Shown: positions 1-64,000 of the stretch, piece by piece
Position numbering within the stretch: position 1 is the stretch's first letter
How the letters are laid out: each line of letters begins with the position of its first letter
DNA from: Hydractinia symbiolongicarpus
Taxonomy: Eukaryota > Cnidaria > Hydrozoa > Anthoathecata > Hydractiniidae
Assembly (NCBI RefSeq): GCF_029227915.1
Contig: NC_079888.1
Location: forward strand, 1,626,501 to 1,690,500
DNA length: 64,000 nucleotides
Reading direction: 5' to 3'
Notes under the pieces: model-generated
Told to the model about the DNA's origin: nothing
The model's database searches: none
What the model saw: the letters and a program-made list of their open reading frames with translations, nothing else
Translations under genes and position numbers: made by a program

Positions 1-380
1 TTAAACAGGGTGGGGTCGAGTGGACCAATGAAGAAGACCCTACCAAAACGGCTCCAGACATGGAACTAAGTAAGAAATCACTTTTTTAAATATTTAAAAT
101 TTTGTTAGCATGTAAAACTAAGGTATACCTTGGGTATTATCTATGTAATGCATTAAATTAACCTTAAATTATTTTTCTTTAAGTGAACGTATGGACGAAG
201 TTCCTGCAATTTCGTCTTTCCCATAGCGGGTCTATGGACCTGGAGGTTTTTGGACGTTGGGTCCACAATGGCGGGCACGAATTTAGTGGTGGTCGACGTG
301 ATCGTGGAGGGCGACAAGGTCGTGGTGGGCGACGAGGTCGTGGTGGGCGACGAGGTCGTTTTACACCTTATTACAACTAA
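1..380 (+). CDS. Small RG-rich protein gene, 3' part (two exons seen)
   Basis: Exon 1 runs from the window edge to 69 and ends at a GTAAG donor. The intron is 70-183, ending TTTCTTTAAG, and the last exon is 184-380 with a TAA stop. The phase closes cleanly: A at 69 plus TG at 184 makes a Met codon, giving an open frame from position 3. An upstream acceptor at 6-8 (CAG) is possible, so exon 1 may start at 9. The product has an acidic, Thr-rich start, a WTKF-containing middle and a C-terminal run of Gly-Arg repeats ending in FTPYYN. RG-rich tails usually bind RNA or are arginine-methylated; that role is inference. The layout resembles the gene at 15786-16615. No family recognised; the 5' end is outside the window. 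Confidence 0.5.
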
Positions 381-611
381 TCTATAACTAATTTATTGTT
401 ATTTTTTTGTTAACCTTTCGTAGAACGAGGTACACTTTTTTATGAACAATTCTAATTTTAAAATGGACCCGAATATTGCCCAGATTGTAAACAATTGCTA
501 AACAATTTTTCAGGGCAAATGTGAAATAAATACTTTTAAAAAAAACATTTCGCCCATAGAACTTAACTAAGTAAACAATGACTAAGGTGTATGGACTTAA
601 CGTTTTGTCGG

Positions 612-655
612 TTATAACGGTTAACCCTTGTTTTACGAAGGGTTAACCGTTATAA
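612..655. repeat. Perfect inverted repeat, 18 bp arms, 8 nt loop
   Basis: Arms 612-629 and 638-655 are exact reverse complements centred on the motif GGTTAACC, with loop 630-637. This could be a MITE tip, a transcript hairpin or a protein-binding palindrome; nothing nearby decides between them. Confidence 0.8.
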
Positions 656-1167
656 AATTTTGTTTCAAATATTGAATTGAAAATAGATTCAACATTTTTG
701 TGTGAAACGAAAGTGTCTAAATTAAGCTATTCCAAAAAAATACATTTCAAAATACTACCAATTATTTAAGACTGCTAAAACACGGTTCCAAAAGGTCTGG
801 GTTGCCACTGACCCTTTTGAAATTAAGAATTTAAAAGAAATGCCTGACAAGCCTGAAATCGGCGACTAAACTTAGTATAAAATCCATGGGAAAAAAGACA
901 AGCGATATTTTCTTGACCATATTGTACTGACTAAAATGTGACTATCGTCATCTATAATAACGTAGTAAACTCTATTAAGTATACTTACATTTTTCGTGAG
1001 GAGGAGGGGCTACTTTTTTTATAAACATTTTTCAATACAAGGAGGTGTTGGTAATTTGAGTGGTAAAAATTTCCCGAAATATAGTTTTGTAATCCCCTTT
1101 ACAATTACGTCAGCAAGAGCATATTGAAAATATAAGTGGCAACCCTGGAGGTCCAGTAATTTTACCT

Positions 1168-1410
1168 ATCTCTTTAATAATAGCCGTATTCCTCTCTCTG
1201 TGCGCGAAGAAAAAGTCGTGTTAAGAATGGGCGAACCCGTGGATTTTTCCGTTTGTCTGTTTGTTCTTCTGTTACGGAAATACGATATATAAAGGACGGG
1301 TCACCCAGTCTCTTTAATGATACCCATATTTTGTCTCTCTGCGAGAAAAACGCCGTAGTACAAAAACAAAAAATGCTATATAAAGAACGGGCCACCCCGT
1401 ACATTTTTCC
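1168..1410. repeat. Two diverged tandem units sharing a CTCTTTAAT..CCGTATT core
   Basis: Units begin at about 1168 and 1312. Each starts CTCTTTAAT(A/G)ATA, continues into a TCTCTCTG block and ends near TATATAAAG(G/A)ACGGG(T/C)CACCC. An inverted relative of the core lies at about 34150-34180, so this is a dispersed repeat family. Confidence 0.5.
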
Positions 1411-3045
1411 ATGGGTTAAAGTCTAGTATATAATAATACATTATGTACAAAAAAATTCGGACTTCAAATTTTCAAGTTTTTTCAGCCGAATTTCGGACTT
1501 TTGCTTAACTTTTGTAAAGCTCCAAATAGAGAGACACCAAAATTAGCTGCTACTGCACACAGTGAGTGATGTCCATCACATAACTACTTTGCAGTTTTAT
1601 CCAGCTCCACAAAATGAGATGGCTCTTGACAAATTTTTTAAATGTATATAAAGAATGACTAAAAGAACTTAGCAAAATCAACAAAAAAACATCGCTAATT
1701 TTTCCACATATAATACTTCCTGTCAATGTTTATATAGACATTGACATGGTCACATGTTACCGACACCAAAGGTAATTTTTTTCAAGATTGGATGACAGAG
1801 AAGATGAGAGAGAGAGGGCAGGGGGAGGAGAGTCATATGATTGTGGGGCTAGCTAGAAATTAAGAGGCATCACCAAACACCCAGAGGAGTAAATATTTAG
1901 CTACCGCAGGGGCATCACGGTGCTGGATGCAATTTTTGTTTAACATGTAAATTTGTAGTCGTCGGATTCTAAACAAAATGTAGACCCATAGACTATTTGG
2001 CGTTCCAAACAGACTACTCTTTCGCTAATACAGCAACAGGATCATGTGTCTTCAAATTAATTTTATACACTAGTGCGAGTCATGTTATAGAAACTGAAAT
2101 TATTTCTATATATATTAGGATTAACACCAACATCCATATTTTCTAGTAACAATTTTTTTTAATTTCTAAGGAGTTGTTCTTGTGCAATCATTAACATGTC
2201 CTGGAAATCTTCAAACATCTATATAATAACAGAAAAAATAACATAGAAACATAGAAAATCTTCAAATATATATATAAACATTGAACAACATTGAGCTTTT
2301 ATTTGAATTTATAGTTATGAATTTTATTGAGTATATATATACATCTTTTTTTTGAATTAAGACTTCTTTTGTTATTTTTTCTATGTTAGGATAAAACTTT
2401 GTTAGGATGTATATTTACATGAAAAAAGAACCTTGTTTCTACTTTTCAGTTAAGCAAACTTTTCGAAGCAAAATAACACAAGTAAAAATGTGCATGCTCA
2501 GATACATTTCGCCTGCAAATTTGCCATCCAATTCGCATTAGAAAAATCCTTCGTAACGTTTTGTAGCATCTTCTGATTTGTTTTGTTCTAAATAAAATGT
2601 GTCACTGACCCATATAGAATATTGTGTCCAGAATAGACTGTGTTTTTGCTAATAAAGAAGCCCATGACATATAAAAATTTGTGAGTAAAAATTCTCCATA
2701 TATAAAGCCTCAGAAAACAGTATAGTCACTGTAGTTCGATCTAATCCTCATCCTCCTCTCTCTAGAGATGAAGTAGAAGAAGAGGAAGAAGTGACGTCGG
2801 TCGTCCACGACAGGCGTAAAGCTACAACTTCAAAAGTTAACATAAGTAACATATGGTGTGCAGAGAGTACAAAGTTTTGACTCATTTTGGTTATATATTT
2901 TTATATTTTGATTTGTTTTTTGCTGTTGTGGTTAATATTGCAGTTCTGAGACACTTGTATAAAGAAAACTAGATGTTCTTATATATCAGACTTTCTGTAC
3001 ATGTGTGGCTATAATGTGCAACTATAAAAGTATATATGCATTCAT

Positions 3046-3114
3046 GCCCTGTTGGTCTAATGGCTATGACACTCTTATAAATGAGAGATCCAAGTTCGAA
3101 TCCTGGACAGGGCT
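3046..3114 (+). tRNA. tRNA-like sequence with altered anticodon arm (SINE head or pseudogene)
   Basis: The 7 bp acceptor stem is perfect (3046-3052 with 3107-3113). The D-arm has a box A match (TGGTCTAATGG) and the T-arm a box B match (AGTTCGAATCC). The anticodon region is several bases too short for a normal 5 bp stem and 7 nt loop, so no anticodon can be assigned. The downstream text GAAAAACATTA..TTGCAC is shared with the copy at 17974, which suggests a tRNA-derived SINE family rather than a working tRNA. Confidence 0.55.
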
Positions 3115-3232
3115 AGGAAAAACATTAATTATGTTGCACATATAGCTATATATTGCAGTATTAAGGATATTATATGCCGTATACTATGTATATATATATA
3201 TATATATTCTGATTTTTACCCTGACTTTTTAC

Positions 3233-3450
3233 CTTTGCCCCAGGGATCTGTGTTAGGCCCCTGCTTTTTCTTTTGTATATTAATGACTTAAAAACTGTCA
3301 TCAATTCAAACCACCACCACCTATATGCAGATAATACAATAATTATTTCATCCCATAAAAACTTGGATACCCTTGTCTCGCAGGTCGAGTTAGAACCTTC
3401 GCAAGTCGACCTCTGGCTGAATAATAACAAAATTAGAGCCAGTTGAAAAA
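3233..3450 (+). pseudogene. LINE reverse transcriptase fragment
   Basis: Translation reads a degenerate PQGSVLGP motif, then after a 1 nt frameshift near 3262 continues LFLLYINDL and LYADNT, where the catalytic YADD box has become YADN, ending with the LWLNNNKI motif. This order is typical of CR1/L2-type LINE palms. Only about 70 codons remain and no element ends are visible. Confidence 0.75.
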
Positions 3451-4238
3451 AGTTGAGAACAAGTTTTGTTCTCAACTATATCTGTATTCCTTTTATATTT
3501 CTTAGCCATTGTGTTTTTCTCTGTTTTTTCTCTGTCTTAGAAATCTAACAGGACCCATGGAAAAAACTTGGTATATAATATACAAGCTTTTGAATGGCTA
3601 TCCTGCAAAAAATATTCCTTTCCAATAAACAAATATCTTACCGACACTTCTTTAACCTATTGGCAAGAAAACAGACGCAGGATACTGTTTATTTACATTT
3701 TAGTAGTTTTTGATTCATTAGATTATAAGCAATACGTAATGTCATTGGCACGTGAAATATTGCGTCCGGAATAAACAGTGCATTTGCTAATACAAAAAGC
3801 GCTGGGAACTAAGTTTTTCAAAAACAAACATTTTTTGCTTTGATTGGACAAAATAGAACACGTGAACTTTTATAAAAAACGAAAAATTTTAACTGTGATT
3901 GGACAATATGGATCACGTGGTTTACGCCGTCGAAATATACTTTTTGGCGCTACTTATTCTCAAACCCACTGGAAATTTACTGGAGCGTGTTGCGTTTGTT
4001 TGCTCAAACTTTATTGATACTTCTTGGATTATTGGATAAGTATTATTTAATAATTTTATCTGTGTATTTTTACTATCAAACAAACTACAGCTAGGTACAT
4101 CTTTTAGTAGATTTACCTACCGTTATATCTGATTTAAGTGCTATCTTAAGTAGATTTGCTTTACTATTTATCTGATTTTTAGTCCCCTGCTGTGTCCTGT
4201 ATTTACTTTCTGCTTCGTAGCACTGAAGCAATCGCAGG
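3451..4238. other. AT-rich stretch, nothing supported
   Basis: Between the RT scrap and the Helitron OTU frame I see only short AT-rich open frames with no recognisable motif. The Helitron 5' end may lie in its right part, but no terminus could be identified. Confidence 0.4.
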
Positions 4239-5309
4239 TTGACTTTGAAGACCAAATTCATCATGATATCGGTCCAGGCATATCGTGCTACCATTGGGTC
4301 ATTTTATAATGTAGCTGCCAGTCACTCCAATAATATTAGGAATGAAACAATAAATTTTCACAGCAATTCTGGAATGTTTTTTGATCAGATAGATAATAAC
4401 AACAACTTCCATTTTTTAAAACTTTTTATTTCAGTAATTTTCATGTGTTGTCTAAGCTGTAATATCAGTCTTGCATCTTTGAAATTACTGTTACTGTTAT
4501 CTGGCGATATTGAAAGCAATCATGGCCCCTTTAATAATAATAATGATATCGACTTCCAAGTAGCACTACAGGAATCCTTTGCCACCCATCTTCTAAACAA
4601 ATCAAACTCTGCCAATCAAATAGTCGCTTATGCTAGAAGTATTGGTTTGTCAAATATAACGTATCGAGAAGTGACGATAGGGGATGGCAACTGCTTTTAT
4701 AGAGCAGTAGCACAGCAACTTGATCGCCCTGAGATAAGACAAATTGTGCTCCCTAGACTACGTTTCCAGAATCACCTCCAACTACGAGCAGCTGTAGTTC
4801 AATTTGTTCGTGAAAATAGTAATTTAGAAATTTTTCAAAATAACAGAGACTTTTTATCCATAAGCCCTGAAGAGTGGGAATGTGACTTACAAACTCAGTC
4901 AAGACCTACTGTTGATGTTGTAGAGATTTTCATACAGGCTGCTGCAATAATGCTGGGTGTCAGCATTTTAATAACATCAGATACCAGCACTTCCATGCGC
5001 CCATATACCCTTATTAGTCCTACACATGACGAAACACATGATATTGCTGGTGAACAACAAGTGGCACATCTATTGACAGATGGTACAACTTCAGGTGCTT
5101 TTATTTCGCTTGGCAAGGTTAATCAAAATCACTACCAATCGCTGATCTTTGATGACAATGTGAGCATTCCTTCTGTTACATCATCCACACCACTCAGTCT
5201 ACCCAAAAAGATTCCTTGTTTGCCATCAATAACTTCAGTCCAACTTAAAAATATTTTATTTTGCTTGGCAGGGTTAATCAAAATCACTACACCAATCGCT
5301 GATCTTTGA
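4239..5309 (+). CDS. OTU cysteine protease region of a Helitron-like element, with a 2A-like motif
   Basis: The frame codes for about 356 residues. Residues 60-95 are hydrophobic and lead into LLLLLSGDIESNHGP, a close match to 2A/StopGo peptides except that the essential NPGP is NHGP. The OTU fold follows: catalytic Cys in GDGNCFYRAVAQQL (about residue 153) and catalytic His in NQNHYQSL (about residue 299). OTU proteases remove ubiquitin; OTU domains are known in animal Helitron/Helentron proteins. The Rep domain follows in the same direction, and a basic linker lies between. The Met at 4239 is the first in frame but may not be the true start. The 3' end is disturbed by a local duplication (5112-5412). 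Confidence 0.75.
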   Translation: MTLKTKFIMISVQAYRATIGSFYNVAASHSNNIRNETINFHSNSGMFFDQIDNNNNFHFLKLFISVIFMCCLSCNISLASLKLLLLLSGDIESNHGPFNNNNDIDFQVALQESFATHLLNKSNSANQIVAYARSIGLSNITYREVTIGDGNCFYRAVAQQLDRPEIRQIVLPRLRFQNHLQLRAAVVQFVRENSNLEIFQNNRDFLSISPEEWECDLQTQSRPTVDVVEIFIQAAAIMLGVSILITSDTSTSMRPYTLISPTHDETHDIAGEQQVAHLLTDGTTSGAFISLGKVNQNHYQSLIFDDNVSIPSVTSSTPLSLPKKIPCLPSITSVQLKNILFCLAGLIKITTPIADL

Positions 5310-5412
5310 TGACAATGTGAGCATTCCTTCTGTTACATCATCCACACCACTCAGTCCACCCAAAAAGATTCCTTGTTTGCCATCAATAACTTCAGTCCAA
5401 CTTAAAAATATA
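5112..5412 (+). repeat. Imperfect tandem duplication inside the OTU-linker coding region
   Basis: About 145 bp starting GGCAAGGTTAATCAAAATCA (5112) is repeated from 5267 (GGCAGGGTTAATC) with few changes. It duplicates the end of the OTU domain and the following Ser/Thr-rich linker and breaks the frame, so the OTU frame stops at 5309 while the second unit continues in another frame. Confidence 0.8.
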
Positions 5413-5660
5413 ACCAAACAAAAACCTGTTGAAAAGGAGGCTACTACTTTGAAGAAAAAGCAAGATCTTCTAGTAGAAAAACTAATGACTTCTTATGTGT
5501 CTGCTGCTAAAATACCAAAAGGAAAAAAAAAAAGATATATTATCAAAAAAAGAACCTGCTTTGAAGCAAAAGTGTCTTCAGTTGAATATTGAATATGAAA
5601 AACCTAAAGTTAATGAAACAAGTATCGAAACAAAAAAAGACACCTGCGAATAAATTATAG
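5317..5660 (+). pseudogene. Basic linker between OTU and Rep regions of the Helitron
   Basis: The second unit of the duplication opens a frame of 91 residues (5317-5592) rich in Lys, including GKKKRYIIKKR. A short further frame carries on to about 5655. It is most simply read as the broken connector between the OTU domain and the zinc-binding start of the Rep protein. An A-run of 11 at 5524-5534 is a likely indel site. Confidence 0.5.
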
Positions 5661-5735
5661 ATGCAAAAAGGCACTTTCCAAATCAGCTGCAGGTGAGCAG
5701 AAAAAATCTGCTTTGAAAAAACTATCTACCTCTAA

Positions 5736-6287
5736 ATGTTGCCAGGTACACTGCCAGTTACTACACACAATCAAGAAAATATTTTATCAACAAATTTACC
5801 AATCACGCAGCCAATACAAAAAAATTTACCAACCACACAGTCAGTACCAACTACAGAGTCGGATTTAAGAATTGTCACAAACGACCAAACCAGTGACCAA
5901 GGTGATATTTACAGAAATGAAACTTCCACCATTCATCAAAATCCCGATGTTGTGGCTGCTGTAGAACAGTTTGAGAAAGGTGAAAAGTTACATAGCTTGG
6001 CAACCTGTAAAGCTTGTTGTGAAACCCGACCAGTATTTCATGCTACCCTTCCTATCACTCCTACTGCAGCAAATAAAACAAAACCAATTACCGTTAAGCC
6101 TTGGAAAATTTTCAGCGATGGAAGGTGTGACAGGTGTCATAGGGAGAGTCTTAGTCGTTTCAAAAAGAGTGTCAAGACACCTGCTAGATTTTCAGGTATA
6201 CTCTCAGCCGATGATGACGAACCCACGATAACATCCGCCCTAATGATATGCATTTTTTACAAGTGCCGCCATATCTCCAAAATTTGA
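5736..6287 (+). pseudogene. Helitron protein N-terminal zinc-binding region
   Basis: About 183 residues: a Thr/Pro/Gln-rich repeat (LPTTQ-type motifs), then Cys pairs CKACC and CDRCH spaced as in the zinc-binding region ahead of Helitron Rep domains. The end overlaps the next frame, whose translation (NDMHFLQVPPYLQNLT) is the expected continuation, so a frameshift lies near 6240. No start signal is visible at 5736; the piece probably once continued from the OTU linker. Confidence 0.6.
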
Positions 6288-7899
6288 CCATGCTGGAAGT
6301 AGCGTTGATTCGTGGTATCACTGTTATCATGAATATACACCTCCTAAGATATGGCATGCTTGCATCAAAAGGACATTGTATCAGTTTCCCTCAAAGAATG
6401 CAAATTGTTGAAGAATTGCCATCGTTACCATCATATGTTGGAATAGTGGTTATTAGAAAAAAGGAAAGTCAAAATTCGGTTCAACAGTATACCGTGCAAA
6501 GGGTTAAAGTTGAAAATGCATTACGAGGGCTGTGTTTTGGATACCCAGAAGGGGGTGTTGAATGTCAAGATACTAAAAATAAACATCAATACAATGGCTC
6601 TGATCACATTGACAAACCTCTAAAAGGACGCTACTTCCAGTTCCTGCCAAATGAATACTATAAGGATGTCTCAATAAAATATGACCGCATTCAAAATTTA
6701 CCAGAGATACGTTCTGAACTACCTGATTTGCCAGTTCTGGAATTACCAAATATCATACCTGAAGGAGATAAGGGTCCTGCTGAAAATCTATTTCAACAAA
6801 ACCTACCTGAAGATGATGAGAGTATAACCCGTTCTGGGTTAGTGTGCCCTGTTGAACCTAAAGATGCTGACAAAGAGTTACGAACACTACTTGAAAAGCT
6901 CTTGGGTTCCGAAGATGCTGTTAATCAAGCTCTTCAACATGGCAATGTTGCAAATGCAAATTTGGAATATACAAGAGAACAGCCTATTCGGGAATTAAAA
7001 ACTCCTGGTTTTTTCACTATGGCATACCCAACTGTTTTTATTATTGGAAATTGTGACTTAACTGTTCCAAGGTTGAATAAAATTAACTTTGAAGAATACA
7101 TCGAACATATATATTATTGTTCTGATAATCGTGTAGCACGTCATCCGTACTTAAAATTTTTCTTATTGAACATGCGTTTCCGAATGCAAGCATTGCAGCA
7201 GGGTAGCTTTCTGGTTTCGGAACAATTAAATGATGCTCACCTCACAATCGCTGAACTGAGAGATAATTTACAAAATGATGATGATTCAGTTTCACGAAAA
7301 ATTATTACTATTGGAAAAAACCTGGTAAATACCGATCCGTACTGGAGAGACCAAAAAAAAAATTGGATGCCATGTTGTTTTTTAGACGAAATGAATTTGG
7401 CGATTTACCAGCATATTTTGATACCAACAGTTGTGCAGAATTTCATTGGAAACCATTGCATGAACTACTTATTAAGTATCATGCGCTAATAAAAAATTTA
7501 AACGAAGATGATGTACGGCAGCAAATGGAGAGCGACAATAAATTCAAACGGGAAATGATTTTACAAAATCTTCATATCGTCACGCAGTATTTTGATGCAA
7601 GGACTATAAATTACTTTGCCACAGTCAGCAAGGAAGTATTTCAATATGATGACTATTGGTTGCGATATGAATTTGCTAAAAGTCGAGGTGAGATACATGG
7701 ACATGCGATAATACCGTCATCTAAACATGCCCAAAAAGTAAAAACTATCATGGATGGGTTCTCTGATAACGTTGCAGACTCACAAGCATCCAAAAATGCA
7801 GCGCAGGAACTTCAAAGTTGGTTGCAAACAACAAACGAAGACGGTGATGACATTTTTTCACCCATGTTCACTTGACTGCATCCTGCCGGTGGAAATAAT
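6248..7899 (+). pseudogene. Helitron-like rolling-circle replication initiator (Rep), first part
   Basis: The first frame (6248 to about 7362) carries the helitron-like N domain: a KGHCISFPQ block, FFTMAYPTVF followed by CDLTVPRLN, then FLLNMRFR and the NLVNTDPYW motif. At a run of ten A (7353-7362) the reading shifts by one to the second frame, which gives the AYFDTNSCAEFHWKPL block and the HUH-type RGEIHGHA motif, the metal-binding site of rolling-circle nucleases. A TGA at 7873-7875 interrupts FT*LHPAGG, and the frame then meets the inserted retroelement at 7899. The protein continues at 13514 in the same phase. The Pif1-like helicase domain expected after Rep was not found, so this copy is non-autonomous. 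Confidence 0.85.
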
Positions 7900-8172
7900 G
7901 AAAAAGGTTTACAATACAGCAAGCTGCACTGAAGTATCTTGTCTACAGGGACGGTGGATGTTAATAAAATTGGGATTAGGCTCCCAGAAATAGGTGCTGA
8001 ATACACTTTCTTGCTTATTACAAGCATGAGTACTGTCCAACTTGGACCTATAACTATTCACTGAGAAAATCTTAAAGAGAAAAAACAATCCTTCAATCAC
8101 AAACAATACGACACAAGACAGAGCTAACAACATAAACGGACTGGTTACAGAACAAACACAAATGGAAAAAAT
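7898..8172 (-). repeat. 275 bp terminal direct repeat, 3' copy
   Basis: Nearly identical to 13242-13516; the only difference noticed is AATA versus AGAA near 7988. On the element strand it is the last 275 bp of the 3' non-coding region, ending ..AAACCTTTTTCAT. The same 3' end occurs at 24170-24443 with an 11 bp deletion. It acts like an LTR in position, but no PBS, PPT or TG..CA ends are seen. Confidence 0.9.
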
Positions 8173-8215
8173 GTATATGTCAAAAATATATAATATAAAA
8201 AGAATTATATAAAAC

Positions 8216-8299
8216 CCTCCTGTGCGCCAGAACTTGTGACTCTGGCTGTAGCTTTCCACATGTGTTACAGGGCCCCAACACTCAGCCTTACACAGGAGG
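8216..8299 (-). ncRNA. Branched structured RNA in the 3' region of the USP retroelement (copy A)
   Basis: On the minus strand a 9 bp closing stem (CCTCCTGTG with CACAGGAGG) encloses two arms: GGCTG/CAGCC capped by GTGTT/AACAC, and CCAGA/TCTGG. The same fold occurs at 24054, 47513, 55381 and 61603. Upstream in the same 3' region (8392-8433) is a conserved block with a GGGT/ACCC hairpin. A role in template recognition by the element's RT is inference. Confidence 0.7.
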
Positions 8300-8647
8300 T
8301 TGTCATGACAGGACCAGCCTGTACATATTTTGACTAAGGACAGCAGGGTTGTCAAGCCTGAAGACCAAGTTAGTAAACTTGGGCACCTTACTGAACTGGG
8401 GTAAAAAGTGGGGTCGTTACACCCAAAGACAAGCTAAAAGCAAACCCCCTTGCTAAGCTTCTTCTAAGTTACCAGAGAGGAGTGAGCTGAACTCTTTACC
8501 CTCTGGGTATTGACGGCAAACTGGTTCAAATGAACTAGCTGGGGTAATATAAAACCGCTCGGATTTACATTTTCCTCCCCCATGACCCTGGAAATACAGG
8601 TTTTATAAACGTAATGATAAATGTATAAGAAAGAAAGAAAAAGCGGA

Positions 8648-9500
8648 TCAACAGCGAACGTAACAAAGAATGTAACATGAATTGTTGTTGCGAATAGGTG
8701 GAGAGCATTTGCAAACCGCTCTATCGTTGCAGTGGTACCAAGAATTTGTGGCAGGATCCTTAACATAAGCCCAATAATGACCTGCGGTTAACGTACCGGA
8801 GTGATTAATTGTTGCTAACAATGAGTAGTTCTGATTAAACATTGTGTCCGTATCACTGACGAGAGGTAGTTGCAGGAGAGAGTCACGTAAAGAAACACAT
8901 TCAACAACTCTGTTGTCTTTTAGCAGATGTTCACCATGTTTTAAAAACCTTTTAAGATGCAGGAATAAGATTTCACTACTCCTGCTGATTTGCGTTTCTC
9001 TAGTACTCTCTCTATGTGCAAAGCATTGCGAACAAAACCACTTGTTTCCATCAGTTAGAATTTCCGGTTCTAAAAATTTGCTGACACAAGATTGGATTTT
9101 AGATGTCATTGGCAGTGTTAAAATGTCCTGCATTTCGACATTTACCGAGGTGCACAGGCAGGTGTTACAGCTTACGGACATTGAGATTTCAGTTGAGATT
9201 TTATCTGCAGCAATCAGGGAAAATCCCTTAAGGGCGTCCAAAACCACAAACAAAATCTCTGCTACATCTTGCTGAGTATTAAATTGGAAGTCCACTTTCC
9301 CATCCGAGTGCATTTGACGTTCGAGGGCCCATAGAAAATTCGAAGGGTCAACAGGTGACAATGATTGCTTCAGCTTCGCCATGTTAAGCGAAATAGACCT
9401 CGCAATAGGTGATAAATGAAACGATTCTGACCCACTCTGGCACCAGTGTTGGAATGGTACTTAATACTTGCAAAATGGCGTTGGCGTAACAAGTGTTGCC
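8648..9500 (-). pseudogene. Ubiquitin-specific protease (peptidase C19) domain of the retroelement
   Basis: USPs are papain-fold cysteine proteases that cleave ubiquitin. Boxes in order: Cys box NKGNTCYANAILQ (about 9500), QQD box NTQQDVAEIL, zinc-finger Cys pairs CNTC and CSQC, LHLKRF, and His box SGTLTAGHYWAYVKD with YHCNDRA. All catalytic positions are kept. A 1 nt frameshift near 9455 separates the Cys box from the rest: upstream of 9382 the second frame stays open and gives HWCQSGSES, which matches the copy at 54.3 kb. The domain is the C-terminus of the polyprotein and ends at the stop at 8648-8650. It is USP by motif; the closest cellular USP cannot be named. Confidence 0.85.
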
Positions 9501-10778
9501 TTTGTTTAAAAAACCGATGTTTTTATAGACACTAATTGGTTGAGTGTCATTTTTATTTTGGCTAACCTTTTTAGATGGCCCCTTTCGGCGAGATGAAACA
9601 CCCCTGGTCTCCACAATGGGCAAAGCCTGCTTGGATTTGGGTAATTGCATTAAGGAGTCAGTTGACCAAACATTGGATTCACGTGCCAGCCAGATACAAA
9701 AAGAAGACCTCATACTGATTTTACCGAGATCCTTTGCAGTGGAATAAGCAAGTTTGTTGGTGAAACCCATTCTTTTTAAACAGGCAGTGGTGGTTCTTGC
9801 ACAATATCCGCTTGCTCCTACTTCCACTGCGAAGAAATCAACTTGCCAGCCATTAAACATAATCACATTCATTAAACAGGAATACTTTGCAACTTTGGTG
9901 GAGTGCCAAGCATTCATGTTTTCCTCACATGGGCAAGTGAGTTCTACAATAATAACGCGCTTAAGGTCATTTGAATATAACACAAGGTCTGGTTTAAGCT
10001 CAGAAATGGCAATATGGCTAGGAAACACATAGTTCGAGTGTGTGTCAGCAACAATCTTCCAATCTTTGGTCAGGTGCAGTATACCTGACACTTTAGATTT
10101 TGTATGTGCCTTTGACCCGGCTCTCGGAAAGGTTATTTTTTGACAATTTTTAGGAGGTTCAGAAGGAAGCTCAAAAATGAACTTTTTCAAAGTTTCTACC
10201 AAATGGGTAAGTACAGAATCGTGTCTAAAGGTATATCTACCCTGGGAAAGAGCAGTTTTACAAGCACCAAGAATGTGAGCAGAAGTGCAAATTTCTTTGT
10301 GACATAGGAAACATGACGGTTCTGTATTTATTTTCCACCTCCTTTGGTTACTTGGTGATGGCAGAACATCGTAAGTGGACTGCAGGCAGAAAGATAAGAG
10401 ATTAGGAGGAGTTGCTAGGATGTTCTTCTATGAAAGATCAAACTTTACGTAGTTCTCCCATCTTGTCCATTGGCCCTGCACCTGAAGTTGCAGTGCCTTA
10501 GATAGATAGCTTTCCTCGTCAATCTCAGCCGATGTTTTTGCGATTAACTTTCTGTACTTGTGAGTGGTTTTTGGTGGTATTACTTCCACTTTACAAATGC
10601 CAAGACCGGTTCGCCCATGCTGTACAGGACCCCTTATGGTCTTGTACTTTAATTCACCCTCAGCTATGTCAACTGCATCGCTCACCTTCCAAGAACCTGC
10701 CTTTAAAGATGGATTGAGTGTTGACAGAATTGGATCTTTGGAGTGACGCAAAAGTAGGTGACCGCTAATCTTTGCGGA
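9501..10778 (-). pseudogene. Zinc knuckle and restriction-like endonuclease (RLE) domain of the retroelement
   Basis: This continues the RT frame without a shift. Two nonsense codons are in frame: TAA at 10779-10781 and TAG at 10428-10430; the latter is TGG in the copy at 34.7 kb. A zinc-binding motif CFLCHKE..HILGAC is followed by RHDS, then the PD-(D/E)XK-type core KPDLVLYSN..IIVELTCPCEE and a KVAKY motif, as in R2/R4/NeSL/Hero-type RLEs that nick target DNA. The domain ends with FCIWLARES and a basic Pro/Ser linker into the USP Cys box. The same order occurs at 34640-35490. Confidence 0.85.
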
Positions 10779-12911
10779 TTATAAAATAGAAGTGAGGCTC
10801 TTAATGGGCAGAGGGCAAGGAGAGGAGTCAGCATATAGGGAGATGTTTGTGATGGAACGGTGTAAGTTCAGCCATTTTCGTATGAACACTGAAATCTTTT
10901 GCTCTAGGCGCCCAGCAACAGACATCGAAACCTCGTATATTAACAGTGGCCACTGAATTCGCGGGATTAAAAGATGTTGCAAGATCCAAAGTTTTTGAGC
11001 TCCAGTGTATAAGGACTTATTAATGACACCAAGCCCTTCTATCAGCTTTTCCTCCAATTCGTTGATGGACTTCCTGTCTGAGATAGAACAATCAATAATC
11101 CGGCCTAAAAATCGCACTGGCGAGGCATGAATAGATGGGATATACTGTGAGAAATCAATGTCGTTTTCGGGGCTACTTACACTAAAAGGGGTGCTATTGA
11201 TAGATCTTCCCTTAATGATCACAAAACTACAGGATTTTTCAGCGCGAAATGTCATATTGGCCCAACTTAGAGCTGTGGTGCACCTGTTAAGGAGTACTTG
11301 TGTTCCAGCAACAGAAGAAGACATGATGTTTATGTCGTCCATGAAAGCCCTTATTAAAGGTAAGGATACTCTGTTAGAGGTGATGTAGCATGACACAGAT
11401 GTTGCCAGCGTATACTCCAAAATAACATTTATGCCTGATAAAAACAAGACGATAGACAGGGTGCAGCCAGCGAAGATGCCCCTGAAGTGCTGGTGCCAAT
11501 TGCTTGGAGCAGATTTGGAGAATGATTTGCTGTACAGCCCAGAATAGTAATCCTTTACAATGGCAATCCAACTAGGAGATATACCATACCTTTCCAAAGC
11601 AAAAAAGATTAATCTGTGCGGTATTGAGGGATACGCACTTGCGATATCCAACCAAATGGTGGCAAGATCAGTTCTTGCAGAGCGTGCATCTTTTAAAGCT
11701 GTCCAGATTGACGACATGTGTTCCCAACAGCCAGGAACATTCGCCATGCACCCCTTTTGAACGGACGTGTTAATAAATTTGTTGTTATGGATGACATGTG
11801 TTTCTAGTCGCCTTGAAAAAATACTAAAGAATAATTTTCCTTCGACATTTAGGAGGGCTATAGGTCGAAAATCTTTTAGGTTAGATGGTACAGGAGTTTT
11901 GGATTTGGGAATGTAAATTTCTTTGGCATGACGCCATTGAAGAGGCACAACACAATTTTTTAAACAACACTTAAATACATTAAACAAGAAGGATGAAATT
12001 TTCGTACATTTTTTGTACACTTTGTAAGATATGCCATTTAGCCCAGGAGCTGAGGCGTTCCTACGCGTATATAAAACACCTGCAAAATCAGAAAATTTGA
12101 AAGCTGTGGCTGAGAAAGCTTTCTTGATCTGAGGAGGTGGTGGAAGACCTGGAAGAAGGGGAAGAGAAGAGTCGTGAAAATTATCAGATAAGCTAGATAA
12201 TTTATGGTTGTCCAGAACAGACTGTTCAACACAAAGACGAACATCTGATTTAGGGTTAAGCAGGTCCTTTCCTGCGTTGTAGGGATTATTCCTGAAAACC
12301 TTTTGGGCGTTCTTAAAGCTCCACTTTCTTCTTCTTCGTTTCTCACCTCGACGCATCACCCTTATTTTTATTCGAACTTGTTGCAACAGTTCTTGCAAGG
12401 CAGTTAGTTCCTCCTTGATGGTTGATGAGGCAATCTGCGCTAACAGAACATTTTTCTCCTTAACCAGATTAATGGAACGTATTGTACGCCTGTTAATACT
12501 GGCAATGTTTTTTGTTTGATTTGAGGAGCGGCAACCAAATATTTTTGAAGCCTCTTCGTAAATTAAAGTTTCGAGTGTTTTAACTTTCTCAGAAATGGAT
12601 AGATTGGTACAAGCCTTTAGCTTGCTATGCACAGCACTGTCTAAGTCACTCCAACGCTTATCATTCATCTTACCCCATAGAATGGGGGCTTTCTCATCGA
12701 GGTTCTGAAGTTTGTTTTTTTCCGTGTGACACAATTTACTTTTGTGGGATGTAACCGAAGTAGAGATTGTGGTCTTAAGCTTTTCAGCACCACTGAGAGA
12801 ACAAACATCCTCCAAAACAACTTTACAGCTTTTCATCAAGTGCTTTTGGAGTACTGTATCATTTTGTTTATTGCAATGATTCTTTTCGAAGTTGGGTATA
12901 AAAGAAGTCAT
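10779..12911 (-). CDS. Reverse transcriptase region of the RT-RLE-USP polyprotein
   Basis: 710 residues from ATG at 12911. Residues 1-250 are a basic, coiled N-terminal region without recognised C2H2 fingers. The RT core starts near residue 283 (ASAPGLNGI). It has DFRPIALLNVEGK (347-359), motif A ATIWLDIASAYPSIPH (Asp422), FAGCTLSI (480-487) and motif C AFMDDINIM (Asp525-526), so MDD replaces YADD. FLGRIID and the thumb follow. Similar sequences are common in marine animal genomes, and the RLE downstream places it with RLE-type non-LTR elements; the exact clade is uncertain. Parts of the same RT occur at 26999-27703. Confidence 0.9.
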   Translation of the reverse strand: MTSFIPNFEKNHCNKQNDTVLQKHLMKSCKVVLEDVCSLSGAEKLKTTISTSVTSHKSKLCHTEKNKLQNLDEKAPILWGKMNDKRWSDLDSAVHSKLKACTNLSISEKVKTLETLIYEEASKIFGCRSSNQTKNIASINRRTIRSINLVKEKNVLLAQIASSTIKEELTALQELLQQVRIKIRVMRRGEKRRRRKWSFKNAQKVFRNNPYNAGKDLLNPKSDVRLCVEQSVLDNHKLSSLSDNFHDSSLPLLPGLPPPPQIKKAFSATAFKFSDFAGVLYTRRNASAPGLNGISYKVYKKCTKISSFLFNVFKCCLKNCVVPLQWRHAKEIYIPKSKTPVPSNLKDFRPIALLNVEGKLFFSIFSRRLETHVIHNNKFINTSVQKGCMANVPGCWEHMSSIWTALKDARSARTDLATIWLDIASAYPSIPHRLIFFALERYGISPSWIAIVKDYYSGLYSKSFSKSAPSNWHQHFRGIFAGCTLSIVLFLSGINVILEYTLATSVSCYITSNRVSLPLIRAFMDDINIMSSSVAGTQVLLNRCTTALSWANMTFRAEKSCSFVIIKGRSINSTPFSVSSPENDIDFSQYIPSIHASPVRFLGRIIDCSISDRKSINELEEKLIEGLGVINKSLYTGAQKLWILQHLLIPRIQWPLLIYEVSMSVAGRLEQKISVFIRKWLNLHRSITNISLYADSSPCPLPIKSLTSIL

Positions 12912-13241
12912 AACTATAGGGGTTGATTATGCAAAGGATAAGATTGTCAGCCCTGCGTTGCCTGGCGCACAGGGTAAGGCTATAGTTTTCACAGCGGCAC
13001 CAAGACTGTGAGGATTCGCTAGCGACTAATTAACCCATTAGCCATTCATCCGTTGACGCGTACCGTGGATTAGGGTCCGGTTATAATAAAATCAAAATCA
13101 GTATACACAATCGAGTCCTTTAAAACGGTCATGTCGATCCAGTTGCAAACAGTTTACCGGTCTTTCCCAGTGTCACTAGTCTTTCCCAGTGTCACTAGTC
13201 TTTCCCAGTGTCAGGTTGAAACCATTGCGGTCAACAATAAG
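12912..13241 (-). other. 5' leader of the retroelement
   Basis: Non-coding on the element strand between the 5' direct repeat and the ATG. It contains a tandem array of the 19 bp unit TCTTTCCCAGTGTCACTAG (13161-13213, 2.8 copies). A promoter is likely here by position only. Confidence 0.5.
13161..13213. repeat. 19 bp tandem repeat, 2.8 copies
   Basis: Unit TCTTTCCCAGTGTCACTAG, perfect between copies, in the 5' leader of the retroelement. Repeated leader modules sometimes carry promoter activity in retroelements; that is inference. Confidence 0.85.
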
Positions 13242-13516
13242 ATGAAAAAGGTTTACAATACAGCAAGCTGCACTGAAGTATCTTGTCTACAGGGACGGTG
13301 GATGTTAATAAAATTGGGATTAGGCTCCCAGAAGAAGGTGCTGAATACACTTTCTTGCTTATTACAAGCATGAGTACTGTCCAACTTGGACCTATAACTA
13401 TTCACTGAGAAAATCTTAAAGAGAAAAAACAATCCTTCAATCACAAACAATACGACACAAGACAGAGCTAACAACATAAACGGACTGGTTACAGAACAAA
13501 CACAAATGGAAAAAAT
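13242..13516 (-). repeat. 275 bp terminal direct repeat, 5' copy
   Basis: Near-identical to 7898-8172. On the element strand it stands at the 5' end, so a piece of the 3' end precedes the full element. It could be a Penelope-like pLTR, a template-jump dimer or a short 5'-truncated copy that landed first. Confidence 0.9.
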
Positions 13517-14711
13517 ACTTCTGGAATTAGAGATTGGGTTCCTAACAAAGATCAATGGGCAAGACCGGAAGGGACTCAAGCTCCTCTAGACCATAACCCA
13601 TTGGCGCAAGAACTTGCAGATGTCGCTAACCATGAAGGTGGTATTGGAGAGCAACATACTTATCTTGTTAATAGAATAGGTCTCCATAATTGTAATTCCA
13701 GTTGTTTGCGTTATCGTCGTAAGAATAATAAGGAAAAGGATACTGCTCCAAAAAAGTACTGTCGCTTTCATTTTGGCGATCTTGATCCACAAACCAAAAA
13801 AACAAGTGGTAAAGTGATTCATCCTTTTAATGCTGCCATAACAGAAGGGGAACATCCTAGATATGAGGGACCACGCGATCATCCTCGCTTGATGATGCAT
13901 GTAAAAACACGCCTATTTAGTTGGCTAGCAAATTGTGATAGTCAACCCATTATCGATCAGGACCTTCTCGCTCTACAAAAATGCATTGCCAGTTATGCTT
14001 GCAAAGGGGCTGCTTCAACCGAAGATTTAGTACATGATTATCGGCATCTCATTGAAAACACTGCTGACAGAAGCACTGTTAAAAATTTGGCTCAACGACT
14101 GCTTCAAAAAATTGCTGGTCTAGTAGACGTACCAGGTACTGCGGCAGATTTCATTATTAGTTGTGGCCGTTTGACTAGATCTACCAGGAATTTTTCGATA
14201 CATTGGTATCAGTGGCTTCCGAGCTTTGGATACGTTTGGTGAAGATGGAACTGTTACAAAGAGTAGCACATTGGATAAATACTTGAGCGATAAGCGTAGA
14301 GAAACAGAGCCAGAAATATCATTATGGAACTGGAGCAAGAAATGTAATTGTACGTGCAAAGTAGATCACATCCCAGTTTTTACTGGAATATCAACAAAAC
14401 CTGTTTGGCCTGTTACTGAGGACTATGCAAAAGCTATGCTCATTATATTTTCTGTGGGAACGTGGCATAATACTGAAGAATTGAAAGGACAACATGAGTC
14501 ATTTGCTGCAGTTTTGGCTTCCCTTGTTCAAACTGAAGAATGTCCATCAATATTAATTGATTCATTGAAAGAGGCTGAACAATCTTTCGATAAAAAGAGC
14601 AAGAGAACACGAAGTCACACTAGTGTAATCAATATTCAAACTTCATATTCAAACTTCAATATTCAGCTTTATGCTGATTATTCATGGCGTTGTAGGCCAA
14701 TTGCAACCTAA
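13514..14711 (+). pseudogene. Helitron-like protein, continuation after the insertion
   Basis: It opens in phase with the upstream Rep piece (NTSGIRDW). It continues with HTYLVNRI and a Cys pair, CRFHFGDLDPQTK, PRDHPRLM and WLANCDSQPII, all conserved in the middle of Helitron proteins. A frameshift near 14215 leads to the second frame (YGED-type acidic motif, CNCTCKVDH). Alignment with the copy at 25.1-26.1 kb shows about 90 percent identity by eye. It dissolves at about 14650 into a tandem repeat. No helicase follows. Confidence 0.8.
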
Positions 14712-14860
14712 ACGAGGTGCATTAACATTACAGCTTTGTGCTGATTATTAGTGGCATTGTAAGCCAATTGCAACCTAAAGAAGGTGCATTAACATTACAG
14801 CTTTGTGCTGATTATTAATGGCGTTGTAAGCCAATTGCAGCCTGAACAAGGTGCACATTA
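14664..14860. repeat. 67 bp tandem repeat, about 3 copies
   Basis: Units start at 14664, 14731 and 14798 with CAGCTTT(A/G)TGCTGATTATT. It begins where similarity to the Helitron protein ends, so it may be the element's 3' terminal region or a local expansion. Confidence 0.8.
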
Positions 14861-15785
14861 AACCTAAATAAAGGTGCATTACAGCATTGAGTTGATTGCG
14901 CAATTTCTTTTTATAAGCAACTGGGATTTTGGTCTCATCCGTACCCTACCAATCATCACAGCCCAATCACCCTACCAGTACAACTTACAACAATCAACCT
15001 ACCAGCCATCATACCTCAGTTACAGTAGGTTGTGCAACATGAAGAACCAGTACATCACCAAAATGGGGGTGTACATCACCAAAATGGGGAACTCTTTTTT
15101 ACTTAAAATGTTAATTGCAACATAAATCTGCCCTTTATTTTAGGTATGACCTGCTTAGTCCCATTGGCTACCTTCTCGTGCTGCAGGTTGTCAAGAAGAG
15201 GTTGTAGACTTTTCAGGCCTATCAATAAGGTGCAAGGAATTGCTCTTGCTCACGCAAACGCTAACTTAACTCTAAGAAATAAGAAACTAGGTGAGCTATT
15301 AATTGCTCTCCCAATTCCGAAAAAAGTTTTTCTGGCTGAGCAATATCAATTCATCTCACATGGAAATCAATGTTCTCTATCTTATTGTTTACAGTAAAAA
15401 AGAACTAAAATATAGAAAGAAAGATGAAATTAAATAGATAAAAAGGACTTTTTTTAAACTTATTCTATTTATTTAGATTGCTTGCCCGGTTTAAATTATT
15501 GTAACCTTGGGGGAGCGATTTGTTGCTCTGGTGTTATTTTCTAATTGATAGGGCTGGTGAAATTTTTAATTAAGGATTTTATAATTTAATAGATCGTGTT
15601 GTTTTTGTCTACATGTTGTGTCTACACGCTCTTCAACCAACAGCCAGGGCAATAAAACTCTCTTTGCATGAAATGTTTGCAAACATTCTTGTTTATTTCG
15701 GTGCTTTTAACTCCCATTAATTGGTGTTGTATTACCTAATCGTCTAATATTAGTTCTAAATTTATATTTAGTGAAATATTTAAAA
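14861..15785. other. No confident gene; 19 bp duplication and short open frames
   Basis: Includes a direct duplication TGTACATCACCAAAATGGGG near 15050-15090 and two open frames of 83 codons without recognised motifs. 15400-15785 is the AT-rich upstream region of the small three-exon gene. Confidence 0.4.
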
Positions 15786-16615
15786 ATGGAAAGTGAGCTG
15801 GTAAATGTAAGTATTTTCATAGTTCGGTTTTTACCTTTTTAATACTAAAATTGCATTTCTTTAAAAAAGCCTTACATGAATGCAAAATTTTGCATTCATG
15901 TAAGGCTTTTTTTTATTAAAATTTAATACTGAGGATGGTGTTCATGTTTCTGTATTATATCTTTAAAATAATTGCTAAAGTTTTGCCACATAAAGGCGGT
16001 CTTACATAGACTGGCTGTTGTTATTGGCTTGGTATCCTGACTGCCATAGATTGTATTATGTATATGAACTCATTGTCATCTCATTATACGAATGAGATAA
16101 AGGCTACCTCTACTTTTAGCAGCCAAATAAGATAATATAATACTTAGTTGGATTAGCATACAAGAATTAGCATATGAAAGTATTCAATTAATTTGAGAGA
16201 TATCTTTATGTAGGAGTTAAAGCAGAGAATTGATACCCTGGAGGGGAAAATTGAGGCTTTAGAGGAGAAAGTTAAAGTAAGTTATGCACTAGAAATAATT
16301 GCTTTGAAGTGTAGAATGTGATAAAACAGTAACAGTAACTTAGTGAACGATTAGAAGTTTAGAATGTAGCATTTCCACAATTGTCTTATTTTTTAGGAGT
16401 TATCAGCAGAGAAATTGGATTTGTCGTGGGACGCCTTCCGGGACTTTTGTTCCCAAAATAAGACTTTGGGAGCTTTTATAATCTCCCAAAATTACAAATC
16501 CTGGAAGGCGTCTGGTGGCTCACGCACCTTTACACAGGAGGATGATATGCGGGAGCAGGCGAAGTTGAAGAGGAAGAACGGTGGAAGAGGGAGAGGAGGA
16601 GGATATAGGTGGTAA
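15786..16615 (+). CDS. Small three-exon gene: coiled coil plus RG-rich tail
   Basis: Exon 1 is 15786-15806 (MESELVN, then GTAAGT). Exon 2 is about 16214-16276, between TATGTAG and GTAAGT (ELKQRIDTLEGKIEALEEKV, a heptad coiled coil). Exon 3 is about 16398-16615, after TTTTTTAG, ending TGGTAA. All junctions are phase 0, giving about 100 residues. Exon 3 has a WDAFRDFC..SWKASGG segment and ends RGRGGGYRW. Consistent splice sites and phase argue for a real gene. Family not recognised; the layout matches the gene at 1-380, whose last exon also has an aromatic W..GG segment before an RG tail. Confidence 0.65.
15863..15912. repeat. Perfect 50 bp palindrome without spacer
   Basis: 25 bp arms (15863-15887 and 15888-15912) are exact reverse complements, core GCCTTACATGAATGCAAAA. 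It lies in intron 1 of the small RG gene. Long spacer-free palindromes are unstable, so this is recent, maintained, or the tips of an excised inverted element. Confidence 0.95.
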
Positions 16616-16772
16616 AAAAAAAATATGCAAAACTTGCTGTTCTTAATTCATTCCTCTCAACCCATCCCCAGACTTTTCTTCTTTTAAAAATTTTCTTTTG
16701 CACAACAGTATGCGCTTTTAATATTTTGACGTAGTATATAGTTATAGACATATATAGTTATATAGACAATCA

Positions 16773-17092
16773 GCAAGCATAACTTTAGGTTATAAAATTC
16801 TTTATTAAGCTATTATAAAACAATTTGCGTTTTGTCATATTATTTGTGTCTTGCAAGCATAACTTTAGGTTATAAAATTCTTTATTAAGCTATTATAAAA
16901 CAATTTGCGTTTTGTCATATTATTTGTGTCTTGCAAGCATAACTTTAGGTTATAAAATTCTTTATTAAGCTATTATAAAAGAATTTGCGTTTTGTCATAT
17001 TATTTGTGTCTTGCAAGCATAACTTTAGGTTATAAAATTCTTTATTAAGCTATTATAAAACAATTTGCGTTTTGTCATATTATTTGTGTCTC
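16773..17092. repeat. 80 bp tandem repeat, 4 copies
   Basis: Copies begin at 16773, 16853, 16933 and 17013 with GCAAGCATAACTTTAGG. They are almost identical; the third has GAATTT instead of CAATTT. Direct repeats without spacers, about 160 bp after the stop codon of the small gene. Near identity means recent expansion. Confidence 0.95.
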
Positions 17093-17135
17093 GCGTTTTT
17101 GTTCCAAGATTCTGCATATAATGTGCGTAATTACC

Positions 17136-17741
17136 TTATTCCATGAAATTACCCAGTTATGATTTTAAACGCTTTTTTATAAGAATATAATTATAAGAAT
17201 ATCGAGGCTGAGAAATGGGTTAAAATTAGAAATATCCTAAGAATATACCCAGGCTCAACTTCTTGTTTTAGATATGAAAATTTGTGTGATGCGCAGATTT
17301 TGATTAGAGGTTTATTTCTTATACTGTATGTTTATTATATTTTCGGATCACCTGTCGTTTTCACTTTGTTTAATGACTTTCCACCATTTTTTAACCATCT
17401 TTAAGCATATTAAGGGTAATACATACTTTCTGGTGAAGAATATTTTTAAGAATATTTGAGGCTGAGATTTGTCAAAAAGCTAAGGATACTGAGGCTGAAA
17501 CGAAAAAACAATATTCTTATAAAAAAGCGTGTAAACCGGTTTTTCAAAATTCGTGTTAATTTAAAGACTTTTAATTTCATGACTCATTGATTAAAATACT
17601 GTAAATTGCTGACTTTCTTTACAATAAATAAAATCACCAGTTACCGTAATTTTCGCTCCGTGTGATGTAGCATATTCTCAAATTCGCGTTAATTAAATGT
17701 AATTTGCGTTAATTTCTTGACTCGTTAATTTCATGGAATAA
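17136..17741. mobile_element. MITE-like element with nested inverted repeats
   Basis: A 16 bp outer inverted repeat TTATTCCATGAAATTA (17136-17151, complement 17726-17741) surrounds an inner 20 bp perfect pair, ACGCTTTTTTATAAGAATAT (17169-17188 with 17511-17530). Inside, a short GGCTGA motif recurs near 17206, 17460 and 17492. It has no coding capacity. No clear target duplication; superfamily unknown. Confidence 0.7.
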
Positions 17742-17973
17742 TAAAGAATAAAGTGGTAGTTTGTTCTGATAATATTCGTTCCTTTGCATGCTGGAAAATT
17801 TTTTCAATAAACTTACTTAGTTTCACCTCAAACTTCGGGATTAAGCCTGAAACACACGATCCTTTAATACGAAAGGTCAAAAACTTATGGAAAATGATTA
17901 ATATTACTTACTTTATTAGACACAAGTGTAAATATTTAAGTATATTTAATTAACAAAATTACATAATTATTAC
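17742..17973. other. AT-rich, nothing supported
   Basis: Short open frame only, no motif. Separates the MITE from the tRNA-like sequence. Confidence 0.4.
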
Positions 17974-18040
17974 GCCTTGTTAGTCTAATGGCTATGACAC
18001 TCGTAAACGAGAGATCCAGGTTCGAATCCTGGACAGGGCA
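17974..18040 (+). tRNA. tRNA-like sequence, second copy, shortened anticodon arm
   Basis: Acceptor GCCTTGT pairs with ACAGGGC (one G-T). Box A is TAGTCTAATGG and box B GGTTCGAATCC. The T-stem CCAGG/CCTGG is perfect. The anticodon region is only CTCGTAAACGAG, a 4 bp stem with a 4 nt loop, about six bases short, so it cannot be a normal tRNA. It shares the GAAAAACATTA..TTGCAC tail with the copy at 3046. Confidence 0.55.
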
Positions 18041-18128
18041 TGAAAAACATTATCTTGCACCTACAACAACCCCGTTGTATTATACTGATAAAATTCTGTA
18101 TATTGACCTTATAATACCTTAATTAAAT

Positions 18129-18540
18129 ATACGTAATCTTCGAGTTGTAGAAGGGGAAGGAGTGTATATTTAAATGCCTGACCCTGCCTTGCCGTTCCTT
18201 TGCCATTGCCCACCCTTTCTATGTCTTTTCTGTTGCCTGCTTACTATGCCCTTGTCTGTGCCTCCCATGCCTTGCTGATTCCTCTTCCTGTTTTCTTGCC
18301 TGCCTTTGTCGCTCCCTTTCCTTGTCGTTTTTAATAAATTCCTTCCTTTCCTATGCCTTTTCTGGTGCCTGCCTGCTATGCCCTTGCCTGTGCCTCCCAT
18401 GCCTTGCCTACCCCTGCCTTGCTGATTCCTCTTCCTGTTTCCTTGCCTGCCTTTGCCGTGCAACGCTTAATATATTGCCGTGCCCTTTCCTTAATGCCTT
18501 TGCCTTGGCAACCTCTCCGCAACACTTTCTATGCTGGTTT
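18129..18540. repeat. Dispersed repeat with TTGCCTG minisatellite core (copy 1)
   Basis: A GC-richer core of irregular CTTGCCTGCC/TTTGCC units lies between unique flanks: GTAATCTTCGAGTTGTAG on the left and CCTCTCCGCAACACTTTCTA on the right. The same flanks and core occur inverted at 24651-25083. Sharp ends on both copies suggest mobilisation as a unit. The Lys/Arg/Gly-rich frames across it come from the repeat and are not called. Confidence 0.8.
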
Positions 18541-18740
18541 TAATCAATCAGCTCTTTCCATTATTATAATATTTTTATTTAAAAGTAGCCCGCGTTTGCG
18601 TCTCGCCAATTCTGAACATATTTCAGAAAAAACATCTTGTTTTTGTAAGTACGTTAATATTATATTTATATATTTTAAGCATATTAAATAATTAGTTTTG
18701 TAACTATATTTATGTGCACAACCAGAAAACCATATCGAAT

Positions 18741-18753
18741 CATGATGGCGGCC
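18741..18753 (+). promoter_or_regulatory. YY1-like site at the LINE 5' end
   Basis: CATGATGGCGGCC matches the YY1 core (ATGGCGGC). The identical 13-mer sits at 27708-27720 at the start of a different LINE. YY1 positions transcription in mammalian L1; the role here is inference. Confidence 0.45.
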
Positions 18754-18845
18754 GAGTTGCGTGGTCATGCTCCCGAGATGTGCAACACGATGCCAGTTTT
18801 ATTTTTATAACTTATATTGATATAATTGCCTTAATATCAGAAGTA

Positions 18846-19712
18846 ATGGAAGAACTTAAAGCTGATATAGCCATTTTACTTGAGAGAACGAAAAACTTCA
18901 CTGAGCTTTCTTCCGATGTGAAAAACATTGCAACGAAACTGGAAAAACTAGAATCAACTTTCCAGCAAGATATTGTAAAATTGAAATCAGATGTTACTGA
19001 GATTGAAAAAAGCCAGACCTATTTATCGAATGCGTATGAAAAGAGCAAGAAAGTTACAAACAACATAGTAACCATAAATACAAGAATAGAAAAGGAGAAT
19101 AACATTCTGAAAAATCAACTGAAAGCACTGCAACATGAAATGGAACAGGAGAAAGCCACGAGGAATGAAGAAATGCAATATCACAGAACGAGTCTTAACG
19201 TGAAAATAGTTGGAGTTCCTTTCCAAATTGGGGAGGAAGATCAATCTGAATCAACGAACTCTGCTACACTAAAAGTGATATCTAAAATTGCTGATACTGC
19301 AGCAATTGATCAATTTCATCCTGATCAAGTAGATGTATGTCATCGAACCAGCTTATCAAAATTCAGTCCGATAATCATTAGATTCAAGCACAAGGCTAAC
19401 CGTATGGCTTTTTTTCAACAGAAACGAAAAATGAAAGAAGTAAAAGATATGATCACCTATGGTTTTTATGGTGAAAATGAATATGTTGAAGATGAAGAAA
19501 AAAAGTTTGAAGGCAAAAAGCCTTTTATCCACTTCCAAGAATCCTTGACCAAGTATAATGCTGACTTATTAAAGCTGACGAGAGAGAAGACAGAAGGACT
19601 TGAGTTTGAGTTTCCTGCTTACATATACAATGGTCAAGTTCGAGCAAAAAAGGCCAAAAATGGTAAATATATTGTCATAAGGTGTAAAAGTGATGAAGAT
19701 AAACTCGTCTGA
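18846..19712 (+). CDS. LINE ORF1 protein (coiled coil, RRM-like)
   Basis: An open frame reaches back to 18714, but the first Met in good protein context is at 18846 (MEELKADIAILLERTKNF). About 288 residues: a long heptad coiled coil (about 10-115), then an RRM-like segment (SLNVKIVGVP..VCHRTS..IIIRFK) and a basic C-terminal domain (YNADLLKLTREK). This is the architecture of trimeric RNA-binding ORF1 proteins of L1 and related LINEs. It is intact. The TGA stop overlaps the ORF2 start region (TGATAATGG), suggesting reinitiation. Confidence 0.8.
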   Translation: MEELKADIAILLERTKNFTELSSDVKNIATKLEKLESTFQQDIVKLKSDVTEIEKSQTYLSNAYEKSKKVTNNIVTINTRIEKENNILKNQLKALQHEMEQEKATRNEEMQYHRTSLNVKIVGVPFQIGEEDQSESTNSATLKVISKIADTAAIDQFHPDQVDVCHRTSLSKFSPIIIRFKHKANRMAFFQQKRKMKEVKDMITYGFYGENEYVEDEEKKFEGKKPFIHFQESLTKYNADLLKLTREKTEGLEFEFPAYIYNGQVRAKKAKNGKYIVIRCKSDEDKLV

Positions 19713-19714
19713 TA

Positions 19715-21549
19715 ATGGCTGATAAAAACAAATGTCCAAAATGTAGGAAAAAGGTAGGTGAAAATCAAAATTCTGTATGTTGCGACAGCTGCGATTTTTG
19801 GTTTCACCTTCGATGTAGCGGTGTCTCTCTGAAGGGATTCAAAAAATTAAGTAGCGATCAAAATAGTATTTTCTCTTGTAACTTTTGTGCAAATAGCAAG
19901 TGTGGTAAGTGCTCTCAACCAGTATTTAATCATCATAATGCGCTGCGCTGTGATGGTCTGGGGTGTAACACTTGGTATCATCTTAAATGTTCTAAAGTCT
20001 CTTTACATTCTTACAATATTCTCAAAAGAAAAATGTGAAGTGATCCTTGGCACAGCTTCAAATGCTATGTTTTCCCATTCTCTCACTTATCACAAGATTT
20101 ATTCACAGACAACCAATAACCACTGACTGAGAAATATAGTGATACTTGTACCATGTGTCGGAAAAAGGTTAAAAGTAACAATGTTAGTAACTCTCCAGCA
20201 TGTAGTATTTGTAAATGTTTTATTCATAGAAAATGCTCAGGAATACCTATCGTTGAGATAAATAGTCTTCCAAAAAACTACTTTAAAGATTGGAGATGCT
20301 TGTGTTGTAGTGAAAACATATTTCCATTTGTAAATGAATCTTCTGAAAATCTTCTAAAAATGAGTTTTAACTCAATGTATAATTGCCCATGCCAACAAAG
20401 AGATATTGAGGTTGTGGACAGAAGGTACCTTTTTGAATTTGATATAAATCAAAATAAGTGTAGTCCAGATCCAGATAATCTAATCAACAAAACTTTCACT
20501 CCTAATGTACACTCTAAATATTATGACACTCATGAATTTCATAAGCTGAAAACTGAAACACACAAAAATAAGTGTTTCTCTGCAATGCATACAAACATAG
20601 AGTCTCTCATGCACAATTTTGATTCTTTACATAGCCTTTTAAGTGACCTTGATCATAATTTTGATGTGATAGCAGTTTCAGAAACTTGGAACTCTAAAGC
20701 TAGAAAATCCACTTTCAGACCAGGTATTCTTGATGGATATCATGAATATGTTGGACAAGTAGGAAATTCATTGAAAGGAGGGTGTGGAATGTACATAAAA
20801 GAAAATATTAAGTTTAAGGAGCGTAATGATTTAAGTGTTTCTTTTATTGATGAAAATAATGAGTACCAATCAAAATGGATTGAAATTATTAATAATAAAA
20901 GTGCAAATATTTTAACTGCTGTTTTTTATAGGCACTCTAAAAAGTCATCAGACGTAAGCTTTACTAACCATATTGAAAACACCTTACAAAAATTAAAAAA
21001 GAACATAAAAACATAATCTTGCTTGGGGATTTCAAATACTGTCTTTTAAATTATGAAACAAATAAGGAAATAAGGAGATTTGTGGAGTGTTTATATGATC
21101 ATTTTTTGCAACCATGTATAACACAACCAACTCGTACTATTTTAGGTGCCAAACCCAGCTTGATTGACAATATCTTCACTAATATAGTAGATAAGGATAT
21201 ATTCAGTGGAAATCTCATTAGTAAAATCACTGACCACATGCCTAACTTTATTTTTGTACAAAACCTTGTCAATATGACTCAAAATGATAAAATTACAAAA
21301 AGAGACTTCTCCAAATTCAATGAGGCAAGTTATCTAGAAGAGATTCAAACTATAACAGTAGAACATGTCATCCACCTGGATGACATAGACACGATATATA
21401 AAGATTTTCAGGAACAACTAGTCTCAGTCATCAACAAACATGCACCTCTGAAGACATATTCTAAAAGGGAAAGTAAGTGGATGAGAAAGCCTTGGCTCAC
21501 AAAGGGGATACAAAGGTCACTTAGGACTAAAAATATAAAAAATACTTGA
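19715..21549 (+). pseudogene. LINE ORF2 N-terminal part: PHD fingers and EEP endonuclease
   Basis: It starts at ATG 19715, two bases after the ORF1 stop. Residues 1-108 hold paired PHD-type Cys/His fingers (CPKCRKKV..CCDSC..FHLRC). A frame break at about 20030-20150 leads to another Cys-rich finger, then the endonuclease: HTNIESL, VIAVSETW, GGCGMYIKE, a break at 21017, LGDFKYC (normally GDFN), and SLIDNIF with SKITDHM. EEP domains nick target DNA for target-primed reverse transcription. At least two breaks make it inactive. Confidence 0.8.
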
Positions 21550-23400
21550 AAGATAAAAGTCAAATTTATTTCTTAAGGTATAAATATTATTGTAAACATC
21601 TCAAACAACTGATCAAAACTTCAAAAGCAAAGTACTATAAAGAATATTTCTCTGTGCATTTAAACAACTCTAAAAAAGTTTGGAAGGGAGTCAATGAAAT
21701 CATTAACAAAAGGAAAAAAATAGGAGTGGGTAACATATTTCTCAGTGAAAATGATTCTATTGTTACTGATCAGAAAAAAGTTGCCAATATGTTTAATGAA
21801 TTTTATGGAAGTGTCGCCAAAAAACTTGTTGAAAAACTTCCTAAACCAAACACACAATTTTAAGACTATCTAAAAAATCCTAACAAACAGTATTTTTTGA
21901 CAGAAGTAGATCCAGGTGAAGTTTATTTACTACTCTGCAAGTTAGACTCCAAAAAGGCAGCTGATATTTATGGTATCTCACCAAAATTTTTAAAAATCGC
22001 AGCGCCTGCAATCAGCAGTCCTATTGCTCAAATTATAAATGTCTTTTGAGCTGGGGAAATATCCATCGTTATTGAAAACAGCAAAGTAATCCCCGTACAC
22101 AAAGGAAATTCAAAACTGGATGTCTCTAATTATAGGCCAATCTCCTTACTCCCTGTAGTAAGTAAGATCTTTGAAAAGGTTATGTTTGATCGTCTATACA
22201 ACTTTGTAACCAAAATGAATCTTTTACACAGTAAGCAATATGGATTCCAAAAAAAAAAGTCAACAGAGCAAGCCATTTTAGATCTTGAGGCAAATATTGT
22301 GGAAAGACTGGAAAAGGGAGAGATACCATGTGCTATCTTTTTAGACTTTGCTAAAGCTTTCGATACTGTTAACCATCGTATACTTATTCAAAAACTAAAT
22401 TTTTATGGTGTTAGAGGCCTAGCACTAGATTGGTTTCCCTCATACCTTACAAATCGCACTCAATGTGTATCAGTGAAAAACAGCAATTTACACTTCATAA
22501 ATATAGAGAATGGAGTCCCTCAAGGCAGTGTACTAGGTCCACTTCTTTTCTTACTCTACATAAATGACATTGTCACAGCTTCTCCAGTTCTTCAATTTTA
22601 TTTATTTGCAGATGACACCAGTATATTCTTCTCGCATAAAAACAGACAAACACTTGAAAAAGTCTTAAATCTTGAACTAAATTATCTGATTGGCTGACTG
22701 CAAACAAACTAAGTCTCAATGTTAAGAAATCAAGTGTACTCATTTTTCCTCCTAAAAATGCCAATGCACTTCTTGATTCTAAAATCTATATTAATGGTCT
22801 ACAAATTGAGGAGAAGGAACACAGTAAATATCTTGGCATAATTATTGATAATAAGTTAACTTTTTCCCAACAAATTGCTAACATCAAACTAAAACTAATG
22901 AAAGGTAATTGTTTACTTGCAAAGTTGAGACACTTTGTCCCTGAAGGTCTACTGAGAAATCTATACAATGCGCAAATTCAACCTTTCATTGATTATGGTT
23001 CTCTAATTTGGAGCACAACGTCACAAGGATATCTGAATGATCTATCAAAATCTATCAATAAAAGCGTTCAGATCATTAATTTCTGTAAACAAGACGAACC
23101 GGTAAGTCCTTTATTTGTAAAAACCAAAATACTTCCCCTTGATCTCAACATTGAAATGGCCGTAGGTAAATTCTTTTGGAAACTGAAAAATGAACAATTA
23201 CCAAAAACTATGGAAGACATATTTAAAAATCACAATGTATTGCGCCTAGCCCCTATCACCCGACACGTTTGATTCCTCCATTCAAGAGAACTGAAGTAGG
23301 ACAAAAATTCATCACGTATAGTGGAGTGAGAGTGTGGAATAAAATTCCTGAAAATATAATTAAGTCATCCTCCCTTAATATTTTTAAAAAATCTTACTGA
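21546..23400 (+). pseudogene. LINE ORF2 reverse transcriptase
   Basis: Several frames join here: a connector (21546-21863), the fingers (KKAADIYGISPKFLK, then SNYRPISLLPVVSKI) and the main palm frame 22182-22697. The palm has FLDFAKAFDTVNH, GVPQGSVLGPLLFLLYIND and FADDTSIF. The thumb follows (KYLGIIIDNKLTF; LYNAQIQPFIDYGS). Catalytic Asp residues are kept. Stops near 21865, 22048, 22697 and 23272 show it is dead. It belongs to the CR1/L2 group by motif style. Confidence 0.85.
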
Positions 23401-23664
23401 AATCATCTTATTTCGACACTGCAATAAGTGGAACTATTTTCTGTCAAGTAAACACTATATCAACCTCCAATAATGTTCTTTATATCTCCTTTTCTTTTAA
23501 ATTATATTGAAACGACAATGCATATGTGTATTAACGTAGCGATTGGTTGACTGCACATAGACTTGTCAACTGCACATAGACTTGGTACAATTCTTTTAGA
23601 GTTTCTTGGGAGGTCTGTGTGCAGCTAACCAATTGCTATCTTATCTTATCTTATCCATACATAA

Positions 23665-24443
23665 TGGTTGTTTTTGTGTATATTCTTTGTTACGTTCGCT
23701 GTTGATCCGCTTTTACTTTCTTTCTTATACACTTATCATTACGTTTATAAAACCTGTACTTCCAGGGTCATGGGAGAGGAAAATGTAAATCCGAGCGGTT
23801 TTATATTACCCCAGCTAGCTCATTCGAACCAGTTTGCCGTCAATACCCAGAGGGTAAAGAGTTCAGCTCACTCTTCACTGGTAACTTAAAAGAAGCTTAG
23901 CAAGGGAGTTTGCTTTCAGCTTGTCTTTGGGTGTAACGACCCCACTTTTTACCCCAGTTCAGTAAGGTGCCCAAGTTTACTAACTTGGTCTTCAGGCTTG
24001 ACAACCCTGCTGTCCTTAGTCAAAATATGTACAGGCTAGTCCTGTCATGACAACCTCCTGTGTAAGGCTGAGTGTTGGGGCCCTGTAACACATGTGGAAA
24101 GCTACAGCCAGAGTCACAAGTTCTGGCGCACAGGAGGGTTTTATATAATTCTTTTTATATTATATATTTTTGACATATACATTTTTTCCATTTGTGTTTG
24201 TTCTGTAACCAGTCCGTTATGTTGTTAGCTCTGTCTTGTGTCGTATTGTTTGTGATTGAAGGATTGTTTTTTCTCTTTAAGATTTTCTCAGTGAATAGTT
24301 ATAGGTCCAAGTTGGACAGTACTCATGCTTGTAATAAGCAAGAAAGTGTATTCAGCACCTTCTTCTGGGAGCCTAATCCCAATTTTATTAACATGTAGAC
24401 AAGATACTTCAGTGCAGCTTGCTGTATTGTAAACCTTTTTCAT
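23665..24443 (+). mobile_element. 5'-truncated 3' end of the USP retroelement
   Basis: This is colinear with the reverse complement of 8655-7898: it starts just past the USP coding end, includes the hairpin blocks and the branched RNA, and ends ..GTAAACCTTTTTCAT. One 11 bp deletion relative to the 7.9 kb copy. 5' truncation is the usual product of target-primed reverse transcription. Confidence 0.9.
24054..24137 (+). ncRNA. Branched structured RNA (copy B)
   Basis: Same sequence and fold as 8216-8299: 9 bp closing stem 24054-24062 with 24129-24137, arms GGCTG/CAGCC with GTGTT/AACAC, and CCAGA/TCTGG. Upstream hairpins GGGT/ACCC (23929-23942), CCAAGTT/AACTTGG (23971-23988) and CAGG/CCTG (23993-24009) belong to the same 3' region. 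Confidence 0.7.
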
Positions 24444-24650
24444 ATATTTTTTACGCCGTATGTCGCAGTGTTTCAAGCGTTTTGCTACACGATTTTGTGT
24501 AAACAGTTATGCCGTCCCTGGCGTTCAAGTTGACACGTTGCGATAGATTAGGCACCGTACGCTTTGTGCATCAAGCGGCCGACGACGCCTTCCAGCCCAA
24601 TTAAAAACCCAGCGTACATTGAAATGACGTCCTACGTAAATTATGCCTAC

Positions 24651-25083
24651 AACCAGTATAGAAAGTGTTGCGGAGAGGTTGCCAAGGCAAAGGCATTAAG
24701 CACGGCAAGGAAAGGAAAGGGCAAAGGCAGGCAAGGAAACAGGAAAAGGAATCAGGAAGGCAGGGGTAGGCAAGGCATGGGAGGCACAGGCATGAGAGGC
24801 ACAGGCAAGGACTTAGTAGGCAGGCACCAGAAAAGGCATAGAAAAGGCAGGTAAAGAAAGGCATGGTCAGTGCTGGCAAGACAGGCAAGGGAACAGGAAG
24901 AGGAATCAGCAAGGCAGGGGTAGGCAAGGCATGGGAGGCACAGGCAAGGGCATAGTGGGCAGGCAGCAGAAAAGGTATAGGAAGGGTAGGCAAAGGCACG
25001 GTAAGTGCTGGCAAGGCAACGGCAAGGCAGGGGCAGGCACCATAATAGAAACTCTCCCCCTACAAATCAAAGATTACGTATAC
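24651..25083. repeat. Dispersed repeat with GGCAAGG minisatellite core (copy 2, inverted)
   Basis: Inverted relative of 18129-18540, with matching flanks at both ends (AACCAGTATAGAAAGTGTTG on the left, TTTGTAGGGGGAGAG in reverse on the right). The core differs in unit number and order, as expected of a minisatellite that expands after transposition. Confidence 0.8.
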
Positions 25084-25122
25084 TCAATATTTCTAAGGTA
25101 TATATAGTCCTGGAAATTCAAA

Positions 25123-26998
25123 TTAAATACAAATTAATCTACAAGTAAAAGTTCGATGGGCAACATTTAATTGGCCATTGACTACCAAAACTTTGAATTG
25201 CATAATTATTCCAATCAAATAATTATTCCAATCAAATGTAGGCCCACCATCAGGAAGAACCTGTTGTACATTCGGCTTATTGATATCAGCAACATGGTGC
25301 CTAGCAATATCTCTCATTATTGCTCTACCTATGTTCATTTGTGCAATGGCAGAATTTTGGGAACATTGGGAACTTGCATCTGTATATTGTGATGATTGAT
25401 CCGAACACTGAGTATTGGTTTCAATATTGATTGCACGGGTGTGACTTTGTGTTCTTTCGCTTTTTTTATCGAATGATTGTTTAGCCTCTTTTTATGAATC
25501 AATTAATATTGATGGGCATTCTTCAGTTTGAACAAGGGAAGCTAAAGCAGCAGCAAATGACTCATGTTGTCCCTTCAAATCTTCGGTATTGTGCCACGTT
25601 CCAACAGAAAATATGATGAGCATAGCTTTTGCATAGTCCTCAGTAACAGGCCAGACAGGTTTTGTAGATGTTCCTGTAAAAACTGGGACGTGATCTACTT
25701 TGCAGGTACAATTACACTTTTTGCTCCAGTTCCATAATGATATTTCTTGCTCAGTTTCTCTCCGCTTATCACTTAAGTATTTGTCTAATGCGCTACTTTT
25801 TGTAACAGTTCCATCTTCACCATACGTATCCAAGGCTCGGAAACCACTGATACCAATGTATCGAAAATTTCTGGTACATCTAGTCAGACGACCACCACTA
25901 TTAATGATATCCGCCGCAGCACCTGGAACATCTACTAAACCCGCAATTTTTTGAAGTAGTCGTTGCGCCAAATTTTTAACAGTGCTTCCATCATCAATGT
26001 TTTCAATGAGATGGCGATAAACATGTACTAAATCTTCCGTTGAAGCAGCACCTTTGCTGGCGTCCAGCATCTTCGTTTACATTGTTTATCAACACATTGT
26101 TTATCATTCAATGGTTTCCAATGAAATTCGGCACAACTGTTGGTATCAAAGTATGCTGGTAAATCGCCAAATTCATTTTGTCTAAAAAACAGCATGGCAT
26201 CCAATTTTTTTTTTGTTCTCTCCAGTATGGATCGGTATTTACCAGGTTTTTTCCAATACTAATAATTTTACGTGGAACTGAATCATCATCATTTTGTAAA
26301 TTATCTCGAAGTTCAGCGATTGTGAGATGAGCATCATTTAATTGTTGGGAAACAAGAAAGCTACCCTGCTGCAATGCTTGCATTCGCAAACGCATATTTA
26401 ATAAGAAAAATTTCAAGTACGGATGGCGTGCTACACGATTATCAGAACAATAATATATATGTTTGATGTATTCCTCAGAGTTAATTTTATTTAACCTTGG
26501 AACAGTTAAGTCACAATTTCCATTAATAAAAACAGTTGGGTATGCCATAGTAAAAAACCCAGGAGTTTTTAATTCCCGAATAGGCCGTTCTCGTGTATAT
26601 TCTAAATTTGCATTTGCAACTGTGCTATGTTGAAGTTCTTGATTAACTGCATGTTCAGAACCCAAGAGCTTCTCCAGTACTATTCGTAACTCTTTGTCAG
26701 CATCTTTAGGTTCAACCGGGCAAACTAAACCAGAACGGGTTATACTCTCGTCATCGTCAGGTAAGTTTTGTTGAAATTGATTTTCAGCAGGACCCTTATC
26801 TCCTTCTGGTATGATATTTAGCAATTCCACAACTGGCAAATCAGGTAATTCAGAACGCATCTCTGGTAAATTTTGAATGCGGTCATATTTTATTGAGACA
26901 TCCTTATAGTATTCATTTGGCAGGAACTGGAAGTAGCGTCCTTTTAAAGGTTTGTCAATGTGATCAGAGCCATTGTATTGATGTTTATTTTTAGTACA
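25123..26998 (-). pseudogene. Second Helitron-like Rep copy
   Basis: From 26998 downwards the minus strand matches the copy at 6.6-7.45 kb (FFTMAYPTVF, CDLTVPRLN, NLVNTDPYW). It has the same ten-A run (26203-26212) with the same frame change. Right after WKPL the copy jumps to GAASTEDLVH, losing the HUH region and the Cys-rich middle. It then continues to CNCTCKVDHV and, after a single TAA (Leu in copy 1), to VQQVLPDGGPTFDW near 25250. It extends further 3' than copy 1. No helicase. The 5' end stops sharply at an RT fragment. Confidence 0.85.
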
Positions 26999-27703
26999 GC
27001 CTTGGACAGCCTTGAAAGATGCACGCTTGGAAAAAGCTGACCTTGCCACTATTTGGTTAGATATAACAAGTGCGTATCCATCAATTCCGCACAAAATAAT
27101 CTTTTTTGCTATGGAAAGATATGGCATATCCCCAAGTTGGATTGCCATTGTGAAGAAATACTACTCTGGTCTGTACAGCAAATCATTTTCTAAATCTGCT
27201 CCAAGCAAATGGCACCAACACCTTAAAGGCATTTTTGCAGGTTGTACATTGTCCATCATTGTGTTCCTGTCTGGTATAAATGTTGTCTTAGAATATACAC
27301 TGGCAACATCACTCTCTTGCTACATTACATCTGGCAAAGTTTCCTTACCTATGATAAGAGCCTTCATAGACGACATTAACCTTATGTCTTCTTCAGTTCC
27401 TGGCTCAAAGATACTACTTGACAGGTGCGTCACAGCTCTTAGCTGGGCAAGAATGGACTTCCGTGCAAAAAAATCCCGCAGCTTCGTCATCATTAAGGGT
27501 AGATCAATTAACAGCGCACCCTTCAGCGTTATTAGACCTGACAACGAAACTGACTTTTCTCCCTTTATCCCGTCAATTCATAATCAACCTGTACGTTTTT
27601 AGGAAGGATTATCGACGGTTCCATTTGTGACAGAAAGTCAATCGACGAGCTGGAAGAAAAACTTATTCATGGACTGTCTGTTATTGACAATTCATTGGTC
27701 TGG
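26999..27703 (+). pseudogene. RT fragment of the RT-RLE-USP family
   Basis: Closely matches residues 405-635 of the RT at 10779-12911: ATIWLDITSAYPSIPH, FAGCTLSI, AFIDDINLM (IDD instead of MDD) and FLGRIID, with a frameshift near 27600. Both ends are abrupt: a Helitron on the left, a LINE 5' end on the right. It shows that a second RT-bearing copy of the family once existed here. Confidence 0.85.
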
Positions 27704-29220
27704 TGGTCATGATGGCGGCCAGAGCAGACGCAAGTCGGCTCTTGACAAAGATTCTTGTTCTTTTAATTATTGGTATACTTGTAAAGAAGCCACTGTTCAC
27801 AAATAGTGAAGTTTCAACAAATCTAACACGAGTGGATGCTGCAATTTCTTTTGGTTGTTTATTGGCAGTATCAAAAGTGAAGGAATTTAGCTTACGTAAA
27901 ACGCAGTTTGTTTTTACCGCTACTTTTATTGATAGCAGGAAATATTGAAGCGTGCCCGGGACCACAAGCCGATTGAAATGTTGGTAGATTAACAGATTTT
28001 ACTTTCAGAAAAGGAGTAAAGTTATTTCACCAAAACTGTAGAGCTTTGACAAATTGTTTACCAAATCTTACGGCTTTATTTTCGGGAGGGAAAAACTCAG
28101 TTTTATCTCTCTCAGAGACACATATTGCACACGAAAGCGATAGCTTGTATTCCGGGGTTGCAGTTTGTAGAAAAGAGACGAAAAACTGGCCTAGGAGGAG
28201 GTGTTGCTATATACGTATCGAAGAATATAAACTGGAAACGACGAGAAGACCTTGAATGTGAGTTTTTAGAAAACATTTGGATCGAAATATGCCCGGAAAA
28301 AGCGAAACATCTAATTTGCTGTATGTATCTACCCCCGGACAATTCACTTCACTTACACAAGAAGTGGAAAGAATATTTTCTATATACGCTTGAGACCGTT
28401 AACGACCTATCGCTAGAAGTTATTATTATGGGTGACTTTAATGTTAACTATAAAAATAAAAATGATCATTCAGAATTTAAAGAGCTAATGGCTGTCCAGG
28501 GATTTAAACAGTTGGTAACAGCGGCTACGAGAACAACAAGAGGATCAAGCACCCCTTATAGATTTGATTTATACAAACAATCACTCGCTAATTCGTTCCA
28601 CAAAAGTTATACCCGTGAGTATTGGCGATCACGATTGCGTCGCTTGCGTTCGAAGACACACTGGTCAAAAACTTCCACCAAAAGTAATTACTTGTCTTAA
28701 TTATACCAACTACAACCACGATGATTTTTTAAAAAATAAACAAAATTGGAAGCATCTGTACACATTGACTGATGTAATTAGTGCGTGGAGTTATTTTAAA
28801 AATATTTTGTTATCCGTAATCGATAAACACGCGCCGCTCATACAAAAGAGAGTGAAGGGAGGCAAGTGCCCGTGGTTAGGGTATGGAGGTTAGGAGACTT
28901 ATGTCTCGGAGAGATACTGTCTTGAGGAAGGCACGAAAATCAGGCAACAGTGCTGATTGTCGTTTTTATAAGAACCTAAAGAACCGATGCAATAACATAA
29001 TAAAAAATGCAAAGAACAGTTTTCACAAAAACCTCCTTATCGAGAACAAGAGTAACCCAAGTCAAGTAAATGAAAATACGAATTCTGTTTTTGCGTTCAC
29101 TTACGTTTCAAATGTATTTCTTGAAAGTCAGCTGAAGAAGTTGCAGCGCAAGAAAGCTACAGGTTATGACCAAATACCATCAGGACTTTTGAAAGACGGA
29201 GCCACAGCGTTATCCATTGA
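27703..29220 (+). pseudogene. LINE 5' half: leader peptide, EEP endonuclease and RT start
   Basis: It begins at the YY1-like site (27708) and codes for a hydrophobic N-terminus ending in LLLIAGNIEACPGPQ, the CPGP-type motif found ahead of many LINE endonucleases (2A-like, with CPGP for NPGP). The EEP follows in pieces: FHQNCRAL, LSLSETH, GGGVAIYVSK, IMGDFNVNY, VSIGDHD. The linker and RT fingers (LKKLQRKKATGYDQIPSGLL) end near 29210, where a BEL element starts. Several frameshifts; EEP catalytic motifs are kept. Confidence 0.8.
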
Positions 29221-29231
29221 GTGTAATGCTT

Positions 29232-31620
29232 TTACAATTTGACTTTTTTCGTCGGATAGCAGCAATTTTGGATAGCCATTTTTCCAAGAAAATAGCACAA
29301 ACGCTTGAATAAATGCAGTTGATGAATAATCCTCCATTGTCTTGATTGCTGTACAAGAAGTTGTGTTGCAGCAAAACACGACCAACCAAATTTTGATAGT
29401 TGCTCTTTTGTGATGATGTGACTATGCTCTAAACGGTCCACATAGATCAACTTGAGAAATATAAAAGCATGTGGCAATAGTAACATTATACCTTGATATA
29501 AGTCCCATTGCTGCTGCAATATTTTTCCTTTAAAGATGACGACAGGATTCTCTAATCCATTTAACAATACTTCTTCCTTCGATTATAAATGCTTTCTTTA
29601 AGCACAAATCTCCATACAGATTCTACACCAAAGTGCTTTACTATGCTGTTGTACCAGTGAACTTCATTAATTATGCAATATGCTAACGGTGAGTATCTAT
29701 CAACCACATGTACACAAAATGTGCTGGCTGACAGATCTTTCATTGCTTCTGTCATCTTTCCCACGATAGTTATTTCTTCAGTTGGCAAGATACGGCCAGT
29801 ATAATACAGGATGCCATTCTTTTCATTGGTGAATTTCTCGTACTGTTTTTGTGGTTGAAAATGCTGAATTTCGAGAGCAGCTTTTCTGAAGAATATTTCT
29901 CAGCTTTTTGAATGTCGTCATCTAACAGTAGCAGAGTGGATTTTGTGGTAATCGGTTGTTTCTTGATTGATTGCAATGATGATTGTCTATAACTGATAAT
30001 ACTTTTACGCATATTATATACAAATTTGATAACAATGGCTAGTATACGAATCACGGTTTTATAACGGTATTTGTTGGGATCGATAATATAATTAGAAAAT
30101 GCTCTTCTTTTAAAAACTTCATCGGGGATTTTCCTCTGCACATAAGATAATCCGTCAAAATCAAAAGGACTTTCTTTTCTTATTTCCTCTTGTTGAGAAT
30201 TGGTAAGAGTAATATCTTTGATACTTTTGCACGGAAATTGACTAATTTCATACCTCATCCAGTCATATCCGTTGCACCATCTTGAATTTTTGTCAACATC
30301 TTTCAGGCTAACACCTCTTCTTGTGCCAAGATCAGCAATCATGTTTTCTGATTGGATATTTCTCCAATCTTCTATGGTGGTAAATCTTTGAATGTCAATG
30401 ACACGGTTTCTCACCCATTGTTTCAGGGATCGATTATTATTACAAATCCAAAACAGGACAATTTGCGAATTGGTAAATTTCACGCTGCTTTTATAATATT
30501 GCTAAAATGCTTTTCTTACCACCTCTGATGAATGAGTATTAACTAATGAGGCGTATAACTCTGCTCTTGATAAGGGCAGACCTTCAGGAACTAATCTTGA
30601 CTTTGACAAAACTATTTGGCAAGAGTAACCTCCACATTTCCGCTTAAATCTCACATAAATTGCAATGCAAATTAAACACTTACTTGCATCGCCAAATGCA
30701 AACGTTTCCACGTCTAGACTTAGGTCATCTTCTGGTATGATTGCTCGATCGAATTTCAGGTTCTTCATCTCTGATATCATCTCAAAGTGTGATATCCATA
30801 ACTGGCGTAAATAATCTGGTATTGCATCATCCCAGTTAAGCCTTTTGACAACCAATTCATGTAAATCAAGCTTCATTCCAGCAATGATAGGTGTTAACAT
30901 CCCTGTGAGATCAAATACCTCTGCGACTTTTGATGCACAATGTCGTTTGGTTAATGTTGATGGTATTGATTTGATTTGAACTGTTTTTCTTCCTCTATGT
31001 TTTCTCGCAAAGTTAATAGCTTTTATGTCGAGCGATATTAAATCGTCTTTTGAATGCCATAGTAAGCCAGCGACACAAATTGTGATGCCATCATCTGATA
31101 ACGAATTGTGAGGATCTAAACCAGAAAACGTTACTCCTTTTAACTTAAAGCCTCCTCGATTTAAGACCAGTTCTAATTGATCTGCTCTTTCCAATCACTT
31201 TTCTTTTGTATGTTCACCAGACGAACAATCATCTACATAGATATCTCTAAACACGATCTCCTTGATTTCTGGAAATTCTTCTTTGGACAACATGGCTGTT
31301 TTCTTTAAGCCAGTTTCAGCTTGATTACCACTAGACCGGACGCCATAGATCAAAGTTTTGATGATTTTTTGTTGCAGTGGTTTTGAGTCATCCAAATTCT
31401 CCTTCCAAAGATATCTTTGAAAGCACCAGTCATCTTGATGGAGTTTCACAGAATTATACATTTTCTGAATGTCATTATGAAATCCGTATTTGTGAATTCG
31501 CCATCGGATGAATATTTCTACGAGTTTGTTCATGTTATTTCTCCCTTTTGCCAAGATATCATTGAGGCTAAATCCTGTATCTGTAGGCTGAGACGCATCG
31601 AATACCATGCGGCAAGGAGT
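29232..31620 (-). pseudogene. BEL/Pao retrotransposon pol: RT, RNase H, integrase
   Basis: Reading down the minus strand: RT (VFDASQ..TGFSLNDILAKG, FHNDIQKMYNSVKL, WCFQRYLW, the catalytic DIYVDDC), a Pao-type connector (LTGMLTPIIAGMKL), RNase H (FAFGDASK) and an integrase region with frames at 29770-30483, 29561-29788 and 29232-29567. Frame breaks occur near 31195, 30490, 29770 and 29565. No protease was found. Motif order and YVDD with NQAETGL are characteristic of BEL/Pao. Confidence 0.85.
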
Positions 31621-32724
31621 GGTGACCGAGTTGACTTTCCAAACAGTTCGCCAAGGTCTATAGTTTTGAATTTGAGCTTCTTCAAGTGATTTTTAGTGAT
31701 TTTATTCCATAATTTTTTACCATCTTCCTCACATTCTGTGGCGAGCCATCTTGTTACTCTACTATTTCCTAGCAGCTTATAAATTCTTTCCAGTGCATCT
31801 CCATAGAAAAGATTATTTTCCAAACCATGCTTTTTGCATAATGAGAGCAGATCCTTCATGACTGTAATAATTTTGGCTATTCCGTTTGTAACCTTTTCCG
31901 GGTCTCTTAGCTTCCACAATAAATCCATGTTGTTCACTTCATGTAATTTTTTCGCTAGCATGGTTTTACAATCACCATTATGCTGCTATGAGTCTTTTCC
32001 ATATCTCTTCAATGTCGTCAACATTCCTAACTAACATTAAAGCAGGATTCTCAAGGTAATTATTTCTTAACAGATCAGGTAGTAAACTTTTTGGTGTAGA
32101 TTTGAGGTAGAGTTTCTCAATCATAGTTTGAAATGTGTAGATATCAAGAGGCGAGCTGTAGTCCTTGAATTTATTAAGCTTGATATTTAAAGAAAAGGGT
32201 TAAATGACTCAACTTTCTCAATTTCTCGTGAATTAACCTCATGTTCCACTTTCTGAATATACTCTCTCTTTAGAAATTTAAGGTTATCATACCTCTCCAT
32301 GAGTTTTCTAATATCTCTTATCATAGGTGAGTTTTCAGGAGTATTAGTACAAATTTTTTCGAGCTTCTCTCCTATTTTTTATTTTTTTAAGTTCTCCATG
32401 CTTGTGTCTGTAATTAGCACGTAGTGATAGTGCTTGCGAAAGAGCTTTTTCGTATATTTCATTCAATGGATATAAATCACCCACACCATCTTCCTCGAAG
32501 AGATCTTGAATTTCCATTACTGGCATAGATTCTTCAACAGCTAAGTGGTCCTTTAAAAGGGACCTATTTCCCCCTTCAGACATATCTTCATCCAATTTCC
32601 AGTTATCCACCAAGAGGCTTAGATTTTCGATATCATTCTTCGAGTCTGTTGTAGTAGTAATTTTGGTAACTTTTTCGCCAGTGTCAGATAATGTTTTGTA
32701 GTCCAACCTTTTGCTCCTCCTCAT
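31621..32724 (-). pseudogene. BEL/Pao gag region, joined directly to RT
   Basis: ATG at 32724 opens a charged N-terminus (MRRSKRLDYK) ending in a basic EARKNLY. After frame breaks the gag continues (LRNNYLENPALMLV, then IWKRLIAA and KKLHEVNNMDLLWKLRDP) to about 31690. It runs on into TIDLGELFGKS and the RT frame, with no zinc knuckle or protease between, so an internal deletion is likely. No LTR, primer-binding site or polypurine tract was recognised. Confidence 0.7.
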
Positions 32725-34238
32725 CGATTACATTGGATCTGTTTGAATGTGGATCTATCCAGTTTTTAGGTCGGGTTGCTCGAAATACACTTTAAAACGG
32801 TAATAGTATGGCAAGTTAAGTTATTCAAACTGAAAGGAAATATATACAAATTTAGTTTTAATAAACGTTTGACAAAATAAATTGAAATATATTATTAAAT
32901 AATCGTACCAGATTGCCCAAGTGTAAAACCAGATAAACTTGAAATTGAATTACGCTAAAATGTTTCTTGAAAGTTTGACGTGTGTAACAAATTGTTTGAT
33001 ACTTTTTGTATAAAGTTATTTTGTGACTGCTCAGTTTTGTGATTTGACGGAATGAATGAAAAATGTAAAAATTATAAAGTAACTGACATGAAATCCCTAA
33101 TGACACGATCAAGTAACAATTAACAATTAAACAATACATGATGAAACATAATGATACAATACAAGTGGGACATACGAGACAATGAGACACGGGACTGGAC
33201 AAGTGAGCAAAGAAATGAATAAACAAGGCATAACGGTAAATAGTAGCACTACACATGACGAGGTACATTTTTCGGACTGACATAAACAATGAATTTTGAT
33301 TCAAGATTATATATATAAAAGTCGATTAACCCGTGGAACAACCCACGGAAATTAGCCGGCGTGATTATTTCGCGCACCTGTTATAAAATTATTTCGCGCA
33401 CCTGTTATTAGATTACTCTGTGATAGCCATGGTTCCTGGAAATATACACTTATAGGCAAGGAAGCAATGTAAACTACACCTTTTTTATAGTATAGATTAT
33501 CGGAGGTAGTGTGACGCCGCTTTCTCGTAAAATATATATATTTAACAATATCTCACGCATTTTTACGACCTAATTGAGGTTAAAAAGAGACCTTTCTTGC
33601 AAATAGCTTTTAAAAAACCAAATTTGACATTTTCTTACACTTTTTGTTCAGTTTGAAAACATAGTAAGTTTCGGCAAAAAAAGTTAAGCACATTCAGCTT
33701 TATTGTTGTCAAAAAAAATAAAAATGGTTAAAAATGAAACAAAATTTTACAAATTAATATTCAAATTCATGTTTAGAAGAAACAAAAAATCACTTACTAA
33801 ATTCTTCTAAAATTTATTGTTCTCCTATTATCAAAAACTTGTTTTTGTTAATTTCCTTTCAAAGGCGCGAATAATTAAAGCTTATTTAATGAAATAGACA
33901 ACGCAATGTTAATTGTCCGCAACTTTGTTTGCCCGTGTAGTTATTTATAACAAAGAAACTGCATCGAAGGAACAATAAAAGTTAATTAACCATGAATTTT
34001 TTATAAAAAAATTTTTTTGAATTAAACTTTTGGACTACGCAAAAGACAAAATAAGAATAAAACTTTAAAATAGCGTAGCGAAAAGATCAGAGAGCTGCGC
34101 GCAATTTCGTGCGTGGTTAACACAAGTCACTTTAGACGCACGAACAGACAGACGGAATACGGTTATTATTAAAGAGACACAACACCCCTTTATTGACAAA
34201 CACCATGGTCATATAATGACAGGAGATCTCAATATCAT
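32725..34238. other. AT-rich region without a supported gene
   Basis: Contains a 24 bp tandem duplication with core TTATTTCGCGCACCTGTTAT (33366-33412) and, near 34150, an inverted relative of the repeat at 1168-1410. The left part should hold the BEL 5' end, but no LTR could be delimited. Confidence 0.4.
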
Positions 34239-34639
34239 ATGGTAGATAAAAGGATTAACATCTTTGAGAATTGTGACACTGGTAAGAATGTTTCACAAGT
34301 TCTGAAGGACGCCGACTCTGTCAAAGCACTTAAAGACCTGCATAATAACTTTGTTGTTACACCTATTGACAAAGCCACATGTGATATTGCTGTGATTTGT
34401 AAACGGTTTTATGCAGAGGTTTGGGAGCTCGGATTGTGTCAACAAACAGAAACCTACAATCAAATTTATTCATCAGCAACAGATATCATTACAAAACAGT
34501 AAAGTACCCTAAAAAATAAATATAACTTAAATGTCACCGGTGAAAATGAATGTATTCCTCAAATTTATTGGATTCCTAAAATGCACAAAACGCCAACTAA
34601 ATTCAGGTTTATCATCGGGGCACCTAAATGTGCCAAAAG
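34239..34639 (+). pseudogene. Penelope-like RT fragment
   Basis: Frame 34239-34502 contains FVVTPIDKATCDIAVICKRFYAE, and after a shift PQIYWIPKMHKTPTKFRFII, both typical of the start of the Penelope-like RT. It ends abruptly at about 34635 at the RLE part of a USP retroelement. Penelope-like elements carry a GIY-YIG nuclease; the one at 60.1 kb is a separate fragment. Confidence 0.8.
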
Positions 34640-35490
34640 AAGTTGAGATAAGTAGAGCTATGCAGTTACAACTGCAGGGACATTGGAATGGATGGGAGAA
34701 TTATGTCAAAAACAACCTGTCATGGAAATCCATTCTAGCCATGCCTCCAAACTTGTTGTCTTTCTGTCTTTCCTCTACGTGCGACGTCCTTCCTTCTCCT
34801 AGTAACTTAAAGCGCTGGAAAATTATGTCAGAATCCTCTTGCTTTTTATGTAGAAAGGAGGTGTGCACAACAGCACATGTCTTAGGAGCCTGTAAGGTTG
34901 CCCTGTCGCAAGGCAGGTTTACTTTCAGGCATGATTCTGTCCTTTGCGAGCTTCTTTTCCATCCCAAAAAGTTCTATTCTGAAGTAATACCATCAAATAA
35001 ACAGTGTGCCCGCAAAGTACCCTTTGTCAAGGCAGGTACCTACACCTCGGGAAAAAGATCAAAATCAACAGGTCTTCTGCACTTTGCCGACGACTGGGTC
35101 TTTTTAGTAGACCTAAGCAACGGATTCGTTTTTCCAGCCCATATAGCCATCATCTCTTTAAAACCGGATGTTGTGATATATTCTAACTGTTCTAAGCACG
35201 TCATCCTAATTGAGCTTACTTGTCCTTGTGAGAAAAATATGGAATCTTGGCACTCCAAAAAGCTTTATAAATATGCTCCACTAGTTGAGGTAATACGCGG
35301 TAACGGGTGGTTGCCATATATATTTGCCATTGAGGTAGGTCCTAGATGGTACTCTTCGAAGTCTGTACCTTGCTGTTTAAAATCTCTTGCTTTCAGCAGC
35401 CGTTCTGCATTTTCAACTGCACGCAAACCTGGTGATATGAGCATGAAAGGTTCTTTTTATATCTGGATTGCCAGAGCGTCGACACAATAG
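34640..35490 (+). CDS. Zinc-RLE endonuclease part of a second USP retroelement
   Basis: Open for about 283 codons in the same frame that starts at 34531; the first part of that frame is Penelope sequence. It holds QLQLQGHWNGWENYV, the TGG codon that is a stop in the 10.4 kb copy, CFLCRKE..HVLGAC, FRHDS, and the nuclease core LKPDVVIYSN..ILIELTCPCEKN with KKLYKY, ending FYIWIARAS. PD..E-x-T and the following Lys fit a PD-(D/E)XK nuclease. The RT is missing; the USP follows after a stop. Confidence 0.8.
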
Positions 35491-35537
35491 TCCCAGTAGC
35501 CTCCTCTTCACCTCTATCACAACACAATCACTTCCCT

Positions 35538-36466
35538 ATGGCAAATTGTTCAACTTTAAAACTGCATCAAAATGCCCCACCTCCACCCACGCATCCTAAT
35601 CAAACATCAACCAAAAAGGCTGTTTCCAACATTCACCCTAGGTTGATAAACAAAGACAATTCTTGCTATGCGAACTCCATTCTTCAAGCATTAACTATCC
35701 GTCCAAAGCTCTGGGCTCAGTTGCCATCAGAGACTTGTTGATGTCAGCACTAGAGAAATCTATAGTGATAAATGTGTCCCTTTTATGTTGCTCGAGTTCG
35801 GCAATTGACCCATCAAACTTTCGGCGGTCCTTGCAAAATAGCCAACAAGATGTCCCTGAAATTTTACAAGTTGTTATTGATTAGTTGATCGGATCTTCAT
35901 CTTTGGTGGACGAAATTCTCTCAGTAACATTGACCACAACAAAGTCCTGTAATTTTTGCTTTTATTCATCTTCAAGAAGCCAAAAGAAGCCCATTTTAAC
36001 CTTACCAACACTTATGTCAATATAGGACTCCTTTAATTATTTTTTCCAACCTCAGCAACTTTTAGGCGACAACAAGTGGTATTGTCCCCAGTGCTCGACA
36101 CATCAGGAAGCAACAGTCGAGACAATAATATCAAATTGTGGAAGTGTTTTAGTTGTCCAATTGTTAAGGTATACATCTCTTAATGGGTCATCGTTTAAAG
36201 ACAACAGGTTGGTTTTGTGCCTTCCAAAGAAACATCACGTCTTGAAAGTACCATCCCATCCCTCTGAGGATGTGTGTTTCAATAAAACATTCAATTTAGT
36301 TGCCACCATCAACCACTCCGGCACTCTTAGGGCAGGCCATTACTGGGCTTTTATCAAGGACAAGCATAACACCTGGCTTAAGTGTGACGATCGTGCCATT
36401 ATTGCGGTGGATTCATCGCAACTTGACAATCGTTCTGCTTACATACTGTTCTTTAGTAGAAGTTAG
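35538..36466 (+). pseudogene. USP domain of the second retroelement copy
   Basis: Cys box INKDNSCYANSILQ keeps the catalytic Cys though GNT became DNS. Frame changes near 35740, 35883 and 36030 separate the QQD box NSQQDVPEIL and the zinc pair (WYCPQCS) from the last frame (36161-36466), which has SGTLRAGHYWAFIKD and KCDDRA with the catalytic His intact. It ends FFSRS at 36466. The usual structured 3' region is not found after it; an AGACGT cluster follows instead. Confidence 0.8.
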
Positions 36467-36517
36467 CCTTCTTTTCTGCAACAAAGTAAATCGGGGGAGA
36501 AAACCCAGCCGGCACAA

Positions 36518-36725
36518 AGACGTTTAAAAGACGCAGCCGCCGACGTCTAAAAAACGTCTAAAACTGGTCTAATATGTCCGCTTTTAAGACTTTTTTTGCA
36601 AGACGTCTTTTAGACGTCGAAAGAAAGACGTTTTTTAGACATCTTGCCCAGACGTTTTCAAGACGTCTTGTTGTAGACCTGTTTTAGACGTCTTTCTAAA
36701 CGGTTTTAAAGACGTGTTATTGCAG
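36518..36725. repeat. Dense cluster of AGACGTCT-type palindromes
   Basis: About 200 bp holding at least ten GACGT cores, several as AAGACGTCTT, spaced irregularly by T- or A-rich text such as TTTTAGACGTC. The period is loose (about 10-22 bp). Function unknown; either a degenerate short tandem repeat or a clustered binding site. Confidence 0.75.
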
Positions 36726-36734
36726 ACATTTTAT

Positions 36735-37365
36735 GCCGTACACGTTTTTGTATGTCATGGCAAAGTGTGCGTATTTTAAACATTAAAACTTATTTCTGTC
36801 ATAAGGATTTAAAATTTATTCCCTTATCACTGGGCAAAGAGCTTTCTTACTTACTTCGCTTAAAAAATACCCTGTCCAGTTTTCAACGCGGGGACGATAA
36901 GTCTGATTTATTTACAACAATTTATTCCATTAAAAACAATGTCATTCGCAACAATGAATAATTTTACAACAATATTGTAATAAAAATATTTTATGTGCAA
37001 TATTTTTCTACCACAAATGAGGAGAAAAAGTAAGAAAAAAACACATTTTCTTCCAACATTTAGAAAGAACCTGTCAACGTACCTCGAGTTGTTGTTGCCT
37101 CTTCTTTCGCGAGTTAAAAAACAAGGACGGTGTAAAATACTCGATTGAGTGTGACATGTAGTCAAAAACATTTTTGTGAAGAAAGCATAAATCCGTTCCG
37201 TACTTGTTTAAATAAACTTTCTGCGAAGTCTTTTTTCCAAAATAAAGCACACAGCTGTAGCTTTTGTAAATCAATTTTACAAGCTAATCCGATAAAATAA
37301 ATCTAAAACGGTGTTTAAAAATCTGGGTACTAATAACTATACAAATGCACACTAATTGTTTTTCC
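36735..37365. other. AT-rich, nothing supported
   Basis: Open frames of 66-87 codons overlap on both strands without motifs or splice structure. The right end borders the last exon of the minus-strand pseudogene. Confidence 0.35.
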
Positions 37366-37372
37366 GACCCAC

Positions 37373-38165
37373 TCCACCTTTTGCGTTGGGAGCATTTTTT
37401 AATTTGACAGCAAAAACTTGCCGCACAAGTTTTTCATCTGTGCCGTATTTTTCTTTCACCGCATCTATTACAACAATTAATTTATTAAGTCCAACATCAG
37501 ATATCTTTAAAGTAAGACCATAATTGCAAATTAATGTTAAAATAAATTAGTAACGCTTACCAATAATCAATTTGAAAATAGCTTTTTCTTCAAGTGCCGT
37601 CTTCCCACCATTTCCTTTCAAATTGCACTTTCCCATAAAGTTTGTAGTAAATACTTTACTAAAAATAGGAAAGTTTAGAATTAGAATGTAATAGAAAGAT
37701 AAATGAAATCATTTGTTTGTTAAATCGAAGGCATATAGATATTTAATATTAAAGTTACCTTTCCATAATTAATTTTGTCGCTTCCCTGTAATCATTCCCG
37801 CCAATTTGTTTGAACTGACACACCTTGAATTACAAATAAAACAGTATACGTATAGGATAAATAGGCCTTTAAAACAGGGCAAGCCTACATGAAGCTGGTA
37901 ATGAGTTTACGACTAATTTAGATCTTCTTTCTTTTTTATATGTAAAATTAGACATAAACAATTTGAAGTTTTAATAGCATCGTTTTCTTTTCTTCTTCAG
38001 TAATATTTTCGACTTCATTTAGTTGCTCAACTGTGTCGATGGTGGTGATGGTTAAACGTAGAACATCATTAATAATTGGTTGCTGGATAATCTTTTGGTC
38101 CAACTTAACTAACATGTTCATTATTTTCGATTGTCTGTCTATTACTGTTTTTATCATGTCTAAAT
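37373..38165 (-). pseudogene. C-terminal exons of a minus-strand gene, DUF4806-like
   Basis: Four exon-like pieces with GT..AG borders: about 38165-37951 (VIDRQSKIMNMLVKLDQ), 37824-37762 (CQFKQIGGNDYREATKLIM), 37661-37557 (NFMGKCNLKGNGGK) and 37509-37373 (DAVKEKYGTDEKLVRQVF..GVGRKNN, stop). Pattern and spacing resemble DUF4806-type domains common in cnidarian genes. The last junction is off by one base as read, so the gene is either broken or uses another site. It may be the end of the transposase-like gene upstream or a separate gene. Confidence 0.45.
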
Positions 38166-38337
38166 GTACAATAAAGAATATTCCAGGATCTTTATGAAAA
38201 TCAGGAACACTAAAGGCTTTCGGGAATTACAGTTCATTATTGGATTGTTTAAAATGTGAAAATTGATCTCCATTGATTATATAAACATAAAAATATTTTT
38301 GAAGAACAGAAATGAAGCAATGACTTCACATCTTACC

Positions 38338-40491
38338 TTCCAATCTATCTATTCTTGCTACTTCATCCGTCTTTTCGCTGCATGATGTTGATTCAACATC
38401 ACTAAACATTGCAGGGTAATTTGTACCTATTCTTATTTGCTCTCCATTCTCGGTAAAGTAGTACGCTCGACTGTACTTCGCCGGGTTATAAGTACCTTCT
38501 AATTTCTGAGTTGGTGCAGGTGGAGTATTAAAAGAAAGTATACATTTTACACGCTCGCATACGTGTGCGAAAAAGCTAAGCGTGTCCTCGGGAATCGTCC
38601 CATTATGAACGAGGAATGATTGTATCATTAACCATGCCATCTCTGGACAATATATATGTCTTAACATCTTCGACAAACATCAAAGTGTCCATATTGCTAT
38701 TGCTAAAAAAAAACTGTTCAGCTTTTCTGCTAAAGCGATAGGACATATGACATCAACGGAACAATCAGTAAACAGCATCGATAACAACTTGGTGGCGGCC
38801 AGTTGTTCGTTTCGATCTATACCTTCCTGTTGTATGTTGAAAACGCGAGAAATAAAGGGTACAACTCGATCATCAAGTAACTACACATATTCTTCGAACA
38901 TAAGTGACGAAATCTGGTTATAATCCCCATCAATTATAAATCGACAAATTTGTTGAAAAGTGTTTCGCGCCAATTTGCAAAATGCTGCAGTGTTGTTCAT
39001 GGATGTGGGAATAAAGCACCGATCCAATCGTCTCAGTTTCGTTTCCAAAATTTCAGATTCGTTGGAGCGTTCAATGGGTGAAACAAATGCTTGTTTAATA
39101 TTTAATCCAATTTTCGTTCCATCACAAGCAAGTGAACTGCATTTTCCGCCGCACCAAGAGCAGGATATTGATGGAAAATGACTTCGTTTTGGAAAAAGGC
39201 TTCTCAAAATTGATAATCTTTTGCCTAAGCTTAAAAACAGTCTATACGACTTCTTCCAAAAGACCATCTGGATTTTCGTCAGACGTCCATCCGGCCTAAG
39301 TATCAAAACATATTAACCTTAATCAACTAATTGTAAGATAGTAATAGTATTTCTAAATGGTTTAAAAATTTACCTGGCAAGTACACGTTCCATTAGCACT
39401 AGGAACAAACAATGGGAAAGTTTCTGGTTCTTTAATATCTATTCTACTTCGTTGATAGAATTATATACTTAAGTTGTTTGAATCTGTATTGGAATCAACA
39501 ATTTGAGTAAAAGGACAATTCTTGCCAAAGGTCCATAACCCACATGCAACATCAAATATATCTTCCCACTACGAAGAAAAGATGTGTGTAAAATGCAGAA
39601 AGTCCATAGATTCAAAATAATTCTGACATAAAATGTTTACTTTCTAAAGTCAAGCTTAAACTTTTAATCGCTTCTCACAAAAAAGGATTTTTTTGTTGCT
39701 ATGTTTCCTCAAAAAATTATTTTTTAAGTCTGCTTTTATAAGTATATAGGTTTGGCTGTAATAAGTAAAACTAATAACCTTTTCAGAGGGTAAAGTATCA
39801 TCTTCATCACTGCTATCACCATAGTTACCATCATCAACCTCGATATCCATCTCCATCCTCGTTGGCACTTCGTCAAAATTTTCTTTTAGCAATTTAAGAA
39901 ATTGACAAAGTGATGAACAATCAGTTAAATTTCTTACATTTCGTTTTGTTGATTGGTTCTTTGATAAACGACATTGAGTTGAGTGACATGTTGCGATTTG
40001 TTTGTGAGTCTTGTCAACATTACACACTGTATCAAATTCAACTTGCTCTGCAACAATAGAAAAACCTTTAACGCCTGTTTTGGCGGGAAGTGAAATGACT
40101 TGATCGTTCTTGCATTCAAGAGCTTCCAAAACAATCTATGATTTAAAATAAAAAAATTAAAACAGACTTACACAGATTTATAACAACCCTTTCTGTCACA
40201 GTTTCTTATCGCCACAACACATATAGTTAATTAAGGAGATTATTTTCAAAATTTGACCCCTTATGCTACCCAATAATTTGTCCGGTATTTAGTACTTACA
40301 AATGTAGTTACAATTGAATATAACAAAACACACCTGTTTGCTAATATGTTCTGGAATAATCGCTGATTCGTTTACGCCGTCAAAATATACAAATATCATT
40401 AAATCCTTCATTAAGTGACTATGGCAACACGTGACCTTCTCTGTCGCATTTGCATAATTTCCATGATCAACATCGATTGGGCTTGCAACGT
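38338..40491 (-). pseudogene. KDZ/HMGXB3-like cysteine-cluster transposase-related gene, body exons
   Basis: Phase-0 exons at 40491-40334 (VTCCHSHLMKD), 40135-39779 (IATCHSTQCRLS, an acidic stretch DDGNYGDSSDEDD) and 39568-39374 (VACGLWTFGKNCPF), then a long exon 39298-38338 with CSWCGGKCSSLACDGTKIGL and RAYYFTENGEQIR. CDGT.IG and YYFTE.GEQ occur in the family annotated HMGXB3-like, probably derived from KDZ-type transposons. In-frame stops (one in the third exon, at least two in the long exon) mark a pseudogene. The conserved part normally following YYFTE is missing. Confidence 0.5.
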
Positions 40492-40843
40492 ACTAAAGAT
40501 TTTACATTGGCATGTAATTATCGGTGTCATTTCCGTTTTTACCGCAGTAACATGAACGTATTCATATTTCTAAAAATTCAAGAAATATAACGGACATTAA
40601 AATGTTATTTATAGATGGAGAACATTTTAAGGTAAAAAATTAGTATAAATAAAAGTTGGAAAAAAAAAATTAATAGCTCGTAACCGTGTCTGTTGTTACC
40701 GTCCGTCTATGTCTGGTGTATATTGTTATGTAATAATTGCAAGAAGCTGAAAAAATATACATAGCGTTTACTTAGAGAGTAGAAAACAGCTAAATTTAAA
40801 CAAATTGAAATTAATTTGAACGTTAAGAGAAAGAAAAGGTTAC

Positions 40844-43230
40844 CATAAAGTCTCCACTGTAGCTGTTGTAACCACCCATAGCAACAACTTGTTTATTTTC
40901 GTTTCTTAATCTCCAGTGAAGACGGTTATGACGGAATAATTCACCACAGGAATATTTATAAAGATTTGTTCCGTAATCATCTGCCAAGTTTGGATAAGTG
41001 TCTGGTGTTATAGTTGCCGCTTGTTTTGACCTTACTGCAACAGGATATCGTTTCCGACAAGGTTCTCCAGACCTCTTTTTTGAATACGGAATTTCGTATC
41101 TGGAACTGAACAAATTGTTCAGGCACGCGTCAATTATATTTCCTGGGTCATTTCTGAAACACCATGCTTGTATGATCCGGTTTCTTGGTGACCCGGGATA
41201 GTACTTCATAGATGTGAAAAACCGTTGTTCATACTTCAATTGTGAGAAACTAGCAGGCCAGTCTTACCGATGGTGGTTTGATAAAGATAAAATAATAGAA
41301 AACTGATCGTTCACAGAAATCACAGAGGGATATTGCTAAAGGAGACATCTCCGTATGCTTTGTGAAAATGTTGACTTGGAACTATATTTGACGATTTGAG
41401 GTTGGAGTGTTGAACGAATTTCTTTATTATCGCATATAACGTGACTAAAATACAAAAAAACACAGAAATAATAGGAAACAGAGGGATAATTCAGTATAAT
41501 AATTTCATCGCATGCGCGCAAGGTTACATACGTACCGATTCTCAATTTTATTTTCATTTGCATCAAACTGTTGGCTGTTGTGCAACGTAATACCAAAAAC
41601 AAATAGACGTTTCTCTTTTTCTGATTGTATGGTTGGCATAATTGAGCTCATAGTATTGTAAAAACTATTTTTGTTGCCTTTTATATTCCTTGAAGTTACA
41701 TTCTTCTTTTTTTTCTAAAGAAATAAAGGTACGGCTATTTTAATTATAATTTACGAGAGCAGAATTTTGTTTCTAATTTCAATAATCTAAAAACGCAATC
41801 GCAACTTGGTTATTTGAAAGTATGATGCGTTAAGAAAAGCATATTCGTCCATGATACGCAGAAACTGCAGCGATACATGAACTTGCCCTTCTAAAATAGA
41901 TTGGGAAATAAAAAAGCCGTGCAACTTTCTTTTATTCTAGCTTAAATTTAAAACACTCTTATACCAGATTATAATAACGATTACTTAATACGAATTACCA
42001 GAATTGCGCATTGTTTGGTATAATTTTCTAGATCTGATTTTTTCCATGTTGACATCATCCATTGTATAGACATGGTAGCGTAACAGGTCATTCGTTAAAC
42101 GTAAGGGTTGCTGAATAAAACACTGCCCTTCGTTATGAAAATACCCTTGAAATCCACCAGATTCAAAAAGGCGGCACACATAAACTCTTCCAACTAGTAC
42201 TTCTATTTGCAAAACAGAGCAATAAAACACATCATCATAATAACCAGATGCTGCCATTGTCAAGCAAGTGTCCTCTGCTTTTATTATCGCGTTGCTCGCT
42301 TCAAAACAAGATGGAAGAATTGCTGTTGTTATCGAAGTCTCCAAATCTAACACTTCGTGGCATTTATTTAAATTTGCCAATGCGATTTTCTTTTTATCTG
42401 TCTCTGCCTCCACTGAATGGGCTAAATATGACAAGGTAAATATGATATAGAACACAATACTCAGTAATTCTTTTAATATGGTGACAACACAAAGTGTAGC
42501 TGTTGTCACGTTAGCAAAGTAGTGAACGATGTGTTAACATTACTGACAATATGTATCAATTTTCTTAAGTCTGCCATCTTTTAGTCGCAAGATATGAAGG
42601 GGGGAATATGAGAAATATGTATATATATATTGCTTCCTTTGAAGAAAATGTAAACTACAATCAACTCCCTCTAACTCTAATCTTTGTAGTGTCAAGTGGA
42701 ACATGCTTCAATTTTATATATGGTAATGCATTCTTGATACAGTTTAGCATGATAATCTTAAAGCGTACTAACTTTGCGTAAGTATGTAATACATTATATC
42801 CAACCAGAAAGTTAACAATTAAGATGTTTACAATAATTTCTTTTCGTCGTTTTAGTAAATTTTCCTTTGCTTAGTGAACAGTTCGATTTACTGAACATTA
42901 AAACTAAGAGCAGGCTTAAGAGCGGTTTGCAAGTATTCGAGGTCAGAGTTAACAGGTAAGTATTATCAGGAATTTTAAGGAATACTCACGATAACGACGC
43001 TAGTGTTGGAGGTTATAAAATTTCGAGTTGTTTCGGGAGTTGACAGTATATTAATCACCACACGAGTTGGCAAGATCTGTTGACGTGATACTGAAATTAG
43101 TATCTTCTAAACCACTGTCAATAATAACATTGGAAGAAACCTCCATGTCTTCAACTAACACCTCTGGAACTTCTTCTAATGATGTCAGCATTGCATCATA
43201 TTCTACTTCATCCGTACTTATGGCGTCCAT
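40844..43230 (-). pseudogene. Upstream exons, probably of the same decayed gene
   Basis: Candidate exons: 43230-43051 (ATG, acidic, MDAISTDEVEYDAML), 42421-41999 (TTTAG acceptor, CTG|GTAATT donor, Cys-containing), about 41667-41536 with 41444-41336 (phase-consistent join through an Arg codon, ending in TAG) and about 41253-40844 (MKYYPGSPRNRIIQAWC, donor ATG|GTAACC). Splice signals look real, but the exon at 41444 ends in a stop. Either two genes are present or the gene is broken. No function assigned to this part. Confidence 0.35.
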
Positions 43231-43264
43231 ACTTAACTTATTAACTATGAAATTAAAAAAATAA

Positions 43265-44719
43265 CTATATCTGTGAAAGGGGATAACAGGTCGAATTAAT
43301 AAACGGAAATATAACTACATTAAACCTGCTGGTTTTAAGAATAAAAAAAACAAATTTGTGTACAATATTTCTTTTTCATAAAACAAAATTTTAAGGTACT
43401 ATTTTTCACAAAACTCACGACAATAACTCAAATTACAAGAATATGAGAACAAAAAGTAAACGGTCTTAAATAGTCACAGCTCGTTACTTTCTATTTTTTA
43501 GATAATTACAAAACAAAATAAATTGAGTATGGGTTGTACAAAACAACAAAATTATAAAATATCTCTAAGCTCTACCAAAATTTGATTAGAAACATGAGTA
43601 ACCATCAAAAAGTAAAAAGATTCCTTGCAGATAGTAATTTCTATTTGGGATATTCGACATATAAGTACGTTATTCAAACGCAAAACATAAATATGTATAA
43701 TAAGAATCCATTTTAAAAAACCTTTAGCAAATTTAAATTAGGATAAAACTGCCAAAATTCCCAGCTAATAAAATTATTTCATTTTATCATGTGATTTGTT
43801 TTAGACAATTAAAGAAGTTTCAAAATACAGAACATAGTTTTAGAAGATGTTTCTTTAGGCAAAGAAAATTATAGAAAATATAATTTACCTTGCCTCACAC
43901 CCAGACGGACTTTTTCCAAATTATATAGGAGATATTATTACAGCAATCTTCTCTTTCTTGTTTTTCAAATTTTACTCATTTTTATATATATTTATTTATA
44001 ACAATCATAACAACTATTACCATAGAACAAAAAAGACTTTCATGTTTATAATATGCTATTTTGCTGTTCTTCCATCATAACGTTTTAATCGGTTGTTTTT
44101 CTTACAATCGGGTTGTAATGAATAAATTCCATCACAAACTGCATATTTACACATACCTGCTGGTGCTTGATGTTAAACTAAAACAAAAATAACAAAATAT
44201 AAATGATTGATATGCAAATATAGGTTATCGTATATAATGTGAGGATCAGGTCCATGAGTAGGTTCCAAAAACTTTTTTTCCTTTATTCGGTTCAGATTCT
44301 ACCCTTTTGTATCTCAATAATAATAAGTAGTCCATAAATTAAATAGAGTATATATTGTTTAAATGACTTTCTGTGCAACTCATTATCTTGATTTCGCATT
44401 AAGCACAATAAACACATATAAGCAAAAAATTAAAGTAATCAAAGAAATAAATCAAAAAAAACCTATTTACTAAAAAGATTAATTCCAGTGCCTTTTAGAT
44501 CTTGGCTCTAAAACATCTACGATTTGCATTTCATTTAGCCCTCTGTGCTTTTTTACCTACTAAATAGCGTGTGTACAAAAATTCGTAAATTTTAAGTAAT
44601 TTTGGAAATTCATTTATTGTACAGATTTCTTACACAGGAACTATCCACAAGATGTTGGTATTACTTTTTGCTGTCGATGGATATAGATATATATTGGCGT
44701 TGATTCCATATGGGTAAGT
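43265..44719. other. AT-rich intergenic or intronic region
   Basis: No element recognised. One possible minus-strand exon at about 44147-44057 reads CKYAVCDGIYSLQPDCKKNN between an AG and a TAG stop; without partners it is not called as a gene. Confidence 0.35.
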
Positions 44720-44985
44720 GAATATTACCATTGCCCTGTGTAAGAAGTGTTGTACGGTAGTGAGGCATGGTCAGTGAAGCAGGAAGATCTTGACCTTTTA
44801 AAAAGGAATGATATAAGAATGGTTAGGTGGATGTGTAACGCCAGTCTGAGAGACAGAAAGAGTTCAGATGAGCTAAGAAGCAGGATAAGTATTCGTAGAA
44901 TACAAAATCAGGTGCAGCTGCTTCGTCGTTACCAAAATGTAACTATTTTGAACAGATGTCCTTTCTTTATGAAAGAGCACCTATG
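44720..44985 (+). pseudogene. LINE RT thumb fragment
   Basis: Codes LYGSEAWSVKQEDLDLLKRN, IRMVRWMCNASLRDRKSSDE and LRSRISIRRIQ, the highly conserved post-palm segment of RTE/Jockey-like RTs (LLYGSE.W .. RW). About 80 codons with decayed ends. A different lineage from the CR1/L2-like LINEs elsewhere in the window. Confidence 0.75.
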
Positions 44986-45013
44986 AAAGCAATGTACGGA
45001 TACAGAGTAAAGA

Positions 45014-45374
45014 AAATACAGAACAAACGTGTTCAAAGGAAAGCGTTGATCAACCCCCTGATGTAGATTTGTTCCCACCACCACAATCTCCTATGATTTT
45101 GAACAAAATTACGAACAGTGGCAGCGCTACTGTCACGGCAAAGCGGGAGAAAAGAAAACGTAGTGAGAATGCAGAAGGAAATAGAATTTTGAAAGAGTTG
45201 GATGCAATAGAGAAAGAATTAAAAGCTGGTGATAAAGAGGAATGTGAAGATAGTCTTTTTTGCCGTAGCCTAGTGCCCACTTTAAGAAAATTATCTGCCA
45301 AGAAGAACAAAATGGCAAAAATTAAGATTTCGCAGCTGTTGTTTGAAATTGAGTTTGATGAGGCATGTGAATAA
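45014..45374 (+). pseudogene. MADF/BESS-type accessory ORF of PIF/Harbinger, C-terminal part
   Basis: A basic region (AKREKRKRSENAEG) is followed by a BESS-like motif (FCRSLVPTLRKLSAKKNKMA, then IKISQLLFEIE). PIF/Harbinger elements usually carry a second, DNA-binding Myb/MADF-like protein needed for transposition, convergent with or next to the transposase, as here. The MADF domain and start codon are missing; the left edge abuts the LINE fragment at about 45000. Confidence 0.6.
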
Positions 45375-45468
45375 AACTAATTTTCTCTTTAACATTTTTT
45401 ATATAACATAACATTTTTTACAGTATTTGTATGGATGTACATTTTCTATACATGTTGACATAAATTAT

Positions 45469-46773
45469 TCAGTTTTTATTTTGTCCTGTACTATTGACAA
45501 TATCCCACTGCCATTCTACTGCTCCTTCATTGTTGAAATAGCATTTAAATTCATCCCGAATTAAGGCTGCCTGTTTTGAATAATTGTTTGAACTACAATT
45601 TGTTAAGTCCTGAATACCACTGATACTTTCAGAGTCTTTTCTCCATTCACCTGGAATAATATTGTTTTGGCTTCCTCTATCAACATAGTTTTCTGGGCAG
45701 TAATTATAAGTATCATTTGCATTGGAAACAGTCATTAAGTAGTTGTGTAATGCCACCACTGCTTTAGTTATTAATACAACTTTGTCGACTTTACTTATGA
45801 TGGGTCGCCGAAGAATTCGAAAGCGGCTTGCAGCAATTCCAAATACATTTTCTACTACTCGCCGCGCTCTTGAGAGCCTATAGTTGAATACTCGCTTTTC
45901 TTTTGCCAAGTTTTGAAGTGGGTACGGTTTCATCATGTGAGGTTTCAGCCCAAAAGCATCATCACCTATGAAAGTAAAAGGCAACACACGATTTGACTGT
46001 GGTAGTTTTGATGCTTTTGGAATATTAAGTAGATTATTCTCAATGCTATAGCCAAGATTGCTGTTCCCATACACACTACCATCACTTTGTCTTCCTGTAT
46101 CTCCAATATCTACCATTAGAAATTTATAAAGTGCACTGCACACTGCCATAAGCACAATACTGTGTTGCTTTTTATAATTAAAGAATGCTGAACCTGATCT
46201 TGCTGGGGCCTGCATCACAACATGCTTTCCATCGATTGCCCCTAAGCAATTTGGAAAGTTCCATTTTTTATAAAATTCCTGAGCTACATGTTGCCATTCT
46301 TCTGGGGAGTTTGGAGGTTTAAGATAGTTTTTGTCAGACAGAGCATCCCATATGGCCCTACATGTTTCGGGGATAATCCTTCCTACAACAGTTGGGCTCA
46401 TTCGAAAGTTTGAGGCAATAGTCACTTGTGCATCTCCAGTAACTAAGTATCTCATAGTAACACATAATCTTTCACTTGGTTTGATCGATTCTCGCATTCT
46501 TGTTTCTTTCTTTACAACAAGGGGAGCTACCCAAGACAGTAACGTTTCCAAATCAGAAGGAGACATACGAAAGTATTGAAAAAACAGTTGATGATCATAT
46601 AGCTTCAAATCCTGTATCAGTAAATGAAACTCCCCCTTCTGCTTTCGTTCTTGGTAAATTTGGCGTATCCAGAATCTTTTTTTATATTTCCTATTATTTT
46701 TTTCATTTTCTAATGCCAACAATTTCAATAGTTTAACTTTTTTAAGAAGAACTAATCGGCGACTGAACTTCAT
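45469..46773 (-). CDS. PIF/Harbinger DDE transposase (HARBI1-like), intact
   Basis: 434 residues, one uninterrupted frame from ATG at 46773 to TAA. The N-terminal helix-turn-helix region (YFRMSPSDLETLLSWV, SNFRMSPTVVGRII) precedes the DDE nuclease: Asp181 in GAIDGKHV, GDDAFGLKPHMMKPYP (Asp271/272) and Glu308 in RRVVENVFG. Length and motif spacing are normal for HARBI1-like transposases. It lies convergent with the BESS ORF. The only complete DNA transposase in the window and a candidate active or recently active copy. The element's left terminus was not found. Confidence 0.9.
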   Translation of the reverse strand: MKFSRRLVLLKKVKLLKLLALENEKNNRKYKKRFWIRQIYQERKQKGEFHLLIQDLKLYDHQLFFQYFRMSPSDLETLLSWVAPLVVKKETRMRESIKPSERLCVTMRYLVTGDAQVTIASNFRMSPTVVGRIIPETCRAIWDALSDKNYLKPPNSPEEWQHVAQEFYKKWNFPNCLGAIDGKHVVMQAPARSGSAFFNYKKQHSIVLMAVCSALYKFLMVDIGDTGRQSDGSVYGNSNLGYSIENNLLNIPKASKLPQSNRVLPFTFIGDDAFGLKPHMMKPYPLQNLAKEKRVFNYRLSRARRVVENVFGIAASRFRILRRPIISKVDKVVLITKAVVALHNYLMTVSNANDTYNYCPENYVDRGSQNNIIPGEWRKDSESISGIQDLTNCSSNNYSKQAALIRDEFKCYFNNEGAVEWQWDIVNSTGQNKN

Positions 46774-46799
46774 GGTGTTGTTTGCATAATGGCGCCGTG

Positions 46800-46897
46800 C
46801 TTAGTGGAAAAATAAAATGCGTTCTGCGAGACGGAAAATATCCTCTGCGCTGAACGCTCCGCACGGAATAATCCGCCTAGTGGAAAACCGGCTTTAG
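46800..46897. repeat. Right terminal region of the Harbinger element
   Basis: From 46897 inward on the minus strand: TAAAGCCGGTTTTCCACTAG, then CGGATTATTCCG (palindromic) and a second TTTTTCCACTAAGCACGG, so TTTTCCACTA occurs twice near the end. The left inverted repeat was not recognised before 45014, so the element is probably truncated there. Confidence 0.55.
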
Positions 46898-47439
46898 GTT
46901 AGTCAGTTCTCGACACATTTAGCTTCATCAACTTAAAAAGTTATAGCTGAAGGCAATAATAACAAAGGCTTACATTCCTATCTTCAGGTGTGTTAGCTAT
47001 AGACGACTTACTTCGCGTTTTTTTGTGCCTGATGCCAGTGGAATTTTGCAGCTACGCTACATCTTTTCTGCCATCTTTGTTTGCCTTTTTACTTTCACGG
47101 ACGTTACGTACACAGCAACCCGTACGGCATCTCTAGCCAATCAGAAGGCTGGAAATTTGACATACAAAACTGACCGTAATGCATTCCTAGTAAAATATTT
47201 TATTCTGCAGAGATATTAAGAATTGGTAGAACTACATCGGAGACCAATGATTTTCTTCTGTGTGTAAATTTCCTAATGAAAAGAATGTTTGATCAAGGAG
47301 CGATTAAAAAGCGAGTGCTAAAAGTTTTGTATAAGACTTACTGAAGAAATAAGGTTTTAGGGAAGTTTGGAACTAATGCAAAGCACTTTGTCACATCTAT
47401 ACCCAATGGTAAACTTTAAGGAACAGTATATTCATTGCA
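46898..47439. other. No supported gene
   Basis: Includes a short open frame (47025-47219) with a hydrophobic start and a CCAAT-like AGCCAATCAGAA at about 47136; neither supports a gene call. Confidence 0.35.
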
Positions 47440-47720
47440 GCAGGGTGGGTAACTTTGTTTACCTACGGGGTTAACGGTCCCGCTGAACCTAGTTAATAAT
47501 TTTTGGGTGGAATTCAATGGTAAGGCTGAGTGTTGGTATACCATAAAACATGTTTGAGGTTACAGTCAGAGTTCAAGTTATGACGCCATTGAAATGCACA
47601 TTTCTCTCGATTTGTCGTTAAACAAAATATAAAAATGTTAATAAAACCTCTATGATTTAACCCTAAAACTTTACAGGTTGAGTATTTAATTGTGCCTTGC
47701 TGCAATGTTCAAAATTTTCT
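47440..47720 (+). mobile_element. Old, diverged solo 3' end of the USP retroelement
   Basis: It aligns with the 3' region at 55.2-55.5 kb: GGGTTAACGGTCCCGCTG at 47469 and the strict core AAGGCTGAGTGTTGG at 47522. Much of the rest has diverged while pairing is kept. No coding part is attached. Confidence 0.75.
47513..47593 (+). ncRNA. Branched structured RNA, most diverged copy
   Basis: The closing stem TTCAATGG (47513-47520) pairs with CCATTGAA (47586-47593), fully different in sequence from the other copies (CCTGTG/CACAGG) yet perfect. GGCTG/CAGTC, GTGTT/AACAT and GTCA/TGAC keep the inner arms. Upstream GGTAA/TTACC (47448-47463) and CGGG/CCCG (47466-47482) replace CCAAGTT/AACTTGG and CAGG/CCTG. 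Confidence 0.7.
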
Positions 47721-48029
47721 CATATGATAATGTCTTTTCAAAATCTGTAAATTATACGTGTCATGTACAGAGATAACATAATGATTGATAGAGCTTGGTG
47801 GCGCTCCTCTTGCTAACAGAGGTGTGTGAAGACTGTGGCACTTCACATGGGAACAGAAACCTTAAGAGGATTTATGCACATTGTAAAGGTTATTGTGTAT
47901 TGCTTGCTTACATTTATAGATTGTGTCGACTGATTAGTTTAAACTGACAACATACTTTGATGTATTATATCGTAGGTAGATGTCATTCTTTTGTAGTACT
48001 ATTAGATCTCCATAACTTATCTTGATGAT

Positions 48030-48480
48030 TACCCCAGTCAAAAAAATATTACCAGGGGGGGGGGGGGGGGTTAATCACACATGATCTTGCCTTGGAGAGT
48101 AACGATTCCACTTATTACCTGAGTTAAATACAAAGATTAGCAAAGTTGAACAGAAAACGGTTAAAGTCTACTTTAGGAAGATATGGATGTATAGTTTCTG
48201 CTTATGACAGTCCGCAGACCTCTTCGAAGTGACCCAGCTAGACATCCTTATATACTTACGTTCAGAAATATGGGTCGAAACTTACCTGCCGTTGGTTGAA
48301 GTTCTGTTCATCTTTTCAAATGTGTTGTGTCTTTTTATTTTTAATTAATTCCTTGAAAAAGGGAGAGTTGTGCTTTTAGAGGCATTTTTTCTAGAGGAGC
48401 ACAACCTCTAGCTTGTTTCTGAAGACCTGACAGGTTTAGTGCATCATTGCGGTAGCTAACCACCTCGTTCTAAATTATTT
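48030..48480 (+). mobile_element. Solo 3' region of a related element, with G16 run
   Basis: Begins ACCCCAGTC..CAGGGGG with 16 consecutive G at 48055-48070, then CTTGGAGAGTAACGATTCCAC (hairpin GGAG/TTCC), GACCCAGCTAGACAT, and an end block AAAAAGGGAG..AGAGGAGCACAACCTCTAG. The same order recurs at 49060-49440. Confidence 0.6.
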
Positions 48481-49059
48481 TCTCATCGTTTACGAAGGAA
48501 GATCTGCCATCAACTGAGTCTGACGTGGAACATGAGGACCCATCAAATCTGTCCCGATTTATTCTCCAGGCAGTTCTACAATAGCACTCAACAGCCCTGA
48601 TTGTACCGAATTAATTTCTACACCTGGTTTTGACTTTCAACATTCACACCATACAACTGTGGTAATGGTATCTGTTGCATTGCGCAAAACAGTTCAAAGT
48701 GTTAAGGGAAGTGCACCCTTATTCTACATAAACATAAAAGGAAATTTAGACAAATGCATGTTGTTGACTGGTTTGAGTGACATTGCACCTAATAATTTAA
48801 TGCAGTATTTAACTCTTTTCTGCACAGACGAATATAGACATGTTTTAGTCTTACAGGGTTTGTGTAATGTTAAAGTCTGATATGCTATGTGGGTTATGAT
48901 ACAATGCTCATTTTAGTTATCTTAGTATAAGTTATTTATCTCTTGTTCACATACTCCATAATTTTGATAGTTATATTAACAACAATTTTAACAGATGACC
49001 GTAACTGTCTTGATTATTACCAAAATCAAAATAAAACCAAAACAAAAAACAAACAAAAA

Positions 49060-49440
49060 TATGCCAGGGGGGTTTAAATATACTGGTCTTATCTTTGGAG
49101 AGTGGCGACTCCACTTATTACCCCAGTCACACAAGATTGTACTGAGTAGGACAGATGAAAATGTTTCCGGATGGAAGAAATGTCTAGTTCCTGCTGAAGA
49201 CTGTTCCCTCTTTTGAGGTGACCCAGCTAGACATTTTGGGTAACTTGGTTCAGGAATATGCGTCGAAACCCTTGTACTTTTTTACAGAAGTCCTACTCTT
49301 TTTTTGTTTGCCAAAGTTTTATCCGTATGTGACAATTAACTCCTTGGCATAAGGAAAAATTTTGTCCTTTTGGAAGCACATTCTTTAAAGGAGCAAAACC
49401 TGTAGACTTTAAATCTAAGACTTAATTGGTCGAGTTAATC
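49060..49440 (+). mobile_element. Solo 3' region of the same family (second copy)
   Basis: GCCAGGGGGG, CTTTGGAGAGTGGCGACTCC (hairpin GGAG/CTCC), GGTGACCCAGCTAGACAT and an end block AAAGGAGCAAAACCTGTAG in the order seen at 48.03 kb. No USP sequence precedes it. Confidence 0.6.
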
Positions 49441-52400
49441 ATTGTGCTTGCACTTTTTAACTTTCATTATCTTTAATATGTTCTTTGATACGCAGCTGGA
49501 ATTACGTGGTAGGGCATCTTCGTGATACCAATATCCATCGTATCAGAATAAAAAGATACCAGTCGTTATCGTTAAGGCATGTAGTTGGTAACTAGAGTTT
49601 GATTTTAAAGTTTTGTTATTCACTTAGTGCATATTTGCAGAACAATAAGATACCTTAAAATTAAATTGATACCTGATGCTTTCACTTCAGCTAGACTTTA
49701 TATCCATATCAATCTTTCGATCTAGCGTAATTAAGTCAATCAGAAGTAGGGAATGATTATAAACGATGTCGAACTTGTCTTTTTTTATCCACTGCAATTT
49801 GCCTTTCATTTTCCAGTCAAATTAAATACATATATACTACCCGAAGTCCCGTGGAAGAATCCACTGAACCTCTCATCGAGTCCATATGATGATGCCAAAT
49901 AAAAACGCAGAACACAGTATTTTGAATTTTTAAAACTCATAATTTGCGTTATTCTATATCTATAACCGCTGAAACAAAACGTCCAAAAAAATTAGCATGT
50001 GCAGCAATAAAAAAAATAAAAACAAAAGAAAAAGAAGCCCTGGGATTGAGGTTGCTCACAATCTGCATTATACAGAACGTTTAAAAATATAAGCAGGTCC
50101 AACAACAAAATAAAAATAAAATAAAAATGCAAAAGGTCTAACATAATCGAAGGTGTCTAACAACGGTTATGTAAAAAGCTAAATCTGCTAAAACTATGTA
50201 CTTGCATTGCCATGCCAGAAGTACGCCAGGGAAAATAGTATACCAGCCATAAGAAAAAATCGTTAAGTCACACAAAAAAGATTATTGCAAAACTTCCAGT
50301 TTCTAATGCATCATACCAAATTAGCTATTTAGTCTATTGCATACAGCAACCCTCTCAATGCGTAAACGTGCCGTGCACGATAAAAATGCAGTGTTTTTGA
50401 ATTTAAGAATCGAATATATTTCAAACGGTAACGTAACAGATGTAAACATTGATTTAACTTTGTTAACATTAAGGTTTATTATAACGACATCAACCACTTC
50501 GTAGCGTTAAAAACAGTAACAACGGAAAAATTACTTTTTACATTTATATAAATTCTTCTCTACGATATACACGCTGTATTTTATAATAATAGTGTTTTTT
50601 TCGTTTCAGCCTTCATGTTTTTAACTGTCCCTGGTGTACTTGCCCATTGCTTTGGAGAGAAAAGATTCAGTTTGTGAGATATATACGCAATAAAAAAGTA
50701 AACTTCTAATTAAATATGTGCATCATACAAATTTTTATATTAAAACAAACAATCAAGCTTAGACATATTATTAGGATATTCTGACCCATTGTTTAGAGTA
50801 TATTCCTAACAAAAAAAAGTTCTTAATTTCTTGACAAATACTATCGTCGTGGCCTAAAAATATATAATGCCTCAAAGTTGCTATAGCTATTGGCAAATTC
50901 TTTTTATATTTATATAGAACAAACAATCGAGGTTGGACATATTCTTAAGATATCTTTAACTGACCCTGAGTATATTCTTACAAAAAAAATATGTTCAGGC
51001 TAAAGACAAACATATTTAGGGGAAAGTTTAGCTGGAAGCGTGTAAACGGCTTAAAAACGTTATTCCTGAATTCATTTCTCTACCAGATAATCTAAATAAC
51101 ACACCTGCTTTTTCTTTCGCTTTCTCAGTAGTAGCTAGCGTTCTCTGGATAAAAGTCCGATCAGTTTTTTACTTCGATTACTAAACTTGGCTTCATCCCA
51201 AAGAAAACAAATTGAAAATATATAGCTAGCTACAATTGTCTAATACATTTCCAATCAGTTCTCTTTTTCACGTTATATCATCGTACGTTTTTCTTCTTTA
51301 TAACAAAATTATAACAAAATTTCTGACAACAACATAAAGGTTTTTTATTCTCGCTCGACAACAACACAACAGTCGCTGTACAACAACAGTTTTGTTTTTT
51401 ACATTTTAGATTCGAATTATCATTCGAATTCGATAGTTTTATTAAAAAAGAAAGCAACCTCGATCCCAGAACACAAAAATGATAGAAGAAACAAATAAGC
51501 TTTAATCTAACCTCATGATGATTAAACTTTGTTTGAAATAACTTTTTTCAGGATTACTTTAAAAAAGAGACAACTTTCTTCGCTTCGGTTTTCATTTTTC
51601 AGTTGATAAACTTTGTTTCCGTGAGATACGGCTCGCACATGGTAAACCGGGGGTAAATTTAAATTATTCTATCTATAGCGACCAACGGGGCTTTTAAAAC
51701 AAAAAAACAAATAAAAACATTTAAAAAAAAAAATTAGCTTTAATAAAATAAAGAAAAAGAGTTTTATTTTTTAAAGTAATAAGAAAAGAGAATTAAATAT
51801 TTAAATAGTAACCCCCTGGTTTGCTTTTTTTTCTTAACTTGGTAAATTTTAGCGTAACGCCACGTCATAAAAAAGTGACCCGTGATTTCCGTGTCGTGGA
51901 CTCACAGTTTTACTCACGCAAGGGAATTAATATATAAGATAAACGTGTGTAAAAAAGACTTAATAACTCTAACCTATTCATCACACTAAAGAAGAAAACA
52001 TCCCTGATTTGCTGCATATTTAATTTTCCTACCCATTTTATTTTGGTCTATAAATCTATAGTCCTTCAGTGTTTCATTCAATACATTTAGTGCTCGTTGT
52101 GACGTATAGCCTTCTGAAAACCACGAACATACTTGACTGGTTACGTGAGATGTCTTAATCCAATCTGACGCTGAAATTTCAGCAAAATCAAATTACTTCA
52201 ATGAGGACGCACTTTGATAGCTCTGAATAAGAAATCAGAGTCTCCGATTTTAAAGCTTTACCTTCAATTAAGATTTTCATGACATCGAGCCAGGTGTCAA
52301 TTGGACAGCTATTTTGGAAGACTAGTTGATTACTGGCATATGAGTAATTCTTCGAACAACTTCTGACAAAGACAACTTCTCGATATACAACGAACAGGTC

Positions 52401-52479
52401 TGCTAAAGGGTTTCAATACGCTTGCTGTGTAAAGAGCTTCACTGCCTTGCCTGCACAAGAATCACTAGACAGCAACAGC
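49441..52479. other. Long AT-rich region without a supported gene
   Basis: No coding motif found. A diverged direct duplication links 50753-50828 and 50920-50994 (AACAAACAATC..GGACATATT..GAGTATATTC). The rest is A/T-rich with homopolymer runs. Confidence 0.45.
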
Positions 52480-53202
52480 GGCTTGCTAAATTTGGGCAAC
52501 ACATGTTACATCAATTCCATCTTGCAATGTTTTTATGTGTTACCCGCAGTCGCCACAGCCATCTGCAAATGATTTTAATATGGCGATAGGTAAAAGTTTT
52601 TTAAGTATTCTACGCAAACTATCCTCCTCCAAGGTTCCAGTGAACACTTCTTCATTTTTGAATGCATTAAAAGGCCATATTTCTAATGCAAGGGGTGCTG
52701 CTTTTAATCCGTACTCTCAGCAAGACGCCCTAGAGATTCTTGAGTATCTCATACCAGAGTTGTCCTTAGCCTTTCCTTTCTTTGGTAGATTATTCAACAC
52801 TCGTGTGAAAATCTGCACTACTTGCAGCGCTTGCAATAATATTAGCACCTCTGAGCAAGTAAGTCCATTTCTTCAACTGCCCTTGACATCGATTGTACAA
52901 TCTTTCTGCAATTAAAGCGCTTTGCCTATAACAAAGGTCTTGTGTCTAAGGTTTGTTCCCCTGCCATATCTTACCCGGGCACCCTTTCTATACCTATCAC
53001 TGTAGACAGTGAAGTCTCTTGTCGCAAGCACTAAAACTTAAGGGCTGTATTTAACCACTCTGGAAATTTGAACAATGGCAATTACACTACTGTTGCTTAT
53101 AACTAAGTGCATGGTAAGTGGTTTCATTGCAACGACAGAGCAGTTGTCCCTTGCAAACAAAGCTGGCTTAATGGTGTACAACCTTACATCCTTTTCCTTT
53201 AA
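52480..53202 (+). pseudogene. USP domain, divergent subfamily, catalytic His lost
   Basis: Cys box GLLNLGNTCYINSILQC (Cys codon at 52504-52506). After a shift near 52570 come YSQQDALEIL, CTTCSACN and PFLQLPL. A shift near 52900 gives FLQLKRFAYNKG, and then NHSGNLNNGNYTTV, where the catalytic GHY is GNY, followed by WFHCNDRA and PYILFL with a TAA stop. Box sequence differs from the 9 kb and 54 kb copies (NLGNTC versus KGNTC) and resembles the 62 kb copy, so at least two USP subfamilies exist. The upstream RLE was not recognised. Confidence 0.8.
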
Positions 53203-53470
53203 GAGCTTAGGTAAATTGCACCACCACAACTTCCGACTTATGTCAGCAAGGGGGTTTGACTATTCTTATTTTTTTTTTTTACTTTTTTTTTACTTTTTTT
53301 TTACTTTTTTTTTGTAGTCTTGTCTTGTGACGACTCCACTTATTACTCCCAGTCAAAATAAAAGCGAAAAAAAAAAAAAAATTACGTCAGCAAGGGGGTT
53401 TGACTGTACCAGGTCCTATCTTTGGAGAGTGACGACTCCACTTATTACACCAGTCAAAAAGGAAAAAACA
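53203..53470 (+). mobile_element. 3' region repeats after the divergent USP, with T-rich tandem repeat
   Basis: Two copies of GTCAGCAAGGGGGTTTGACT (53238 and 53386) and two GACGACTCCACTTATTAC blocks surround an ACTTTTTTTTT tandem array (53268-53313). The second block has the GGAG/CTCC hairpin (CTTTGGAGAGTGACGACTCC). It suggests tandem 3' ends. Confidence 0.65.
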
Positions 53471-53549
53471 TGCACTTTGTAATTTTCATTCTTCCTTTTG
53501 CAAAGTGCCTTCTACGCAAAGGAGTTAGGGTTAACGCCTTTGTATGTGG

Positions 53550-54057
53550 GTTGATTACATCCGGATTTTCCAATTATTACACGAAGCAAACGTTTTAGAT
53601 CGAATGCGTGGCCTAATATCTTTGACACAGCACAGCACAAAAATTGACATAACACTACATCTAAATTTAAATCCCTTCTACTTTATTATCTATGAACAAG
53701 TAATAAACCTGGAATATGTATTAACTCGTGCTTTCTTACACTTAATTTCTGGGAGTGATTTTGCCCAACAACAATTATCACTGTGGTCTTCTTTTGCACT
53801 GATAATTGTTTTCATTGTGGCGTTTCCCTGCTCGACCATACCTTGGATTGCGCGCGACTAGGTGGTCCATGAATAAAAATAGTTTTTGCCTGGTCAAATT
53901 ACAGAAACGCAATCCATAATACTATTAACAAACTCCTTCCTGTTGTCCGAGTGTATAGTCTTTAGCAACCCAAAGAAGGACAAATATGTCTGTCGTTTTG
54001 TACGCCGTCTTTCCTTCCAGAGGAATTGGTCAAATAAAGTTGAAGTCAACTTGGTGA
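53550..54057 (-). pseudogene. LTR-retroelement integrase fragment
   Basis: Minus-strand reading: KTIHSDNRKEFVNSIM (the catalytic D-N..EF box), then after a shift IQGMVEQGNATMKTII and WAKSLPEI, the segment that holds the last catalytic Glu in retroviral-type integrases (SQG.VE..N). Closer in style to Ty3-type/GIN integrases than to the BEL copy at 29 kb, but short. It ends exactly where the next USP copy begins. Confidence 0.65.
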
Positions 54058-55110
54058 CATGTGCATTTGGGTCGCTAGAAATACAAAGGTATGGAATGAA
54101 CACAGCCACATCCCTATTTCAACCAACTATTCCATACCCACTCCTCTAATGCCAACGGCCAAACAACCAACAGTCACCAAGCCCTATACACCTGTTAACG
54201 CAGGTCCAGACCCACCTACCCACAGCAAAGTAATTCACGCAGGATTAATAAGTAGAGGAAATACCTGTTACGCCAATTCCATCCTGCAAGCATTAACTGG
54301 AATCCCATCATTTTGGTTACATTGTGCTTCGGAATCTTCTCTTGTTTCTCCTCTATTGAAGTCTGTTATGCTGAGTATGTCCATGCTGTCCCAGTCTTCC
54401 ACAGCTGTTGACCCTTCCGCCTTCTTAAAAGCCTTGCAGCGTGAGATGTCCAGCATTAGGAAGACCCCATTCGACATTAATACCCAGCAGGACGTGCCAG
54501 AAATACTGCTTCATGTCTTGGGGGAATTAGCAGGCCCTTCGGTTGTCGCAAATAATATCATCACCAACATTATAACCACTACGACGTCGTGTATGCATGC
54601 TTCTTATCAACTAGCAGGGAGGAAAGTATGCCTATTGTGCCACTCCCTATCTCAAACATCGTCACAGGTTCAATTAATTGTTTTTTGCAGCCCGAAAATT
54701 TGTCTGGAAATGACAGGTGGCTTTGCCCGCAGTGCTCTTCTTATCAAGACAGTACAATCGAATTGGTTTTCACCCAGTGTGGAGACATTCTAATTATCCA
54801 ACTGAAGAGGTGTACGTTTCTTGATGGAAGAACCCTAAAAAATAACAAATTTGTTCCCTGCCTTGCTTCAAATGACGGCATTTTTAGAATTCGCTCTCGG
54901 CCAACGGATGACATATCATTTAACAACAAATATTCGTTAGCTGCCACTATTATTCATTCAGGTATCCTAGGAGCAGGTCACTATTGGGCATTCATTAAAG
55001 ATCGCAGCTGTGGCTCATGGTCAAGATGTGACGATAAAGCAGTTGTTACAGTTGCACCATCCGATTTAAATAACTGTTCTGTGTATGTGTTGTTTTTTGT
55101 GAAAATGTAA
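54058..55110 (+). pseudogene. RLE tail plus USP domain, best-preserved coding copy on this strand
   Basis: Starts in the RLE C-terminus (CIWVARNTKVW), then a Pro/Thr linker and Cys box ISRGNTCYANSILQALTG. AVDPSAFLKAL, NTQQDVPEIL and a frameshift near 54590 follow. The second frame has WLCPQCSSY, ILIIQLKRC (normally LKRF) and the His box SGILGAGHYWAFIKD with RCDDKA, ending LFFVKM. Apart from one frameshift it is open over 350 codons with all catalytic residues. 3' region follows directly. Confidence 0.85.
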
Positions 55111-55690
55111 AAATTCTCCTATAGAGTATTCATAAGAAACATAGCAAGGGGGTTCGACTATGTCTTGTCTTTGGGTGCGACGACCCCACTTTTTACCCCC
55201 GTCCAGTAGGGAGGCCAAGTTTGCTCACTTGGTCTACAGGGTTAACGATCCTGCTGTACCCATAGTTATTCTTGTAAGAAGCACTGCAAGGGGGTGTGAA
55301 ATTTCTCTTTTATGTCTTCGTCGTTTTACGGCCACGCATATCAACCTGGTCATGACCAAGGCTGGTCCTTAGCATCAATCACCTGTGTAAGGCTGAGTGT
55401 TGGGATCCCGTAACACGTGTAAAGCTGCAGCCAGGTTCACAAGTCCTGGCACATAGGTAGTTGTTTGCCCCCTTTTTATAGTTTTTGTTTATTTGTATAT
55501 ATATACGTTTTATGTCAATATATGTGTTTTTTGTTTTGTTGGTGCACTATTTGTATTGTCCAGAGGGTTGATTTTTCAGTTAACTTGGTTGTACAGACCA
55601 TCCTTGTAAAAGGGAGATCTTGCTTTGCACAGAGATCTTTAGAGGGTTTAACCTCTACCACTTAAAATAAGAGTCATTAGACCAGTCGAA
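55111..55690 (+). mobile_element. 3' region of the USP retroelement (copy D)
   Basis: Order: AGCAAGGGGGTTCGACT, CTTTGGGTGCGACGACCCC, CCAAGT/ACTTGG hairpin, CAGG/CCTG hairpin, the branched RNA at 55381-55458, and an end block AAAAGGGAGATCTTGC..AGAGGGTTTAACCTCTAC shared with 48.3 and 49.3 kb. This gives the full 3' region for the subfamily. Confidence 0.8.
55381..55458 (+). ncRNA. Branched structured RNA (copy D)
   Basis: Closing stem ACCTGTG/CATAGGT (one G-T), GGCTG/CAGCC with GTGTT/AACAC, and CCAGG/CCTGG. The last stem shows an A-T to G-C change against the 8 kb and 24 kb copies (CCAGA/TCTGG). Confidence 0.7.
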
Positions 55691-56290
55691 TCACTACAGC
55701 TTACTGTTTTGTTATCTCATAATTAAAGGTATGTACTGTGAGCTATTTAGGCTGTGTTAGTTTTATTAGCTGGTAAATTAGCTGGTAAAGAAAACGGTAA
55801 ATAAGTAGGAAGATATTAAATTTAATGCATAATTACTTGAATCCTCTGCAAAAAGCTAGATGATATCATTAGCTTTATTTGTACCTTCTTTAGTTGCACA
55901 GATTTAATCCACATGTGATACACTGCTTAATGTAAAATTCAACAGCACTAAGTGGAACATTGCCATACGGTCTGCTTATCTAAAAACAGACTTATTTAAG
56001 AAATGAAGGATTCATGAACTACATTAACATAGTAATTTCCATATGAAAATTATGCTGTTGCAAAACATATCCATACCTGTTCAAATTTTACATCAGAGTG
56101 AAGAACCTCATGCACTCTTTCTATTATCTTAAAGATTTGACAAACAATTGCAACACGTTTGAAATTACTAACGGGTGAGTTGCACGAAAACATTCACATT
56201 TTTTAAGTACCTATATATTCAAAAATGAAGCTAACAGATGCATATATGCTATGATAATTATTCACCTATATGAATAAATTTTTACTTGCG
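55691..56290. other. No supported gene
   Basis: AT-rich; should contain the 3' end of the piggyBac copy, but no TTAA-CCCTTTG terminus was found. Confidence 0.35.
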
Positions 56291-56880
56291 TCAGCACATT
56301 TTCTGTGACGTCATCAGAAGCTTGAAAATTGTTAAAAATGCCACTTCTGAGATCCGCCAAGGCAATTGAAATCCTTTCTTTTTCCATCTTTCTGTGTCCT
56401 CGAAACAGTTGCAGATTGTGGTCACGGATTTGTTATCTTTCCATTTGTAAAACACCAATCCTCCAGTAGAAACCCGATGGTCAATGTCACCTCTTGGAAG
56501 CACTTTATCACTTTTCAGGTTCTTTGGCAAGTATTCACTGTCCGAGTCCGAACGTATTGTTCCACAACAATACATTTTATGTTGCAATAGGTATTCCATT
56601 AGGGGTACAGAGGTGAAATAGTTGTCACAATAAACCTGATGATGTTTGCCGTGTAGAGACTTTATTAGTTGGTACACTACAGACGCACCTAAACCGAAAT
56701 ACTTTGGCATTGAATCGTCAGTCTGTATTTGATCCTTCCCTTGGTAAACTTGACATTGATGCAAATTACCATTCATGTCAGCTATGGGCCACAATTTGAA
56801 ACCTCTTTTTATAGGTTTCATTGGATTATATTGTTTTAGACTGCTTCGACTCTTGAACAGAATCATGCTTTCGTCAAAAA
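56291..56880 (-). pseudogene. piggyBac-type transposase, catalytic part
   Basis: Reads FDESMILFKSRSSLKQYNPM, PIKRGFKLWPI, VYCDNYFTSVPLMEYLL and GDIDHRVSTGGLVFYKWKDN, all typical of piggyBac (DDE_Tnp_1_7) with catalytic Asp in DESM and CDNYF. A frameshift near 56370 spoils the C-terminus, and the Cys-rich tail is absent. It is the continuation of 58860-59650, split by a LINE between HVSF and DESM. Confidence 0.85.
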
Positions 56881-58860
56881 AAGAAAGATAATCAAACTCG
56901 CGCCAATGCCTTCCGTGATTACTTTTCAACAGTCGTAAATAATCTGAAGTCATCCGCATTTAAATTGAAGAACTTTATCTGGAAACCGCCAAATCACATT
57001 TGCTCCAGAACTAGAAAATCTTTTAATTTTCAATATGTGTCTAAAGTTTTTATTAAGGATTTTCTTAAAAAGAAATTAAAGAGAAAGAAATCCACTGGGC
57101 TTGATGAACTCCCTCCTGGAATGCTTAAAGATTGTGCGCAACATTTAATTGTTCCGTTACATCACATTATTAACCAGTCTTTACGCTCCAGTACAGTTCC
57201 GAACGCATGGAAACAAGCAAAAATCGTCCCACTTTTTAAATCAGGAGACACAAACAAACCTGAAAATTATCGTCCAATTTCAGTGTTGCCAATACTCTCT
57301 AAATTATTGGAAAAAGCAGTACACCCACAATTAATGAAATTTTTAGAAAATGAGAAATTACTAAATGACTCCCAATTTGGCTATAGAGCTAAACGTTCAA
57401 CACATCTTGCAACAACACTACTTGTTGACGAAGTAAGACAAGCTGCCGAGAACGGAAAGTTAGTTGGAGCGCTGTTCCTGGATTTAAGTAAAGCGTTCGA
57501 TACGATCAGTTACGATGTAGTCTTAAGAAAACTTTCATCATACGGTGTTGACAATGTAGAATTGTCGTGGTTTACAGATTATCTTTTTAACCGATCACAA
57601 GTTGTTGAAGTTGGCAATCGAACATCAGCAAGTTTTAATGTTGTAAGCGGAGTGCTGCAAGGATCGATACTCGGTCCTATACTATTTTTGATATTTTTTA
57701 ATGACTTCTCGGAACACCTTGAGAAAAGTAAGTGTATTCAATTTGCTGACGATACCGTCATCTATGTTGCAAATGCTGACCCCTATATAATAGAAACAAC
57801 ATTGAACGATGAATTAGAAAACGTATCCACTTATTTGAACGATAACGAACTCATACTGAATCTAAAGAAAGGAAAAACAGAAACTGTGCTATTTGGAACA
57901 TCTAAAAGATTATCCCGTAAAAATACCAAAAATACAATCCAATTGGCAATGCATGGGTCAACCTATTCATCATTCCACGTCTTACATATATTTGGGAAAC
58001 GAACTGGATTCGTCACTTACCCTGGTTGATAATTTCGAGAAGTCATATAAGAAAGCAGCCGGAAGATTGAACCTTCTTAGAAAAATGCGACCATTTCTGA
58101 GTTTTGAAGCTGCATATAAAATCTATCAGATGGTAATTGAACCCATTTTGTTGTATAGTTCTCTTTTAAATTTAAAATTAACGATGACCCAACGAAAAAA
58201 GTTACAATCAATAGAAAATCGAGCCAGACAAATAGTTGGAGGAAAAAATACGATTGGGAGTATTGAAGGAAAGATGAAAGGACGGGCATGCGTTTTGGTA
58301 AAAAGCTGTCTGACGAGAACTGTCTGCGAAAATTTCAATAATTATTTTGTTATCAACGAGCATTCAATTAACACACGGAATCGAAATATGTTAGTGAAAT
58401 TACCACGTATAAAATTGGAGTTCGGAAAAAGATCCTTCAAATATCTTGGTGCAGCATTATACAATGACTTACCATTAAAAATACGTTGTTGCGATAACTT
58501 ATTTCAGTTCAAAAAATTAGTTTATTAACATTTTATGTAAATATTTGCTTTTAAAATATGTTTTATATGTTTTTAGTAATTATTTAAGTAGCTTCTGTTT
58601 CTAACTTTTGCGCATTCTAGTTTCACATTTTTCTTTTTTCTCTTTTTCTTTTTTCTTGGCACGTACATGCGTTTTATATTAATTTCTTAGCTAACTCATG
58701 AGTGGTTATTTGGTAGATAATAGTTTTTGCTTATATTTTTCTTTCTTTTATATATTTTTACTGACAGGACACACGATGATAGCAGTAGTTCATTTTACTG
58801 AAGTGTAAAAAATCCTGTATAAATATTGTTTAATAATAATAATAATAATAAATAATAATA
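56881..58860 (+). mobile_element. 5'-truncated LINE inserted in piggyBac
   Basis: A 5'-truncated ORF2 starts within the segment before RT (FRDYFSTVVNNL) at about 56890. The RT frame to about 57960 has KSTGLDELPPGMLKD, NYRPISVLPILSKL, FLDLSKAFDTI, GVLQGSILGPILFLIFFND and QFADDTVIYV. After one frameshift, the thumb and C-terminus (TSYIYLGNELDSSL) end at 58528. A (TAA)n tail at 58831-58852 marks the 3' end. All RT catalytic residues are kept. Confidence 0.9.
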
Positions 58861-59664
58861 AAACTAACATGCTGAGATACATTGTAAAGTTTTACAAAGT
58901 TTGAGTTCAGTTGGTTAATCAGTGGTCTCAGTTTGTACAATTTGTTGGTATTATTATTCGGTACCGTAGCATTATCATTCACATGAATATTGCTCAGAAT
59001 TTGAGCGAAGCCATATCTCGGAAGGACAGTTGATGCAAATAGTACTAACAAGTCAGGGTTGCAGCACCAATAGTCAGTCCATGACGGTAATACGTGATAA
59101 CCCATTATCATATTGATTCCCAAGAAGGAAAACAGCTCTCGGAAGGACACATTTGGAATAGCTTTCATGTTTTGCGTTATGTATAGATTAGTTTGGAATA
59201 ATATGTTCTGTTGAATCTCCTCATCGCAGTATGAATCAAAGTAATCACAAGGATTTTGGCAGTCAGTAAAGTGGTCCTTGATAGGGCCTTCAGGAGATGT
59301 AAACTGAGTTTCAATTTGCTTCTTAGTCTTTTTAGTCCAGTGACGATCTTGGTCGACATCGTAATCTTTGCGGGCAATGCTAATGTCGGCATCTTCTACA
59401 ACAGTATTGTTTGAATCAGCATCTATCATATTTGTATTGACTTGATCCCTCGTAACAGCTGTATTTAAATCAATATCCGCTTCAACATCTTGAGTTGCTT
59501 TCTCTATAGTTGTCACTTTCTGATTCATTCTCTCTAGGTCTGGGTTCCAGCAAACCTAGAGCATCTTGGACAAAGTCATCTTCGGAATCACTTGATTCTA
59601 TCTCCTCACTAAAATCACTTGGGATATCTTGGGCTAATAAGTCCCGTCGGTAACAAAGGGTTAA
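58860..59664 (-). pseudogene. piggyBac transposase N-terminal part and 5' terminus
   Basis: The terminus is CCCTTTGTTACCGACGGG next to TTAA (59661-59664), the TTAA target duplication of piggyBac. The protein begins with an acidic SDFSEEIESSDSEDD stretch (about 59640-59560), changes frame near 59530, then runs YFDSYCDEEIQQNILFQTN and GINMIMGYHVLPSWTDYW to LYNVSQHVSF at the LINE insertion. Order and motifs match the piggyBac N-terminal domain. Confidence 0.85.
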
Positions 59665-60002
59665 AACGTAATGCTGAGTTAGCTCGCTTTAATACATGCT
59701 CCGCTACCTAGCTACCTGTATAACGAAGTCTATCAGCTGCTGAAAATTGTAACGTTGGCTAATTATGTAGCTCGAACAGTCAGTCGCTGCTGATGGAACT
59801 AATAAACAGATAATCATAATATGTAGCTTACTGTCTGGACAAGCTTGATGTGGATAGTGAAGGAAAATGAAAAAGGGACAAATTGCTTAATCGCGTGTTG
59901 AAGCGAACACGTTCAATTTGGGACACGGATAACAAAGAGTCGGATAAAAGTAATCATGATGAAGAATCATCGCGCTTGTAAATTGACAACAAAAAAACTA
60001 CA
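59665..60002. other. No supported gene
   Basis: Flank between the piggyBac TTAA and the Penelope-like 3' sequence; no coding motif seen. Confidence 0.4.
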
Positions 60003-60045
60003 TTATTCGCGACGTTTCGGATGTTCACACACCCATTTTCAAGCA
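60003..60045 (-). ncRNA. Degenerate hammerhead-like motif of a Penelope-like element
   Basis: Minus strand reads GCTTGAAAATGGGTGTG, TGAACATCC and GAAACGTCGCG. The GGGTGT..ACATCC helix and the following GAAAC plus GTC resemble the helix II and core of Penelope-associated hammerhead ribozymes, but the CTGATGA strand is CTTGAAA here, so it should not cleave. Confidence 0.4.
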
Positions 60046-60113
60046 ATCAAAAACGTACAATGTTCTCCTAAATATATACAAGTTTAACAGCAACCATAGT
60101 TACAGATTAAATA

Positions 60114-60527
60114 CTAATTGTATAAATACAATGGAGCAGATCTAATGTTGTTATTCAACTGGGGACTATCCCACATTATGAACAAACTCTCTTTAATCTC
60201 TAGCAAATACCGGTTGTTACCCCTAGAGAGTATACTACAATCGTCAAGAGATGATGTGGTGTGACAGGCTTTAAGATGATCTTTAATCGCCGTGCAATTA
60301 GATGAGGTTGATTTCTTACCTGTTAAGGGAGACATTCCGAGCTGCTCGCTTGCCCGAACCTTAAGATGACGCGACGTCTCACCTATATAAGTGGCGTTGC
60401 AGCCACTGCACTTATATTTGTAAATGACGCCTGACTTTAATTCTTTGGGCAGCAGGTCTTTAAATCTGAAGAAGTTAGATAAGCGAGTGTGAGTTCTGAA
60501 AACAACAGAAAGTTTACAACAATGCAA
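60114..60527 (-). pseudogene. Penelope-like GIY-YIG endonuclease domain
   Basis: Contains SGVIYKYKCSGCNATYIGET, RHLKVRASEQLG and AIKDHLKACH, the GIY-YIG nuclease of Penelope-like elements with its CxxC insert. The frame ends at a TAA-like stop near 60114; the RT that should precede it (higher coordinates) is missing. An intact 137-codon fragment. Confidence 0.85.
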
Positions 60528-60985
60528 AGTAGATCATATCAAAAGTAATCATGTTGCTTTTTAAGGCCTTGAAACGGAAAGTTTTGGCAAAAAAATAATT
60601 TATTTTATTTTGTTAAAACAGAAAATTTTTTTGCCTCGTTAAACTCAGAGTTCTAGAAATACCTGTAATGTTGACACAAACTTCTTGAATAAGTAAGTAA
60701 GAATCTTTTCTATCTAATAACATTTACAATAATTATGATACACGAAAAAACTTAATAGGCTATCTAGTTTTGGAACATATGTTGTTACTCTTTTTTCAGT
60801 GACTTTGGTAGCGAAAGAAATATGGGAGGTGTTTGTGGCTCAGCAATATATATTTATGTTTACCATATAGTGTAGATGAAAGTAGTTTATGTAGATATAA
60901 AAATAAGAACTAGAGTTAAACATAAATATTAAAAAGCGATAACTAATAACTTACTTTTCTTTTTTCAAAGTTACTATGATCGAAA
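60528..60985. other. AT-rich, nothing supported
   Basis: No motif or splice structure. Separates the Penelope fragment from the last USP copy. Confidence 0.4.
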
Positions 60986-61218
60986 GACAACATATTGGAG
61001 GTACCTTCACTTCCTGCAGATGGTGTATCTTTTACCAACAAATACAAACTAGTGGCAACTATAAATCATTCAGGAACACTAGCAGCAGGTCATTATTGGG
61101 CATAAAGAATGGAATGTAGACGAGGGGTTGAAATGCGATGACAGGGCAGTAGTTAAGGTTAAGCCGTCTGATATAAATAACTCAACAGTGTATGTGTTCT
61201 TCTTTCTCAAGCTGTGAA
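60986..61218 (+). pseudogene. USP C-terminal fragment
   Basis: Reads VSFTNKYKLVATINHSG and LAAGHYWA with the catalytic His, then a frameshift or stop at about 61104, and LKCDDRAVVKVKPSD with VYVFFFLKL and a TGA stop. The 3' region follows, as in the other copies. Truncated on the left. Confidence 0.8.
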
Positions 61219-61700
61219 AACGCAAGTTTTGCTTTGCAAAAGGGGGAGGATTGTTTTTCCTGGCAGTTTTATTACCCCGGTTGTTATTTTCACCGGCAGC
61301 CTACCGTAATTCAGGAGTTTGTTCACTCTCCACTTTCTAACATAGTAATTAAAAGAAACTAAGCAAAGGGGTTTGACAATCTATCTTGTCTTTGGGTATG
61401 ACGGCCCCACTTTTAACCCCAGTCCATTAGGGAGGCCAAGTTTGCTCACTTTGTCTACATGGTTAACGATCCTGATGTTCCCACAGTTTTTGTTATAAGA
61501 AGCTTTGCAATTTCTTTTTTGGGTCTTCGTTGATTTACGCCCACGCATTTTACCCCAGTAACTTTAGGCTGGTCCTGACATGGGCTGGTCCCAAGCGTAA
61601 ATCACCTGTGTAAGGCTGAGTGTTGGGATCCCGTAACACATGTGGAAATCTACGGCCAGGTTCACAAGTCCTGGCGCATGGGTGGTTGTCTGCTCTTTAT
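61219..61700 (+). mobile_element. 3' region of the USP retroelement (copy E)
   Basis: AGCAAAGGGGTTTGACAAT, CTTTGGGTATGACGGCCCC, the CCAAGT hairpin with one mismatch, then the branched RNA. It ends near 61690, where another, 5'-placed part of the family begins, so two copies are joined head to tail. Confidence 0.8.
61603..61684 (+). ncRNA. Branched structured RNA (copy E)
   Basis: Closing stem CACCTGTG/CATGGGTG (8 bp, two G-T), GTGTT/AACAC, GGCTG/CGGCC (one mismatch) and CCAGG/CCTGG. Independent sequence changes keep most pairs. Confidence 0.65.
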
Positions 61701-61704
61701 TAAA

Positions 61705-62178
61705 ATCCCTAACTTTTACTTCCATGAGTGCTTCTTTTTACATCTGGATGTCTCGAAATTCTACCACTTGGGTTGAGCCTGAAAAGGCCCCAATCATTCC
61801 TGAAGTTTCTTCTGTTACAAATATGGAATGTAAGAAATCAAAAACCCCTGAGAAATCTTCCGCAAATCACACAAAATCTTGTAAAATCAAAAAACCTGAA
61901 AAACTTGCTACAAGGTCTTCCAAAACAACAGTCGCATTGCCATCTAACCCTGATTTTAAGAATAGCGGTCTAAAAACTTGGGAACCACATGTTATGCAAA
62001 CTCCATCTTACAATGTTTTTATAACCTTCCAAAAGTTAAAGAAGCCATTTCTGTCACCAAAACAACCTCAAAGTTAGGCGAAGCATTTGTAGGTGTTCTT
62101 CAAAGTTTGGCTGTCTCTAGAAGTCCAGTCACACCTAATACATTTGGACTGTTGAAAGAATATTATGCTGGAAAATAA
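61705..62178 (+). pseudogene. RLE tail and USP Cys box, NLGTTC subfamily
   Basis: The RLE end MSASFYIWMSRNSTTW is followed by a Lys/Pro/Ser linker. A 1 nt deletion inside the Cys box (about 61972) splits it; the second frame reads LGTTCYANSILQCFYNLP and SPVTPNTFGLLKEYYAGK, stop. It lacks the rest of the USP. Box sequence is closest to the 52.5 kb copy. Confidence 0.75.
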
Positions 62179-62942
62179 TTTCTTACCATGTTCTTTTCTG
62201 AAGAAGAGCGTATCCCCACCTCGGTACGATTGAAGAGGGGTCCTCTGAAAGGTACGTCTAGAAGATGTTACTTGATTTGGTGATTTACCATTTAGAAACT
62301 ATGCACATATCTTCTTGGTTTTTAATGGTTTTAGTGAGTCTTTTTGCAAATTATCCCTCAAAAGATTGTTTTCTTCCTCTTTAAACAGACTAGCTTTTTC
62401 TTTAAGAAACTGCTTGATTTTTTCTTTTATAAGCGGTTGCAGAGCATTTAACCGACGTTGGTACGACTTAACAAATTTGCACATTTTATCAATTATTCCG
62501 ACAAGAAGCACATATTTCCTGGCGTAAACCATATAAAATAGGTAGTTCTCATAATTCATCCGGTCACCCCTGGCTCGGTCATATATTTCTGAAAATTATT
62601 TATTCAAAAGAGATATGATCATTAGCCGCTCGGTTTCGTTATTTTCCTCAGCAGTTTCATGCAAATTTAAATCTCTTCAGACAAAGGCTGTATTTCAAAC
62701 GTCACTTACGGCGCAATTTCAGTCAAGTTATTCAACTCGAAAGGGAGAGAAATCTACCGCTCAGTGTGTGCATTAACTGGTTTAGTATTGAATTTGTAAG
62801 TAAGTACCCTCAATACACAGGTTCTTTATGCTGCCGCAATATTATAATATCTTTAGGAAGCCGAAAGGTAGTATTCGTGATTCTTGAATGTTTTTTATAA
62901 ATATATCAGACTAAAATGTGAATTTATTTGATGAAAAAAGGA
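62179..62942. other. No confident gene
   Basis: A minus-strand frame (62299-62559) is Lys/Glu/Leu-rich and could form a coiled coil, but it has no splice sites or partner exons. Confidence 0.35.
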
Positions 62943-64000
62943 CTAACCCTTTCATTACCGGACAAAAACCCTCCAATTTCCCGGAGCAAAAAAAATAAAT
63001 TTTACGTCATGTTCTTTAAAGTGCCATAACTTCTAAACCAATGGTTGAAACTTCACCAAATTTGGATCCTTTTCTTGTTATATATTTTTCCACTAGAAAA
63101 TAAAAAATATTTTCAAAATTTTATTTTCGGTGCGTACGAGAAACAATAATGGCGGAGGCGGAAAATATAAAAATCCGGAAATTTTGAATTAGAAGGTCCG
63201 TGAAAAATATTTTTTCACTTTTTTTTCAAATAATTTCTACAAATCTTGTAAATATACTTTGTAACTAATAACTTGTTGAAGTTTCAGAAAAAAAAATGAA
63301 CGGTCCTGAATTTACGCATATTTTAGAAAAAAGCCTGAAAACGGTAAAAAACGCATGTGCAAACAGTAACTCGTAATATGACAGCAAAACACAGAAAAAA
63401 AGAGTTGAATCATGGTTGATTCAAAGCAGAATTAGATATACTTCAATATACGGTCGTTATTGTTATTGTTACTTCTGCCGGTACATGATGGACCAGCTCC
63501 ACCTGTATTAGCAATGTTTTGATTGTTTCGGACTGTTCCACGTACAATTTTGGATAATGGTTCATAATCTGAGTCTTCCGTCGTAACACTTTCACTTTCG
63601 ACAGCAGATTCACTTTCACTTTCAACCAACGGCGCTGCTGGCGCTGGCGGCACTGCTTCAGGTGAATCACTGGGAAGGGCATTAGGTATATCATCCTCAA
63701 AGGTATGTGGAATATTGTTTACCTTATCATTATGTGGCATTTCAGGTGTCGCTGGGGTGTTTATTTCATCATAAAAAGCGTCTATATTGTCAATGTCCTG
63801 CTGGTCATCTCTTTGTTGTTGTAAATTTGGCAGAAAACTTTCATCTGTAGTGTCTGTAACAGGCCCCTCATCATCATATTCCCAATCACTGTCAAGTTCT
63901 GAATCTGTTTCAAGTATATTTTCATCTCCACTATCATTATCATTAGTCACAAAGTCCACTATTTCATCTATATCTCGATAAAAATTTTTCCTTGGCGCCA
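62943..64000 (-). mobile_element. Probable piggyBac-like deletion derivative, runs off the window
   Basis: CTAA-CCCTTTCATTACCGG at 62943-62959 resembles the piggyBac terminus TTAA-CCCTTTGTTACCG at 59661. On the minus strand an open frame from the window edge to 63432 starts RKNFYRDIDEIVDF and is strongly acidic and Ser-rich, like piggyBac N-termini, ending in an Asn run. No DDE motif lies between it and the terminus, so the catalytic part is deleted or the frame belongs to something else. Confidence 0.4.

Follow-up and report, generated by a model that had tools for sequence, protein, structure and literature searches.

R2 elements encode an RT, a linker, a zinc knuckle, and a C-terminal restriction-like endonuclease (RLE) in a single ORF. 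N-terminal C2H2 zinc fingers are usual in R2 and NeSL elements, and a sequence-only reading of this DNA credits Dualen with an OTU protease. Penelope-like elements typically carry a GIY-YIG endonuclease and occur as head-to-tail copies. A Ulp1-like protease has been described in NeSL and in one Utopia element (PMC4640811). The same paper places Dualen/RandI among the LINEs with an RLE. Outside the LINEs, Ulp1 or OTU domains are fused to or associated with the transposition enzyme in Ginger, Mutator, and Helitron transposons, and a single Trichomonas transposase_11 protein has a peptidase C19 domain (PMC2836005). Ginger, Mutator, and Helitron, however, are DNA transposons with unrelated enzymes. 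Penelope-like elements have pseudo-LTRs that contain a ribozyme (PMC7761336).

Here, we describe an RLE element that ends in a C19 ubiquitin-specific protease (USP). It lies in a 64,000-nucleotide stretch of the Hydractinia symbiolongicarpus genome (NC_079888.1, positions 1,626,501 to 1,690,500), hereafter the window. Among the papers listed by literature searches, none describes an RT-RLE-USP fusion. Like NeSL and Utopia, the element is an RLE LINE whose protein includes a cysteine protease of the ubiquitin/SUMO type, and PMC4640811 bears out NeSL as the Ulp1 precedent that the sequence-only reading had named. It differs from them in that their protease is, as described there, N-terminal and Ulp1-like, whereas here it is a C-terminal C19 USP. 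We give a probability of roughly 60% to the reading that this is a recently active RLE LINE lineage with a C-terminal, cellular-type USP that removes ubiquitin from the element's own protein or ribonucleoprotein (RNP).

Architecture of the window copy

The window copy encodes RT, zinc knuckle, RLE, and a C-terminal C19 USP, in that order, in one polyprotein ORF on the minus strand, with its start ATG at 12911 (Table 1). Three ORF pieces (12926-10779, 10778-10428, and 10427-9384) share one frame with two stop codons between them, while the fourth (9460-8648) lies in a different frame after one frameshift; this copy is decayed. These pieces agree with the sequence-only reading, which had counted two nonsense codons and one frameshift and had given no strand. 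With its UTRs and terminal repeats, the element extends beyond the coordinates of that reading, to 7897-13512. Its claim of an RT with an MDD palm, a zinc-RLE, and a C19 USP in one polyprotein frame is likewise borne out by Pfam and our own profiles. Pfam UCH matches and the predicted fold support classing it as an RLE non-LTR element with a C19 USP. The first UCH box, in the third piece, has E 4.5e-5 and falls just under the curated cut-off (23.6 of 23.9 bits), and UCH in the fourth piece has E 1.5e-24.

Table 1. Features of the window (positions counted from its first nucleotide).
Feature	Position	Strand	Basis and remarks
Whole element copy	7897..13512	-	Boundaries from five uninserted target copies (L068-L072)
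5' terminal direct repeat, pseudo-LTR-like	13242..13512	-	Incomplete repeat of the 3' end of the element, lying upstream
3' terminal copy of direct repeat	7898..8100	-	Element end ...CCTTTTTCAT
Polyprotein ORF	8648..12911	-	Two stops and one frameshift in this copy; 1426 codons in intact copies
RT core (RVT_1), palm motif FMDD	11100..11912	-	Pfam E 1.9e-16; RT by own profile 10740-12308
Zinc knuckle C-x2-C-x8-H-x4-C (zf-RVT), directly upstream of RLE core	10251..10394	-	Pfam E 1.3e-4, third piece, under curated cut-off (23.0 of 27.5 bits)
Zinc knuckle and RLE, PD...E-L-T...K...Y	9660..10343	-	Own profile
C19 USP domain: Cys box, QQD, four zinc Cys, His box, Asp	8651..9566	-	Pfam, alignment, fold, own profile
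Conserved structured RNA of 3' UTR, twister type-P5-like topology	8210..8315	-	
Target, left half of interrupted, presumably Helitron-like ORF	6218..7896	+	DUF6570 E 2e-14
Target, right half of the same ORF	13513..14242	+	Uninserted copies; no Pfam match alone
Second RLE-USP copy, another family	34807..36460	+	Profile: RLE 34807-35487, USP 35595-36460
USP fragment, further family	52444..53202	+	Profile
Short RLE tail (by eye) joined to USP	54044..55104	+	USP 54221-55104 by profile
Short RLE tail (by eye), linker, broken USP start	61724..62145	+	USP 61975-62145 by profile

R2 is the best solved match of the element by both sequence and fold. A sequence search with an intact copy matched R2 (E 1.9e-20), and the RLE model matches the R2 endonuclease. 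The C, C, H, and C of the zinc knuckle are invariant in the sequences compared. Unlike R2, the element adds a USP after the RLE, and a simple pattern found no C2H2 finger in the first 600 residues of the Hydractinia reference copy. Among homologues, many possibly cut at the 5' side, N-terminal matches to this pattern were confined to P0061, P0071, and P0076, all outside the USP clade, apart from the non-element P0099. Pfam detected neither an AP endonuclease, which Dualen also carries, nor a GIY-YIG endonuclease in the four window pieces.

The RLE-USP arrangement recurs on the plus strand of the window. The sequence-only reading had placed joined RLE and USP domains at three further sites. At 34.8-36.5 kb, both domains are found by profile. 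The USP part of the claim also stands by profile at 54.0-55.1 and 61.7-62.1 kb, but the RLE there is a short tail recognized by eye, without a profile match. The tail near 54.0 kb is in the frame of its USP, and at 61.7 kb the USP match is in a different frame. The conserved 3' UTR RNA follows the former copy (55359-55471), and that of a different copy lies just ahead of the latter (61584-61696). There is an additional USP piece at 60989-61105 by profile.

Genome copies, homologues, and a supported single gain

Intact copies of the fusion are present in the H. symbiolongicarpus genome. At least six stop-free copies of 1426 codons are 99.4-99.8% identical, and L020 and L021 are near-full (1422 and 1423 codons); the 20 loci concerned were picked for long frames, so six of 20 is not a genome frequency. 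The window element is 98.2% identical to intact L018 over 5571 bases. Intact, near-identical copies indicate a genuine fusion that moved recently. Judged by this identity, the element belongs to an RLE non-LTR lineage with recent activity.

The fusion is a property of the family, as had been proposed, and not of one junction. Among the matches listed, a USP lies downstream of the RLE in 98 of the 101 RLE copies examined (101 of 150 listed; 150 of 815 candidates scored, and 149 of 1015 for UCH). Of 38 fetched RLE copies left unpaired in these lists, 35 have a USP in a downstream sense frame and none in an antisense frame; at the remaining three fetched loci the USP is absent. The sequence-only reading would have been refuted if most full-length members ended without the USP, but the open 1426-codon copies carry it. 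Copies were compared singly rather than through a family consensus.

The USP is also present in 57 of 68 homologues, or 57 of the 64 with a recognizable RLE, and most of these 57 come from other assemblies. Eleven homologues have no USP. Seven of those have an RLE, and six of the seven stop at most 36 residues past it.

USP elements form one clade in the RT tree, a check proposed in the sequence-only reading. This tree excludes rows of poor RT coverage as well as P0067, P0068, and P0096-P0098, and is unreliable at its R2 root because of a long branch. The closest relatives in this comparison, fish and scallop entries among them, have no USP, so the mechanism does not require one. On the RT tree the USP label requires six changes, and a single change in no bootstrap tree, because P0003, P0045, P0046, P0051, P0059, and P0060, all without a USP, sit inside the clade. 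No RLE match was found in P0003 or P0046, and the remaining four stop at most 36 residues past the RLE. The RLE tree agrees, with USP rows together and P0061 beside them without firm placement (P0007, P0010, P0014, P0036, P0042, P0046, P0050, and short-RLE rows left out). There the label takes three changes, at least two of them forced, by P0051 and P0061, and the P0061 record stops 5 residues past the RLE. Several gains of the USP are not needed. RT and USP distances are strongly correlated (Mantel r 0.877, 38 proteins; 0 of 5000 permutations as high). These comparisons support a single gain of the USP by this RLE LINE lineage, followed by its retention and by co-inheritance of RT and USP.

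The protease domain and its possible role

The USP of the element is apparently functional, to judge from its conserved triad and zinc ribbon. In an alignment of 53 homologues and the reference, from which four short USPs had been left out beforehand, the catalytic Cys and each of the four zinc Cys are present in 54 of 54. The His and Asp of the triad are present in 53 of 53 where aligned (one gap each). The four-Cys zinc ribbon is absent from some USPs. In the predicted model the USP has a pLDDT mostly above 90, and its fold search gave a best E of 6.5e-26 and, among the 50 matches listed, TM values by target of 0.66-0.84, including USP8, USP2, and USP4. Human USP8, USP2, USP15, and USP36 are among the best matches by sequence and fold, at 21-26% identity in structural alignments. 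A search with the USP part returned nine proteins of elements and, as a weak match, the non-element P0099. A viral fold search gave giant-virus USPs, as the fold predicts.

The dN/dS of the USP part, another check that had been proposed, supports purifying selection. Between families it is ~0.11-0.17, but dS in the informative pairs approaches saturation, and no ratio was obtained where dS was saturated. Some of the informative pairs come from a single array (L036, L038, and L039), and overlapping tblastn matches in L035 and L037 exceed the codon number of the domain, so that some codons were possibly counted twice. For young same-family copies or decayed ones, two comparisons gave 0.34-0.70 and 0.40-1.03.

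A USP could also come to lie behind an RLE by random insertion or misassembly, or persist there as a dead passenger. In favour of this, the window copy is broken, and the USP is missing at 3 of 38 fetched RLE loci and 11 of 68 homologues. However, the intact copies, the homologues from other assemblies, the antisense control, the invariant active site, and the low dN/dS together contradict it, and we regard its probability as negligible.

Removal of ubiquitin, the role offered in the sequence-only reading, is plausible, and its most likely target is the protein or RNP of the element itself. Since many related elements are built in the same way, the USP probably helps the element to jump. The polyprotein would bind its own RNA in cis, and the USP would strip ubiquitin from that protein or RNP, which would then escape proteasomal clearance. 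The longer-lived protein could nick DNA with its RLE and copy the RNA by target-primed reverse transcription. A linker of 39 residues with pLDDT below 50 precedes the USP in the predicted model; such a flexible linker would let the USP act while the RT-RLE core binds RNA and DNA. Self-processing of the polyprotein through a ubiquitin fusion is unlikely, because Pfam found no ubiquitin domain in the four window pieces or the five homologues scanned.

The USP might instead act at the insertion site, where deubiquitylation of histones or of repair or replication proteins would ease nicking, second-strand cleavage, or junction repair. We consider this rather improbable. It fits the position of the USP, which comes right behind the endonuclease within one protein (98 of the 101 copies above, among the matches listed), and a repair function has been proposed for transposon Ulp1/OTU domains (PMC2836005). 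No chromatin-reading domain exceeded the Pfam cut-off in the pieces and homologues scanned, which argues against it. The window copy, the one tested, shows a small deletion and no target duplication at its insertion site, a pattern that protease-free RLE elements usually show as well.

Still less likely is a counter-defence role, in which the USP would avert silencing by stripping ubiquitin from host components of restriction or of small-RNA pathways. Divergence is greater in the USP than in the RT (mean distance 0.68 vs 0.45, 38 proteins), as expected with changing host partners, although weaker constraint also predicts faster divergence. Also in its favour, the relative P0089 carries a DarT-like domain at this C-terminal position after the RLE. 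The between-family dN/dS, well below 1, speaks against such a role.

Ubiquitin/SUMO-type proteases have joined RLE LINEs at least twice, as Ulp1-like domains in NeSL/Utopia and as a USP here, at opposite ends of the protein. This suggests that such elements face a hurdle in ubiquitin/SUMO control quite generally. Genetic tools exist for Hydractinia. Its intact, near-identical copies make the question testable, as the catalytic Cys alone separates a normal from a protease-dead element. Protein stability also matters for R2-type proteins, which are under development as gene-insertion tools.

Element ends and the 3' UTR RNA

The element does not appear to target a specific site. The 3' flanks vary among the copies compared, and the window copy interrupts a DUF6570-bearing ORF that we take to be Helitron-like. 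Site-specific insertion, including 28S rDNA targeting as in R2, is not seen among these copies. NeSL and Utopia, in contrast, are described as targeting spliced-leader or U2 genes (PMC4640811).

The 3' UTR contains a conserved RNA that may be twister-like, based on its topology and one sub-threshold match. It has the same P5-P2-P1-P4 helix topology as Twister-P5 (RF02684), which scored 28.2 bits in one copy against a gathering score of 37.6. Further Rfam searches gave no twister match, and other Rfam matches there were at chance level; a genome search with Twister-P5 had no match, and neither did its control. In the alignment, paired cells (94.5%), both-side-changed cells (15), and the covariation score all exceed 500 of 500 shuffles. 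For both-side-changed pairs (5) and pair types (15), 304 and 474 of 500 shuffles were as high.

A broader proposal, which we offer tentatively, is that this is the first described USP-captured LINE lineage, with a post-RLE docking slot that can hold a USP, the DarT-like domain of P0089, or the WW domain found after the RLE in P0079. A self-cleaving twister RNA would process head-to-tail transcripts, giving a Penelope-like cycle on an R2-like machine. The element resembles Penelope-like elements in its pseudo-LTRs, its head-to-tail copies, and possibly its RNA, and differs in having an RLE and a twister-like rather than hammerhead RNA. The 5' ends of copies do not lie at the RNA block, which argues against a simple 5'-end-forming role for it.

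Copies are arranged head to tail: all 11 that reach the 5' UTR, among the fetched loci and the window, begin in tail-derived sequence. Seven family-1 copies are 5' truncated and begin inside the element. At the other end, 17 of the 18 3' junctions compared fall within a few bases of one end, with two of the 17 continuing into a tandem copy, and L026 ends earlier.

A USP as a regular part of the Hydractinia element

The fusion of RT, RLE and USP in a single polyprotein is real, coherent and unusual. Two stops and one frameshift interrupt the window copy, in line with the sequence-only reading: its coding pieces are split, and the last lies in a different frame. Profile searches over the 480.9-Mb genome of the hydrozoan Hydractinia symbiolongicarpus gave at least 150 matches to UCH, the Pfam model of the USP domain; among the matches listed, six lie within open frames of 1426 codons. 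Twenty loci selected for long frames were fetched. Six carry the full 1426-codon frame, while L020 and L021 have 1422 and 1423 codons, respectively. Identity to the intact copy L018 is 99.4-99.8% for intact copies, 98.7-99.8% for all copies of family 1 (that of the window copy) and 98.2% for the window copy. Because the intact copies are nearly identical, the element was recently mobile.

We show that the USP regularly follows the RLE. A genome search with the RLE gave at least 153 matches, 150 of them listed. For 63 of these 150, the UCH list has a same-strand match that lies 91-473 bases downstream. For 38 of the remaining 87, we fetched 1.6 kb of downstream sequence and found a USP in the sense frames of 35 and in the antisense frames of none. 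Thus, 98 of the 101 copies examined have a USP after the RLE.

Features of the window and copies sharing the 5' repeat
Feature	Position	Strand	Evidence or remark
Window copy, full extent	7897-13512	-
Coding pieces, one frame	12926-10779, 10778-10428, 10427-9384	-	translated without start codons
Coding piece, another frame	9460-8648	-	translated without start codons
RVT_1	in coding pieces	-	Pfam, E 1.9e-16
zf-RVT	in coding pieces	-	Pfam, E 1.3e-4, below cut-off
First UCH box	in coding pieces	-	Pfam, E 4.5e-5, below cut-off
Rest of UCH	in coding pieces	-	Pfam, E 1.5e-24
Helitron-like ORF split by element	6218-7896 and 13513-14242		DUF6570, E 2e-14
Structured 3' UTR RNA, twister type-P5-like	8210-8315	-
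Structured 3' UTR RNA, twister type-P5-like	24037-24143, 47520-47586, 55359-55471, 61584-61696	+
tRNA matches	3046-3114, 17974-18040	+	over Rfam threshold
Copies starting with partial own 3' end	window copy; loci L009, L010, L012-L015, L018, L021, L023

Origin and retention of the USP

The USP is widespread and its active site is conserved. A search with the intact Hydractinia copy returned 68 homologous proteins, 57 with a USP; the RLE is recognisable in 64, including those 57. Of the seven RLE homologues lacking a USP, six stop no more than 36 residues past the RLE; the seventh, P0066, continues for 194 residues, and this tail holds no USP. The catalytic Cys and each of the four zinc Cys are invariant (54/54) across 53 homologues and the Hydractinia reference copy, and the His and Asp are kept in 53 of 53 aligned. 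In the QQD motif, the second Q is retained in 43/54 and the D in 54/54. The database record of one RT-RLE-USP protein, P0030, assigns it to a metagenome bin of Pseudomonadales; it probably comes from a misbinned eukaryotic contig.

USP-bearing elements form their own clade. The RT tree has 73 rows, and the 46 with a USP all belong to one clade of 52 (support 99/98). Its sister is P0061, followed by a five-row group (fish, scallop and unnamed), all without a USP. Counted by USP label alone, this tree gives six changes, because the six unlabelled rows inside the clade are truncated proteins. Searching with the USP-less P0066 yielded 31 proteins including itself, with scallop, cichlid and pipefish entries; PF00443 is absent from all except P0095, which the RLE tree (80 rows) places inside the USP group, with P0061 in an unresolved fork with that group. 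RT and USP distances are correlated over 38 proteins, with an r of 0.877 that none of 5000 permutations reached. The simplest reading of these comparisons is that the USP was gained once and would then have been co-inherited with the element.

Between families, the USP is under purifying selection. Between families of the main branch, pS is about 0.65-0.88 and pN 0.16-0.38; comparisons of this branch with a second, deeper branch gave pN 0.46-0.51 and pS 0.76-0.93. Seven comparisons with the reference copy (three with units of one array) gave dN/dS ratios of 0.11-0.17 at dS 2.1-2.3, and loci L006 and L044 gave 0.12 at dS 1.48; decay in several of the copies compared pushes these ratios up. Among closely related copies, the ratio runs from 0.34 to 1.03, as expected after insertion.

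Other relatives carry other domains past the RLE. In P0089 (1056 aa, source jgi), an RT-RLE protein outside the USP clade, a DarT-like ADP-ribosyltransferase domain (PF14487, E 4.4e-23) occupies the position of the USP, and the C-terminal tail of P0079 (1009 aa) has a WW domain (E 1e-9). Pfam scans of the post-RLE tails of seven further relatives gave no match.

Predicted role and novelty

Target-primed reverse transcription is established for R2, and by analogy we infer that the RT and RLE would together carry it out in the Hydractinia element. The USP has a complete active site, is retained across a diverse clade and is tethered through a flexible linker, which argues that its predicted removal of ubiquitin helps the element. 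Proteins of such elements bind their own RNA in cis, which makes the element's own protein or RNP the most parsimonious substrate; the USP may instead act on chromatin, repair or host defence.

The RT-RLE-USP fusion is probably new. Titles and abstract openings, mostly from open-access journals, mention no USP in a retrotransposon, and the main text of the Hydractinia genome paper lacks the word ubiquitin (PMC11067881). Published precedents include Ulp1-like proteases at the N terminus of NeSL and of one Utopia element (PMC4640811). Among DNA transposons, Ulp1 and OTU domains are described for Ginger and others, and a single transposase protein bearing peptidase C19 is mentioned (PMC2836005).

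3' UTR RNA, insertion and tandem copies

The 3' UTR contains a conserved, structured RNA. Between families 1 and 2, whose ORFs share 59% DNA identity, conservation peaks in a 76-base block (89% vs a mean of 56%). The fold of 14 representatives consists of an outer helix, two inner stems and a hairpin, arranged as in type-P5 twisters. None of 500 shuffles reached the observed pairing (94.5% of cells), the count of cells altered on both sides or the covariation score; the numbers of pairs altered on both sides (5) and of pair types were matched or surpassed in some shuffles. Rfam Twister-P5 scored a sub-threshold 28.2 bits in one copy (threshold 37.6), and neither the other Rfam scans nor a genome search with Twister-P5, whose control also stayed silent, gave a twister match. 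All that can be said is that this RNA looks twister-like. According to PMC7761336, the pseudo-LTRs of Penelope contain hammerheads; the paper also mentions truncated twisters of RTE elements as work in preparation.

Alignment to five Helitron-like copies that lack the insertion shows that the target of the window copy lost 8 bases and was not duplicated. One stretch in the left part of the split Helitron-like ORF matches 40 genome sites, the window included. The element's 3' end is nearly constant, and flanks vary among copies. Each of the 11 observed copies that extend into the 5' UTR starts in a repeat of the element's 3' end, and these repeats measure from 110 bases to more than 2 kb. This repeat, together with three head-to-tail pairs (spacing 5.37-5.39 kb), resembles Penelope-like elements. 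Five RLE matches spaced about 5.3 kb apart lie at C13:23.68-23.70 Mb, and L027 has, by eye, a 5' inversion. Paired matches in opposite orientation on contig C2 (32.29-32.89 vs 35.26-36.00 Mb) suggest a large inverted duplication, either real or an assembly artefact.
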